A stretch of DNA of 44,754 nucleotides from Clostridia bacterium. GTDB lineage: Bacteria > Bacillota > Clostridia > Oscillospirales > RGIG577. The translations under genes and the position numbers were made by a program. The notes under the pieces were generated by a model. The model had not been told where the DNA came from and made no database searches. It saw nothing but the letters and a program-made list of their open reading frames with translations. The stretch is from contig JAFWDJ010000022.1 of NCBI GenBank assembly GCA_017513095.1, positions 1-44,754 on the forward strand, read 5' to 3'. Below, in pieces: positions 1-44,754 of the stretch; position 1 is the stretch's first letter, and each line of letters begins with the position of its first letter.

Positions 1-1
1 A

Positions 2-775
2 CACGGTACATTTTGGGCTGACGCAACCAAGTTTGCTGGATACGATACCCCCACGATAAGCGTAAAGGCGATTGAAAGCCGCGACCAAATGTACTTCAGA
101 TGTGTAGTAAGCGACAATCTGGGCAACAGTGAAACGAGTGACCCGGCACAGCTTCACATCGCGGCTCCGCAGTCGGCGATTACGATAACCCAAGATCCTG
201 TGGACATAACGACGACAGTCAACAACACTGTTAACTTTACGGTAGCGGCACAGGGCTCTCCGAACGCACAGCTCAGCTACAAGTGGGAGTATTCGGGAAG
301 CGGCGTATCGTGGGCTGACGCGACGAAGTTTGCGGGTTACAATACGCCTACGATAAGCGTAAAGGCGCTTGAAAGCCGCTACGGCATGTATGTAAGATGC
401 GTAGTAAGCGACAATCTGGGCAACAGCGAAACGAGCAAGGCGGCACGCCTGTATATCGGCGCGCCCTCGGCAGCGATATCTATAACCCAAAATCCCGAGG
501 ACGTAACGACGACGGCCGGCAGCATGGCGTCGTTCACCGTAACGGCGGAAAGCGCGACGGATCAGACGCTCAGCTATCTGTGGCAGTATTCGTCAAACGG
601 CAACTTTTGGGCGGACGCAACGAAGTTTGCGGGCTACGATACGGATACCATAACGATAAAGGCGCTTGACAGCCGCGACGGAATGTACGTAAGATGTACG
701 GTAAGCGACCCGTACGGCAACACGGAAACGTGTGACCCGGCACAGCTGTTCATAGCGGCTGCTCCCGCGAACTAA
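2..775 (+). CDS. Ig-like repeat surface protein, C-terminal part (5' end outside window)
   Basis: The reading frame is open from base 2 and ends with TAA at 773-775, so only the C-terminal 257 residues are seen. They form one partial and two complete Ig-like modules of exactly 99 residues (units begin near 179 and 476). Each carries a WADATKFAGY segment, a central YxW and a late MYVRCxVSD strand with a conserved Cys, as in bacterial immunoglobulin-like folds. No LPxTG, SLH or membrane segment follows the last module, so attachment, if any, must lie upstream or be non-covalent. Probably an extracellular adhesin or glycan-binding repeat protein; ligand unknown. A terminator at 837-875 closes the transcript. 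Confidence 0.8.
   Translation, partial: HGTFWADATKFAGYDTPTISVKAIESRDQMYFRCVVSDNLGNSETSDPAQLHIAAPQSAITITQDPVDITTTVNNTVNFTVAAQGSPNAQLSYKWEYSGSGVSWADATKFAGYNTPTISVKALESRYGMYVRCVVSDNLGNSETSKAARLYIGAPSAAISITQNPEDVTTTAGSMASFTVTAESATDQTLSYLWQYSSNGNFWADATKFAGYDTDTITIKALDSRDGMYVRCTVSDPYGNTETCDPAQLFIAAAPAN
179..772 (+). repeat. Tandem 297-bp coding repeats (Ig-like modules)
   Basis: Two complete in-frame units of 297 bp (179-475 and 476-772) follow a partial unit at the window edge. Unit length is conserved, and several DNA stretches, such as the one encoding WADATKFAGY, are nearly identical between units. This suggests duplication and ongoing homogenisation. Confidence 0.75.
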
Positions 776-836
776 CACATATTTGCCCGCCGCCCGTCCG
801 GATTTTTCGACAGGCGTGGGAAATAAAACGATAATA

Positions 837-875
837 AAAGGCCCGGTTTGGCTTTACGCCAAATCGGGCCTTTTG
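837..875 (+). terminator. Intrinsic terminator after Ig-like protein gene
   Basis: Stem GCCCGGTTTGG / CCAAATCGGGC with a short loop, flanked by A and T runs. It lies about 60 bp after the stop codon. Confidence 0.8.
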
Positions 876-965
876 CTGCATATTCACGCCGTTCGGGCGA
901 TATGTCCGGCACAATTGCCGCAAATATAGCGGCGGGGGAGAGCGCACCTTTTTTTCTGTGTTCTC

Positions 966-1007
966 TTGCAAAGGCGAATGTGTTGTGATATAGTAATACT
1001 GTCACAA
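966..1007 (+). promoter_or_regulatory. Candidate sigma-A promoter overlapped by a palindrome
   Basis: TTGCAA (966-971), a 17-bp spacer and TATAGT (989-994) form a plausible promoter about 250 bp before the Fn3-like protein gene. The -10 lies inside an inverted repeat, TTGTGA (983-988) / TCACAA (1002-1007), which could bind a dimeric regulator. The rest of the 776-1240 gap holds no convincing gene; a short open frame at 966-1172 looks fortuitous. Confidence 0.4.
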
Positions 1008-1240
1008 TATATGCCACATTTTCTTGATAAATTTAGTGCACATTTTCCCGGGGACGCAATACAGGACGTTCCGTTCGGAAGGCTTTGGAGCGGCCGGGTG
1101 TTCATTGCGTTTGCCGCCGATACCTTTGTTATTGAGACTGTAATAATGTTAATCGCCGCGTTCCGGGTCTAACGTTATCGCAGCCCGATATATATCTGGT
1201 CAGTTATAAATAAAATATAAGAAACGGAGGAGAGAGAAAA

Positions 1241-4200
1241 ATGAAAAGAAAGTCAGTTAAAAAGGCGCTTGCGCTGATTGTGGCGCTTGCAATGGTTATG
1301 ACTATGGGCGTATTTGCCCTGGCAGAACCGGACGCGCCGCCGGTTGTCGTTTTCGGCGAGGACAACTATGCGCATTTCGGCAATATGGGCGGCGATTATT
1401 CGGAGCCCGTATTCGTAACGCTGCCGTGCAATATTGAAGACGACATTCAGTTTGTCGGGCTGGAGCTCGTCGACGTTGTCTGTTATTCGGGCGACCCGGA
1501 GCATATCACTGCCGCGGCCGACGCCATAGGGTACCAAATCGGTGAAGGCAACTCGATAACCTTTTCACTCGATACCGGCCTTCCGGCGGACCTTTACGAC
1601 TGGATATTCAAGCCGCAGATACTCGGCAACGTGACGTTTGAAGGAGAAAACGGCGAGGGCACTATCCGTGTTCTGGCCGACGTATGGAACGACGTAAACA
1701 TTGACGAGGGCAGCGCGGTCTTATTCTTTTCTCCGAACGAAGTGACCATTGAGGATACGGTGGGCTACACGGAGACCGAAAGCAAGACCGTAAGCGTATA
1801 CGCATACGACAGCGAAACGGGCGGAGACGTTGAAGTATTCTACGCAAGCGCGGATTTCACCTCCGATTCCCAGTATTTCCATGAATACCTTCAGTGGGAA
1901 GCAGCGGGCAACGCCATAACCTTCAGCCTGAGGCCCGGTTTGCCCGCAGGCGAGTATTCGTGGGAGATGTGCGCGGCCGATGTGGAATGCGACCGTGATG
2001 AATACGAAAACTCCACGTTTTACGTGACCGCGATCGTCTACTCCGACGAGCCTTCTTCGCTTGTGCCGTATTATTCGCCGGAAAGCGTGGAGTTTACGGT
2101 CGAGGAAGGGTACGAGACTGCGGTAAAAAAGGACGTATTTCTTTACGTACAGGATGAAGACACGGGTGACATATTCAACGCGGCCGCAAAGGATATAGAG
2201 GTGACGGTAGACGAGGGCTGCATACCGGCAGGCTATACTAAAAATCAGATGACCGCGCTTCTTAATGTTGAGCCCTATTTTGACAACGAAAGGCTTCACG
2301 TCAGCGTAACGCCGACGCTGCCGGCGGGCGTATATACGTGGTATGTAAACACCACGCTGTCCGCTCAGGCCACGATGTGCACGGGCGACCCGTTCACCGT
2401 GACGCTTACCGTGACCGAGAACGAAAACGAAGAGAATTATAAATACGTTTACATGCCCGGAAGCGTCCTGTTCGGCTCGCAGGAGGGCTACGCTCAGATG
2501 CTCAACTCCGTCGCATACCTTGACGTAACGAATCAGGCGGGCTCCATGGTGCCCTTCTCGATTACGGGCGCCGAGGTTCGCGGCCTTACGGCCGATTCCA
2601 AGCTTTACTGCGACAAGATATCCGTATACCCCGGAACATATGAGGGCAGAGAAATAATGAACATCTGCCCGCAGGGCGGCATACCCGTGGGCGAGTACAG
2701 ATTCGCGATTACCCCCGAGCTTACAAGGACTTACGACGGCAAGACGATTTACGCACCCGACTACGAGATAGAAGTTATCGTATCTCCGTACGACGGCGTG
2801 GCTTATCTTGAGTTGTCGCCCTCGTACGGCGTTGCGCTCGCACTTGAGCCGGGCTATGAGCTCACCCCGTTTGCTCCCATTACGATCGGCGCGCATACAA
2901 GCGATTACGGCGAGCTTAACGTAACGTGGGCAGATGTAAAGATAGGTGAAACGAGCGCTCCCATCACGTTCGAATCCGACATCGGCGAATATCTTGACTT
3001 CGCAATGGACGGAAGTACGCTTACGATAAGCTTAAAGCCGGGCCTTCCAAAGGGTGAATACGCTTGGCGTTTAACCCCCGTACCCGCGGAGGAAAGAGAT
3101 TACGACCCGTACGAGTTTACGATTTCGGCGGTGATCGCGGACAGGGAACCCGAACCGGTCATGATATCCTCGATTTCGTGTGAGAACGGCGCTGTTTCGC
3201 TCGTATGGGCAGGCCAGGACGGCGTAGACGGATACAGACTTTATAAGAAGGCAGGCACGGGCAAGTGGAATACGCTCGTTGCGGATACGACGGATACCTC
3301 GTACACCGATACCGCCGTTGAAGTCGGCAAGACGTACTCCTACACCGTTCGCTCGTTTATAGGCAGCAAATACAGCCCCGACTATACCCAGACCGCGCAG
3401 ACGATAACCGTTGCCGCGCCTCCGGTAGAGCCGAAGCCCGTTAATATCACCTCGATAAAATGTGAGAACGGCGCAGTCGTACTCGCATGGGCGGGTCAGG
3501 ACGGCGTAGACGGCTACAGAGTACACAAGAAGACGGGCACGGGCAAGTGGACTACGGCGCTTGCATCTACAACGGCTACGACGTTCACCGATACCGCGGT
3601 TGAAGTCGGCAAGACGTACTCCTACACAGTTCGCTCGTTCGTAGGCAGCGATTACAGCACCGGCTACAACGATACCGCGAAGTCGATAAAAGTCACTCCG
3701 GCGGCAGTTGAGCCTCAGCCGATAGAGATAACCTCGATTTCGTGTGAGAACGGCGCAGTCGCGCTTGCGTGGGCGGGTCAGGACGGCGTAGACGGCTACA
3801 GAGTACACAAGAAGACGGGCACGGGCAAGTGGACTACGGCAGTCGCATCGACGACGGCAACCTCGTACACCGATAATGCCGTTGAAGTCGGCAAGACGTA
3901 CAGCTATACCGTTCGTTCGTTCGTGGGCAGCACGTTCAGCACGGGCTACAACGATACCGCGAAGTCGATAAAAGTCACCCCGGCAGCAGTTGAGCCTCAG
4001 CCGATAGAGATAACCTCGATAAAGTGCGTAAACGGCGCTGTAGAGCTTGCGTGGGCAGGCCAGGACGGCGTTGACGGCTACAGAGTACACAAGAAGACGG
4101 GCACGGGCAAGTGGACGACGGCAGTCGCAGCTACTACGGAGACCTCGTACACCGATACCGCCGTTGAAGTCGGAAAGAAGTACACGTATTCGGTACGCTC

Positions 4201-5113
4201 GTTTGTGGGCAGCACGTACAGCACGGGCTACAACGACACCGCGAAGACGATAACCGTAACCGCGGCGGCAGTTGAGCCGCAGCCTATCGAGATAACCTCG
4301 ATAAAGTGCGTAAACGGCGCAGTTGAACTTGCGTGGGCAGGCCAGGACGGCGTTGACGGCTACAGACTTTATAAGAAGGTAGGCACTGGCAAGTGGACTA
4401 CGGCGGTAGCTGCAACAACGGATACCTCATACACGGATACGGCCGTTCAGGTCGGCAAGAAGTACACGTATTCGGTACGCTCGTTCGTGGGCAGCACATA
4501 CAGCACGGGCTACAACGACACCGCGAAGACCATCACCGTAACCGCGGCGGCAGTTGAGCCGCAGCCTATCGAGATAACCTCGATAAAGTGCGTAAACGGC
4601 GCTGTAGAGCTTGCGTGGGCAGGCCAGGACGGCGTTGACGGATACAGACTTTACAAGAAGGCAGGCACGGGCAAGTGGACTACGGCGGTAGCCGCAACAA
4701 CGGATACCTCGTATACGGATACGGCCGTTCAGGAGGGCAAGACTTACAGTTACACTCTTCGTTCGTTCGTGGGCAGCACGTACAGCACGGGCTACAATGA
4801 CACCGCTAAGACCATCACGGTAACCGCGGCGGCAGTTGAGCCGCAGCCCGTAAGGATAACGCAAACGGAGTTTACCAACGACGGCGTTATAGCCTTTGAG
4901 TGGGAGCCTCAGCCCGGCGTCGAAAGCTACCGAGTATACAAAAAGACGGCAGCGGGCAAGTGGGCCACGGTCTGCGCTTCTACGACGAATACCTTCTTCA
5001 CGGACGCTGACGTGGAATACGGCAAGACGTACACGTATACGGTGCGCTCCTGCATCGGCGGAGTTTACAGCACGGGTTATAACGATACCGCTGTAAAAAT
5101 TACGGCGAAATAA
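1241..5113 (+). CDS. Secreted protein with seven Fn3-like repeats
   Basis: The 1290-aa protein starts at an ATG behind a strong GGAGGAGAG ribosome site and begins with a Sec signal peptide (KRK, then a hydrophobic core ending near AFALAE; here FALAE, residues about 1-29). Residues about 30-630 hold roughly five related beta-rich domains, each marked by a (L/I)PxGxYxW-like motif. Residues 640-1290 are seven Fn3-like modules of exactly 94 residues, each with an AWAGQDGVDGYR segment and SYTVRSF strand (the last is divergent). No LPxTG anchor, SLH domain or C-terminal membrane helix is seen, so it is probably released or held by the N-terminal domains. Likely a surface or matrix protein; the ligand cannot be inferred. 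Confidence 0.85.
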   Translation: MKRKSVKKALALIVALAMVMTMGVFALAEPDAPPVVVFGEDNYAHFGNMGGDYSEPVFVTLPCNIEDDIQFVGLELVDVVCYSGDPEHITAAADAIGYQIGEGNSITFSLDTGLPADLYDWIFKPQILGNVTFEGENGEGTIRVLADVWNDVNIDEGSAVLFFSPNEVTIEDTVGYTETESKTVSVYAYDSETGGDVEVFYASADFTSDSQYFHEYLQWEAAGNAITFSLRPGLPAGEYSWEMCAADVECDRDEYENSTFYVTAIVYSDEPSSLVPYYSPESVEFTVEEGYETAVKKDVFLYVQDEDTGDIFNAAAKDIEVTVDEGCIPAGYTKNQMTALLNVEPYFDNERLHVSVTPTLPAGVYTWYVNTTLSAQATMCTGDPFTVTLTVTENENEENYKYVYMPGSVLFGSQEGYAQMLNSVAYLDVTNQAGSMVPFSITGAEVRGLTADSKLYCDKISVYPGTYEGREIMNICPQGGIPVGEYRFAITPELTRTYDGKTIYAPDYEIEVIVSPYDGVAYLELSPSYGVALALEPGYELTPFAPITIGAHTSDYGELNVTWADVKIGETSAPITFESDIGEYLDFAMDGSTLTISLKPGLPKGEYAWRLTPVPAEERDYDPYEFTISAVIADREPEPVMISSISCENGAVSLVWAGQDGVDGYRLYKKAGTGKWNTLVADTTDTSYTDTAVEVGKTYSYTVRSFIGSKYSPDYTQTAQTITVAAPPVEPKPVNITSIKCENGAVVLAWAGQDGVDGYRVHKKTGTGKWTTALASTTATTFTDTAVEVGKTYSYTVRSFVGSDYSTGYNDTAKSIKVTPAAVEPQPIEITSISCENGAVALAWAGQDGVDGYRVHKKTGTGKWTTAVASTTATSYTDNAVEVGKTYSYTVRSFVGSTFSTGYNDTAKSIKVTPAAVEPQPIEITSIKCVNGAVELAWAGQDGVDGYRVHKKTGTGKWTTAVAATTETSYTDTAVEVGKKYTYSVRSFVGSTYSTGYNDTAKTITVTAAAVEPQPIEITSIKCVNGAVELAWAGQDGVDGYRLYKKVGTGKWTTAVAATTDTSYTDTAVQVGKKYTYSVRSFVGSTYSTGYNDTAKTITVTAAAVEPQPIEITSIKCVNGAVELAWAGQDGVDGYRLYKKAGTGKWTTAVAATTDTSYTDTAVQEGKTYSYTLRSFVGSTYSTGYNDTAKTITVTAAAVEPQPVRITQTEFTNDGVIAFEWEPQPGVESYRVYKKTAAGKWATVCASTTNTFFTDADVEYGKTYTYTVRSCIGGVYSTGYNDTAVKITAK
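3158..5113 (+). repeat. Seven tandem 282-bp coding repeats (Fn3-like)
   Basis: Units begin at 3158, 3440, 3722, 4004, 4286, 4568 and 4850, exactly 282 bp (94 codons) apart with no indel; the last ends at the stop codon. Units 3-6 are almost identical at the DNA level, whereas units 1 and 7 are more divergent, a pattern expected from internal recombination between central units. Confidence 0.9.
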
Positions 5114-5142
5114 ACAAGAGCGTCAGATTTAAATAATAATCA

Positions 5143-5176
5143 TAAAGGAGCCGTCCCTTCGGGGGCGGCTTCTTTG
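5143..5176 (+). terminator. Intrinsic terminator after Fn3-like gene
   Basis: Stem GCCGTCCC / GGGGCGGC (one G-U) with a TTCG loop and a short T tract, 30 bp after the stop codon. Confidence 0.7.
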
Positions 5177-5193
5177 ATGCCCAAATCACATAT

Positions 5194-5230
5194 AAAAAAG
5201 GCAGACCGTTTTTAGCGGTCTGCCTTTTTT
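5194..5230 (-). terminator. Terminator of rnpB (bidirectional)
   Basis: Stem GGCAGACCG / CGGTCTGCC with A6 on one side and T6 on the other. It sits immediately beyond the 3' end of the minus-strand RNase P RNA and could also stop plus-strand transcripts. Confidence 0.85.
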
Positions 5231-5570
5231 GAGCAAACAATAAGCCGGGTTCTGTAGTTGACAGCCATCTATCTGGGACGCGCGTTGCCGCGCGCCTCGA
5301 GCCGTATGGGGAGAATTGGCCGGACGTCGCCGCGCTTTCGCGCCTCTCCCGTTAGTTGCTCCGGGTGGGGTTTACATGGCCGGCAAGTCGCCGTTGCCGC
5401 CGGTGAGCTCTTACCTCGCCTTTCCATCCTTACCTGCCCGGGGGCAGGCGGTCTATTTCTGTTGCACTTTCCCTGAAGTCGCCTTCGGTGGACGTTATCC
5501 ATCACCCTCGTCCTGTGGAGCCCGGACTTTCCTCATGCGGTGATGCCGCACGCGGCTGTCTCGTTTACTC
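5231..5570 (-). ncRNA. rnpB: RNase P RNA, bacterial type A
   Basis: Catalytic RNA of RNase P, which matures tRNA 5' ends. Read on the minus strand, it holds the universal 5' core GAGGAAAGTCCGGGCTCC (complement at 5517-5534) and the 3' core ACAGAACCCGGCTTAT (complement near 5240-5256). The ends GAGTAAACGA (5561-5570) and TTGTTTGCTC (5231-5240) pair with G-U wobbles as helix P1, which sets a length of about 340 nt. The GTCCGGGCTCC and AACCCGGCTTAT forms match the ancestral type A architecture common in Clostridia, not the type B of Bacilli. Open frames crossing this region are artefacts. Confidence 0.95.
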
Positions 5571-5576
5571 GAATAA

Positions 5577-5605
5577 AGTCTATATTAAAACGCCCCGCCT
5601 GTCAA
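5577..5605 (-). promoter_or_regulatory. rnpB promoter
   Basis: On the minus strand: TTGACA (5605-5600), 17 bp, TAGACT (5582-5577). Initiation about 7 nt further on coincides with the P1 5' end at 5570. The -35 lies inside an 11-bp inverted repeat (5587-5597 / 5623-5633). Confidence 0.7.
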
Positions 5606-5688
5606 TGCGCTTTTATGAGGATCGGGGCGTTTTGCCCGCTTTGGGGCAAATGTTCAAACTATGTTTACATTTCAACTTAAATTTGTTA

Positions 5689-5717
5689 TTGACAAACGTA
5701 TGATACGGTGGTACATT
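5689..5717 (+). promoter_or_regulatory. Sigma-A promoter of the hrcA operon
   Basis: TTGACA (5689-5694), 17-bp spacer, TACATT (5712-5717). The predicted start falls within the CIRCE operator just downstream, so bound HrcA would block initiation. Confidence 0.85.
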
Positions 5718-5721
5718 ATTG

Positions 5722-5748
5722 TTAGCACTCAGAGAGAACGAGTGCTAA
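5722..5748 (+). promoter_or_regulatory. CIRCE operator (HrcA binding site)
   Basis: Perfect TTAGCACTC-N9-GAGTGCTAA inverted repeat, identical to the canonical CIRCE element. It lies between the promoter and the hrcA start, so the operon should be autorepressed by HrcA and induced by heat or unfolded protein load. Confidence 0.97.
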
Positions 5749-5783
5749 CACGGGAGACGAAAAATTACAGGGAGGTGAGCCCC

Positions 5784-6833
5784 GTGGAGCTTGGCGACAG
5801 AAAGAAAAAAATACTGCAGCTTATAATAGAGAGCTATATTGAGACCGCGGAGCCTGTGGGCTCGCGCTATATCGCAAAAAAGAACGACCTTTCGCTCTCG
5901 CCCGCCACGATTAGAAACGAGATGGCGGACCTTGAGGAGATGGGCTATCTCGAACAGCCGCACACCTCGGCGGGGCGCGTTCCGAGCCAGGCGGGATACA
6001 GATTCTACGTGGATCAGCTCATGGAGCGCTATTTTATGACGATGGCCGATATGGAGCGCGTAAATCAGGCGCTCAAGCTTCAGACGGAGGAGATAGACAA
6101 GATAATCGCCCGCGTCTGCCAGGTCATGAGCGACGTTACCGATTTTACGACGGTGGCCGTAACTCCGAAGCACGACAAGAGCCGCATAAAGAAGCTCGAC
6201 CTCGTTATGATAGACGCGCACAGCTTTCTTGCCGTCATCGTAACGGACAACGCGATAGTTAAGAACAAGCTTTTCCGCACGTCGGGCACGATAGACGAAA
6301 AGGCACTGAAGCTTTTTTCGGGTCTTTTAAATCAGACGCTTACCAATATAAGCATAGGAAGCATAACGCTCGACATGATAAATTCGCTTAAAAAAGCGGT
6401 TCCCGAATACGCGAATGAGCTCATACCCGTTTTAAACTTCGTACACGAGGTGGTAACGCAGCTTGACCGCTCGAACTTGTACATGAAGGGCGCGAACAAT
6501 ATACTTAAATACCCCGAATTTGCCGACCTTGACAAGGCGAGAAGCTTCATTGAGTTCTTAGAGGACGGCGAGGCCGTGAGCGAGATTATTAAAAAAGTGC
6601 CTGACGGCGCCGAACAGACGAGCATAATCATAGGAAGCGAGAACAACAATCCCCATATGGCGGGTTCGAGCCTTATCCTTCGGACGTACAAGATAGACGA
6701 TACGGCCTACGGATGTCTCGGACTTATAGGGCCTATACGAATGGATTACAGAAAAGCCGTGTCGGATATAGAGTATTTCGGCAGGAGACTGAGTCTTCTG
6801 TTTGAGGAAATATTCCACGGCGGCGAAACTTAG
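5784..6833 (+). CDS. hrcA: Heat-inducible transcription repressor HrcA
   Basis: A 349-aa repressor that binds CIRCE elements and depends on GroEL for activity. The chosen start is GTG at 5784, preceded by GGGAGGTGA; in-frame codons further upstream would lie across the promoter and operator. Residues 1-75 form the winged-helix DNA-binding domain (ELGDRKKKILQLIIESYIE, then EPVGSRYIA and LSPATIRNEMADLEEMGYLE), followed by the characteristic TSAGRVPSQAGYRFYVD segment. The rest is the GAF-like HrcA core, ending in GLIGPIRMDY. It is first in the hrcA-grpE-dnaK-dnaJ operon and has the usual length for the family. Confidence 0.97.
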   Translation: MELGDRKKKILQLIIESYIETAEPVGSRYIAKKNDLSLSPATIRNEMADLEEMGYLEQPHTSAGRVPSQAGYRFYVDQLMERYFMTMADMERVNQALKLQTEEIDKIIARVCQVMSDVTDFTTVAVTPKHDKSRIKKLDLVMIDAHSFLAVIVTDNAIVKNKLFRTSGTIDEKALKLFSGLLNQTLTNISIGSITLDMINSLKKAVPEYANELIPVLNFVHEVVTQLDRSNLYMKGANNILKYPEFADLDKARSFIEFLEDGEAVSEIIKKVPDGAEQTSIIIGSENNNPHMAGSSLILRTYKIDDTAYGCLGLIGPIRMDYRKAVSDIEYFGRRLSLLFEEIFHGGET

Positions 6834-6868
6834 ATTTAAAACAAAAGCACTGTAAGGAGGGACAAAAG

Positions 6869-7486
6869 TTGACAGCTAATGATAAGGATAACATGGAGAA
6901 CATAGAAGAGACGAAAGAAGAGATTAAAGAGGAGATAAAAGAAGAAGCCGCAGAGGAAATAAACGAAGCGGCAGACGAAGCGACGGCCGGAGAGGCCGAA
7001 ACGGGAGACGCGCCGGGAGAAAGCGTGTCCGAGGCGGAGCTTCACGCCGCCGAGACCGCAAAGCTTAACGAGGAGATCGCGGCATTAAAGGACGCGCATC
7101 TTAGGCTCATGGCCGAGTTCGACAATTTCAAAAAGCGCACGGCCAGAGAGAAGGAAGCGCTGCTTTTCGACGCGACGCTCATCTGCATGAACAAGTTTCT
7201 GCCGGTGCTTGATAACCTCATCCGCGCCAAGGATACGCCCTGCAGCGACGAGGCGTACAAAAGCGGCGTGGACATGGTGTTCAAGAGCTTCAACGAGGCG
7301 CTTGAGCGCATGAACGTAAAGAAGATGGACGCATTGAACGCACCCTTCGACCCCAACTTCCACAACGCCGTTATGCACGTGGAGGGCGACGAATACCCCG
7401 AAAACACCGTTATAGAGGTGTTCCAGGAGGGCTACGTCATGGGCGAGCGCGTGATAAGACCCGCCATGGTAAAAGTGGCAAACTGA
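6869..7486 (+). CDS. grpE: Nucleotide exchange factor GrpE
   Basis: GrpE dimers release ADP from DnaK and act as a thermosensor of the chaperone cycle. The 205-aa protein starts at a TTG placed 8 nt after a strong AAGGAGG; an in-frame ATG eight codons later lacks such a site. Residues 1-65 are an extended acidic, Glu-rich tail, followed by the long coiled coil (AELHAAETAKLNEEIAALKD), the family segment RLMAEFDNFKKRTAREKE and the C-terminal beta domain ending VIRPAMVKVAN. It lies 35 bp after hrcA and 47 bp before dnaK. Confidence 0.96.
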   Translation: MTANDKDNMENIEETKEEIKEEIKEEAAEEINEAADEATAGEAETGDAPGESVSEAELHAAETAKLNEEIAALKDAHLRLMAEFDNFKKRTAREKEALLFDATLICMNKFLPVLDNLIRAKDTPCSDEAYKSGVDMVFKSFNEALERMNVKKMDALNAPFDPNFHNAVMHVEGDEYPENTVIEVFQEGYVMGERVIRPAMVKVAN

Positions 7487-7506
7487 CAGATTTCGCATAA
7501 AAATAA

Positions 7507-9387
<1,881 letters not shown>

Positions 9388-9426
9388 GCCTTAAAATTAC
9401 TTCACAATTAGTTTACAAAATCGCAC

Positions 9427-9455
9427 TTTACAATGAGCGTATTTTTCAATATAAT
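9427..9455 (+). promoter_or_regulatory. Internal promoter before dnaJ
   Basis: TTTACA (9427-9432), 17 bp, TATAAT (9450-9455) lies in the 158-bp gap between dnaK and dnaJ. It would give a transcript starting near 9462, with an 84-nt leader and no CIRCE. Confidence 0.7.
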
Positions 9456-9475
9456 ACTTAAATATTGTAATGATA

Positions 9476-9505
9476 ACGTATGATCCGCTTCGGCGGGTCA
9501 TACGT
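9476..9505 (+). promoter_or_regulatory. UUCG-capped hairpin in the dnaJ leader
   Basis: Arms ACGTATGATCCGC (9476-9488) and GCGGGTCATACGT (9493-9505) form a 13-bp stem with one G-U, closed by a C(UUCG)G tetraloop. No T tract follows, so it is not a standard terminator; it may stabilise mRNA or mark a processing point between dnaK and dnaJ messages. Confidence 0.7.
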
Positions 9506-9545
9506 GCGATACCCGCTTGACCGGGGTAAAAGGGGTTTTGTGTTT

Positions 9546-10715
9546 ATGGCGGAAAAGAGAGATTATTACGAGGTGCTGGGCGTTGAGCGCGGCGCCGACG
9601 ACGATACCATAAAAAAAGCATACAGACGTCTTGCGAAGAAGTATCATCCGGACCTGCATCCCGGCGACAAGGAAGCCGAGAACATGTTCAAGGAGATAAA
9701 CGAGGCATACGAGGTGCTGTCCGACCACGACAAGCGTTCGCGCTATGACCAGTTCGGTCACGCCGGAGTAGACCCCAACGCACAGGGCGGCTTCGGCGGC
9801 GGATTCGACTTCTCCAATATGGGCATGGGCGGCTTCGGAGACATATTCGAGTCGTTCTTCGGCGGCGGAGGCGGCCGCAGGGGAGGCCCCATGCGCGGCG
9901 ACGACGTGCAGTACGGTATAAACATATCGTTCGAGGAAGCGGCATTCGGCTGCAAAAAGGAAATTGACATAAAGCGCGTGGAAACGTGCTCCGACTGCGC
10001 GGGTACGGGCGCAAAGCCCGGCTCGAAGATTGAAACGTGCACCGTCTGCGGCGGCACGGGACAGGTGAGAGTGCAGCAGCGCACGCCGTTCGGCACGTTT
10101 GCGTCCTCGCGTCCGTGCGAGGCGTGCGGCGGCCGCGGTCAGGTGATAAAGGAGCCGTGCCCCACCTGCAAGGGCAAGGGCAGGGTAAGACGCTCGAAGA
10201 AAATAGAGGTATCGATACCCGCGGGCATCGATTCCGGCCAGACGATATCAATGCGCGGACAGGGCAGCGCGGGCGCGAAGGGCGGTCCCGCGGGCGACCT
10301 TCTCATAACGATAGGCATTCGTCCGCATCCGATATTCGAGCGCCAGGGCCCCGACGTAATATTGGAGTTCCCGATAACGATAGTTCAGGCGTCCCTGGGC
10401 GCGGAGCTTGAGGTGCCCACGCTTGACGGCCACGTTAAGTACAATATGCCCGCCGGTACGCAGAACGGCACCGTGTTCAGGCTCCGCGGCAAGGGCATAC
10501 CGTATATACGCACGAAGGGACGCGGCGACGAGTTCGTCAAGGTGAACGTTGAGATACCGAAGAACCTTACGGAGCGTCAGAAGGAGCTTTTGCGTGAATT
10601 TGACCGCACGGGCGGCGGCTCGTACGAGCGCAACAAGAACTTTCTCGATAAATTAAAGGACCTTGCGAACAAGGGCACAAAGCAGACGAGAAAAGGCAAG
10701 GACGCAAGAGAATAA
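9546..10715 (+). CDS. dnaJ: Chaperone protein DnaJ (Hsp40)
   Basis: The 389-aa type I J protein delivers substrates to DnaK and stimulates its ATPase. It shows the J domain with HPD at residues 34-36, a Gly/Phe-rich linker (GGFGGGF), four zinc-binding CxxCxGxG repeats ([32 protein letters not shown]) and the C-terminal substrate domains. The ATG at 9546 is preferred, with AAGGGG about 10 nt upstream; a GTG two codons earlier is a possible alternative. It completes the heat-shock operon but also has its own promoter. Confidence 0.97.
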
Positions 10716-10721
10716 AAATTT

Positions 10722-10758
10722 AAAAGCTTCGGCGGAACATCCCGCCGAAGCTTTTTTT
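10722..10758 (+). terminator. Terminator of the heat-shock operon
   Basis: Stem AGCTTCGGCGG / CCGCCGAAGCT with A4 upstream and T7 downstream, directly after dnaJ. Confidence 0.9.
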
Positions 10759-10768
10759 GCAGGCAAAC

Positions 10769-10798
10769 AAAAAGAGCGGGCTTTCGTCCGCTCTTTTT
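10769..10798 (-). terminator. Terminator of the radical SAM gene
   Basis: Stem AAGAGCGG / CCGCTCTT flanked by A and T runs, just beyond the stop codon of the minus-strand gene; it can act in both directions. Confidence 0.85.
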
Positions 10799-10811
10799 AA
10801 GCTTTATCAAA

Positions 10812-12191
10812 TTATTTTGCTTCAGTCTCTTCCTTGTCCTCAAGGCCGAAGTTCGGGCAGTTGTTGCATCTCCAGATCTCGTCTGCGACAACGCCCCACT
10901 CCTCGGAGCGCTTCTGGCACTTGCCCGCGAGATCGTCTACGTTCTCGGGAGCCATAAGGTCGGTCGAATGAGCGCCCGACTCGTGAACCATACGGGATAT
11001 GCAGTGCGGGTTGTCAAGCACGGGGCAGGGACGAAGGTGATTCTTATTGAACGGCTGTCCTGCCTTGTACGCCATAAAGAGCGGCGACATATATGCCTCA
11101 AGCAGCGTCTTGTCCTTTATGTTCGAGTCGGAATAGTGAACGAACGCGCACGGCTCGATATCGCCGTTTGCGTTGATGTGCAGGTAGTTGCGTCCGCCTG
11201 CTATGCAGCCGTCAACGTATTCGCCGTCGTTCCAGAAGTCCATGGTGAAGATGGCCTTCGTATCTCTGAACTTTCTTACCTGATCGTACATGAACTTGCG
11301 CTGCTCGGGCGTTACCATAAGCTCCGGAACGGCGTCCTTGCCGACGGGCATGTAGGTAAAGAACCAAGCGAACTTTGCGCCCCACTCGATCATTGCGTCG
11401 AAGTATTCCTCGGAGCCGATTACGGTGTAGTTCTGGCTCGTGTAGCAGCACGATACGCCGAACGGCAGCTTCTTCGACTTAAGTATGCTCATCGCCTTCA
11501 TAACGGCGTCGAACGTGCCTGCGCCGCGGCGCGCGTCGGTAGCTTCTCTGAAGCCCTCAACGCTTATTGCGGGGATGAAGTTCTTAACGCGGAGCATCTC
11601 GTCTGCGAATGCTTCGTCGATAAGCGTTGCGTTGGTGAACGCTAAGAACTCGCAGTCGTCGTGCTTCTCGCAGAGACGGATTATATCCTTCTTTCTTACG
11701 AGCGGCTCGCCGCCGGAGAAGATGTACATATAGGTGCCCATCTCCTTGCCCTGACGAACGATGTCGTCAAGCTGCTCGTAGGACATGTTGAGCTTGTTGC
11801 CGTACTCGGCAGCCCAGCAGCCGATGCACTTTAAGTTGCAGGCGGAGGTGGGGTCCATAAGAATTGCCCACGGGATGCTGCAGCCGTACTGCTTTCTGTA
11901 TTTCTCCTGCTTCTCCCAGCCGATGAGGCTTGCGTTGAGGAAGAAGTTGTTAAAGAGCGTATGGCGTACTTCGTCGTCGATGTCGGTCCAGACGCTTTTG
12001 ATGAGCTTGAACCAGTTGCTGTCCTGATTCGTTGCGGCATATCTGAAAGCTTCAAGCTGGGGACCGAATTCCGAGCCGGCGATCTTCTCCATCATGTCAA
12101 GAAGCTTGGGCAGATTTTCCTCGGGGTTCTTGTCGAGGTAGCTGTAAGCAACGCTGAAGCCCATCTCCTTTATAATATTCGGGACTTTCAT
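10812..12191 (-). CDS. Radical SAM protein with SPASM-like C-terminus
   Basis: The 459-aa protein has an uncommon 110-residue helical N-terminal region, then the radical SAM cluster motif CNLKCIGC (Cys118, 122, 125) and the SAM-binding FSGGEP motif. The C-terminal part is Cys-rich (GCIAGG, IEPCAF, PCPVLDNPHC, KCQKR, RCNNCPNF), consistent with auxiliary iron-sulfur clusters of a SPASM or twitch domain. It therefore probably uses a 5'-deoxyadenosyl radical on a peptide or small molecule; the substrate is unknown. The start is the ATG at 12191 with AAGGAAG upstream; longer in-frame starts lack a ribosome site. It is transcribed away from the four SDR genes and shares their 469-bp divergent control region. 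No precursor peptide gene is visible nearby. Confidence 0.85.
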   Translation of the reverse strand: MKVPNIIKEMGFSVAYSYLDKNPEENLPKLLDMMEKIAGSEFGPQLEAFRYAATNQDSNWFKLIKSVWTDIDDEVRHTLFNNFFLNASLIGWEKQEKYRKQYGCSIPWAILMDPTSACNLKCIGCWAAEYGNKLNMSYEQLDDIVRQGKEMGTYMYIFSGGEPLVRKKDIIRLCEKHDDCEFLAFTNATLIDEAFADEMLRVKNFIPAISVEGFREATDARRGAGTFDAVMKAMSILKSKKLPFGVSCCYTSQNYTVIGSEEYFDAMIEWGAKFAWFFTYMPVGKDAVPELMVTPEQRKFMYDQVRKFRDTKAIFTMDFWNDGEYVDGCIAGGRNYLHINANGDIEPCAFVHYSDSNIKDKTLLEAYMSPLFMAYKAGQPFNKNHLRPCPVLDNPHCISRMVHESGAHSTDLMAPENVDDLAGKCQKRSEEWGVVADEIWRCNNCPNFGLEDKEETEAK

Positions 12192-12303
12192 ACTTATTTC
12201 TTCCTTTCTCATTTTAAAAGCATCGCGTGTTCTACGAAAAACACGAACCAAAAAGACAAACGTAAAAAAACACGCAGATGTTTGATTTTATTCTATACGA
12301 CTT

Positions 12304-12332
12304 ATTATATCGCTGCATATTTTAGATTTCAA
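12304..12332 (-). promoter_or_regulatory. Promoter of the radical SAM gene
   Basis: On the minus strand: TTGAAA (12332-12327), 17 bp, TATAAT (12309-12304). It gives a leader of about 105 nt. The surrounding divergent region (12192-12660) is AT-rich and carries no gene. Confidence 0.7.
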
Positions 12333-12487
12333 TAAACAATTTGCGCGATTTTTGTACTATTTTAGACATATTTTTGCGAAAATCTTAATTTTGACTCCCG
12401 ATTCGGCCGTTTTTGTTACACAAATGACAAATTGTCTAAATTGCTCATATTTCGTTTCATTTTTACGCACTGCAGCCAATAAATAGG

Positions 12488-12516
12488 TTGTAAATTTTAA
12501 ATAAATATGTTATTAT
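12488..12516 (+). promoter_or_regulatory. Promoter of the SDR array
   Basis: TTGTAA (12488-12493), 17 bp, TATTAT (12511-12516), giving a leader of about 138 nt before the first SDR gene. Confidence 0.6.
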
Positions 12517-12568
12517 AAATTTATAAGTTTTATTTAAACTTAACAAAGCCCATCCGAACGGCGCAAAA

Positions 12569-12617
12569 AGGCGGATAATACGGGAGAACGCCGGAAAATC
12601 CGGCGGGGAAACGCCGT
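12569..12617 (+). promoter_or_regulatory. GC-rich leader with mutually exclusive hairpins
   Basis: The 5' leader of the SDR array alternates GGCG and CGCC blocks. CGCCGG-AAAAT-CCGGCG (about 12589-12605) can form one hairpin, while CGGCG-GGGAAA-CGCCG can form another that shares its 3' arm. Such overlap is typical of switching leaders, but I do not recognise a known riboswitch consensus. Confidence 0.4.
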
Positions 12618-12660
12618 TTGCGCGAGTAAAAAATATTCGTTTGTTAAAGGAGACAGTCAT

Positions 12661-13461
12661 ATGGTCAGCATTGATATGTCGGGTAAGAACGTACTTATCA
12701 CCGGCGCGGGCGGCGGCATCGGCGGCGGCATAGCCGACGTATTCGCAAAAGCCGGCGCGAAGGTATACGTTGCGGACTGGAAATTTGAAAACGCCCAAAG
12801 AAAGGCCGACGAAATAAAGGCCGCGGGCGGCGAAGCGATCCCCCTGATGCTCGACGTCACGAAAAAGGACGACATATACGCGGCGGTCGATAAGATAGCC
12901 GCCGAGGACGGCAGGATCGACAACCTTGTTACGTGCGCGGGCGCCATGTACAACGTGCCCTACATGAAGACGACCGAGGAGCAGCTTCGCACGCTGCTCG
13001 AAATAAACCTGATATCCGTAAACAATACGTGTCAGGCGGTCTTAAGGCACATGATACCGCGCAAGGAGGGCAAGATAGTAAACGTGCAGTCATCCGCGTC
13101 GCGCGAGGGTCATCCGCTGTGCGCGCATTACGCGGCGTCGAAGTTCGGCGTAATGGGCCTTACGCAGTCGATAGCGCTTAGCGTTACGGGCGACAACATC
13201 AACGTAAACGGCCTCTGCCCCGGATTTATCGACACGCAGCTCGGCGCGCAGCAGAACTCGAACCTCTGGGACGTCCTCATGAAGAACTGGGGCAAATCGA
13301 AGGAGGAAATGATGAGCGTGCTCGTAGCACGGGACATCCCGATGCAGCGGCTGCAGACGCCCGAGGACATAGGCTACGCGGCGCTTTTCCTCTGCTCCGA
13401 CATGGCGAAGAACATCACCGCCCAGTCGCTCAACATCGACGGCGGCATGAAGCTCGACTGA
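12661..13461 (+). CDS. SDR-family oxidoreductase, array copy 1
   Basis: A 266-aa classical short-chain dehydrogenase/reductase. The Rossmann motif is TGAGGGIG (residues 14-21), the usual NNAG motif appears as VTCAG, and the catalytic Ser144, Tyr157 and Lys161 (YAASK) are present, so it should be active with NAD(P)H. It ends in GGMKLD. AAAGGAG precedes the ATG at 12661. It is first of four tandem copies and most resembles copy 2. Substrate unknown: polyols, sugar acids and steroids are all handled by this superfamily. Confidence 0.9.
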   Translation: MVSIDMSGKNVLITGAGGGIGGGIADVFAKAGAKVYVADWKFENAQRKADEIKAAGGEAIPLMLDVTKKDDIYAAVDKIAAEDGRIDNLVTCAGAMYNVPYMKTTEEQLRTLLEINLISVNNTCQAVLRHMIPRKEGKIVNVQSSASREGHPLCAHYAASKFGVMGLTQSIALSVTGDNINVNGLCPGFIDTQLGAQQNSNLWDVLMKNWGKSKEEMMSVLVARDIPMQRLQTPEDIGYAALFLCSDMAKNITAQSLNIDGGMKLD

Positions 13462-13493
13462 TTTTTAAATTTTTATATAAAGGAGATAATGAT

Positions 13494-14294
13494 ATGGTAA
13501 GCATTGATCTGTCAGGCAAAAACGTACTTATCACCGGCGCAGGCGGCGGCATAGGCGGCGGTATCGCGAACGTATTCGCCCAGGCGGGAGCCAAGGTATA
13601 CGTTGCCGATTGGAAAATTGAGAACGCCGAAAAGAAGGCCGCCGAACTCAAGGCAAACGGCTATGACGCCGTACCCGTAATGCTCGACGTTACGAAGAAG
13701 GACGACATCACCGCTGTCGTTGACAAAATAGTTGCAGACGACGGCAAGATTGACAACCTCGTTACGTGCGCGGGCGCATGCTACAACATTCCCTTTATGC
13801 AGACGACCGAGGATCAGCTTCGCACGCTGCTCGAGATCAACCTGATATCCGTAAACAATACGTGTCAGGCAGTCTTAAAGCACATGATCCCGCGCAATGA
13901 GGGCAAGATAGTTAATATCCAGTCCTCCGCGTCGCGCGAGGGCCATCCGCTGACCTCGCATTACGCGGCGTCGAAGTTCGGCGTAATGGGCCTTACGCAG
14001 TCGATAGCGCTCAGCGTTACGAGCAACAACATCAACGTAAACGGCCTCTGCCCCGGATTTATCGACACGCAGCTCGGCGCACAGCAGGGCTCGAACCTCT
14101 GGGACGTGCTCATGAAGGCTTACGGCCAGCCCAAGGAACAGATGCTTCAGACTCTCGTTGCGAAGACCGTTCCGATGGGACGCATGCAGACCCCCGAGGA
14201 TGTAGGCTACGCTGCTTTGTTCCTCTGCTCCGACATGGCAAAGAACATCACCGCTCAGTCGCTCAACATCGACGGCGGCATGAAGCTCGACTGA
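13494..14294 (+). CDS. SDR-family oxidoreductase, array copy 2
   Basis: 266 aa, the same length as copies 1 and 3. It has TGAGGGIG, Ser-Tyr-Lys (YAASK) and ends in GGMKLD. By eye it is closest to copy 1, including SSASREGHPL and GLCPGFIDTQLGAQQ; differences concentrate in the helices after the active site (for example NLWDVLMKAYGQPKEQM), the usual substrate-binding part of SDRs. It lies 32 bp after copy 1 with its own AAAGGAG site, so co-transcription is expected. Confidence 0.9.
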   Translation: MVSIDLSGKNVLITGAGGGIGGGIANVFAQAGAKVYVADWKIENAEKKAAELKANGYDAVPVMLDVTKKDDITAVVDKIVADDGKIDNLVTCAGACYNIPFMQTTEDQLRTLLEINLISVNNTCQAVLKHMIPRNEGKIVNIQSSASREGHPLTSHYAASKFGVMGLTQSIALSVTSNNINVNGLCPGFIDTQLGAQQGSNLWDVLMKAYGQPKEQMLQTLVAKTVPMGRMQTPEDVGYAALFLCSDMAKNITAQSLNIDGGMKLD

Positions 14295-14321
14295 TTCTTG
14301 GTTTAAAAGGAGATAATCATT

Positions 14322-15122
14322 ATGGTAAAAATAGATATGACAGGTAAGAACGTGCTTATCACCGGCGCGGGCGGCGGTATAGGCGGCGGCATCGCGGACG
14401 TATTCGCAGAAGCGGGCGCAAAGGTATACGTTGCCGACTGGAAGACGGAGAACGCCGAAAAGAAGGCCGAGGAAATTAAGGCCAAAGGCGGAAACGCCGT
14501 TGCCGTAACGCTCGACGTTACGAAAAAGGACGATATCTACGCTCTTATCGACAGGATAGTTAAGGAAGACGGAAACATAGACAACCTCGTAACCTGCGCG
14601 GGCGCATGCTACAACATCCCCTATATGAAGACTACCGACGAACAGTTCAGAACGCTGCTCGAGATAAACCTTCTTTCGGTAAACAACACGTGCCAGGCAG
14701 CTCTTAATTATATGGTTCCGCGCAAGCAGGGCAAGATAGTAAACATTCAGTCGGCGTCCTCGCGTGAGGGCTCGCCCATATGCTCGCATTATTCGTCGTC
14801 GAAATTCGGCGTAATGGGCCTTACTCAGTCCATCGCGCTCGCAGTTGCAAAAGAGAATATCAACGTAAACGGCATATGCCCCGGCATCGTTGTAACGTCG
14901 CTCGGCGCACAGCAGGGCTCCAACCTTGTTGACGTTATAATGAAGAGCAGCGGTCAGTCGAGAGAAGTTATACTTCAGTCGCTCGTTGACAGGAATATCC
15001 CCATGGGACGCTTCCAGACGGCCGAGGACGTGGGCTACGCGGCGCTCTTCTTATGCTCGGATTACGCACAGAACATCACGGGACAGTCTTTAAACGTTGA
15101 CGGCGGCATGAGACTTAACTAA
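14322..15122 (+). CDS. SDR-family oxidoreductase, array copy 3
   Basis: 266 aa with TGAGGGIG and the catalytic YSSSK variant of YxxxK. It belongs with copy 4 by its C-terminal half: QSASSREGSP, ALAVAKENINVNGICPG, CSDYAQNITGQSL and the end GGMRLN. It lies 27 bp after copy 2 with AAAAGGAG upstream of the ATG. The split of the array into a GGMKLD pair and an MRLN pair suggests two substrates or two stereochemical steps; this is inference. Confidence 0.9.
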   Translation: MVKIDMTGKNVLITGAGGGIGGGIADVFAEAGAKVYVADWKTENAEKKAEEIKAKGGNAVAVTLDVTKKDDIYALIDRIVKEDGNIDNLVTCAGACYNIPYMKTTDEQFRTLLEINLLSVNNTCQAALNYMVPRKQGKIVNIQSASSREGSPICSHYSSSKFGVMGLTQSIALAVAKENINVNGICPGIVVTSLGAQQGSNLVDVIMKSSGQSREVILQSLVDRNIPMGRFQTAEDVGYAALFLCSDYAQNITGQSLNVDGGMRLN

Positions 15123-15167
15123 ACGATCCCGCGTTTTAATCATAAAAAAATTACAGGAGGGACTTTC

Positions 15168-15965
15168 ATGGTAAACTTTGATTTTACGGGTAAAAACGTT
15201 CTTATATCGGGCGCAGGCGGCGGCATAGGCGGCGGCATCGCCGACGTATTCGCAAAGGCCGGCGCAAAGGTATACGTTGCGGACTGGATAGAGGAAAACG
15301 CAAAGAAAAAGGCAGATGAGATAAATGCTGCGGGCGGCAAGGCTGTTGCCGTAAAGCTCGACGTAACCGATCTGCAGGCTATCGAGGATACGATGAAGAT
15401 GATAGTTGACGCCGACGGCGGCATCGACAATCTCGTTACGTGCGCGGGCGTTATGTACAATAAGCCCTACATGATGACGAAGCCCGAGGAAATGAAGCTT
15501 ACGCTCGACGTAAACCTCGTTTCGGTAGATAATCTCTGCCACGCGGCTCTTAAGTACATGCTCCCCAAGAAGGCAGGCAAGATAGTAAACATTCAGTCGG
15601 CTTCCTCGCGTCTGGGCAATCCGAACAGCGCCCATTATGCGGCTTCCAAGTTCGGCGTAATGGGTCTTACCCAGTCCATCGCGCTTGCGGTAGCAAAAGA
15701 GAACATAAACGTAAACGGCATCTGCCCCGGCCTCGTTGTAACGGGACTCGGCGATCAGCAGAACAGCTCGACGATAACCATGTACATGAAGGCACGCAAC
15801 TGCACGAGAGAAGAAGCTTTAGAGGCTTTAAAGACCTTCTCGCCGATGGGACGCTTCCAGACTCCCGAGGACATGGGCAACGCCGCTTTATTCCTCTGCT
15901 CCGAATACGCTCAGAACATCACCGGCCAGTCGCTTAACGTAGACTGCGGCATGAGACTTAACTAA
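15168..15965 (+). CDS. SDR-family oxidoreductase, array copy 4
   Basis: 265 aa and the most divergent copy. The glycine-rich motif is SGAGGGIG (Ser replaces the first Thr), the active site YAASK is intact, and the C-terminus is DCGMRLN, with Cys where the other copies have Gly. The substrate-loop segment (QQNSSTITMYMKARNCTREEA) differs from all others. AGGAGGG precedes the ATG. It is last in the array and followed by a strong terminator. Confidence 0.9.
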   Translation: MVNFDFTGKNVLISGAGGGIGGGIADVFAKAGAKVYVADWIEENAKKKADEINAAGGKAVAVKLDVTDLQAIEDTMKMIVDADGGIDNLVTCAGVMYNKPYMMTKPEEMKLTLDVNLVSVDNLCHAALKYMLPKKAGKIVNIQSASSRLGNPNSAHYAASKFGVMGLTQSIALAVAKENINVNGICPGLVVTGLGDQQNSSTITMYMKARNCTREEALEALKTFSPMGRFQTPEDMGNAALFLCSEYAQNITGQSLNVDCGMRLN

Positions 15966-15978
15966 AACAAGAGATGAT

Positions 15979-16014
15979 AAAAATCCCGCTTGCACACGCA
16001 AGCGGGATTTTTTT
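15979..16014 (+). terminator. Terminator between SDR array and uppP (bidirectional)
   Basis: Stem AATCCCGCTTG / CAAGCGGGATT with A and T runs on both sides; it serves two converging genes and overlaps the uppP stop codon. Confidence 0.9.
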
Positions 16015-16840
16015 ATGCCAGAACTGCGATATAATAAATTATCAGTATCACGCCGAGGATTATACGGTACCAGCCGAAGGGCTTGAAGCTGTGCTTTCGT
16101 ATAAAGCCCATCAGAAAGCGTATCGCGAGTATCGAAACGAAGAACGCAACGGCCATGCCGACGAGCAGTATAACGACCTCCTGCCCGGTAAAGCCTCCGC
16201 CGTACTTTACAAGCTTTAAAATGCTTGCGCCCAGCATGACGGGTACGGCGAGGAAGAACGAAAACTCCGCCGCGACCTTTCTCGACGTGCCCAAGAGCAT
16301 TGCGCCGAGTATCGTTGAGCCCGAGCGCGACGTGCCGGGGATGAGCGCGAGCGTCTGAAAGCAGCCGATGAGCAGTGCCGTCTTAAAATCGAGCTTTTTA
16401 AGCGACGTTATTCGCGGCGGGCGGTTCTTGTTGCGGTTCTCTATCACAATGAAGAGTATACCGTACGCCACAAGCGCTATCGCAATCGGTATGTACCAAT
16501 AGAACAGCTCGTTTAAAATATCGTCGAAGATAAGACCTATCACCGCCGCGGGGATTATCGCGACGATTATCTTTATCCACAGCGAATATATTTCCTTTCT
16601 CTGCTTCTGTTCCTTCGCCTTTGAGAACGGGAAAAGTCTGTCCCAATATAAAAACAGTACCGCGAGTATCGAGCCGAACTGTATTACGACGAAGAACATC
16701 TCCTTGAATTCGTCGGACATATTGAGATGCACGAACTCATCAAGAAGGATCATATGTCCCGTCGAGCTTATCGGCAGCCACTCCGTTATGCCCTGCACTA
16801 TGCCTATAAGTACGGTCTTTAAAATTTCAAGCCCAAACAT
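16013..16840 (-). CDS. uppP: Undecaprenyl-diphosphate phosphatase UppP/BacA
   Basis: A 275-aa polytopic membrane enzyme that dephosphorylates undecaprenyl diphosphate so that the lipid carrier can be reused in cell-wall synthesis; it also gives bacitracin tolerance. Family signatures are present: GIVQGITEWLPISSTGH near the N-terminus and LIPGTSRSGSTI in the middle, containing the catalytic Glu, Ser and Arg residues. Six to eight hydrophobic helices are apparent. The ATG at 16840 is preceded by AAAGGAG. It lies 72 bp after the S41 protease gene, behind a 22-bp perfect palindrome, at the end of a cell-wall-rich minus-strand cluster. Confidence 0.96.
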   Translation of the reverse strand: MFGLEILKTVLIGIVQGITEWLPISSTGHMILLDEFVHLNMSDEFKEMFFVVIQFGSILAVLFLYWDRLFPFSKAKEQKQRKEIYSLWIKIIVAIIPAAVIGLIFDDILNELFYWYIPIAIALVAYGILFIVIENRNKNRPPRITSLKKLDFKTALLIGCFQTLALIPGTSRSGSTILGAMLLGTSRKVAAEFSFFLAVPVMLGASILKLVKYGGGFTGQEVVILLVGMAVAFFVSILAIRFLMGFIRKHSFKPFGWYRIILGVILIIYYIAVLA

Positions 16841-16884
16841 CTGATAACTCCTTTGAAAACCTTAAAAAACACGCCGCGGACACG

Positions 16885-16906
16885 TATGCGCCCGCGCGGG
16901 CGCATA
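16885..16906. repeat. Perfect 22-bp palindrome between S41 and uppP genes
   Basis: TATGCGCCCG-CG-CGGGCGCATA is a perfect palindrome in the 72-bp gap. A T-rich run follows in the minus direction only about 25 nt later, so it is at best an atypical terminator or processing site. Confidence 0.6.
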
Positions 16907-16912
16907 TGCGGA

Positions 16913-18358
16913 TCATTTCAGTATCTTTAACGCCGCTTCAAGCTGCGAATCGTAAAGAACGGGCGTCTTTGCGTACGTCGCGATATCCTCGGAAAGCCAT
17001 CTTACTATCGTTGCGGAAATATAGCCGTCCTGATTCATGTGATGCTCCTTCTGATACGCCTTTACGGCATTCTGCGTGCGAAGGTCGTAATTGCCGTCGG
17101 GCACGTTGGATAGATAGCCCAATATATTGAGCCGCTCCTCAACGGCGCGCACGGTGTCGCTCGATTTGCCCTCCTCGGAGCCCGGCTTTATCTGCGAGGT
17201 GTAGTTGAAATCCGTAAGGCCCTCGGGCATACCGGGAGCGCGCATCTCGTTCTCAACTCTTATCGAGGGCGTTATGCCCTTTTCGTGATACGAGCCCGTT
17301 TTGGGCAGTATTACCTCGGTCAGCGTAAGCGAAAGAACGCTTCCGTCTTCAAATTCAATGTGATTCTGGCCCACGCCCTTGCCGCCCGTAGTGGTGCCCA
17401 CGAAGAGGCCGAGATTTAAGTCCTTTACTACGCCCACAAATATTTCGGCTGCGCTGAACGACGTTTCGTCGGCAAGTACGACAAGGCTTTCGAACGGATG
17501 ACCCACGCCCGTTGAAAACGTGGGCGTCGTGGCCTTGTTCGTTCTGAATAATGCCATCGTAACGTCTTCCTCGGCTATCATGTAATTGAGAATATTCAAA
17601 ACGACGTCGCCGTTGCCGCCGCGGTTGCCGCGGACGTCTATTATGACCTTACCTACCTCGTTCTCCTCAAGCATATCCTGAATTGAGAAGAAGTCAAACG
17701 CGGTCTCGAGGCCGTCGAAGCCCTTTATGTATATGTACGCTATATCGTCCGTAATCATCGAGCAGGAAATCGAGGGGAACGTAACGGGGCCGCGCTTTAC
17801 GCTGAACTTAAGCGATTTTGCCTCCGACGGTCTGTAAACCTCTATTTCCACGGTCGTTCCCGCTTCGCCGCGGATAAGATCACCCGTATACTCTGTCGAC
17901 GCGAACGACACGTCCTCGCCGTTTACGGAAACGAGCCTGTCGCCCGGAAGTATGCCCGCCTCCTTCGCGGGGCCTTCGTAGAGCGAGATGACGGTTATAT
18001 AATCGGATTCGTCCACCCTTACGGCAACGCCGATGCCGTAATAATCCGTATTGCCGTATGCCTTTTCGTATGTATCGGCTTCGAAATAGCCCGAATACTG
18101 CTCGTTCGTCTCAACCATGGCGTTCATGATATGCTCGAACTCCTCCGGATTGGTGGAGAGTATCTGACGGACTACGGAATCAAGAAGCTGCGACGAGTTC
18201 GCGCCGTCAAGCTCGTACATCTCGTAAAGCTCTCTTATCGCCGTATATTTTCTGTAAAGCTCATCCGCCGAAGATTCCCCGTCGGCCGCGAACGCCGGAA
18301 CGGCTGCCGCAAATACGAGCACCAAAGAAAGAATAAGGCCGAGTATTCTTTTTTTCAT
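16913..18358 (-). CDS. Secreted S41 carboxyl-terminal processing protease with PDZ and peptidoglycan-binding domains
   Basis: A 481-aa CtpA-like protease. It starts at ATG 18358 (GGAG upstream) with a signal peptide ending near AFAAD. A helical region is followed by a PDZ domain (YYGIGVAVR to GILPGDRLVSVNG), then the S41 core with the Ser302 (TSFSAAE) and Lys327 (TTGGKGVG) dyad, spaced 25 residues as in known Ctp enzymes. Residues about 405-481 form a peptidoglycan-binding domain (EERLNILGYL, QNAVKAYQKEHH). It probably works at the cell wall, processing or regulating wall proteins. It lies 28 bp after argS in the same transcript. Confidence 0.9.
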   Translation of the reverse strand: MKKRILGLILSLVLVFAAAVPAFAADGESSADELYRKYTAIRELYEMYELDGANSSQLLDSVVRQILSTNPEEFEHIMNAMVETNEQYSGYFEADTYEKAYGNTDYYGIGVAVRVDESDYITVISLYEGPAKEAGILPGDRLVSVNGEDVSFASTEYTGDLIRGEAGTTVEIEVYRPSEAKSLKFSVKRGPVTFPSISCSMITDDIAYIYIKGFDGLETAFDFFSIQDMLEENEVGKVIIDVRGNRGGNGDVVLNILNYMIAEEDVTMALFRTNKATTPTFSTGVGHPFESLVVLADETSFSAAEIFVGVVKDLNLGLFVGTTTGGKGVGQNHIEFEDGSVLSLTLTEVILPKTGSYHEKGITPSIRVENEMRAPGMPEGLTDFNYTSQIKPGSEEGKSSDTVRAVEERLNILGYLSNVPDGNYDLRTQNAVKAYQKEHHMNQDGYISATIVRWLSEDIATYAKTPVLYDSQLEAALKILK

Positions 18359-18386
18359 CGTTTTTCTCCTATAAAAACATTCTCTT

Positions 18387-20081
18387 TTACATCTTTTCGG
18401 GCGCCGTGATCTTAAGCATTCCGAGCACGTTGCCCATCGCGATACGAACGGCCTCAACGAGCTTTAAGCGCGCATGAAGCAGCGCCTCGTCCTCCACGCG
18501 AACGCGGTGCGCGTTGTAGAACCTGTGAAACAGCGTCGCAAGCTCTATTATATAGCGCGTGAGCCTCGACGGGTCGAGCGTGCGCGCGACTTCGATGACC
18601 TCCTCGGGCAGAGCGTTTAAGTGATTTATAAGGTCAAGCTCCTCTTCCTTGTCAAGAAGCGAGAAATCGACGCGGTCGGGCGAAAGCGGCGTGTATCCGT
18701 CGCCTTTAAGCACGTTCATCATCGAGCAGATGCGCGCGTAAGCGTACTGAACGTAGAATACGGGATTCTGGCTGCTCTCCTCAATCGCAAGGTCAAGGTC
18801 GAAATCAAGGTGCGAGCTGTTCTGGCGCATATTGAAGAAGAAGCGCGCCGCGTCAACCGAGGTCTCCTCGAGAAGGTCGGTAAGCGTTATCGCCTTGCCC
18901 GTGCGCTTCGACATGCGGATGACCTCGCCGCCGCGCACAAGGCGCACGAGCTGTATGAGCACAACGTCGAGCCTGTCCCCCGAAAGACCCACGGCGTCAA
19001 GCGAACGCTTCATGCGCGCCACGTGGCCGTGGTGGTCGGTGCCCCATACGTCTATCGCCCAGTCGAAGCCGCGCGTTTCAAGCTTGTTTCTGTGATACGC
19101 GATATCGGCCGCGAAGTAAGTCGGTATGCCGTTCGCGCGGACGAGCACCTCGTCCTTTTCAAGGCCCAGCTTCGTAAGTGCGAACCATTCCGCGCCCTCG
19201 GAAATATACGTAAGCCCCTTATTTCTTAACATCTCAAGCGTGCGCTGTACCTCTCCGCTCTCGTAGAGCGTGCTTTCAAAGAACCAGTTGTCGTACGTTA
19301 TGCGGTACTTTTCAAGGTCGCGCTTTAAAGCCTCCACGTTCTTTTTAAGCGCGTAGCCCACGAGCGCCTCTTTCTGCTCGTCGTCGGGCACGTTTAAGTA
19401 TTTGTCGCCGTAAATGCCGTAAAACTCCTTCGCACGCTCTTTTATGTCCTCGCCGTGGTATCCGTCCTCGGGAAATTCGCAGGCGTCCTCGCCGAGTATC
19501 AGCTGCGTATAGCGCGCCTTAAGCGAACGATAGAACTTTTCTATCTGGTTGCCCGCGTCGTTTACGTAGAACTCGCGGGTAACGTCGTAGCCCGCCCAAA
19601 AGAGCGCGCCCGCAAGGCAGTCGCCCAGAGCGCCGCCTCTTGCGTTGCCCATATGCATGGGGCCCGTGGGATTGGCCGAAACGAACTCGACCATAACGCG
19701 CTTTCCCTTGCCGTAGTCGGTGCGTCCGAAGCCCTCGGGGTCAGAGAATATCGCCTTTAAGCCCTCGCGCCTGAAATCGTCGGACAGGCGGAAGTTTATA
19801 AAGCCGGGGCCGGCTATTTCGAGCTTATCAATGCAGGTGCCCTCCGTTTTCATGCGCGCGGCAATTATCTCGGCAAGCTTTCTCGGCGCCATTTTCGCCT
19901 GCTTCGCCGCCTGAAGGCAGAAGGTGCACGAATAGTCGCCGTGCGATTTTTCCTTGGGCTTTTCAAGCGAAACTTCTATCCCGTTTATCTGCGGCACGAG
20001 CTTTTCTTGTGCCGCTTCGTCGAGCGCTTTAAGTAAAAGCGCCGTTATCTCATCCTTAGCTGATTTTGTCAGATTTATCAT
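18387..20081 (-). CDS. argS: Arginine--tRNA ligase
   Basis: A 564-aa class I aminoacyl-tRNA synthetase charging tRNA-Arg. It shows the N-terminal Add-1 tRNA-recognition domain, the HIGH-box equivalent PTGPMHMGNARGG, the MSKRTGK form of the KMSKS loop and a C-terminal DALR anticodon-binding domain (HRFYNAHRV, LHARLKLVEAVRIAMGNVLGML). The start at 20081 overlaps the end of the DUF1934 gene by 26 bp, a pairing with argS that is common in Bacillota. Length is normal. Confidence 0.97.
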   Translation of the reverse strand: MINLTKSAKDEITALLLKALDEAAQEKLVPQINGIEVSLEKPKEKSHGDYSCTFCLQAAKQAKMAPRKLAEIIAARMKTEGTCIDKLEIAGPGFINFRLSDDFRREGLKAIFSDPEGFGRTDYGKGKRVMVEFVSANPTGPMHMGNARGGALGDCLAGALFWAGYDVTREFYVNDAGNQIEKFYRSLKARYTQLILGEDACEFPEDGYHGEDIKERAKEFYGIYGDKYLNVPDDEQKEALVGYALKKNVEALKRDLEKYRITYDNWFFESTLYESGEVQRTLEMLRNKGLTYISEGAEWFALTKLGLEKDEVLVRANGIPTYFAADIAYHRNKLETRGFDWAIDVWGTDHHGHVARMKRSLDAVGLSGDRLDVVLIQLVRLVRGGEVIRMSKRTGKAITLTDLLEETSVDAARFFFNMRQNSSHLDFDLDLAIEESSQNPVFYVQYAYARICSMMNVLKGDGYTPLSPDRVDFSLLDKEEELDLINHLNALPEEVIEVARTLDPSRLTRYIIELATLFHRFYNAHRVRVEDEALLHARLKLVEAVRIAMGNVLGMLKITAPEKM

Positions 20082-20511
20082 TTGAACGTCCGGCCTCCTT
20101 CAGTGTTATCTCAAACGTATTGTTCCCCGCGTGGGTATTGTCTATATCTATGGCGTATTTTATATACAGCCGCCCTCCGTCGCTTTTGAGCGCGTTGTGT
20201 ATGCGCCTCGTCGAGACGCCCATATTCATCACGCCGTATCCCGTGTCGTAGTGGCATATGTGCTTCTCGCCGCTTTTGAACATCATTACGGTGTTCGCCG
20301 CGCGGCTCTTTCGCCGCATAAGCACGCTGTCATCCTCCACCTCGAGCATTACGGTGGAATCCTTAAAGCCCGACTCGTCGGATTCGTCGTATTTTATATA
20401 ATACTTTCCGCTTTCCGACTCGAGCGTGCCGCTTACGATAAGCTCGATCTTATCATATACGTGCTCGTATTTCTGCGTGCCCTTTATTGAGATTATCATG
20501 TCTTTTTTCAT
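20056..20511 (-). CDS. DUF1934 (YwiB-like) beta-barrel protein
   Basis: A 151-aa protein of the DUF1934 family, related to Bacillus YwiB and predicted to adopt a calycin-like beta-barrel. Signatures include IKGTQ near the N-terminus, a strand-rich middle and a C-terminal YAIDID segment followed by FEITLKEA. Its function is not established; the family is typically found beside argS, as here. It overlaps argS by 26 bp and follows murI by 21 bp. Confidence 0.85.
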   Translation of the reverse strand: MKKDMIISIKGTQKYEHVYDKIELIVSGTLESESGKYYIKYDESDESGFKDSTVMLEVEDDSVLMRRKSRAANTVMMFKSGEKHICHYDTGYGVMNMGVSTRRIHNALKSDGGRLYIKYAIDIDNTHAGNNTFEITLKEAGRSNDKSDKIS

Positions 20512-20532
20512 AATATTATCTTCCCGTATTTT

Positions 20533-21348
20533 TCAGTACTTCTCTATGTCCGCCTTCAAAACGTCCGCGCCTATATCCTCGCCCAGGAACATTCCGGCAA
20601 GCGAGGAGAAATTATATACGTTGGCGTCGCTTACGTAAAACTGCGACTGCCCCGGCTTATGCGCCTCAAGCGAGTTTTCCAAAACATACTGCGCAACTTT
20701 CAAAGCCGCGCTCCTTCCGCTGTCGATAAGGCTTACGCCGCCTCCGAGATACTCGGATATCGCATCTCTCAGAAGCGGATAATGCGTGCAGCCGAGTATC
20801 AGCGTATCGCAGCCGTCGTCCTTTATGCCCGAAAGATACTCACGAACGAGGATCTTTACTATCGGGTCGTCCTTGTCCGCGCGCCCGTTTTCGACAACGG
20901 GCACAAAGAGCGGACAAGCCGCGCTCTTTATATATATATCGGGACGAAGGCTTTTGAGCTTTCGTTCATATGCGCCCGAGCCTATTGTTGCGGGCGTGCC
21001 GATAACGCCTATGCGCCCGTTCTTCGTAGCTCTTGCCGCATCCTCGCTTGCGCCCTCCACGACGCCGATAACGGGGATGTCGCCCGCGGCCGCCTTTGCC
21101 TCCTCAAGCGCAAGCGTCGACGCCGTTCCGCAGGCAGCGGCGATGAGCTTTACGCCGAAGGTCTTTAAAAAGCGGATGTTCTGGCTTACGTATTTTATTA
21201 TGGTCTCGCGCGAGCGCGTACCGTAAGGCACGCGCCCCGTATCGCCGAAGTAGATTATCGACTCGTTCGGCATGAGCTTCTTTAATTCCTTGACGCAGGT
21301 AAGGCCGCCCAGCCCCGAGTCGAACACGCCTATCGCACGGTCGTTCAT
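20533..21348 (-). CDS. murI: Glutamate racemase
   Basis: The 271-aa cofactor-independent racemase makes D-glutamate for peptidoglycan. It shows IGVFDSGLGGLT, YFGDTGRVPYG, the first catalytic Cys in AAACGTAS and the second in LGCTHYPLL, with a downstream LIDSG motif. The first Cys is followed by Gly-Thr instead of the more usual Asn-Thr; both catalytic Cys remain, so activity is expected. Its ATG overlaps the ddl stop by 4 bp (ATGA), which indicates translational coupling. Confidence 0.95.
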   Translation of the reverse strand: MNDRAIGVFDSGLGGLTCVKELKKLMPNESIIYFGDTGRVPYGTRSRETIIKYVSQNIRFLKTFGVKLIAAACGTASTLALEEAKAAAGDIPVIGVVEGASEDAARATKNGRIGVIGTPATIGSGAYERKLKSLRPDIYIKSAACPLFVPVVENGRADKDDPIVKILVREYLSGIKDDGCDTLILGCTHYPLLRDAISEYLGGGVSLIDSGRSAALKVAQYVLENSLEAHKPGQSQFYVSDANVYNFSSLAGMFLGEDIGADVLKADIEKY

Positions 21349-22442
21349 ATTTTGAGCCTGCTCCTTTGCTTATGCTGTTCAACCGCATCTTCCATGAGCA
21401 TATCTATCTGCTGGGTTATCGTAAAGCCCCACGAAGCCTCAAGCATCTGGGGGAACATGCTCTTATTTGTAAATCCCGGTATAGTGTTCATCTCGTTGAA
21501 GATGATTTTGTTATTCTCGGTATCGTAGAAAAAGTCAGCGCGCGCCATACCGGTGCAGCCGAGCGCCGAATATACCTTGAGCGCCGCCATGCGCACGTCG
21601 TCGGCGGTCTCCATATCCATTTTCGCCTTCGCGAACGTCTGCGCCGTGTCGTTGTTGTACTTCGCGTCGTAGTCGTATACGTCCGCGCCCTTTATTATCT
21701 CGCAGCAGGTGGATGCGAACGGCGCCTTCGTGCCGATTATCGCCACCTCAAGCTCGCGTCCCGTTATTTTCTCCTCCACGATGACCTTGGAGTCGTACTC
21801 CATGGCAAGCTTTAACGCGGCCGAGAGCTCCTCACGGTCCTTCGCGCAGCTTACGCCTATCGACGAGCCCGCCGAGGCAGGCTTTACGAATACGGGGTAG
21901 CCGAGCTTCTGCTCCGTATGGTCAAGGCACGCCTTGAACGCAAGTTTCAGCTCGCGGTAAGTGAAATGTATCCATTTCGCCATGTTGATATCAACATCCG
22001 CAAGCATCATCTTCGTGCACACCTTATCCATGCATACGGCGCTCGCCGTAACGCTGCAGCCGACGTAGGGGACATCGGCAAGCTCAAAGAGGCCCTGCAC
22101 CGTGCCGTCCTCGCCGTACATGCCGTGGAGCATGGGAAAGGCTATGTCTATCTTTATCTTTTCAAAAGTGCCGTCCTCGTTCCCCGCAAGCACCGCGCCC
22201 GCGCCCGCGTCGGGCGGCAGAAACGCCGTGCGGTTGTCGGGAAGCGTCTCCCACTCGCCGCTTTCAATCTGCGCGGCGTCGGCGCAGGTCAAAAGCCAGC
22301 GGCCCTTCTTCGTTATGCCGATCTTGACCACGGCGTATTTTTCGCTGTCTATATTCGAAAGAATCGTTGCGGCGGAGCGAAGCGATATCTCATGCTCGCT
22401 CGATCTTCCGCCGAATAAAATAAGTACCGTTGTTTTATCCAA
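21345..22442 (-). CDS. ddl: D-alanine--D-alanine ligase
   Basis: A 365-aa ATP-grasp ligase making D-Ala-D-Ala for peptidoglycan. It begins LILFGGRSSEHEISLRSA, with GMYGEDGTVQGLFEL, the ATP-grasp core (FVKPASAGSSIGVS) and the metal-binding end IIFNEMNTIPGFTNKSMFP. I choose the TTG at 22442, 5-6 nt after AGGAAGTGG; a GTG at 22451 in the same frame would overlap that site. It is first of the minus-strand cluster and has a good promoter. The lysine-less active-site loop was not resolved well enough to judge D-Ala versus D-Lac specificity. Confidence 0.93.
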   Translation of the reverse strand: MDKTTVLILFGGRSSEHEISLRSAATILSNIDSEKYAVVKIGITKKGRWLLTCADAAQIESGEWETLPDNRTAFLPPDAGAGAVLAGNEDGTFEKIKIDIAFPMLHGMYGEDGTVQGLFELADVPYVGCSVTASAVCMDKVCTKMMLADVDINMAKWIHFTYRELKLAFKACLDHTEQKLGYPVFVKPASAGSSIGVSCAKDREELSAALKLAMEYDSKVIVEEKITGRELEVAIIGTKAPFASTCCEIIKGADVYDYDAKYNNDTAQTFAKAKMDMETADDVRMAALKVYSALGCTGMARADFFYDTENNKIIFNEMNTIPGFTNKSMFPQMLEASWGFTITQQIDMLMEDAVEQHKQRSRLKI

Positions 22443-22502
22443 AAAAACCACTTCCTAAGAAAAATAATCTGATTTACAACCCAAAAGCAATATATCTTTA
22501 AG

Positions 22503-22531
22503 ATTATACTACAATTCTATGTCGGTGGCAA
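22503..22531 (-). promoter_or_regulatory. Promoter of the ddl-murI-argS cluster
   Basis: On the minus strand: TTGCCA (22531-22526), 17 bp, TATAAT (22508-22503). It would transcribe ddl, murI, DUF1934, argS, the S41 gene and perhaps uppP. The rest of the 352-bp divergent gap contains no gene. Confidence 0.8.
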
Positions 22532-22730
22532 TTTATTTGTGAGGTTTTTTTGCGATTTTACAAAAAATCATTTCCGGATTCGGACAGCTTTCGCGTCAGC
22601 TTAATCCGCGGCGCGGCAAAATCGGCGCTCAATGTGTAAATATTCAATGAAACGGCGCCGGTTTTTCGCTGTGATTTTATGCTTTTACTAAAAAAAGTGG
22701 TATTAAAGTAAAAAAATCAATGAAAAAAGT

Positions 22731-22758
22731 TTGAATTTTTCGTACAAGGTATTATAAT
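22731..22758 (+). promoter_or_regulatory. Promoter of nfnAB
   Basis: TTGAAT (22731-22736), 16 bp, TATAAT (22753-22758), 36 bp before the nfnA start codon. Confidence 0.75.
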
Positions 22759-22794
22759 GATATTATACTGAATTCGTTTGGAGGAGTTTTAAGT

Positions 22795-23643
22795 ATGTAT
22801 CAAATCGTTGAAAAGAAGGTTTTGAACGAGCAGGTAAAGCTGTTTCGCGTTAAGGCCCCGCACGTAGCCAAGAAGGCCAAGCCGGGTCAGTTTATAGTTT
22901 TAAGAGTAACCGACGACGGCGAGCGCATCCCGCTTACGATTGCGGACTACGACAGAAAAGAAGGCACGATAACGATAATCTTCCAGGAGGTCGGCGCCAC
23001 GACCGCCGCGCTGGGACTTTTGAATGAGGGCGAATATATACACGACTTCGCCGGCCCCTTAGGACTTCCGTCCGAGCTTGAGGGCATAAAGAAGGCGTGC
23101 GTTATCGGCGGCGGTCTTGGCTGCGCCATCGCTTATCCCCAGGCAAAGGCCCTTCACGAGATGGGCGCCAAGGTAGATATCATCGCGGGCTTCAGAACGA
23201 AGGACATTATTATCCTTGAGGACGAGATGAAGGCTGCATGCGAAAACCTCATCGTATGCACGGACGACGGCTCGAACGGCAGAAAGAATCTCGTTACTAA
23301 TGAGCTTGAGGCTCTGCTTCAGGCCGGCGAGCAGTATGACGTAGTTATCGCCATCGGCCCGCTCGTAATGATGAAGTTCGTATGCCTTACCACGAAGAAG
23401 TACAACGTAAAGACCATCGTGAGCATGAACCCCATCATGGTAGACGGCACCGGAATGTGCGGCGGCTGCCGCCTGACCGTAGGCGGCGAAACGAAGTTCG
23501 CGTGTGTTGACGGCCCCGACTTCGACGGCCATCTCGTAGACTTTGACGAGACCATCCGCCGTTCAAAGATGTACAAGAAGTTTGAACAGGAAGCTATGGA
23601 AAGACATAGATGCAATCTTGAGGAGGTAATCAAAAATGCCTAA
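22795..23643 (+). CDS. nfnA: NfnA-type FAD/[2Fe-2S] subunit of NADH-dependent ferredoxin:NADP+ oxidoreductase
   Basis: The 282-aa subunit belongs to the ferredoxin reductase/dihydroorotate dehydrogenase electron-transfer family. It has the FAD-binding barrel (KPGQFIVLRV, RIPLTIADYD), the NAD-binding domain (CVIGGGLGCAIAYP) and a C-terminal [2Fe-2S] site. Asp217, Cys222, Cys225 and Cys237 (DGTGMCGGC, FACVDGP) match the Asp plus three Cys ligand set described for Thermotoga NfnA. With NfnB it couples reduced ferredoxin and NADH to NADPH formation by flavin-based bifurcation. It overlaps nfnB by 8 bp. A simple sulfide dehydrogenase annotation is the main alternative. Confidence 0.92.
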   Translation: MYQIVEKKVLNEQVKLFRVKAPHVAKKAKPGQFIVLRVTDDGERIPLTIADYDRKEGTITIIFQEVGATTAALGLLNEGEYIHDFAGPLGLPSELEGIKKACVIGGGLGCAIAYPQAKALHEMGAKVDIIAGFRTKDIIILEDEMKAACENLIVCTDDGSNGRKNLVTNELEALLQAGEQYDVVIAIGPLVMMKFVCLTTKKYNVKTIVSMNPIMVDGTGMCGGCRLTVGGETKFACVDGPDFDGHLVDFDETIRRSKMYKKFEQEAMERHRCNLEEVIKNA

Positions 23644-25027
23644 CATGTCGCCGAACAAATGCCCGATGCCCGAGCAGGACCCCAACGTAAGAAATAAGAA
23701 CTTCAAGGAGGTCGCTTTGGGCTATACCGAGGAGCAGGCCGTAGAGGAAGCACAGCGCTGCCTTAACTGCAAGGCTCGTCCCTGCATTGCCGGCTGCCCC
23801 GTAAATGTACAGATCCCCGATTTCATACAGCTTATAGCAAACCGCGACTTTTCCGGCGCGGCAAAGAAGATAAAGCAGACGAACTCCCTTCCCGCAGTAT
23901 GCGGACGCGTATGCCCGCAGGAATCTCAGTGCGAGAGCAAGTGCGTGCGCGGCAGAAAGGGCGAGCCCGTTGCCATCGGCCGTCTTGAGCGCTTCGCCGC
24001 GGACTGGAGCATGGCAAACGAAAAGCCCGAATCCGCAAAAATCGAGAAGAACGGCCATAAGGTCGCAGTAGTAGGCGCGGGCCCCTCCGGCCTTACGTGC
24101 GCGGGCGACCTTGCTAATCTCGGCTACGACGTTACCGTATTCGAGGCGTTCCACAAGGCAGGCGGCGTGCTTGTATACGGCATTCCCGAGTTCAGACTGC
24201 CCAAGGCCATCGTTCAGCGCGAGATAGACACGCTCTCCGACAAGGGCGTTAAGTTCGAGCTCAACTACATAGTCGGCAAGACCGGCTCCATCGACGAGCT
24301 TATGAACGACGACGGCTTCGAGGCCGTATACGTTGGAAGCGGCGCAGGCCTCCCCAGCTTTATGAATATCCCCGGCGAGAACTTAAACGGCGTTCTGTCC
24401 GCAAACGAGTTCTTAACGAGAATAAATCTTATGAAGGCATATCTGCCCAACAACCCCACCCCCGTAATGGTTCCGAAGCGCGCGGCCATCGTAGGCGGCG
24501 GCAACGTTGCAATGGACGCCGCACGCTGCGCAAAGCGCATTGGCGCGGAGGAGGTATACATTCTCTACCGCAGAAGCGAGGAGGAAATGCCCGCCCGCAA
24601 CGAAGAGATACACCATGCGAAGGAAGAGGGCATAATCTTCAGACTCCTCACCGCTCCCACTAAGATACTCGGCGACGAGAACGGCTGGGTAAAGGGCGTT
24701 GAGTGTGTTGAAATGGAGTTAGGCGAGCCCGACGCGTCGGGACGCCGCAGACCGGTTGTTAAGCAGGGCAGCGAATATACTATCGACCTCGACTGCGTAA
24801 TCATGTCGATAGGCACGTCCCCCAACCCGCTCATCCGCAGCACGACTCCCGACCTTGAAACGAACAGGAAGGGCTGCATCGTTGCCGACGAGGCAACGGG
24901 CCAGACGAGCAAGGCCGGCGTATTCGCGGGCGGCGACGCCGTTACCGGCGCCGCTACCGTTATACTCGCTATGGGCGCGGGCAAGGCCGCAGCCGCAGCG
25001 ATAGACAAGTATATAAAGAGCAAGTAA
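23636..25027 (+). CDS. nfnB: NfnB-type subunit (glutamate synthase small-chain family)
   Basis: The 463-aa flavoprotein resembles the GltD family often annotated as NADPH glutamate synthase small chain. The N-terminal Cys-rich domain (CLNCKARPCIAGCP, CGRVCPQESQCESKCVRG) should hold two [4Fe-4S] clusters. An FAD site (VVGAGPSGLTCAGDLA) and an NADP site (IVGGGNVAMDAARCA) follow, and the C-terminal FAD motif is VFAGGDAVTGA. Because it overlaps and follows nfnA and no large GltB subunit is near, the bifurcating Nfn transhydrogenase is the better assignment. A terminator follows. Confidence 0.92.
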   Translation: MPNMSPNKCPMPEQDPNVRNKNFKEVALGYTEEQAVEEAQRCLNCKARPCIAGCPVNVQIPDFIQLIANRDFSGAAKKIKQTNSLPAVCGRVCPQESQCESKCVRGRKGEPVAIGRLERFAADWSMANEKPESAKIEKNGHKVAVVGAGPSGLTCAGDLANLGYDVTVFEAFHKAGGVLVYGIPEFRLPKAIVQREIDTLSDKGVKFELNYIVGKTGSIDELMNDDGFEAVYVGSGAGLPSFMNIPGENLNGVLSANEFLTRINLMKAYLPNNPTPVMVPKRAAIVGGGNVAMDAARCAKRIGAEEVYILYRRSEEEMPARNEEIHHAKEEGIIFRLLTAPTKILGDENGWVKGVECVEMELGEPDASGRRRPVVKQGSEYTIDLDCVIMSIGTSPNPLIRSTTPDLETNRKGCIVADEATGQTSKAGVFAGGDAVTGAATVILAMGAGKAAAAAIDKYIKSK

Positions 25028-25042
25028 GAATAAGTCTTAATC

Positions 25043-25073
25043 AAAGGGCGGCTTAAATAAAGCCGCCCTTTTT
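25043..25073 (+). terminator. Terminator of nfnAB
   Basis: Stem AAAGGGCGGCT / AGCCGCCCTTT with a short AT loop and T run, 15 bp after the nfnB stop. Confidence 0.9.
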
Positions 25074-25129
25074 ACTTAATTAAATCGTTAAAAAACGCAC
25101 ATTTTTTTACAAATCGCGTTTTTTGTCTT

Positions 25130-25158
25130 TTGACATGCATTTTCTCATATGATATCGT
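25130..25158 (+). promoter_or_regulatory. Promoter of the patatin-like gene
   Basis: TTGACA (25130-25135), 17 bp, TATCGT (25153-25158); good -35, weaker -10. Confidence 0.55.
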
Positions 25159-25209
25159 AAAAATATAGAAAGAGACTCGATTTTATAAGCATAAGGCGGG
25201 TGTAATCTT

Positions 25210-26049
25210 ATGATAGGCGCAGTAGACGTAGGCGGAGGACTCAGGGGCATATACGGGTCGGCCGTTTTCGATTTTTGCCTCGATCACAACATTAACTTCG
25301 ATTATCTTATAGGCGTATCCGCAGGCAGCGCCAATGTGGCTTCGTTTTTGGGACATCAGAAGGGGCGCAACAAAAAGTTCTATATGGAATACTCCATGCG
25401 AAAGGAGTATATGAGCCCCGGCAACTTTATAAAGCTCGGCTCGTATCTGAATCTCGACTATATTTACGGCACTCTGTCAAACTCGGACGGAGAGTATCCC
25501 TTAAATTTCGATATGTTCCTAAAGGCGGCCGCAAGGGTGAAGATAGTGGCGGCCAACGCGCTTACGGGCGAGACGAAATATTTTGAAAAAGAAGACTTCA
25601 AGCGCGACGATTACAGCGTTTGCAAGGCGTCGTCGGCCATACCGATGGTGTGCAAGCCCTACGTTATAGACGGCGTGCCCTATTACGACGGCGGCATATC
25701 CGACCCCGTGCCGATAGAGCAGGCGATACGCGACGGCTGTCAGAAGGTCATAGTGATTCTTACGCGCCCCGTCGATTTCATAAGGGAGCAAAAGAAGGAT
25801 ATCTGGCCCGCGCGCATGATAAAGAGGCGCTTCCCCAACGCGGCGGAGCTTCTTTTGGACCGCTACAAGAAATACAACGACGGCGTGGCGAGAGCCATAC
25901 AGTATATGAAGGAAGGACGCGCCCTCGTGCTCGCGCCCGACGACCTGTGCGGCGTGGAGACGCTCACGAAGGACAAGGCGAAGCTTCAGCTGCTCTACGA
26001 AAAGGGCTACAGCGACGCACGAAAGATAATCGACTTTTTAAAGGAATGA
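25210..26049 (+). CDS. Patatin-like phospholipase family protein
   Basis: A 279-aa predicted serine acyl hydrolase. It has the glycine-rich oxyanion segment DVGGGLRG near the start, the nucleophile elbow GVSAGS with Ser37, and the DGG catalytic Asp160 (YYDGGISDPVP), completing the patatin Ser-Asp dyad. No signal peptide or membrane helix, so it is probably cytosolic and acts on membrane lipids or acyl esters. It is monocistronic between two terminators. The physiological substrate is not predictable. Confidence 0.9.
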   Translation: MIGAVDVGGGLRGIYGSAVFDFCLDHNINFDYLIGVSAGSANVASFLGHQKGRNKKFYMEYSMRKEYMSPGNFIKLGSYLNLDYIYGTLSNSDGEYPLNFDMFLKAAARVKIVAANALTGETKYFEKEDFKRDDYSVCKASSAIPMVCKPYVIDGVPYYDGGISDPVPIEQAIRDGCQKVIVILTRPVDFIREQKKDIWPARMIKRRFPNAAELLLDRYKKYNDGVARAIQYMKEGRALVLAPDDLCGVETLTKDKAKLQLLYEKGYSDARKIIDFLKE

Positions 26050-26054
26050 TATAT

Positions 26055-26083
26055 AAAAAAAGAGGCTTCGGCCTCTTTTTTTA
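26055..26083 (+). terminator. Terminator of patatin-like gene
   Basis: A7 GAGGC-TTCG-GCCTC T7, a UUCG-capped stem right after the stop codon. Confidence 0.85.
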
Positions 26084-26104
26084 TTTCCCGCGGGCTTCCC
26101 AAAT

Positions 26105-26140
26105 AAAAAAACCGCCGTGCCCTGGGGCACGGCGGTTTTT
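26105..26140 (-). terminator. Terminator of queT-galU
   Basis: Stem AACCGCCGTGCCC / GGGGCACGGCGGTT with A and T runs; it lies just beyond the galU stop on the minus strand and can act both ways. Confidence 0.85.
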
Positions 26141-26145
26141 ATGCT

Positions 26146-27015
26146 TTAAAGTCCCTGTGCAAGCTCCTTTAAGTATGCCTTAAAGTCCTCGCCTATCTCT
26201 TCGTTTCGAAGCGCGAATTCCACGGAGGCCTTCATGTAGCCGAGTCTGTTTCCCGCGTCGTAGCGCTTGCCCTCGAAATCAACGGCGTAAACGAGACCCT
26301 TAGCGATAAGCTTTCTTATCGCGTCGGTGAGCTGTATCTCGCCGCCGACGCCGGGGGTCGTTTCGTCAATTGCGTCGTAAATCTCGGGAGTGAGTATATA
26401 ATGGCCGAGCGCGGCGAAGTTGGACATTTTGTCCTCGACCTTCGGCTTTTCCGCCATGTCGGTCACGCGGAAGAGACCGTCCCCGATGGTCTCGGGCTTT
26501 ATAACGCCGTATTTCGAGATGTTCTTGTCGTCGATGTACTGAACGCCCAAAATAACGCCGTGAAGCTTTTCGTACGCGTCGATGAGCTGGCGCGTTGCGG
26601 GCGCGCCCTCGTTATATACGATGTCGTCGGCGAGTATCACCGCGAACGGGTCATCGCCCGTAAAGGCCTTCGCGCAGCGTATAGCGTGGCCTAAGCCCTT
26701 TTGCTCCTTCTGATATATAAAATGTATGTTTCCAAGCTCGGTAAGCTCCTTGAGCTTTTTAAGCTCGTCGAATTTCTTCGACGCCGCAAGCTTCGCCTCA
26801 AGCTCGAAGTGGGGAACGAAATATTCCTCCATGGCGGCCTTGCCGCGGCTCGTGATTATTAAGATATCCTCGATGCCCGACGCTATGGCCTCCTCCACGA
26901 CGTAAGACACGGCGGGTCGGTCGACGAGCGTGAGCATCTCCTTCGGCACGGTCTTTGAAGCGGGCAGCATTCTCGTACCGAAGCCCGCCGCGGGTATAAC
27001 GGCCTTTTTTACCAT
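26146..27015 (-). CDS. galU: UTP--glucose-1-phosphate uridylyltransferase
   Basis: A 289-aa nucleotidyltransferase making UDP-glucose for glycolipids, teichoic acid or capsule. The start is ATG 27015 (GGAGGA upstream), giving MVKKAVIPAAGFGTRMLPASK with the nucleotide-binding loop and KTVPKEML. Other GalU signatures are VYNEGAPATRQL, NISKYGVIKPE, EKPKVED and GEIQLTDAI. Thirteen bases separate it from queT, so it is expected to be expressed from the same riboswitch-bearing transcript, an odd pairing for a sugar-nucleotide enzyme. Confidence 0.96.
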   Translation of the reverse strand: MVKKAVIPAAGFGTRMLPASKTVPKEMLTLVDRPAVSYVVEEAIASGIEDILIITSRGKAAMEEYFVPHFELEAKLAASKKFDELKKLKELTELGNIHFIYQKEQKGLGHAIRCAKAFTGDDPFAVILADDIVYNEGAPATRQLIDAYEKLHGVILGVQYIDDKNISKYGVIKPETIGDGLFRVTDMAEKPKVEDKMSNFAALGHYILTPEIYDAIDETTPGVGGEIQLTDAIRKLIAKGLVYAVDFEGKRYDAGNRLGYMKASVEFALRNEEIGEDFKAYLKELAQGL

Positions 27016-27028
27016 GATGAGTCCTCCG

Positions 27029-27535
27029 TTATTTTGCAAATGCGTATTTTTGGTTCGCCTTTTCAAGGGCTAAAACGAGCGGTATGCCTATGATGTACAG
27101 AACGCCCGCCTGGCTTATAAAAATCTGAGCGCCTATCACGTAGAACAGCGAAGCCTCGAATCTGTTAAGCTCCACGAACGTGAGCATCGCGCCGATTATG
27201 AGCGCGTTCACTATTACGGGCGGTATCGCGCCCAGCACGAGCCTTGGAACGCGCGCTTTTATGTACTTTCCGATGAGGTACGTGATTACAGCGGCGATAA
27301 GCGTTGCCGCCGAGCCGCATACGATGTCTATCGGGCCGTAGCCGCCGAAAAAGTTGGCAAGCAGGCAGCCGATAAAGAGACCGGGCACCGCCTGGGGAAA
27401 GAGCAGCGGAAGAAGCGTGAGCGCCTCCGATACGCGAAACTGTATCGGCCCGTAGGAGATGGGCGCAAGCACGAGCGTAAGCGCAAAATACGCCCCGGCG
27501 ATAAGCGCACCGATGACTAAGTCCTTGGTTTTCAT
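27029..27535 (-). CDS. queT: Queuosine precursor transporter QueT (ECF S component)
   Basis: A 168-aa membrane protein with about five to six helices, matching the QueT family: ALIAGAYFALTLVLAPISYG, IQFRVSEALTLLPLLFP, GLFIGCLLANFFGGYGPID. It is an S component expected to use a shared ECF energising module to import a queuosine precursor such as preQ1. The upstream preQ1-I riboswitch-like leader strongly supports this assignment. The start is ATG 27535 with AAAGGA 10 nt upstream, inside the riboswitch tail. Confidence 0.92.
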   Translation of the reverse strand: MKTKDLVIGALIAGAYFALTLVLAPISYGPIQFRVSEALTLLPLLFPQAVPGLFIGCLLANFFGGYGPIDIVCGSAATLIAAVITYLIGKYIKARVPRLVLGAIPPVIVNALIIGAMLTFVELNRFEASLFYVIGAQIFISQAGVLYIIGIPLVLALEKANQKYAFAK

Positions 27536-27546
27536 TATTCTGTTTT

Positions 27547-27590
27547 CCTTTCGTAGTTTTATTTTGAGTCAGGATGTTGCGACTGACTTC
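27547..27590 (-). promoter_or_regulatory. preQ1-I riboswitch (aptamer overlapping the queT ribosome site)
   Basis: On the minus strand, AGTCAG (27588-27583), loop TCGCAACATC and CTGACT (27572-27567) are followed by the A-rich tail CAAAATAAAACTACG. The loop matches the Thermoanaerobacter tengcongensis preQ1-I loop (TCGCAGTAAC) in its first five bases and last C, the base that reads preQ1. The loop C-A-A and tail T-A-C-G can restore the pseudoknot, with A-U replacing G-C. The ribosome site AAAGGA follows directly, so bound preQ1 would shut off translation of queT. Confidence 0.75.
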
Positions 27591-27611
27591 CGGGGCAAAT
27601 GCCTCGGAATT
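27589..27611 (-). promoter_or_regulatory. Hairpin at the 5' end of the queT transcript
   Basis: TTCCGAGGC-ATTT-GCCCCGGAA (one A-C mismatch) lies between the promoter and the preQ1 aptamer and would be the first structure in the mRNA. It is not part of the standard preQ1-I fold; it could protect the 5' end. Confidence 0.5.
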
Positions 27612-27614
27612 TAA

Positions 27615-27643
27615 ATTATACATCATATAAACGTATAAGGCAA
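27615..27643 (-). promoter_or_regulatory. Promoter of queT-galU
   Basis: On the minus strand: TTGCCT (27643-27638), 17 bp, TATAAT (27620-27615). Confidence 0.8.
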
Positions 27644-27699
27644 GTGTTAAAACAAAAAATCCTTGCAATATTTTGCGCCCGGGCGGCGCGCGCGAACGC

Positions 27700-27728
27700 T
27701 TGACATATACGGGCGGCCGTAATATAAT
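27700..27728 (+). promoter_or_regulatory. Perfect consensus sigma-A promoter
   Basis: TTGACA (27700-27705), 17 bp, TATAAT (27723-27728). The predicted start, near 27735, is only about 12 nt before a terminator-like hairpin. Confidence 0.9.
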
Positions 27729-27746
27729 GCTTTATAGAAAGCAATG

Positions 27747-27780
27747 GCGCTTCTCCCTTGGGGAGGGGCGTCTTTTTTTA
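27747..27780 (+). terminator. Intrinsic terminator in leader of KaiC/ATP-grasp gene (attenuator-like)
   Basis: Stem GCGCTTCTCCC (27747... ) with GGGAGGGGCGT around a TTG loop, then CTTTTTTTA. It is placed between the consensus promoter and the ribosome site, so most transcripts should stop here unless antitermination occurs. An ATG at 27744, in frame with the gene, starts a short run across the hairpin. Confidence 0.7.
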
Positions 27781-27800
27781 TTTGTACGGGAGGTATTATC

Positions 27801-30371
27801 ATGGCTGCATTTGAAAGAGTAAAGTCGGGGATACCCGAAATGGACGCCGCCCTCGACAATATAAGGCTGGGCGACAACGTAGTATGGCGCGTCTCGGATT
27901 TGTCCGAGTTCCGCCTTTTTATGGAACCGTATCTTTTGCAGGCGATAGAGGACAAGAGAAATATAATCTACTTCAGATTTGCGAGCCACGAGCCGCTTGT
28001 TGAGGACCGCCCCGAGGTGAAAACGATAGAGGTGCCGCTGTCGCACCGCTTTGAGACGTTCACGGTCGATATCCACAACGCCATAGAGCGCGAGGGCAAG
28101 GACGCCTTTTACGTTTTCGACTGCCTCTCCGAGCTTCAGGCAATGTGGGCTACCGATTTAATGATGGGCAACTTCTTTCGGGTAACGTGTCCGTTCCTTT
28201 TCATACTCGATACGGTGGCGTTCTTCCCGATCATAAGAGGAAAGCATTCCGTTCACGCGATAAACAAGATACTCGATACGACGCAGCTCTTCCTTGACGT
28301 GTATTCGGATCACAGAAACGTATACATCCGCCCCGAAAAGGTCTGGAACAGAAATTCCGACACCATGTTCCTGCCGCACACCTACGAACCCGAAACGGGT
28401 CGCTTCAGGCCCATTTTAGACGGCGTAAAGTCGAGCCGCTTTTATCAGGTATTGGGCTACGCGCAGCGTTCCGCCGACGAGCAGTTCATGGACTCGTGGG
28501 ACAGGTCGTTTAAAAAGGCGAAGATACTCTACGAGAACGGAGTTGACATCTCGGCACAGTGCGCCAATATGTGCAACATCATGATGACGCGCGACACGAA
28601 GATGCGCGAGATGGTCAAGAAGCATTTTACGCCCGAGGACTACTTCGACGTGCGTGACCACATGATAGGCACGGGCATGATAGGCGGCAAGGCCTGCGGC
28701 ATGCTTCTGGCGCGCGCGATAATAAGAAACACCGAGCCCGAGATAAACGAGGTCTTAGAGCCCCACGACTCGTTCTACGTCGGCTCCGACGTGTATTATA
28801 CTTATATAGTTGACAACAACTTCTGGGATTTGAGGATAAAGCAGCGCACCGAGGAGGGGTATTATGCCCTCGCCGCCGATTTTGCCGCGCATCTCATGAA
28901 CGGACGCTTTTCCGACGAAATGCGTGAGCAGTTCGCCCATATAATCGAGTATTACGGCCAGGACCCGTATATCGTCCGTTCGAGCAGTATCCTTGAGGAC
29001 GGCTTCGGGAACGCCTTCGCGGGCAAGTACGAATCGGTGTTCTGCGCGAACAGGGGAACGCTTGCGGAGCGTCTTTCGGAATTTGAAAACGCGATAAAAA
29101 CGGTCTACGCAAGCACGATGAGCCTTTCCGCGCTCGATTACAGAAAGCGGCGCGGTCTCGACAAACGCGACGAGCAAATGGCCCTTCTCATTCAGCGCGT
29201 TTCGGGCTCCTATTACGGCGCTTATTATATGCCGTGCGCGGCCGGAGTGGGATACTCCTACAGCCCGTACAGCTTTCTTAAAAGCTCCGACCAGTCGGCG
29301 GGAATGCTCCGTCTCGTAATGGGTCTCGGCACGTCGGCGGTTGACAGGACCGAGGGCTCGTATCCGAGACTCGTAAGCCTTGATATGCCCGAAAAAACGA
29401 TATATTCAAGCGACGCCGACAGGCACAGATTCTCGCAGGGCAGAATAGAGGTAATAAACACCTCGCAGCACGACATGGAGCGTCTGCCGCTTCGCGCGGT
29501 GGAGCCCGAGATGCCCGAATATCTTAAAAAGATACTGCTTGAGCACGACTTCGAGGCGGAGAGCAGACTGCGCGAAATGGGACGAAACGTCTCCTCAACG
29601 TTCATCTCCTGCCACGGCCTTGTAAGCAACAAAACGCTCATGACGCAGATGCAGAATATGCTCATGCGCATACAGGACGAATACGAATACCCCGTCGATA
29701 CTGAATTTACGATAAACGTCTCCGACAACGGCGAATATTCCATAGACCTGCTTCAGTGCAGGCCGCTTCAGGTAATCCACGACAGGACGGGCGTTATAAT
29801 TCCCGAGGATATAAAGGAGGAGAATATCCTTCTTGAGAGCCGCGGCGCGTCGATGGGCATTTCAAGCTCCACGAAGCTCGATATTATAGTGTGGGTCGAT
29901 CCCGTGGCGTACTACAATATGCCGTACCGCGAGAAGGCCTCCGCGGCAAAGCTTATCGGCAAGATAAACTGGCATTACCGCGACTCCGAAAAGCATATGA
30001 TGCTCATGGTGCCCGGCAGGGTGGGAACCTCGTCGCCCGAGCTCGGCGTGCCCACGTCGTTTGCGGAAATAAGCGAATTTAAGGTCGTATGCGAGATGGA
30101 GGAGTCGCGGGCGGGCTACAATCCGGAGCTCTCCTACGGCAGCCACTTCTTTCAGGACCTGGTCGAGGCGGAGATTTTATATACCGCGGTATTCAACAAC
30201 GAAAAAACGCTGCACTTCGCCCCCGAAAAGCTTATGGGACAGAAGAATATCCTAAAGGAGATCGACGAAAACAGCGGACTTGACGATATAATCCGCGTTT
30301 ACGACGTAAGCTCGTGCGACTGCCGCCTTTACAACGACATAAAAAACGAGCACCTTCTTATAACCATATAA
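27801..30371 (+). CDS. Degenerate KaiC/RecA-like domain fused to PEP synthase-type ATP-grasp domain
   Basis: An 856-aa protein with ATG 27801 behind GGGAGGT. Residues 1-230 resemble a KaiC/RecA fold: SGIPEMDAALDNI and a Walker B-like FYVFDCLSEL are present, but where a Walker A GxxGxGKT should stand the sequence reads VSDLSEFRL, so ATP hydrolysis here is unlikely. Residues about 285-660 carry PEP synthase/PPDK N-terminal signatures: GTGMIGGKACGM, YIVRSSSILEDGFGNAFAGKYESV and LQCRPLQ. The swivelling phosphohistidine domain and PEP-binding barrel are absent; residues 660-856 are an unrecognised C-terminal region. It is probably an ATP-dependent phosphotransferase or ligase of unknown substrate, not a true PEP synthase. 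Cytosolic; no signal peptide. Confidence 0.8.
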   Translation: MAAFERVKSGIPEMDAALDNIRLGDNVVWRVSDLSEFRLFMEPYLLQAIEDKRNIIYFRFASHEPLVEDRPEVKTIEVPLSHRFETFTVDIHNAIEREGKDAFYVFDCLSELQAMWATDLMMGNFFRVTCPFLFILDTVAFFPIIRGKHSVHAINKILDTTQLFLDVYSDHRNVYIRPEKVWNRNSDTMFLPHTYEPETGRFRPILDGVKSSRFYQVLGYAQRSADEQFMDSWDRSFKKAKILYENGVDISAQCANMCNIMMTRDTKMREMVKKHFTPEDYFDVRDHMIGTGMIGGKACGMLLARAIIRNTEPEINEVLEPHDSFYVGSDVYYTYIVDNNFWDLRIKQRTEEGYYALAADFAAHLMNGRFSDEMREQFAHIIEYYGQDPYIVRSSSILEDGFGNAFAGKYESVFCANRGTLAERLSEFENAIKTVYASTMSLSALDYRKRRGLDKRDEQMALLIQRVSGSYYGAYYMPCAAGVGYSYSPYSFLKSSDQSAGMLRLVMGLGTSAVDRTEGSYPRLVSLDMPEKTIYSSDADRHRFSQGRIEVINTSQHDMERLPLRAVEPEMPEYLKKILLEHDFEAESRLREMGRNVSSTFISCHGLVSNKTLMTQMQNMLMRIQDEYEYPVDTEFTINVSDNGEYSIDLLQCRPLQVIHDRTGVIIPEDIKEENILLESRGASMGISSSTKLDIIVWVDPVAYYNMPYREKASAAKLIGKINWHYRDSEKHMMLMVPGRVGTSSPELGVPTSFAEISEFKVVCEMEESRAGYNPELSYGSHFFQDLVEAEILYTAVFNNEKTLHFAPEKLMGQKNILKEIDENSGLDDIIRVYDVSSCDCRLYNDIKNEHLLITI

Positions 30372-30383
30372 AAAGGCGCGCCC

Positions 30384-30412
30384 TTGACGCAGACGGCACG
30401 GCGATATATAAT
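30384..30412 (+). promoter_or_regulatory. Promoter of the FabG-like gene
   Basis: TTGACG (30384-30389), 17 bp, TATAAT (30407-30412). The leader holds a GAAGCGG-CAGG-CCGCTTC hairpin (about 30423-30441). Confidence 0.8.
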
Positions 30413-30472
30413 CTGAACGTGACGAAGCGGCAGGCCGCTTCGGGCGAGTATGAAAAATCGAGGTGATGCTTG

Positions 30473-31192
30473 ATGCTGAAGGACAAAATTGCGGTCGTAA
30501 CGGGCGCCGCCAACGGTATAGGCAAAGCGATATGCGAGGTTTTTATTAAGAACGGCGCGAAGGTGGCAGGTATTGATATCACGGCCTTCGAAAGCGCCGA
30601 TGCGGAGAATATGCGCTGTTACAGAGCCGACGTTTCGGATACGTCGGACTGCGAAAGGGTGTATAAAGAGATAGCAGGGCAGTACGGCCGCGTCGATATC
30701 TTAGTCAACTGCGCCGGCATAACGCGAGACGCCATGACGAAGAAGATGACTGAGGAGCAGTTCGACCGCGTCGTCGCCGTAAACTTAAAGGGAACGTGGA
30801 ATCTCACGCGCCTTATCGGCCCCGCGATGCAGCAGAGACAATCAGGCTCGATAATCAACATATCGTCCGTCGTCGGCGTATTCGGAAACGTAGGTCAGGC
30901 GAATTACGCGGCGACGAAGGCGGGCGTTATAGGCATGACGAAAAGCTGGGCGAAGGAGTTCGCGATGAAGGGCGGCAACGTCCGCGTGAACGTTATCGCG
31001 CCGGGCTATACGATGACCGATATGATGAAAACGGTCCCGCCCGACCTTTTGGAAAAGTTCAAGGGCATGACGATGCTTGGACGTCTTGCCGAGCCGTCGG
31101 AAATAGCGAACGCCGCGCTCTTTTTGGCGTCCGACCTTTCAAGCTACGTGACGGGCGAGCTTTTGAACGTAAACGGCGGCATGAGGCTGTAA
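30473..31192 (+). CDS. FabG-like SDR (3-oxoacyl-ACP reductase family)
   Basis: A 239-aa SDR close to FabG: TGAANGIG cofactor motif, NCAG (in LVNCAGITRDAM), catalytic Ser-Tyr-Lys with INISSVVG and YAATK, VNVIAPGYTMTDM and the end GELLNVNGGMRL. ATG 30473 follows GAGGTGA by 6 nt; a TTG one codon upstream is less likely. It is monocistronic between its own promoter and a terminator, with no fatty acid synthesis genes nearby, so an acyl-CoA, polyol or other carbonyl substrate is equally possible. It is not part of the four-copy array and lacks that group's GGGIGGG motif. Confidence 0.9.
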   Translation: MLKDKIAVVTGAANGIGKAICEVFIKNGAKVAGIDITAFESADAENMRCYRADVSDTSDCERVYKEIAGQYGRVDILVNCAGITRDAMTKKMTEEQFDRVVAVNLKGTWNLTRLIGPAMQQRQSGSIINISSVVGVFGNVGQANYAATKAGVIGMTKSWAKEFAMKGGNVRVNVIAPGYTMTDMMKTVPPDLLEKFKGMTMLGRLAEPSEIANAALFLASDLSSYVTGELLNVNGGMRL

Positions 31193-31195
31193 TTA

Positions 31196-31226
31196 AAACG
31201 GCGGAGAATTTTCTCCGCCGTTTTTA
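31196..31226 (+). terminator. Terminator of FabG-like gene
   Basis: AAAACGGCGGAGAA / TTCTCCGCCGTTTTT hairpin starting 3 bp after the stop codon. Confidence 0.9.
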
Positions 31227-31248
31227 TCCTGCGGGATTTTAATTCTGC

Positions 31249-31277
31249 TTGTTTTTTCCGCCGCGAAACGCTATAAT
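31249..31277 (+). promoter_or_regulatory. Promoter of the P1 peptidase gene
   Basis: TTGTTT (31249-31254), 17 bp, TATAAT (31272-31277). Confidence 0.65.
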
Positions 31278-31321
31278 TATAAAGTAAAAATTTGCAATGA
31301 AAAACGGGGACGGGTAACTTT

Positions 31322-32293
31322 ATGGAAAAGAAGCTCATAAAAATAACCGATATAGAGGGAATAAAAATAGGTCACGCGCAGGACGAAAAGAACGCCACGG
31401 GCTGCACCGTTATTATATGCGAGAAGGGTGCGTCGGGCGGCTGCGACATACGCGGCGGCGGACCCGCGTCGAGAGAATCTGGGCTTTTTCTTCCCGGCAC
31501 CGCGCCGCGAAAGATTCACGCCGTTATGCTTTCGGGCGGCAGCGCGTTCGGACTCGACGCCTGCGGCGGCGCGATGGCGTATCTTGCCGAGCGCGGCATA
31601 GGATATCAGGTCGGGCCGTTTTACGTGCCGCTCGTCGCGGGCGCGTCCGTTTTCGACCTCCCCGTGGGCAGCGGATACGTTTATCCCGATAAGGCGATGG
31701 GCTATGAGGCGGCGAAGAACGCCCATACGGGCGACATAGCCGAGGGAAACGTCGGCGCGGGCATAGGCTGCATCGTCGGCAAGTTCGCAGGCAAGGATTA
31801 CGCCATGAAAACGGGTATAGGCATATACGGCGTGTCGTACGGCAGACTGAAGGTCGCGGCACTGGCCGTAGTAAATGCCGTGGGCAACGTTGTTGATCCC
31901 GAAACGGGAGAGTTCGTAGCGGGAATCTTAAGCGAGGACGGCCGCAGCATAAGAAGCGCGAAGGATTATCTTATAAACGCCGCCCTTCCCGGCGACAGCA
32001 TAGAGAACACCACGCTCTGCTGCATAGTCACGAACGCCGAGCTTACGAAGGGCGAGGCGAACCGCGCGGCCGTGATAACGCACAACGGCTACGCGAGGAC
32101 GATAAGTCCCGTTCATACGTCGAAGGACGGCGATACGGTATTCGTAATGGCGACGGGCGAGATAAAGACGACGCCCGACGTTGTGGGCACCATCGCGGCA
32201 GACTGCGCCGCGGAGGCGATAATCCGCGCCGCAAAGGTCAGGGGCGCATACGGCTTTAAGGGGTATTACGACGTTTTCGGCGGCGCAGAATAA
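31322..32293 (+). CDS. P1 family peptidase (DmpA/BapA-like, N-terminal nucleophile fold)
   Basis: A 323-aa member of the S58/P1 family of self-cleaving aminopeptidases, which act on beta-aminoacyl or D/L-aminoacyl amides and esters. Family motifs are ATGCTVIICEKGA, DIRGGGPASRES, LSGGSAFGLDA and the ENTTLCCIVTNA segment, where cleavage before a Thr or Ser would expose the nucleophile and create two chains. No signal peptide, so it is cytosolic. The start is ATG 31322 with ACGGGGACGGG upstream. A small unknown gene follows by 46 bp and may be co-transcribed. Confidence 0.92.
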   Translation: MEKKLIKITDIEGIKIGHAQDEKNATGCTVIICEKGASGGCDIRGGGPASRESGLFLPGTAPRKIHAVMLSGGSAFGLDACGGAMAYLAERGIGYQVGPFYVPLVAGASVFDLPVGSGYVYPDKAMGYEAAKNAHTGDIAEGNVGAGIGCIVGKFAGKDYAMKTGIGIYGVSYGRLKVAALAVVNAVGNVVDPETGEFVAGILSEDGRSIRSAKDYLINAALPGDSIENTTLCCIVTNAELTKGEANRAAVITHNGYARTISPVHTSKDGDTVFVMATGEIKTTPDVVGTIAADCAAEAIIRAAKVRGAYGFKGYYDVFGGAE

Positions 32294-32339
32294 ATGCGGC
32301 TGCCGTATCCAAAGAAAATGAAAAACGGAGGATTATTTT

Positions 32340-32576
32340 ATGGAATATAATTACAACCTGCTGCGCGCCGACATTCTCTTTACGCTGGAGACGTTCATAA
32401 TGCAGGGCTTTCCGCAGGCGCAGGAGGCATTCGATATGGCCGAAAAGGCCACGAACGAGGAGCTTTTGACGATTGCCGAGGATATGGAGTTCGACCTGAG
32501 CCGTTATCCCGTCCCGCGCCGCGAGGACCTGTGGCTGCCCGAGAATAAGAGAATAAGATTCAAGGACGATAAATAA
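32340..32576 (+). CDS. Small hypothetical protein
   Basis: A 78-aa acidic protein starting at ATG 32340 after ACGGAGG. It has no signal peptide, membrane segment or recognisable motif; the middle (QAQEAFDMAEKATNEELLTI) is predicted to be helical and the end is charged (RREDLWLPENKRIRFKDDK). Codon use matches its neighbours and a perfect terminator follows, so it is probably a real gene. Position suggests co-transcription with the P1 peptidase; the function is unknown. Confidence 0.75.
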   Translation: MEYNYNLLRADILFTLETFIMQGFPQAQEAFDMAEKATNEELLTIAEDMEFDLSRYPVPRREDLWLPENKRIRFKDDK

Positions 32577-32604
32577 AAAAGCGCGCCCGCGGGCGCGCTT
32601 TTTT
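32575..32604 (+). terminator. Terminator of the P1 peptidase operon
   Basis: Perfect 30-bp palindrome, A6 GCGCGCCCG / CGGGCGCGC T6, immediately after the stop. Confidence 0.92.
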
Positions 32605-32631
32605 ATTAAGTTTTTAAATCTACTTTCATAT

Positions 32632-33329
32632 TCCTTATGCCAATATGTCCTGCTTTAACATATATTTTTTTAGAACTTCGTTCTAAAGACTTTGGTCTCC
32701 TGCCGGAGGGGCCTACTTTTGGAAACAAAAGTAGCAAAATCCGGGGTCCCCGAAAAATACGCTCGCGGATTTTTTGGGGTGGTATTGAGGGGGACCGCGG
32801 CACAGGCTCGCGGGGCTTGTGCTAAATGCAGACTTTCTGCAGCGCTTAGGCCGCCTTCCCCCCGTCCCCTTTGATTTTACGGCCTCGAAGTCACACATCA
32901 TCGGTAGATGACGCAATCAAAATCAGACGGGCGCACGATGCGCCCGACACGGCGCAGCCGATGGAGTTACTTTGTCTTGCTGAAAGCAGCTTTCAGCGGG
33001 CGCGAAGTCTTGGAGCGGCTCGGACGCGAAATTTTATTGGACGCGAAGATATCTTGAATGATGCTTCATATCGAGGCAACTATAAGTATAAGAGTAAATT
33101 GCGCCTTTATTTGAAGGAGAAGCGATAGAAAAACGCGGAGTAGTGCCGAGCGGAGAGGCCCGCGTGAGCGTGGCCGGGAGCGAGGGAGCAGAGAGACGGA
33201 GAGGCCGCGGCCTCTCGGAAATTTTGGTTCTTTTGTTTCCAAAAGAACCCCCGCGGGAGGCGACAAAAGTCTTTAGAACGGAGTTCTAAAAAAGAATTGA
33301 TGTTGAAGCAGGATGCATAGGCATAACTA
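32632..33329. mobile_element. MITE-like element with about 100-bp imperfect inverted ends
   Basis: The left arm (32632-32736) and the complement of the right arm (33226-33329) align over about 100 bp: both read CTTATGCC or TTATGCC, TCCTGCTT, TTTTTTAGAAC, GTTCTAAAGACTTT, CTCC and TTTTGGAAACAAAAG in order. Each arm contains two small hairpins (AGAAC...GTTCT and a GAAA-capped stem). The 490-bp interior has no credible gene. The size, ends and lack of transposase suggest a non-autonomous mobile or REP-type element; no clear target duplication was seen. Confidence 0.6.
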
Positions 33330-33417
33330 AGACAAAAGATAGGTTAAATGCTTTAGAAAAAGGCTTATTGTAAGTTCAAAGTATACAAAAGAACAGTAAG
33401 CACTGCAAAGGTGCGAC

Positions 33418-33452
33418 TTTAAGATTCTTCTTCGCTTGCGCTCCTCAGAATG
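33418..33452. repeat. Interspersed CATTCTGAG-type repeat
   Basis: AAGATTCTTC-TTCGCTTGCG-CTCCTCAGAATGACA; its complement begins TGTCATTCTGAGG and belongs to a well-known family of short palindromic intergenic repeats seen in many bacterial genomes. Confidence 0.55.
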
Positions 33453-33476
33453 ACATACGAGGGATGAGGGCGCACC

Positions 33477-33551
33477 GTAGGGAGGCATGCCTTCATGCCT
33501 CCGTGAACACATGGCTAAGCCATGCGGAGGCGTCAGGGGACGCCTCCCTAC
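33477..33551. repeat. Nested palindrome with three internal hairpins
   Basis: An outer GTAGGGAGGC / GCCTCCCTAC pair encloses GGAGGCATG-CCTT-CATGCCTCC, CATGGCT-A-AGCCATG and GGAGGCGTC-AGGG-GACGCCTCC. The whole can fold as a cloverleaf, or the outer arms can pair with inner ones. Confidence 0.7.
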
Positions 33552-33560
33552 GAAGGACAA

Positions 33561-33757
33561 GCGGCGCTGCACCTCATCCGTCGGCTTCGCCGCCACCTTC
33601 CCCTCGAAGGGGAAGGCAATACGGGGCAACAACTCCCTCAGTCGGCTGCGCCGACAGCTCCCTTTACACAAGGGAGCCTTTAGGGACGCACGCGCCGAGC
33701 GGCGCTGCACCTCATCCGTCGGCTTCGCCGCCACCTTCCCATCGAAGGGGAAGGCAA
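33561..33757. repeat. 59-bp direct repeats flanking a related hairpin unit
   Basis: Copies at 33561-33619 and 33699-33757 differ at one base. Each contains GTCGGCTTCGCCG and CCTTCCCCTCGAAGGGGAAGG-type hairpins. Between them (about 33630-33680) lies a related unit, CTCAGTCGGCTGCGCCGACAG and CTCCCTTTACACAAGGGAG. Same-strand open frames through this block are translations of repeats, not genes. Confidence 0.8.
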
Positions 33758-33786
33758 ATACCCCCGCGCCGGCAGGCGCGGTGATT

Positions 33787-34032
33787 TTACGTCTTCGACG
33801 TCACGGTCTTCGTAGAAACGCCCCAAAGCGCGCCAAGCTTTCCCGAAAGCGCACTCGTAACGTCGGTGGGCGCGTCGACTACGACGCAGATAACGGACAC
33901 GCCGCGCTCGCGGTAGGGTATGCCCATACGTCCTATGATATGCTCCGAATATTCATGCAGCAGACTGTTTATCGCGTCCGCCGCGTTCTTATCCTCAACG
34001 ATTATCGAAATTATCGAGATGCGCTTTTCCAT
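33787..34032 (-). CDS. TM1266-type iron-only hydrogenase system regulator
   Basis: An 81-aa ACT-like protein matching the TM1266 family: MEKRISIISIIVEDKNAADAI in two parts, then LLHEYSEHIIGRMGIPYRE, GVSVICVVVDAPTDV and SALSGKLGALWGV. The family is usually found with [FeFe]-hydrogenase maturation genes and is a putative regulator. Here it stands alone, opposite rpsF, with no hydE, hydF or hydG in the window. The start is ATG 34032 with GAGGAGG upstream; the longer frame extends into the promoter. The gene ends right at the repeat block. Confidence 0.9.
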   Translation of the reverse strand: MEKRISIISIIVEDKNAADAINSLLHEYSEHIIGRMGIPYRERGVSVICVVVDAPTDVTSALSGKLGALWGVSTKTVTSKT

Positions 34033-34062
34033 GGATTTGTCCTCCTCGCTCAATCTTAGTAA

Positions 34063-34092
34063 AGGATAACGCAGGCGCGCAAAAAAAGTCAA
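34063..34092 (-). promoter_or_regulatory. Candidate promoter of the TM1266-type gene
   Basis: On the minus strand: TTGACT (34092-34087), 18 bp, TATCCT (34068-34063). Moderate match. Confidence 0.45.
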
Positions 34093-34124
34093 GCGGCGCG
34101 TGAGGAAAAATTTTGCGTGCCTAC

Positions 34125-34153
34125 TTGACAAACCGAAAGACCTTTAATATAAT
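34125..34153 (+). promoter_or_regulatory. Perfect consensus promoter of rpsF-ssb-rpsR
   Basis: TTGACA (34125-34130), 17 bp, TATAAT (34148-34153), as expected for a ribosomal protein operon. Confidence 0.92.
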
Positions 34154-34165
34154 TTTATAGTCCTT

Positions 34166-34189
34166 GCCGCATAATTCTTCATATGCGGC
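34166..34189 (+). promoter_or_regulatory. Leader hairpin of rpsF operon
   Basis: GCCGCATA / TATGCGGC perfect 8-bp stem with an 8-nt loop, 25 bp before rpsF. It could be the site for autogenous control by the S6:S18 complex, which binds leader hairpins of rpsF operons in other bacteria; the conserved CCG bulge of that motif was not confirmed. Confidence 0.4.
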
Positions 34190-34214
34190 CAAAAGTCCAA
34201 AAGGAGGTATAAAA

Positions 34215-34511
34215 ATGGAGAAGAAACTTGCCGGATACGAGACGATTTTCATCGTTGATATGACGGGCGGAGAAGAAGCCGTTGCGGCAACCGTAGACAA
34301 GTTCAAGACTTTGATCGAGAAGTCGGCAACTGTCGAGAGCGTTGACGAGTGGGGCAAAAGACGCCTTGCATATCCGATAAACGACCTGACCGAAGGTTAT
34401 TACGTACTCGTCAACTTCCAGAGCGAACCCGAGTTCCCGAAGGAGCTCGACCGTATCTACAACATCAGCGACGCTATTTTACGTTCCATTATCATCAGAA
34501 AGCATGCGTAA
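34215..34511 (+). CDS. rpsF: 30S ribosomal protein S6
   Basis: 98 aa; binds 16S rRNA with S18 in the central domain of the small subunit. Recognisable by YETIFIVD, SVDEWGKRRLAYPI, EGYYVLVNF and RIYNISDAILRSIIIR. ATG 34215 follows AAGGAGGT. First gene of the classic rpsF-ssb-rpsR operon. Confidence 0.97.
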   Translation: MEKKLAGYETIFIVDMTGGEEAVAATVDKFKTLIEKSATVESVDEWGKRRLAYPINDLTEGYYVLVNFQSEPEFPKELDRIYNISDAILRSIIIRKHA

Positions 34512-34524
34512 GGTGGTGTAACGG

Positions 34525-34989
34525 GTGAACAAAGTTATTCTGATGGGCCGCCTCACCGCGGACCCCGAACTTAGAACTACCCCCACAGGCGTTTCCGTTA
34601 CCACGATACGCATTGCCGTAAACAGACGCTTCGCACGTCAGGGCGATCCCGTGACCGCCGATTTCTTTGACGTTGTCTGCTGGAGGCAGACGGCCGAATT
34701 CGTGTCGAGATACTTCACGAAGGGCCGCCAGATCGCCGTAGTGGGCAGTCTGCAGACGAGAAGCTGGACGGACCAAAACGGCGGCAAGCGTTATGCTACC
34801 GAGGTTGTAGCGGATGAGGTATATTTTGCCGATTCCAAGAAAGATGCATCCGCATCGGGAGCCGAGGCGCCTTACAGAAGCGCGCCGAGAGACTCGCAGA
34901 GCGACGTCGGAGCGCCTTCGGGCGGCTATACTCCGGCGCAGCGCGGAGATTTTGAAGAAGTTGACGACGGCGACGAACTGCCGTTTTAA
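34525..34989 (+). CDS. ssb: Single-stranded DNA-binding protein
   Basis: 154 aa. The OB fold begins NKVILMGRLTADPELR and continues through ADFFDVVCWRQTAEFV, KGRQIAVVGSLQTRSW and YATEVVADEV. A flexible Ser/Gly/Pro linker leads to the acidic tail ending DDGDELPF, the tip that recruits replication and repair partners. It starts at GTG 34525, 14 bp after rpsF, with AAGGTGG upstream. It coats single-stranded DNA during replication and repair. Confidence 0.97.
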   Translation: MNKVILMGRLTADPELRTTPTGVSVTTIRIAVNRRFARQGDPVTADFFDVVCWRQTAEFVSRYFTKGRQIAVVGSLQTRSWTDQNGGKRYATEVVADEVYFADSKKDASASGAEAPYRSAPRDSQSDVGAPSGGYTPAQRGDFEEVDDGDELPF

Positions 34990-35010
34990 CCCAGAACAGG
35001 AGGTACGACG

Positions 35011-35250
35011 ATGGAAAGAGAAAGACCTTATAAGAACAGACGCGCAAAGAGAAAGGTTTGTCAGTTTTGCGTTGATAAAGTTGAGCATATCGACTACAAG
35101 GATACCGCTCGTCTGAGAAGATACATTTCCGACAGAGCAAAGATTCAGCCCAGACGCATCACCGGCACCTGCGCAAAGCATCAGCGCCAGCTCACCGAGG
35201 CTATAAAGCGCGCGCGTCATATCGCTCTTCTGCCGTTCACGGCCGAATAA
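35011..35250 (+). CDS. rpsR: 30S ribosomal protein S18
   Basis: 79 aa, partner of S6 in the 30S platform. Signatures: [33 protein letters not shown] and [22 protein letters not shown]. It retains CxxC plus a later CxxH, the zinc-binding form. AGGAGGT precedes ATG 35011. Confidence 0.97.
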
Positions 35251-35268
35251 GAGCAAAAAAGAAAAATC

Positions 35269-35305
35269 AACCCTTTTTGCGTTTCGCAAAAAGGGTTATT
35301 TTTTT
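35269..35305 (+). terminator. Terminator of rpsF-ssb-rpsR
   Basis: AACCCTTTTTGCG / CGCAAAAAGGGTT stem with a 3-nt loop and T7 tail. Confidence 0.9.
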
Positions 35306-35316
35306 GCGGCCGGTTA

Positions 35317-35345
35317 TTGACAACTAACTATTTGAGGCGTATAAT
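35317..35345 (+). promoter_or_regulatory. Perfect consensus promoter of the feo operon
   Basis: TTGACA (35317-35322), 17 bp, TATAAT (35340-35345). The spacer itself contains ACTAACTA, similar to an operator half-site. A leader of about 195 nt follows with three palindromic operators. Confidence 0.9.
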
Positions 35346-35359
35346 CAAAACGGTCGGTG

Positions 35360-35375
35360 ATTAGCAATAACTAAC
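35360..35375 (+). promoter_or_regulatory. Metalloregulator-like operator 1
   Basis: ATTAG-N6-CTAAC palindrome, 15 bp after the -10 box. It resembles sites of DtxR/IdeR/MntR-family repressors (TTAGG...CCTAA), so iron-dependent repression is likely; no regulator gene is nearby. Confidence 0.65.
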
Positions 35376-35413
35376 CAATGCCGGAGCACACCGACTTTAT
35401 TTTAAGCGCATAA

Positions 35414-35429
35414 GTTAGAAATACCTAAC
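35414..35429 (+). promoter_or_regulatory. Metalloregulator-like operator 2
   Basis: GTTAG-AAATAC-CTAAC palindrome, preceded by a TTTATTTTAAGC box that recurs before operator 3. Confidence 0.65.
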
Positions 35430-35479
35430 TGATTTGGCGGCAGAAGGCCGGTATATCCGGTTTTATTTTAAGCCTACCG

Positions 35480-35495
35480 GTTAGGATAAGCTAAC
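35480..35495 (+). promoter_or_regulatory. Metalloregulator-like operator 3
   Basis: GTTAG-GATAAG-CTAAC palindrome exactly 66 bp after operator 2 in a repeated module; an extra GCTAAC half-site lies at about 35510-35515. Confidence 0.65.
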
Positions 35496-35547
35496 AAAAG
35501 TTTAACAGAGCTAACAGGGACATACAGCGATAAAGGGAGGCGAATGT

Positions 35548-35760
35548 ATGATGCCGCTTACGATAGCAACATTGAACGACGAACACATAATAAAAAAGGT
35601 GGGAGGCTCGTCCGAGGTAAGAACACATCTTGAGAACCTGGGGTTTGTATCGGGGGGCACGGTAAAGGTCGTAAGCTCACACCGCGGCGACCTTATCGTA
35701 TCGGTAAAGGATTCAAGGATAGCGTTAAGCCGTGAGCTTGCGGCTAAAATAATGGTTTGA
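35548..35760 (+). CDS. feoA: FeoA family protein
   Basis: A 70-aa SH3-like protein (VGGSSEVRTHLENLGFVSGGTVKVVS, then DLIVSVKDSRIALSRELAAKIMV) of the FeoA family, a small cytosolic partner needed for ferrous iron uptake by FeoB. ATG 35548 follows AGGGAGG by 7 nt. First of four Feo genes, it stops with a TGA that precedes the next ribosome site by a few bases. The extended leader indicates strong iron control. Confidence 0.93.
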   Translation: MMPLTIATLNDEHIIKKVGGSSEVRTHLENLGFVSGGTVKVVSSHRGDLIVSVKDSRIALSRELAAKIMV

Positions 35761-35771
35761 GGAGGCAGAGC

Positions 35772-35996
35772 ATGAATTTAAAAGAAACGAAGATAGGCGA
35801 TACCGTAACGGTAGTGAGAATAAGAGGCGAGGGCGCCGTGCGCCGCAGAATAATGGACATGGGAATAACGAAGGGCGTACCCGTGACCGTGCGGAAGGTC
35901 GCGCCGCTCGGCGACCCCATCGAAGTCACGGTGAGGGGATACGAGCTTTCGATTAGAAAAGCCGACGCCGAAAAAATCGAAGTTGAAGGAAAGTGA
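35772..35996 (+). CDS. feoA: FeoA family protein, second copy
   Basis: A 74-aa second FeoA-like protein, diverged from the first: MNLKETKIGDTVTVVRIRG, RRRIMDMGITKGVPVTV and GYELSIRKADAEKIEV. ATG 35772 is chosen because GGAGGCA sits 6-7 nt upstream; an upstream in-frame start would overlap the first feoA. Tandem FeoA genes before feoB are frequent in Clostridia. FeoB begins 11 bp after its stop. Confidence 0.93.
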   Translation: MNLKETKIGDTVTVVRIRGEGAVRRRIMDMGITKGVPVTVRKVAPLGDPIEVTVRGYELSIRKADAEKIEVEGK

Positions 35997-36007
35997 GGAA
36001 TGCGCAA

Positions 36008-38470
36008 ATGAGTATAAAAATAGCGCTTGCGGGCAATCCGAACAGCGGCAAAACAACACTGTTCAACGCGCTGACCGGCTCAAATCAGTTCGTAGGCAAC
36101 TGGCCGGGAGTAACGGTAGAAAAAAAAGAAGGCAAGCTTAAAAAGCACGCCGACGTAATAATCACGGACCTTCCGGGTATCTATTCGCTTTCACCGTACA
36201 CGCTCGAGGAGGTCGTTGCGAGGAATTACCTTATAGGCGAGCGTCCCGACGCGATACTCAACATAATCGACGGCACCAATCTTGAAAGGAATCTGTATCT
36301 CACGACGCAGCTTACCGAGCTTGGCATACCCGTCGTTGCGGCGGTGAATATGTGCGACGTCTTAAAAAAGAACGGCGACACGATAGATATGGATAAGCTC
36401 TCCGAGACTATCGGATGCAAAGTCGTTCCGATATCCGCCTTAAAGGGAGAGGGCGTGACCGAGGCCGCCGAGGCCGCGATAGCGGCGGCAAAGTCGCATG
36501 CGTCGGCGCCGCGTCACCGCTTTTCAAGCGCGGTGGAACATGCGCTCGCGCATATCGAGGAAGCGGCGCTTCACGAGATGCCCCAGGGACGCCAGAGATG
36601 GTATTCGATAAAGCTTTTTGAGCGCGACGAAAAGGCGATAGAGAGCCTCGGCCTTCCCGAGAGCGTGATAAAGCACATCGAGGGCGACATAAAGGCCGTC
36701 GAGGAGGAGCTTGACGACGACAGCGAATCCATCATCACTAACGAGCGATACGACTACATCTCGCGCATCATCGGCGACTGCCAGAAAAAGAAGAACGCGG
36801 GAAAGCTTTCAACGTCCGACAAGATCGACAAAGTGGTCACGAACCGCATACTCGGCCTGCCGATATTCGTGGCCGTGATGTTCTTAATATACTACATTGC
36901 GATGGTGACCGTCGGACTCGGCGCCACCGACTGGGCGAACGACGGACTGTTCGGCGACGGATATCATCTTTTCGGCATAGGCAGCGCCGAGACGGCTGAG
37001 GCCGAAGAGGAATACGGCGACACCGACGCGATAATCGAAGGCGCGCTCGTCTATGCCGAAGAGCGCGGCATAGACGTATCCGCGGCCGAGGACGCCGCAG
37101 GTCTCAGAGCCGTTGCGGCCCAAATCGGCGAAGACGCTGAGTTTACGTACGTTCTTGAGGATGAAGAGACGCTTGCGACCGAGGAAGTGACTGCGACCGG
37201 CGCAGACTTTTCGGAAGCGATAGATATGTACGAAAAATACGACGGCGGCGTCGATCCGGCAAACTACGGCGTATGGGTGCCCGGCGTTCCCGTGCTCATC
37301 GAGAGCGCACTCGGTGACGACTGCCCCGAATGGCTCCACGGCCTGCTTATCGACGGTATAGTTGCCGGCGTGGGCGCGGTGCTCGGCTTCGTGCCGCAGA
37401 TGTTAGTACTGTTTTTGCTTCTCGCGATAGTGGAGGCGTGCGGCTACATGGCGAGAGTCGCGTTCGTGCTTGACAGGATATTCAGACGCTTCGGTCTTTC
37501 GGGCAAATCGTTCATCCCGATACTTATCGGTACGGGCTGCGGCATACCCGGCATCATGGCTTCGCGCACGATTGAGAACGAGCGCGACCGCCGCATGACG
37601 ATAATGACTACGACGTTCATCCCGTGCAGCGCGAAGCTCCCGTTCATCGCGATGATTGCGGGCGCGATATTCGGCGGCTCGCCTGTCATCGCTGTTTCGG
37701 CGTTCTTCATGGGGATGGCGGCGATAATCATATCGGGCATAATACTCAAAAAGACGAAGATGTTCGCGGGCGACCCCGCTCCGTTCGTTATGGAGCTTCC
37801 TGCGTATCACCTGCCCACCGTGGGCAACGTGCTTCGCTCGATGTGGGAGCGCGGCTGGTCGTTCATAAAGAAGGCGGGCACGATAATCCTGCTTTCGACC
37901 ATCGTTATATGGTTTACGACCTACTTCGGATTTATAGACGGCTCGTTCGGTATGCTCGACGAATCCGAGATAGAGTATTCTATACTTGCGTCGATAGGCG
38001 GCGCGATCTCGTGGATATTCGCGCCGATAGGCTTCGGAAACTGGCAGGCGGCCGTTGCGTCCATCACGGGCCTTGTCGCAAAGGAGAACATCGTCGGAAC
38101 TTTAGGCATTCTCTACGGCGGCGGCGAAGGCACGGCGTATCAGGCGATCGCGGCGGCGTTCACGCCCGTTGCGGGATATGCGTTCCTTGCGTTCAACCTT
38201 TTGTGCGCGCCCTGCTTTGCGGCTATCGGCGCAATAAAGCGCGAGATGAACAACAGAAAGTGGACGTGGTTCGCGATAGGCTATCAGTGCGGCTTTGCCT
38301 ACGCGGTATCCTTCGTGATCTATCAGATAGGCAGCCTTTTTGCGGGCCCTGTTACGGCACTCGGCGTTGTGGGAGCCGTGATAGCCGCGGCTGTCGTGGT
38401 GTTTGCGATATACCTTCTTTTCAGACCGTATAAGGAAGCGCAGCGGCTTTCGGAAAAGGTCACGGCATAA
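36008..38470 (+). CDS. feoB: Ferrous iron transport protein B
   Basis: An 820-aa inner-membrane iron transporter with an N-terminal G protein domain: G1 GNPNSGKT (9-16), G3 DLPG (54-57), G4 NMCD (114-117) and a likely G5 SALKG. A helical GDI domain leads to the membrane part with gate motifs around CGYMARVAFVLDR and GTGCGIPGIMASRTI, plus a second gate with PCSAKLPFIAM. Residues about 326-417 form an Ala/Glu/Asp-rich insert (SAETAEAEEEYGDTD onward) between the first helix and the next, predicted to lie outside the cell. ATG 36008 follows GAGGA. It is followed by a small Cys-rich partner gene. Confidence 0.96.
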   Translation: MSIKIALAGNPNSGKTTLFNALTGSNQFVGNWPGVTVEKKEGKLKKHADVIITDLPGIYSLSPYTLEEVVARNYLIGERPDAILNIIDGTNLERNLYLTTQLTELGIPVVAAVNMCDVLKKNGDTIDMDKLSETIGCKVVPISALKGEGVTEAAEAAIAAAKSHASAPRHRFSSAVEHALAHIEEAALHEMPQGRQRWYSIKLFERDEKAIESLGLPESVIKHIEGDIKAVEEELDDDSESIITNERYDYISRIIGDCQKKKNAGKLSTSDKIDKVVTNRILGLPIFVAVMFLIYYIAMVTVGLGATDWANDGLFGDGYHLFGIGSAETAEAEEEYGDTDAIIEGALVYAEERGIDVSAAEDAAGLRAVAAQIGEDAEFTYVLEDEETLATEEVTATGADFSEAIDMYEKYDGGVDPANYGVWVPGVPVLIESALGDDCPEWLHGLLIDGIVAGVGAVLGFVPQMLVLFLLLAIVEACGYMARVAFVLDRIFRRFGLSGKSFIPILIGTGCGIPGIMASRTIENERDRRMTIMTTTFIPCSAKLPFIAMIAGAIFGGSPVIAVSAFFMGMAAIIISGIILKKTKMFAGDPAPFVMELPAYHLPTVGNVLRSMWERGWSFIKKAGTIILLSTIVIWFTTYFGFIDGSFGMLDESEIEYSILASIGGAISWIFAPIGFGNWQAAVASITGLVAKENIVGTLGILYGGGEGTAYQAIAAAFTPVAGYAFLAFNLLCAPCFAAIGAIKREMNNRKWTWFAIGYQCGFAYAVSFVIYQIGSLFAGPVTALGVVGAVIAAAVVVFAIYLLFRPYKEAQRLSEKVTA

Positions 38471-38482
38471 GGAGCGATAAGC

Positions 38483-38644
38483 ATGCCTTCGTGGATAATT
38501 ATTCTTATAATCATAGCGGCCGCCGTCGCGGCGGACGTCGTATACCTCGTCCGCCGAAAAAAGAGGGGCGAATGCTCCTGCGGCCATGACTGCAAGAGCT
38601 GCGCGGCTCACGGAAGCTGCCACAGCGGAGAGAAAAGAGGATAA
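38483..38644 (+). CDS. FeoB-associated Cys-rich membrane protein
   Basis: A 53-aa protein: one N-terminal membrane helix (SWIIILIIIAAAVAADVVYL), then a basic stretch and a Cys-rich tail with CSCGHDCKSC and GSCHSG (five Cys). This matches the small FeoB-associated family, proposed to help FeoB but not defined in mechanism. ATG 38483 follows AAGGAGC, 12 bp after the feoB stop. Last gene of the Feo operon; a strong terminator follows. Confidence 0.85.
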   Translation: MPSWIIILIIIAAAVAADVVYLVRRKKRGECSCGHDCKSCAAHGSCHSGEKRG

Positions 38645-38652
38645 ATAAGCAT

Positions 38653-38684
38653 AAAAAAGCATCGTCATAAGGCGATGCTTTTTT
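38653..38684 (+). terminator. Terminator shared by feo operon and DMT gene
   Basis: A6 GCATCG / CGATGC T6 hairpin, placed between two converging genes; it can act in both directions. Confidence 0.85.
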
Positions 38685-38686
38685 CT

Positions 38687-39115
38687 TTACTGTCTGTTTA
38701 TTATAAAAAGTCCCGCGAGGCAGACTATAAGGCCGATTATCTTATTCGGCGTGATGCTTTCTTTATATAGAAGAAAACCGACGAATAAGAGCGCTACGGC
38801 GAGAAACGCGCTTTGAACTATCGAGGCCGTGCTTATCTGCCAGCCGACCTTATATGCGTATATAAAGCCCGCCTCGAGCCCCACGAGCACGACGCCGAAC
38901 ACGAACGGGACCCAATTTAATTTCGTGTATTCGGCGGCGAGGCTCGCGCCGTGCGCTGTTGCAAAAAAGAGCCCTGCCGAGGCTGCGGCGGCAATAATAT
39001 AAGTCACAGTAAGCGAGGCGAACGGATTTATATTGCCGGGCAGCGATTTTGCACATATCTGATACACGACGTTTGATGCGACAACGAGCGCAATAGGCCA
39101 GATGTAGTTTAACAT
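38687..39115 (-). CDS. Half-size DMT (EamA-like) transporter
   Basis: A 142-aa hydrophobic protein with four to five predicted helices, resembling a single EamA repeat unit: MLNYIWPIALVVASNVVYQI, NPFASLTVTYIIAAAASAGL, FVFGVVLVGLEAGFIYAYKVG and YKESITPNKIIGLIVCLAGL. Full EamA proteins have ten helices, so this probably works as a dimer, like small multidrug resistance proteins. The start is ATG 39115 with CGGAGGAG upstream; longer in-frame starts would include the leader hairpin. Substrate unknown, but a structured leader suggests metabolite-controlled export. Confidence 0.85.
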   Translation of the reverse strand: MLNYIWPIALVVASNVVYQICAKSLPGNINPFASLTVTYIIAAAASAGLFFATAHGASLAAEYTKLNWVPFVFGVVLVGLEAGFIYAYKVGWQISTASIVQSAFLAVALLFVGFLLYKESITPNKIIGLIVCLAGLFIINRQ

Positions 39116-39133
39116 AACGATCTCCTCCGAAAG

Positions 39134-39188
39134 AAAAAAACCCAGGCAAATAGCCTGAGTTTTAAATAAAGGTAGGTGCTCACCCTTT
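39134..39188 (-). promoter_or_regulatory. Riboswitch-like leader of DMT transporter with terminator
   Basis: On the minus strand, an AAAGG...CCTTT hairpin (39188-39168) with GTGAGCACCTA inside is followed by an intrinsic terminator, AACTCAGGC-TATTT-GCCTGGGTT then T7 (39163-39134), just before the ribosome site. The TGAG of the first loop can pair with CTCA in the terminator's 5' arm, so a ligand-stabilised pseudoknot would prevent termination. The layout recalls the guanidine-IV (mepA) class that controls exporters; the consensus was not verified. Confidence 0.5.
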
Positions 39189-39194
39189 GAAGCA

Positions 39195-39223
39195 ATATTA
39201 TCAGATAAAACCGGGCACGTCAA
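39195..39223 (-). promoter_or_regulatory. Promoter of the DMT transporter
   Basis: On the minus strand: TTGACG (39223-39218), 17 bp, TAATAT (39200-39195). Confidence 0.65.
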
Positions 39224-39242
39224 GAAAAATTGAGAAAACCCC

Positions 39243-39269
39243 TTGACAAAATCGGTCTATTGTTATAGA
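39243..39269 (+). promoter_or_regulatory. Promoter of blaI-blaR1-like pair
   Basis: TTGACA (39243-39248) with a TATAGA -10 (39264-39269, short 15-bp spacer) that lies within operator 1. Confidence 0.55.
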
Positions 39270-39271
39270 CT
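39254..39271 (+). promoter_or_regulatory. BlaI-type operator 1
   Basis: GGTCTAT-TGTT-ATAGACT, an 18-bp palindrome overlapping the promoter, likely bound by the adjacent BlaI/MecI-family repressor. Confidence 0.7.
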
Positions 39272-39281
39272 AAATGCGTAA

Positions 39282-39299
39282 GGTTTATAATTATAGACC
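39282..39299 (+). promoter_or_regulatory. BlaI-type operator 2
   Basis: GGTTTAT-AATT-ATAGACC, matching operator 1 and centred 28 bp from it; both lie before the repressor gene. Confidence 0.7.
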
Positions 39300-39319
39300 A
39301 AATTCGCGGGAGGTGCGCC

Positions 39320-39682
39320 ATGGAGAACAAAAGACTTGCGGAGAGCGATTTCCGCTTTATGAGCATTATCTGGGAAAGCGAGCCCGTAGGCTCGACGGAG
39401 CTTGCGAGGCTTTGTCTTTCGCGGCTCGGCTGGAAGAAATCGACGACATATACGATGATAAAAAAGATGTGCGAAAAGGGCCTTGCAAAAAACGAGAACG
39501 CCGTTGTTACGTCGCTCGTTACGAAGGGCGAGGTACAGGCCTCGGAAAGCGAGCTGTTTGTGGAGCAGACGTTTTCGGGGTCGCTTCCCGGCTTTCTCGT
39601 TTCCTTTTTGGGCGGGAAGAAAATATCGAATAAAGAGGCGGCGGAGCTTAAGCGTCTTATAGACGAATACAGGGAGGATTGA
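39320..39682 (+). CDS. BlaI/MecI/CopY family transcriptional regulator
   Basis: A 120-aa winged-helix repressor: ESDFRFMSIIWESEPVGSTEL, the recognition helix region KKSTTYTMIKKMCEKGL, a wing with NENAVVTSLV and a C-terminal dimerisation helix containing FLVSFLGGKKISNKEAAEL. BlaI proteins are inactivated by cleavage triggered by their partner sensor. ATG 39320 follows GGGAGGTG. The gene is 1 bp from the sensor protease gene, so the two are co-translated. Two palindromic operators in its promoter support autorepression. Confidence 0.93.
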   Translation: MENKRLAESDFRFMSIIWESEPVGSTELARLCLSRLGWKKSTTYTMIKKMCEKGLAKNENAVVTSLVTKGEVQASESELFVEQTFSGSLPGFLVSFLGGKKISNKEAAELKRLIDEYRED

Positions 39683-39683
39683 G

Positions 39684-42287
39684 ATGGAAGCCGTATTCAC
39701 AACGATTCTTAACATGAGCGCATCGTCGTGCGCGGTCATCATCGCCGTCATAATCGCGCGCTTCGTTTTGGGCGCATTTCGCGCGCCGAAAAAGTGGTCA
39801 TACGCGCTGTGGATCGCCGCCGCGTTCCGCCTTTTATGCCCCGTGAGCTTCAAGGCGGCGTTCAGTATATTCCGGATAAGTCCAAAGCCCGCGGCTTCGC
39901 CCGTTACGGCGCATACGACGGCGCTTGAATATGCGGCCGTTCCCGCGGCGCAGGTACCGCCGTCCCCCGCCGTAGACGCGCTGTCCGCGGCGCCGGCCGC
40001 GGCCGATCCCGTAAATACGTGGATGACGGCGGGCGCCCTGGTATGGCTTATCGGTATGGCGGCGCTTGTCATTTACGCCGTTATAAGCTATATGCGCCTT
40101 TTGCGGCGCGTTTCGGGCGCCGTGCGGCTTTACGACAATGTATACGCCGCGGACATCGTGTCGTCGCCGTTCATTATGGGCTTCTTTCGTCCGCGGATTT
40201 ATGTGCCGTTCGGCCTTTTGGGCGATACCGAAAAATACGTGCTCGAACACGAAAGGTATCACATAAAGCGCGGCGACCATGTAATAAAATGCCTTGCCTT
40301 TCTTATATTGGCCGTTCACTGGTTCAATCCGCTCGTGTGGCTCGCGTTTTATCTTATGAGCCGTGATATGGAGATGAGCTGCGACGAAAAGGTTCTGGGC
40401 GAAAGCGCCGTCATAAAAAAGGCGTACGGCATGGCACTTCTGTCGTTCGCCTCGGGGCAGACGTTTTCGGCGGCGGGCCCGCTTTCGTTCGGAGAGACGG
40501 GCGTTAAGGGCCGCATAAAGAATGCGCTGCGCTTTAAAAAGCCTAAAGCGTGGGTGACGGTCACGGCCGCCGCACTTTGCATAGCCGTCGTCGCGGCGTG
40601 CGCGGCAAATCCCCCGACGCAGGAAAAGGACGGCCGATACGAAAGCGTGGAGGCTTACATTCTGAGCGTGCTCCCATCGGGTACGGTCCGGTATACGGAT
40701 GCGGGCGGCGGGCTTAAAACGGCGAATATCACCGACGTAAGGATAGACGAGCTTGAGCGGCAGGGTGAGCTTTCAGGCCTTGCGAAGGACGGCACGCTTG
40801 AAGCGTGGCATTATCTGTACCGCATGGCGCTTGAAGCGCCCGAGGGCGATATCGCGCTCGTCGGCGGCATGAACGAATGGGACGGATATTACGACCTTGA
40901 GGGTCAGGGCGGACATATCGTCGTGGCATTGCGCCGTGATGATGCCTCTTATGAAATTTTAAGCGACGAGCCGTTTGGCGACGGAGTCGATTTTTACGGT
41001 ATGCATGGGAGCGTTGAGGAGTCGCTGTACGATTGGTACGTCTCGGAATACGGGCTCGACCTGCCGCTCTATATAAAGACCGAGGACGTAAAGAGCGCGG
41101 ACGGCGAGACGCAGAAATTTGCGCTTCGGCGTTACGACGGCGACGGCTGGTACGTCTATATACCGGCGCAGTCCTGGAGGCTTGAAAAGTCCGAAGAAGA
41201 AAGCGCGGAGTTTGTCTCGCTTTACAACACTGGCTCGAAGCTTATTATAAGCAAGGCCGAATTGGGGCGGAATAACGAAAATCCCGACGAGGCGTCCGTA
41301 AGCGGGCGTAAGGTGCGCACCGTGCGCTCATCGGACGGCGTCGTCTGGCTTGTGCGCGCCGATTACGACCCCGAAACGATAGACGCGCTTTCAGGCGAAA
41401 ATAACTTAGTCGGCTTTGAGCCGGAGCTTATGCGCATAATGGCGGACAGCTTTACCCCGGACGAACGCTTTAACACAAAGACGCCCGAAACGCCCGAGGC
41501 GGCGCTTTCGCAGGCGATAGCCTTTATAGAGGATAAAAGCGTGTCTGTGTCGCTTTGGCTTGATTACGCCGATAAAAGAGAGACGGCCGCATATTCGGGG
41601 CGCGGCGTACCGAACGAAACGCAGCTTTCGACGTCGCTTTCGGATTTTGAGTATACGCGAGTCGGCGCGTCCGACAAGTCGGGCGAGTGCGTAAACTTTG
41701 CGTGCCGCGGATACGCGATGAAGTTTTTCGAGGATGAAAACACGTTCGTTCTCTATACGCCCGAGGGCGTGGCTTACTCCTTTAATGCGGAGTATAAATA
41801 CGGAGAAGACAGCAGGAATATGAAGCTCGGAACGCTGATGCGCTCGTGGTACGACGAGGCCGAATTTAACGCCTGCGGCGGCTTTTACGACGGGCAGTAC
41901 AATATAATCGTGCCCGACCGCGGACAGACGCACATTGAGGCGGCCGAGGAGTTCTGCCGCATATTCGAGGGGCGCCATACCGTGCTGTCGGACGGAAGTC
42001 AGTTCAAGTTTTCTTTTGTTAAATGCGACGTAAGAGAAGCCGCCGAGGAGACGGAGCATTTCAGAAGCCTCGGAAGAATAGGCGATGATACGTGGGCATT
42101 TTATGTTATCGTCGCGTTCGTGCCCGAAAACGAACGCGCACTCCGGCAGTCGATGGCGGGCAATACGGGCGAATACACGGGAAACGACCCCGAGGTGCCC
42201 TACGGCGCGTTTGAATACGGCCGCTGCGGATACGCGACGCGCGCCGACGACGGCTGGCACGTTGAGCTTGTAGGCACGGGCTGGTAG
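39684..42287 (+). CDS. BlaR1/MecR1-like M56 sensor metalloprotease with novel C-terminal sensor region
   Basis: An 867-aa membrane sensor. Three N-terminal helices (for example IIAVIIARFVLG and LVWLIGMAALVIYAVISY) precede the M56 zinc protease with HERYH at 189-193 (EHERYHIKRGDH) and a later Glu motif (SCDEKVLG). A fourth helix (residues about 290-308, AALCIAVVAAC) leads to about 555 extracytoplasmic residues. Unlike BlaR1 and MecR1, these show no penicillin-binding SxxK, SxN and KTG set, so a ligand other than a beta-lactam is likely. When triggered it should cleave the repressor encoded just upstream. No beta-lactamase gene is adjacent. Confidence 0.85.
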   Translation: MEAVFTTILNMSASSCAVIIAVIIARFVLGAFRAPKKWSYALWIAAAFRLLCPVSFKAAFSIFRISPKPAASPVTAHTTALEYAAVPAAQVPPSPAVDALSAAPAAADPVNTWMTAGALVWLIGMAALVIYAVISYMRLLRRVSGAVRLYDNVYAADIVSSPFIMGFFRPRIYVPFGLLGDTEKYVLEHERYHIKRGDHVIKCLAFLILAVHWFNPLVWLAFYLMSRDMEMSCDEKVLGESAVIKKAYGMALLSFASGQTFSAAGPLSFGETGVKGRIKNALRFKKPKAWVTVTAAALCIAVVAACAANPPTQEKDGRYESVEAYILSVLPSGTVRYTDAGGGLKTANITDVRIDELERQGELSGLAKDGTLEAWHYLYRMALEAPEGDIALVGGMNEWDGYYDLEGQGGHIVVALRRDDASYEILSDEPFGDGVDFYGMHGSVEESLYDWYVSEYGLDLPLYIKTEDVKSADGETQKFALRRYDGDGWYVYIPAQSWRLEKSEEESAEFVSLYNTGSKLIISKAELGRNNENPDEASVSGRKVRTVRSSDGVVWLVRADYDPETIDALSGENNLVGFEPELMRIMADSFTPDERFNTKTPETPEAALSQAIAFIEDKSVSVSLWLDYADKRETAAYSGRGVPNETQLSTSLSDFEYTRVGASDKSGECVNFACRGYAMKFFEDENTFVLYTPEGVAYSFNAEYKYGEDSRNMKLGTLMRSWYDEAEFNACGGFYDGQYNIIVPDRGQTHIEAAEEFCRIFEGRHTVLSDGSQFKFSFVKCDVREAAEETEHFRSLGRIGDDTWAFYVIVAFVPENERALRQSMAGNTGEYTGNDPEVPYGAFEYGRCGYATRADDGWHVELVGTGW

Positions 42288-42302
42288 AAAAACGGCAAAA
42301 AT

Positions 42303-42340
42303 TGCGGCGCCTCTCTCCCCATATCGTGCGCCGCCTTTTT
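42303..42340 (+). terminator. Terminator 1 after sensor gene
   Basis: GCGGCGC / GCGCCGC stem with a 17-nt loop and T5, 15 bp after the stop codon. Confidence 0.65.
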
Positions 42341-42342
42341 CG

Positions 42343-42377
42343 GTGACGCTTCGTTTTTTGCGAAGCGTCACTTTTTT
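42343..42377 (+). terminator. Terminator 2 after sensor gene
   Basis: GTGACGCTTCG / CGAAGCGTCAC perfect 11-bp stem followed by T6; stronger than the first. The two in series make read-through into the next gene unlikely. Confidence 0.85.
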
Positions 42378-42452
42378 AGCCAAAAAACACGCGTTTTTAT
42401 CCCTTTTTAATATAATTTCACGTTTTTTCAGTCGAAAACCGCCAAATAATTG

Positions 42453-42481
42453 TTGATTTCTTACATATTGCGCCTTATAAT
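42453..42481 (+). promoter_or_regulatory. Promoter of the glycyl radical enzyme gene
   Basis: TTGATT (42453-42458), 17 bp, TATAAT (42476-42481); leader of about 87 nt. Confidence 0.8.
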
Positions 42482-42574
42482 AGCACTAAGGATAGTAATA
42501 TATCATATCAAGGTCTTATCACGCGTCTAAAATTATATTAAAATATAAAATTTTGCGGGAGGAGGAAACACAGA

Positions 42575-44754
42575 ATGCTGACCATGCAGGAAAAGGACGT
42601 AAAACGCATCAGCGAAAAGCTAAGACGTCTCAGAGACGAGAGCCACGAACGTGTAAAGGGGTATCCCAAAGGACTTTTCGATTACAACTACAACAAGTCC
42701 GCCATGACTATCTATAAGGATATGCCTCAGTGGGAGAAGACGGCGCGCGCCTCGGCCTACGCCATCGTAAACGAGCCGGTGCGCATTTATCCCGACGATA
42801 CGATTATCGGACGCTGCTCCATATTCGCAAATCAGGAGCCGCCGGAGGAGATGTGCCCCGACCTCGATTTCTGGAACGAGGGCATAAAGCGCCGCCGCGA
42901 AAAGTATCCCGAATACGACGAGCTCGTTGCAAACCAGCTCTGCCACGACGGCACGCGAAGCCATGTAAACTGGGCGTACGAGCGCATACTCGAACGCGGC
43001 GTTGAGGGCATAATGAACGAGGTGCGCGAGCGTCTCAAGAACGCCCCCGACGAGAAGGCGCGCGAGTTCTATCAGGGCGTGCTCATCTCGTACGAGGCCA
43101 TGCTCGAATGGAACGACAAATACGTGGCCGAGCTTGAGCGCATGGGCATGACGGAGCTTGCCGCGCTGTGCCGCAAGGTTCCGAGATACCCGGCCGAGAA
43201 TTTCCGCGAGGCCGTACAGTCGTATTATATGCAGCATATGGTAATACTCATGGAGAGCCCCGGCAACGGCAACGGCCGCCTCGACCAGTTCCTCTGGCCG
43301 TATCTTGAGGCCGACCTCGAAAAGGGCATTATAACGATGGAGGAAGCGCGCGACCTTATAGGCGAGATGTTTTTAAGGCTTGACGAGCGCTGGATCATGA
43401 AGGAATACGAGCTCGACATTTATCTTGAGGTGCTTACCGTCGGCGGCAGCAAAAAGGACGGCACGTCCGCGATAAATCCGCTGTCGTATATGATGATAGA
43501 GCTTGCGATGGGACTCGGCACGCACCATCCCGAGATTTACGTGCGCATCCCCGAAAATCCGCCGGAGGATTTTTTAGAGCTCTGCGCTCTCTATCTTACG
43601 AAGGGCAACAACAAGGCGCAGTTCTATTCCGACCCGTCGGTATTCAAGGCGCTTATGAACCGCGGCATACCATATGAGGAGGCGACGACGTACGCGATAA
43701 GCGGCTGCATGGAGATAAGCATACCCGGCACGACGAGCGACTTCCTTCTGATTGCATGGCAGAACGCCGCAAAGATGCTGGAGCTTATGGTCACGGGCGG
43801 CATATGCCTTCGCACCGGCAAGCGCGTGAACGCGTTCAAGGCGACGAAGAGCCTTGCTGGCTACGACGACTTCGAGTCCTTCTATAAGGATTTCATCGCC
43901 GAGGCAACGCGCCTTACGAATATATTTATAGATTGCTCCGAGATATCGAGCGACGTGGCCGAAAGCCACCGCCCGTCGTATCTTCTTTCGAGCCTTATGG
44001 ACAACTGCCTGGAGCGCGGACGCAATCAGCACGGCGGCGGCGCGAAGTATCACGATTACGGCGGAATGCACGTGGGACTTCCGAACGTGGCCGACGGACT
44101 AAACGCCATAAAGCAGGCCGTATTCGACGACCACATCTGCACCGCGGAGGAGATGCTTGAGGCGATAAAGGCCGACTATAAGGGTTACGAAAGACTCAGA
44201 CTGAAGCTTGCCAACATACCGAAATACGGCTGCGAGGACGAAAAGGCCGACGCAATGGCCGCGCGCGTATTTTACGACTTTGCGAACATCTACCACAGCT
44301 ACACCACGCGCTGGGGCGGCAGGGGACGTTCGATAGGCTTAAACTTCACGATAACGACGAGAGCGGCGGCGCTGCTCGGCGCTACGCCCGACGGCGGCCA
44401 CTCGAACCGCAATATCGCGATATCGCTCACTCCGCAGTCGTGCGCTCAGACGAAGGGCATAACGGCCGCGATGAACTCGTCGGGCAAGATGCCGTTTTAC
44501 ATGTTCACGGCGGGCGCGTCCCAGATGTGGGATATGGAGCAGTCGTGGGCTACGCCCGAGGTGGGCAAGAGCCTGCTTGAATCGTTCATCGGCTGCGGCA
44601 CGCATATCTTCCAGGGCAACGTAACGAGCGTAGAAGAGCTTCTCGACGCGAAGAAGAATCCCGAGAAGTATCCCAATCTCTGCGTGCGCGTAGGCGGATA
44701 TTCGGCGCACTTCATCTATTTAAGCGAGGTGCTCCAGGACAGCATAATCGAAAG
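42575..44754 (+). CDS. Glycyl radical enzyme (pyruvate formate-lyase superfamily), 3' end outside window
   Basis: The frame is open to the window end (726 codons seen). ATG 42575 follows GGGAGGAGG. The N-terminal PFL-type domain (ASAYAIVNEPVRIYPDDTIIGR) leads to the thiyl-radical loop SGCMEISIPGTTSDF, with Cys and the base Glu (CxE) as in dehydratase, lyase and decarboxylase members, not the CC pair of true PFL. The glycyl radical loop RVGGYSAHF lies near 44688-44714, so probably fewer than 30 residues are missing. It is an oxygen-sensitive enzyme using a glycyl radical installed by a radical SAM activase, not seen here and probably downstream. GCME followed by ISIP differs from the GCVEP of choline lyase and diol dehydratases, so the substrate is not assignable. 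Confidence 0.9.
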   Translation, partial: MLTMQEKDVKRISEKLRRLRDESHERVKGYPKGLFDYNYNKSAMTIYKDMPQWEKTARASAYAIVNEPVRIYPDDTIIGRCSIFANQEPPEEMCPDLDFWNEGIKRRREKYPEYDELVANQLCHDGTRSHVNWAYERILERGVEGIMNEVRERLKNAPDEKAREFYQGVLISYEAMLEWNDKYVAELERMGMTELAALCRKVPRYPAENFREAVQSYYMQHMVILMESPGNGNGRLDQFLWPYLEADLEKGIITMEEARDLIGEMFLRLDERWIMKEYELDIYLEVLTVGGSKKDGTSAINPLSYMMIELAMGLGTHHPEIYVRIPENPPEDFLELCALYLTKGNNKAQFYSDPSVFKALMNRGIPYEEATTYAISGCMEISIPGTTSDFLLIAWQNAAKMLELMVTGGICLRTGKRVNAFKATKSLAGYDDFESFYKDFIAEATRLTNIFIDCSEISSDVAESHRPSYLLSSLMDNCLERGRNQHGGGAKYHDYGGMHVGLPNVADGLNAIKQAVFDDHICTAEEMLEAIKADYKGYERLRLKLANIPKYGCEDEKADAMAARVFYDFANIYHSYTTRWGGRGRSIGLNFTITTRAAALLGATPDGGHSNRNIAISLTPQSCAQTKGITAAMNSSGKMPFYMFTAGASQMWDMEQSWATPEVGKSLLESFIGCGTHIFQGNVTSVEELLDAKKNPEKYPNLCVRVGGYSAHFIYLSEVLQDSIIE

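Follow-up and report, generated by a model that had tools for sequence, protein, structure and literature searches.

A nitrogen-linked leader and an invariant histidine in a candidate ATP-dependent phosphotransfer protein with a KaiC-like N-terminus

Nitrogen PTS enzyme I (PtsP) is a phosphohistidine protein fed by PEP and carries a GAF domain. Several other described systems share parts with the protein reported here. Passages of PMC12167813 describe the two-component dikinases HpeHI, CreHI and PpsAB, in which the ATP-grasp domain is separable from the substrate part, and assign to rifampin phosphotransferase (RPH), HpeHI, CreHI and PpsAB a swivel domain with the motif T/SXXGGXXXH together with a substrate domain. 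Inactivated KaiC domains (iKaiC; MEDS, DUF835) are presented in a section of PMC5847659 as an archaeal signalling module. With regard to gene control, excerpts of PMC3369931 place ANTAR leaders with paired hairpins before genes for P-II, the ammonium transporter and glutamine synthase, and an extract of PMC6316151 reports on Clostridium saccharobutylicum, where GS/GOGAT genes are induced by the ANTAR protein NitR when nitrogen becomes limiting. We found no paper in the open-licence literature describing the domain order of the 856-aa protein analyzed here, which is encoded in a stretch of 44,754 nucleotides from a Clostridia bacterium (the whole of this stretch is called the window).

The gene is an open reading frame on the forward strand running from ATG to TAA (27801..30371, 856 aa), and a ribosome-binding site, GGGAGG, lies in the sequence 5' of the ATG (27788..27793, forward strand). 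An in-frame ATG at 27744 would give 875 aa and is an unlikely start, because it precedes both the terminator hairpin described below and the ribosome-binding site. The gene is single-copy in the source genome, and counterparts with 93 and 89% identity were found in both other members of the genus that were searched. A class-wide draw gave matches at E <= 0.001 in 26 of 196 genomes, part of these being weak matches only, like those obtained from ordinary PEP synthases. A scan of species genomes confirmed at least 576 stretches encoding a relative, and the best 80 of these come mostly from rumen and gut Clostridia, including Ruminococcus flavefaciens FD-1 and Butyrivibrio. Full-length relatives are thus present in many genomes, and the domain order is not a chance product. 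Among phages and plasmids we found one record in the plasmid collection and two unannotated "Bacteriophage sp." records, all at an identity of 24-26%. A defence system was considered and rejected, PADLOC returning no match for the 856-aa protein.

We modelled the protein with AlphaFold from a 63-row alignment (A3), obtaining a pLDDT of 86.6 and a pTM of 0.85; a second alignment (A1) comprised 18 rows. Together, the model, the structure search and the alignments delimit a KaiC/RecA-fold domain without a P-loop, similar to iKaiC, at residues 1-220 (27801..28460, forward strand), and the secondary structure of the model places a mostly helical linker at residues 221-292 (28461..28676, forward strand). 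The first-pass annotation had proposed that the first 235 residues are KaiC/RecA-like, with a lost P-loop and a retained Walker-B-like strand, and all three proposals were borne out. Residues 1-214 of the model match KaiC 8dba at Z 21.1 (200 residues, 2.8 Å; VIA-align), and the N-terminus matches the archaeal KaiC-like protein FlaH 4yds at Z 19.3 (VIA-align). A Walker A motif, GK[ST], was absent from residues 18-50 in all 63 rows of A3 and all 18 rows of A1, while Asp107, which closes the Walker-B-like strand, was invariant in the same 63/63 and 18/18 rows. Since only two residues separate the first strand (26-31) from the helix (34-50) in the model, the P-loop seems to have been lost by deletion and not by mutation. 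Five further residues of the domain, C108, H149, Q162, K180 and R184, are invariant in 63/63 rows of A3. Pfam reported MEDS in 1 of 18 members (E 0.029) and DUF7090 in 2 of 18 (E 0.015), both under the cut-off, and DUF835 was listed for none of the 18.

The linker leads into a PPDK_N ATP-grasp domain at residues 293-674 (28677..29822, forward strand), which is the sole Pfam match on the 856-aa protein (PF01326, E 5.1e-43). K297, R393, E635, Q652 and R654, which we take to be the dikinase catalytic residues, align with the GGK, VRSS, IEW and LQSRP motifs of PEP synthase and are identical in 53/53 diverse rows, a set in which the window's own gene is L118 and some genes recur (L123, for instance, is the same gene as L008). 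These results confirm the earlier assignment to the nucleotide-binding half of PEP synthase; the accompanying statement that a PEP-binding domain is missing also stands, as Pfam gives PPDK_N only and the protein ends after its C-terminal domain. Among solved structures, rifampin phosphotransferase 5hv1 is the nearest (Z 24.4, 295 residues, 3.0 Å; VIA-align), and Foldseek also matched the ATP-grasp domain to HpeI 9goj. A weak NCBIfam similarity of the protein to PigC/RedH was seen as well. We regard the ATP-grasp domain as active.

Residues 662-856 (29784..30368, forward strand) form a C-terminal domain with a predicted phosphoryl-carrier-like fold, based on its predicted structure and VIA-align. 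Modelled alone, the domain reached a pLDDT of 91.7, and the nine best of the rows listed by VIA-align all came from PPDK or RPH entries, each being a phosphoryl-carrier domain. The best of these was PPDK 2fm4 (114 aligned residues, 3.3 Å) at Z 6.1, which is below the value of 8 under which VIA-align warns of common arrangements; PPDK 5jvn (Z 6.0) and RPH 5fbu (Z 5.6) were further matches. In PPDK, the phosphoryl-carrier domain is the domain that follows PPDK_N. Furthermore, the full model aligned with PEP synthase 2ols over 360 residues, ending at 2ols residue 467, versus 295 residues for 5hv1 over the ATP-grasp domain alone. Foldseek with the C-terminal domain gave nothing safe (best E 0.058, unrelated proteins), and neither the viral structure library nor a PDB sequence search with the domain returned a match.

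The proposed phosphate carrier within this domain is His782 (codon 30144..30146, forward strand), its only invariant histidine, which is present in 53/53 diverse rows and 63/63 A3 rows. It is one of a set of conserved residues (R740, G749, E765, P775, S778, G780 and H782; 53 rows), and most rows carry it within P-E-L-S-x-G-[ST]-H. A canonical PEP synthase histidine domain was looked for in the C-terminus and rejected on sequence: Pfam named none, hhalign against the His domain gave a probability of 0.3 of 100, PF00391 matched none of the 13 members searched, and the canonical motif (GG.T.H; T/SXXGGXXXH) occurred in 0/53 rows. We also compared possible registers. Scanned as an ungapped profile, the canonical His motif fitted best elsewhere for at least 3 of 4 motif lengths, chiefly over GPGRWG..LGVP, and the H782 position ranked 18-41; similarly, MAFFT aligned GPGRWG..LGIP with GGRTCHAAI..ELGIP. 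These two registers broadly agree, but adopting them would mean skipping one strand-helix unit. When the alignment was weighted by secondary structure, with the template elements partly placed as we presume them to lie, H782 came to lie no more than 3 residues from the catalytic His at several gap settings, not all. By order of elements, H782 opens the helix whose counterpart in the carrier domain has the catalytic histidine at its start, and we prefer this topological register over the other two. Our best reading is that the C-terminus is a divergent carrier domain whose phosphate-carrying residue is H782. The first-pass annotation had described the C-terminus as unknown and the protein as having no phosphohistidine domain. 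The latter statement stands for the canonical form and is doubtful beyond it, given the carrier-like fold and the invariant His; the former gives way to a conserved domain common to four architectures, with a fold weakly likest to the PPDK/RPH carrier domains.

These architectures emerged when residues 656-851 of 13 members were made into a profile and searched in 398 genomes of the phylum, giving 51 matches in 48 of them. By frame length, 17 matches fell at 863-903 aa, 8 at 1065-1076, 22 at 572-773 and 4 at 982-1022. Where sequence was at hand, the length classes were KaiC-like, GAF-like with a C-terminal nucleotidyltransferase, core only and receiver-type; the nucleotidyltransferase is Pfam NTP_transf_2, the receiver is Response_reg below the cut-off, and "GAF-like" is our own reading, a call that Pfam does not make. 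A tree built from 47 cores placed the KaiC type in one clade (100/100), the ten GAF-like rows in another (100/100) and the twelve core-only rows in a third (93/93), and the fourth class was a single row. Rows L032, L125 and L129 are of the GAF-like/nucleotidyltransferase type, and L005, inside the KaiC clade, has no KaiC domain. Since the same core occurs with other front modules or none, it is an independent unit with exchangeable N-termini, which also supports the regulatory role that had been suggested for the N-terminus; the P-loop-less pseudo-ATPase may control the ATP-grasp domain. Each of the 30 loci retrieved with the C-terminal domain has the ATP-grasp motif in the same frame, so the pair of ATP-grasp and C-terminal domain is a fixed unit.

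A conserved operon around the gene was sought and not found across the loci compared. Of 80 loci, 10 encode a RelA_SpoT-domain protein no more than three genes away, but the source genome has no close copy. Neither Pfam nor the model revealed a separate substrate-binding domain inside the protein, and a partner in trans is possible. In the source genome, the PEP synthase model gave no match over the cut-off, and PF00391 (PEP-utilizers) gave a single one, in a 591-aa frame that, judged by its length, is PTS enzyme I; on this count, no carrier partner is evident in trans.

The region upstream of the gene contains an attenuator, a feature absent from the first-pass annotation. A sigma-70-type promoter, TTGACA-17-TATAAT (27700..27728, forward strand), agrees with the consensus at 12/12 positions. 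Downstream of it are a putative antiterminator hairpin (27739..27752, forward strand), with a 4-bp AAGC/GCTT stem and the hexaloop AATGGC (27743-27748; A at position 1, G at position 4), and an overlapping intrinsic terminator (27746..27779, forward strand), which consists of a 12-bp hairpin (27746-27772) and a T run. The 5' arm of the terminator can pair with the RNA just upstream, closing the hexaloop. Under a strict rule (terminator <=110 nt from the start), terminators precede 15/74 homologous genes versus 11/481 other ORFs of the same loci (Fisher, 4.6e-8). Judged by folding energy, a hairpin with a T tail was found in 51/92 leaders versus 21/150 controls, and 41/92 leaders had no hairpin at threshold. 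A hexaloop of the form C.A..G..G, with a C-G closing pair and a stem of >=3 bp, was seen in 45/92 leaders versus 24/481 control ORFs.

Both elements were present in 45 leaders (41 aligned), and covariation was analyzed on 29 that share one structural type. In the terminator, 94.3% of cells were paired, with double changes in 8/12 pairs, a result unreached by shuffles; in the antiterminator, 81.3% of cells were paired. As rows had been picked for the loop and a 3-bp stem, only the four outer antiterminator pairs constitute a free test, and in 41 rows these were paired in 57.1% of cells versus 48.3% in shuffles (0/500), with two slid versions coming near. A second ANTAR hairpin (P1, with a like loop) was absent, P1 stems being much as in shuffles (39 leaders). 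Among the 21 leaders for which a promoter was called, the -10 element stops 10-28 nt short of the loop in 20, and to judge from this sequence spacing, the stretch from promoter to terminator has room for a single hairpin. No Rfam score on the leader came near the gathering threshold.

A covariance model built from the 29 leaders (R1) was then used to find similar leaders. In the source genome it gave five matches beyond the window at E <= 0.003, of which four are leaders; the fifth, C16:76321, lies behind an ORF, lacks the hexaloop and was not counted. The four precede amtB with P-II, an amtB-P-II fusion, a Peptidase_C26/GATase gene (glutamine amidotransferase), and GATase_2 with glutamate synthase. 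The cluster of the last also holds glutamine synthetase and an ANTAR gene, which encodes the genome's one ANTAR protein, NitR-like. Across three genomes of the genus, 13 of 14 matches at E <= 0.01 precede the same gene types or the present gene, gene types in the two other genomes being read by eye. In 80 named loci R1 gave 52 matches at E <= 0.01; the present gene follows 29 of them, and other genes follow the remaining 23. Of these other genes, several bear presumed names that we assigned from their sequence and some bear names given by Pfam. These 23 comprise RelA-like synthetases (6), AmtB (3), NAD synthetase (2), citrate-synthase-like (2), GNAT (2) and circularly permuted ATP-grasp proteins (2), as well as GMP synthase, PuuD-like amidotransferase, CarB-like, glutamine-synthetase-like and ABC ATPase genes and one FUSC-like gene. 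The nitrogen link of the leader is well supported for the genus and many relatives, and it is the firmest functional evidence that we have.

Taken together, we tentatively read the protein, with confidence a little short of even, as a nitrogen-regulated, sensor-gated, ATP-dependent phosphotransfer protein with His782 as carrier. When nitrogen is short, an ANTAR-type regulator would stabilise the hexaloop hairpin, the terminator would not form and the gene would be transcribed. The KaiC-like domain, without a P-loop, would not hydrolyse ATP; it would sense a ligand or a partner and gate the ATP-grasp domain. The latter would phosphorylate His782 on a swivelling C-terminal domain, as in PEP synthase, and the phosphate would pass on to a separate acceptor, protein or small molecule, since a third domain for a substrate is absent from the protein. 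In its design, such a protein would resemble an ATP-fed counterpart of nitrogen PTS enzyme I. It is conceivable, if rather unlikely, that the family as a whole is a widespread new class of ATP-driven phosphohistidine signalling proteins with H782 as carrier and interchangeable gating modules, represented in rumen and gut Clostridia by an antitermination-controlled, ATP-fed nitrogen-PTS analogue. If the proposed mechanism is right, the protein would be a point of entry into phosphorelays distinct from histidine kinases and the PTS alike, and the regulon link makes the proposed phosphotransfer role directly testable.

Other explanations bear on the same evidence. Rifampin phosphotransferase, HpeHI and the prodigiosin ligase PigC are the model enzymes for reading the protein as a small-molecule dikinase or ligase. 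Its C-terminal domain would then bind a nitrogen-containing metabolite, the ATP-grasp domain would activate that metabolite directly or via H782, and the KaiC-like part would be allosteric or oligomerising only. The nearest solved ATP-grasp relatives (RPH and HpeI), the weak NCBIfam similarity to PigC/RedH and the many same-leader genes that serve glutamine/amide metabolism agree with such an enzyme; however, there is no second substrate-binding domain and no conserved enzyme operon, and varied signalling-type N-terminal modules on one core would be unusual for a metabolic enzyme, so that we regard this as possible and on balance unlikely.

The proposal of the first-pass annotation, that a pseudo-ATPase controls an ATP-grasp domain phosphorylating an outside acceptor directly, with a C-terminal domain unrelated to phosphohistidine, appears improbable. 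The canonical His motif in 0/53 rows and the lack of profile similarity are what it would predict, whereas the C-terminal fold and its place right after PPDK_N match a carrier domain, and the invariant His, Arg, Glu and Ser of the domain are kept across four architectures. KaiC-like proteins form rings, and the N-terminal domain might be an assembly scaffold only (a hexamer ring), with no sensing and the nitrogen leader as sole control. L005, a relative that groups within the KaiC clade yet has no KaiC domain at all, would suit a scaffold, but D107, H149, Q162, K180 and R184, invariant in 63/63 rows, suggest a kept binding site, and the same core also carries GAF-like or receiver modules; we think a pure scaffold quite unlikely.

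Compared with known systems, the sensor-gated carrier protein that we favour resembles PtsP in having an input domain on a phosphohistidine carrier protein tied to nitrogen, whereas PtsP has PEP and a canonical His domain and the present protein has an ATP-grasp domain and a divergent domain, with no PEP-binding domain. It shares its N-terminal fold with the KaiC ATPase and lacks the Walker A P-loop (0/63, 0/18). As iKaiC is portrayed in the section cited above, it is likewise a KaiC fold without the ATPase motif; that module is archaeal, whereas the present domain is in Bacillota, is fused to a kinase-like core and is weakly matched by MEDS/DUF7090. The leader is similar to ANTAR/NitR leaders, as far as the cited excerpts describe them, in its A1/G4 hexaloop stem overlapping an intrinsic terminator and in its nitrogen genes, and an ANTAR gene lies beside glutamine synthetase both in NitR systems and in the source genome; the ANTAR targets in the excerpts of PMC3369931 and PMC6316151 are two-hairpin, whereas the present leader is single-hairpin. 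With PEP synthase and PPDK, the protein has in common an ATP-grasp domain with its catalytic residues and a carrier-like fold directly after it, and differs in lacking the T..GG...H motif and the PEP/pyruvate barrel and in having an N-terminal module in front. Rifampin phosphotransferase and HpeHI are alike in their ATP-grasp domain (5hv1 and 9goj are the nearest solved), but neither the T/SXXGGXXXH swivel motif nor the substrate domain of the RPH/HpeHI type was found in the 856-aa protein. The dikinase family, whose mode of action the protein would share on our reading, is the closest kind, and the protein is a full member of none of the families compared.

At loci L066, L048, L043, L052, L046 and L042, recovered in the homologue searches, we found that the KaiC-PPDK gene is adjoined by a gene for a RelA_SpoT-domain protein of ~330 aa, which carries the same attenuator as the KaiC-PPDK gene itself. 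This neighbour is thus an alarmone-synthetase-like gene under apparent nitrogen antitermination. Furthermore, an MntA-like nucleotidyltransferase is fused to the architecture that we read as GAF-like (L023-L026, L032), and a similar but free-standing nucleotidyltransferase (L180:9317-9661) adjoins a core-only gene, which hints at a functional pair. A PPDK_N-type protein (24-26% identical) was also seen in MT835811.1 and MT835667.1, two unannotated human-gut "Bacteriophage sp." records from a phage collection; these two records may be bacterial DNA.

In the window, a short-chain dehydrogenase gene (30470-31192) lies 98 bases 3' of the KaiC-PPDK gene and has a promoter-like site of its own (30384-30412); in the close relative L036, such a gene likewise occupies the downstream position. 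Four short-chain-dehydrogenase-like genes stand in tandem at 12661-15965, with 69-83% identity between neighbours. Class A RNase P RNA is encoded at 5226-5571 (-), and the overlapping ORFs at 33327-33784, a stretch apparently rich in GC-rich repeats, are probably spurious products of those repeats.

Elsewhere in this genome, the amtB-P-II leader seemingly contains a tandem pair of hexaloop hairpins (L196:1940-2040, corresponding to C27:52439), the second being AAGAC-AATGGC-GTCTT. The genome's sole ANTAR protein (L197:8417-8983) adjoins glutamine synthetase, and in its receiver domain Asn apparently replaces the usual phospho-acceptor Asp (CIINAPL; position assigned by eye).
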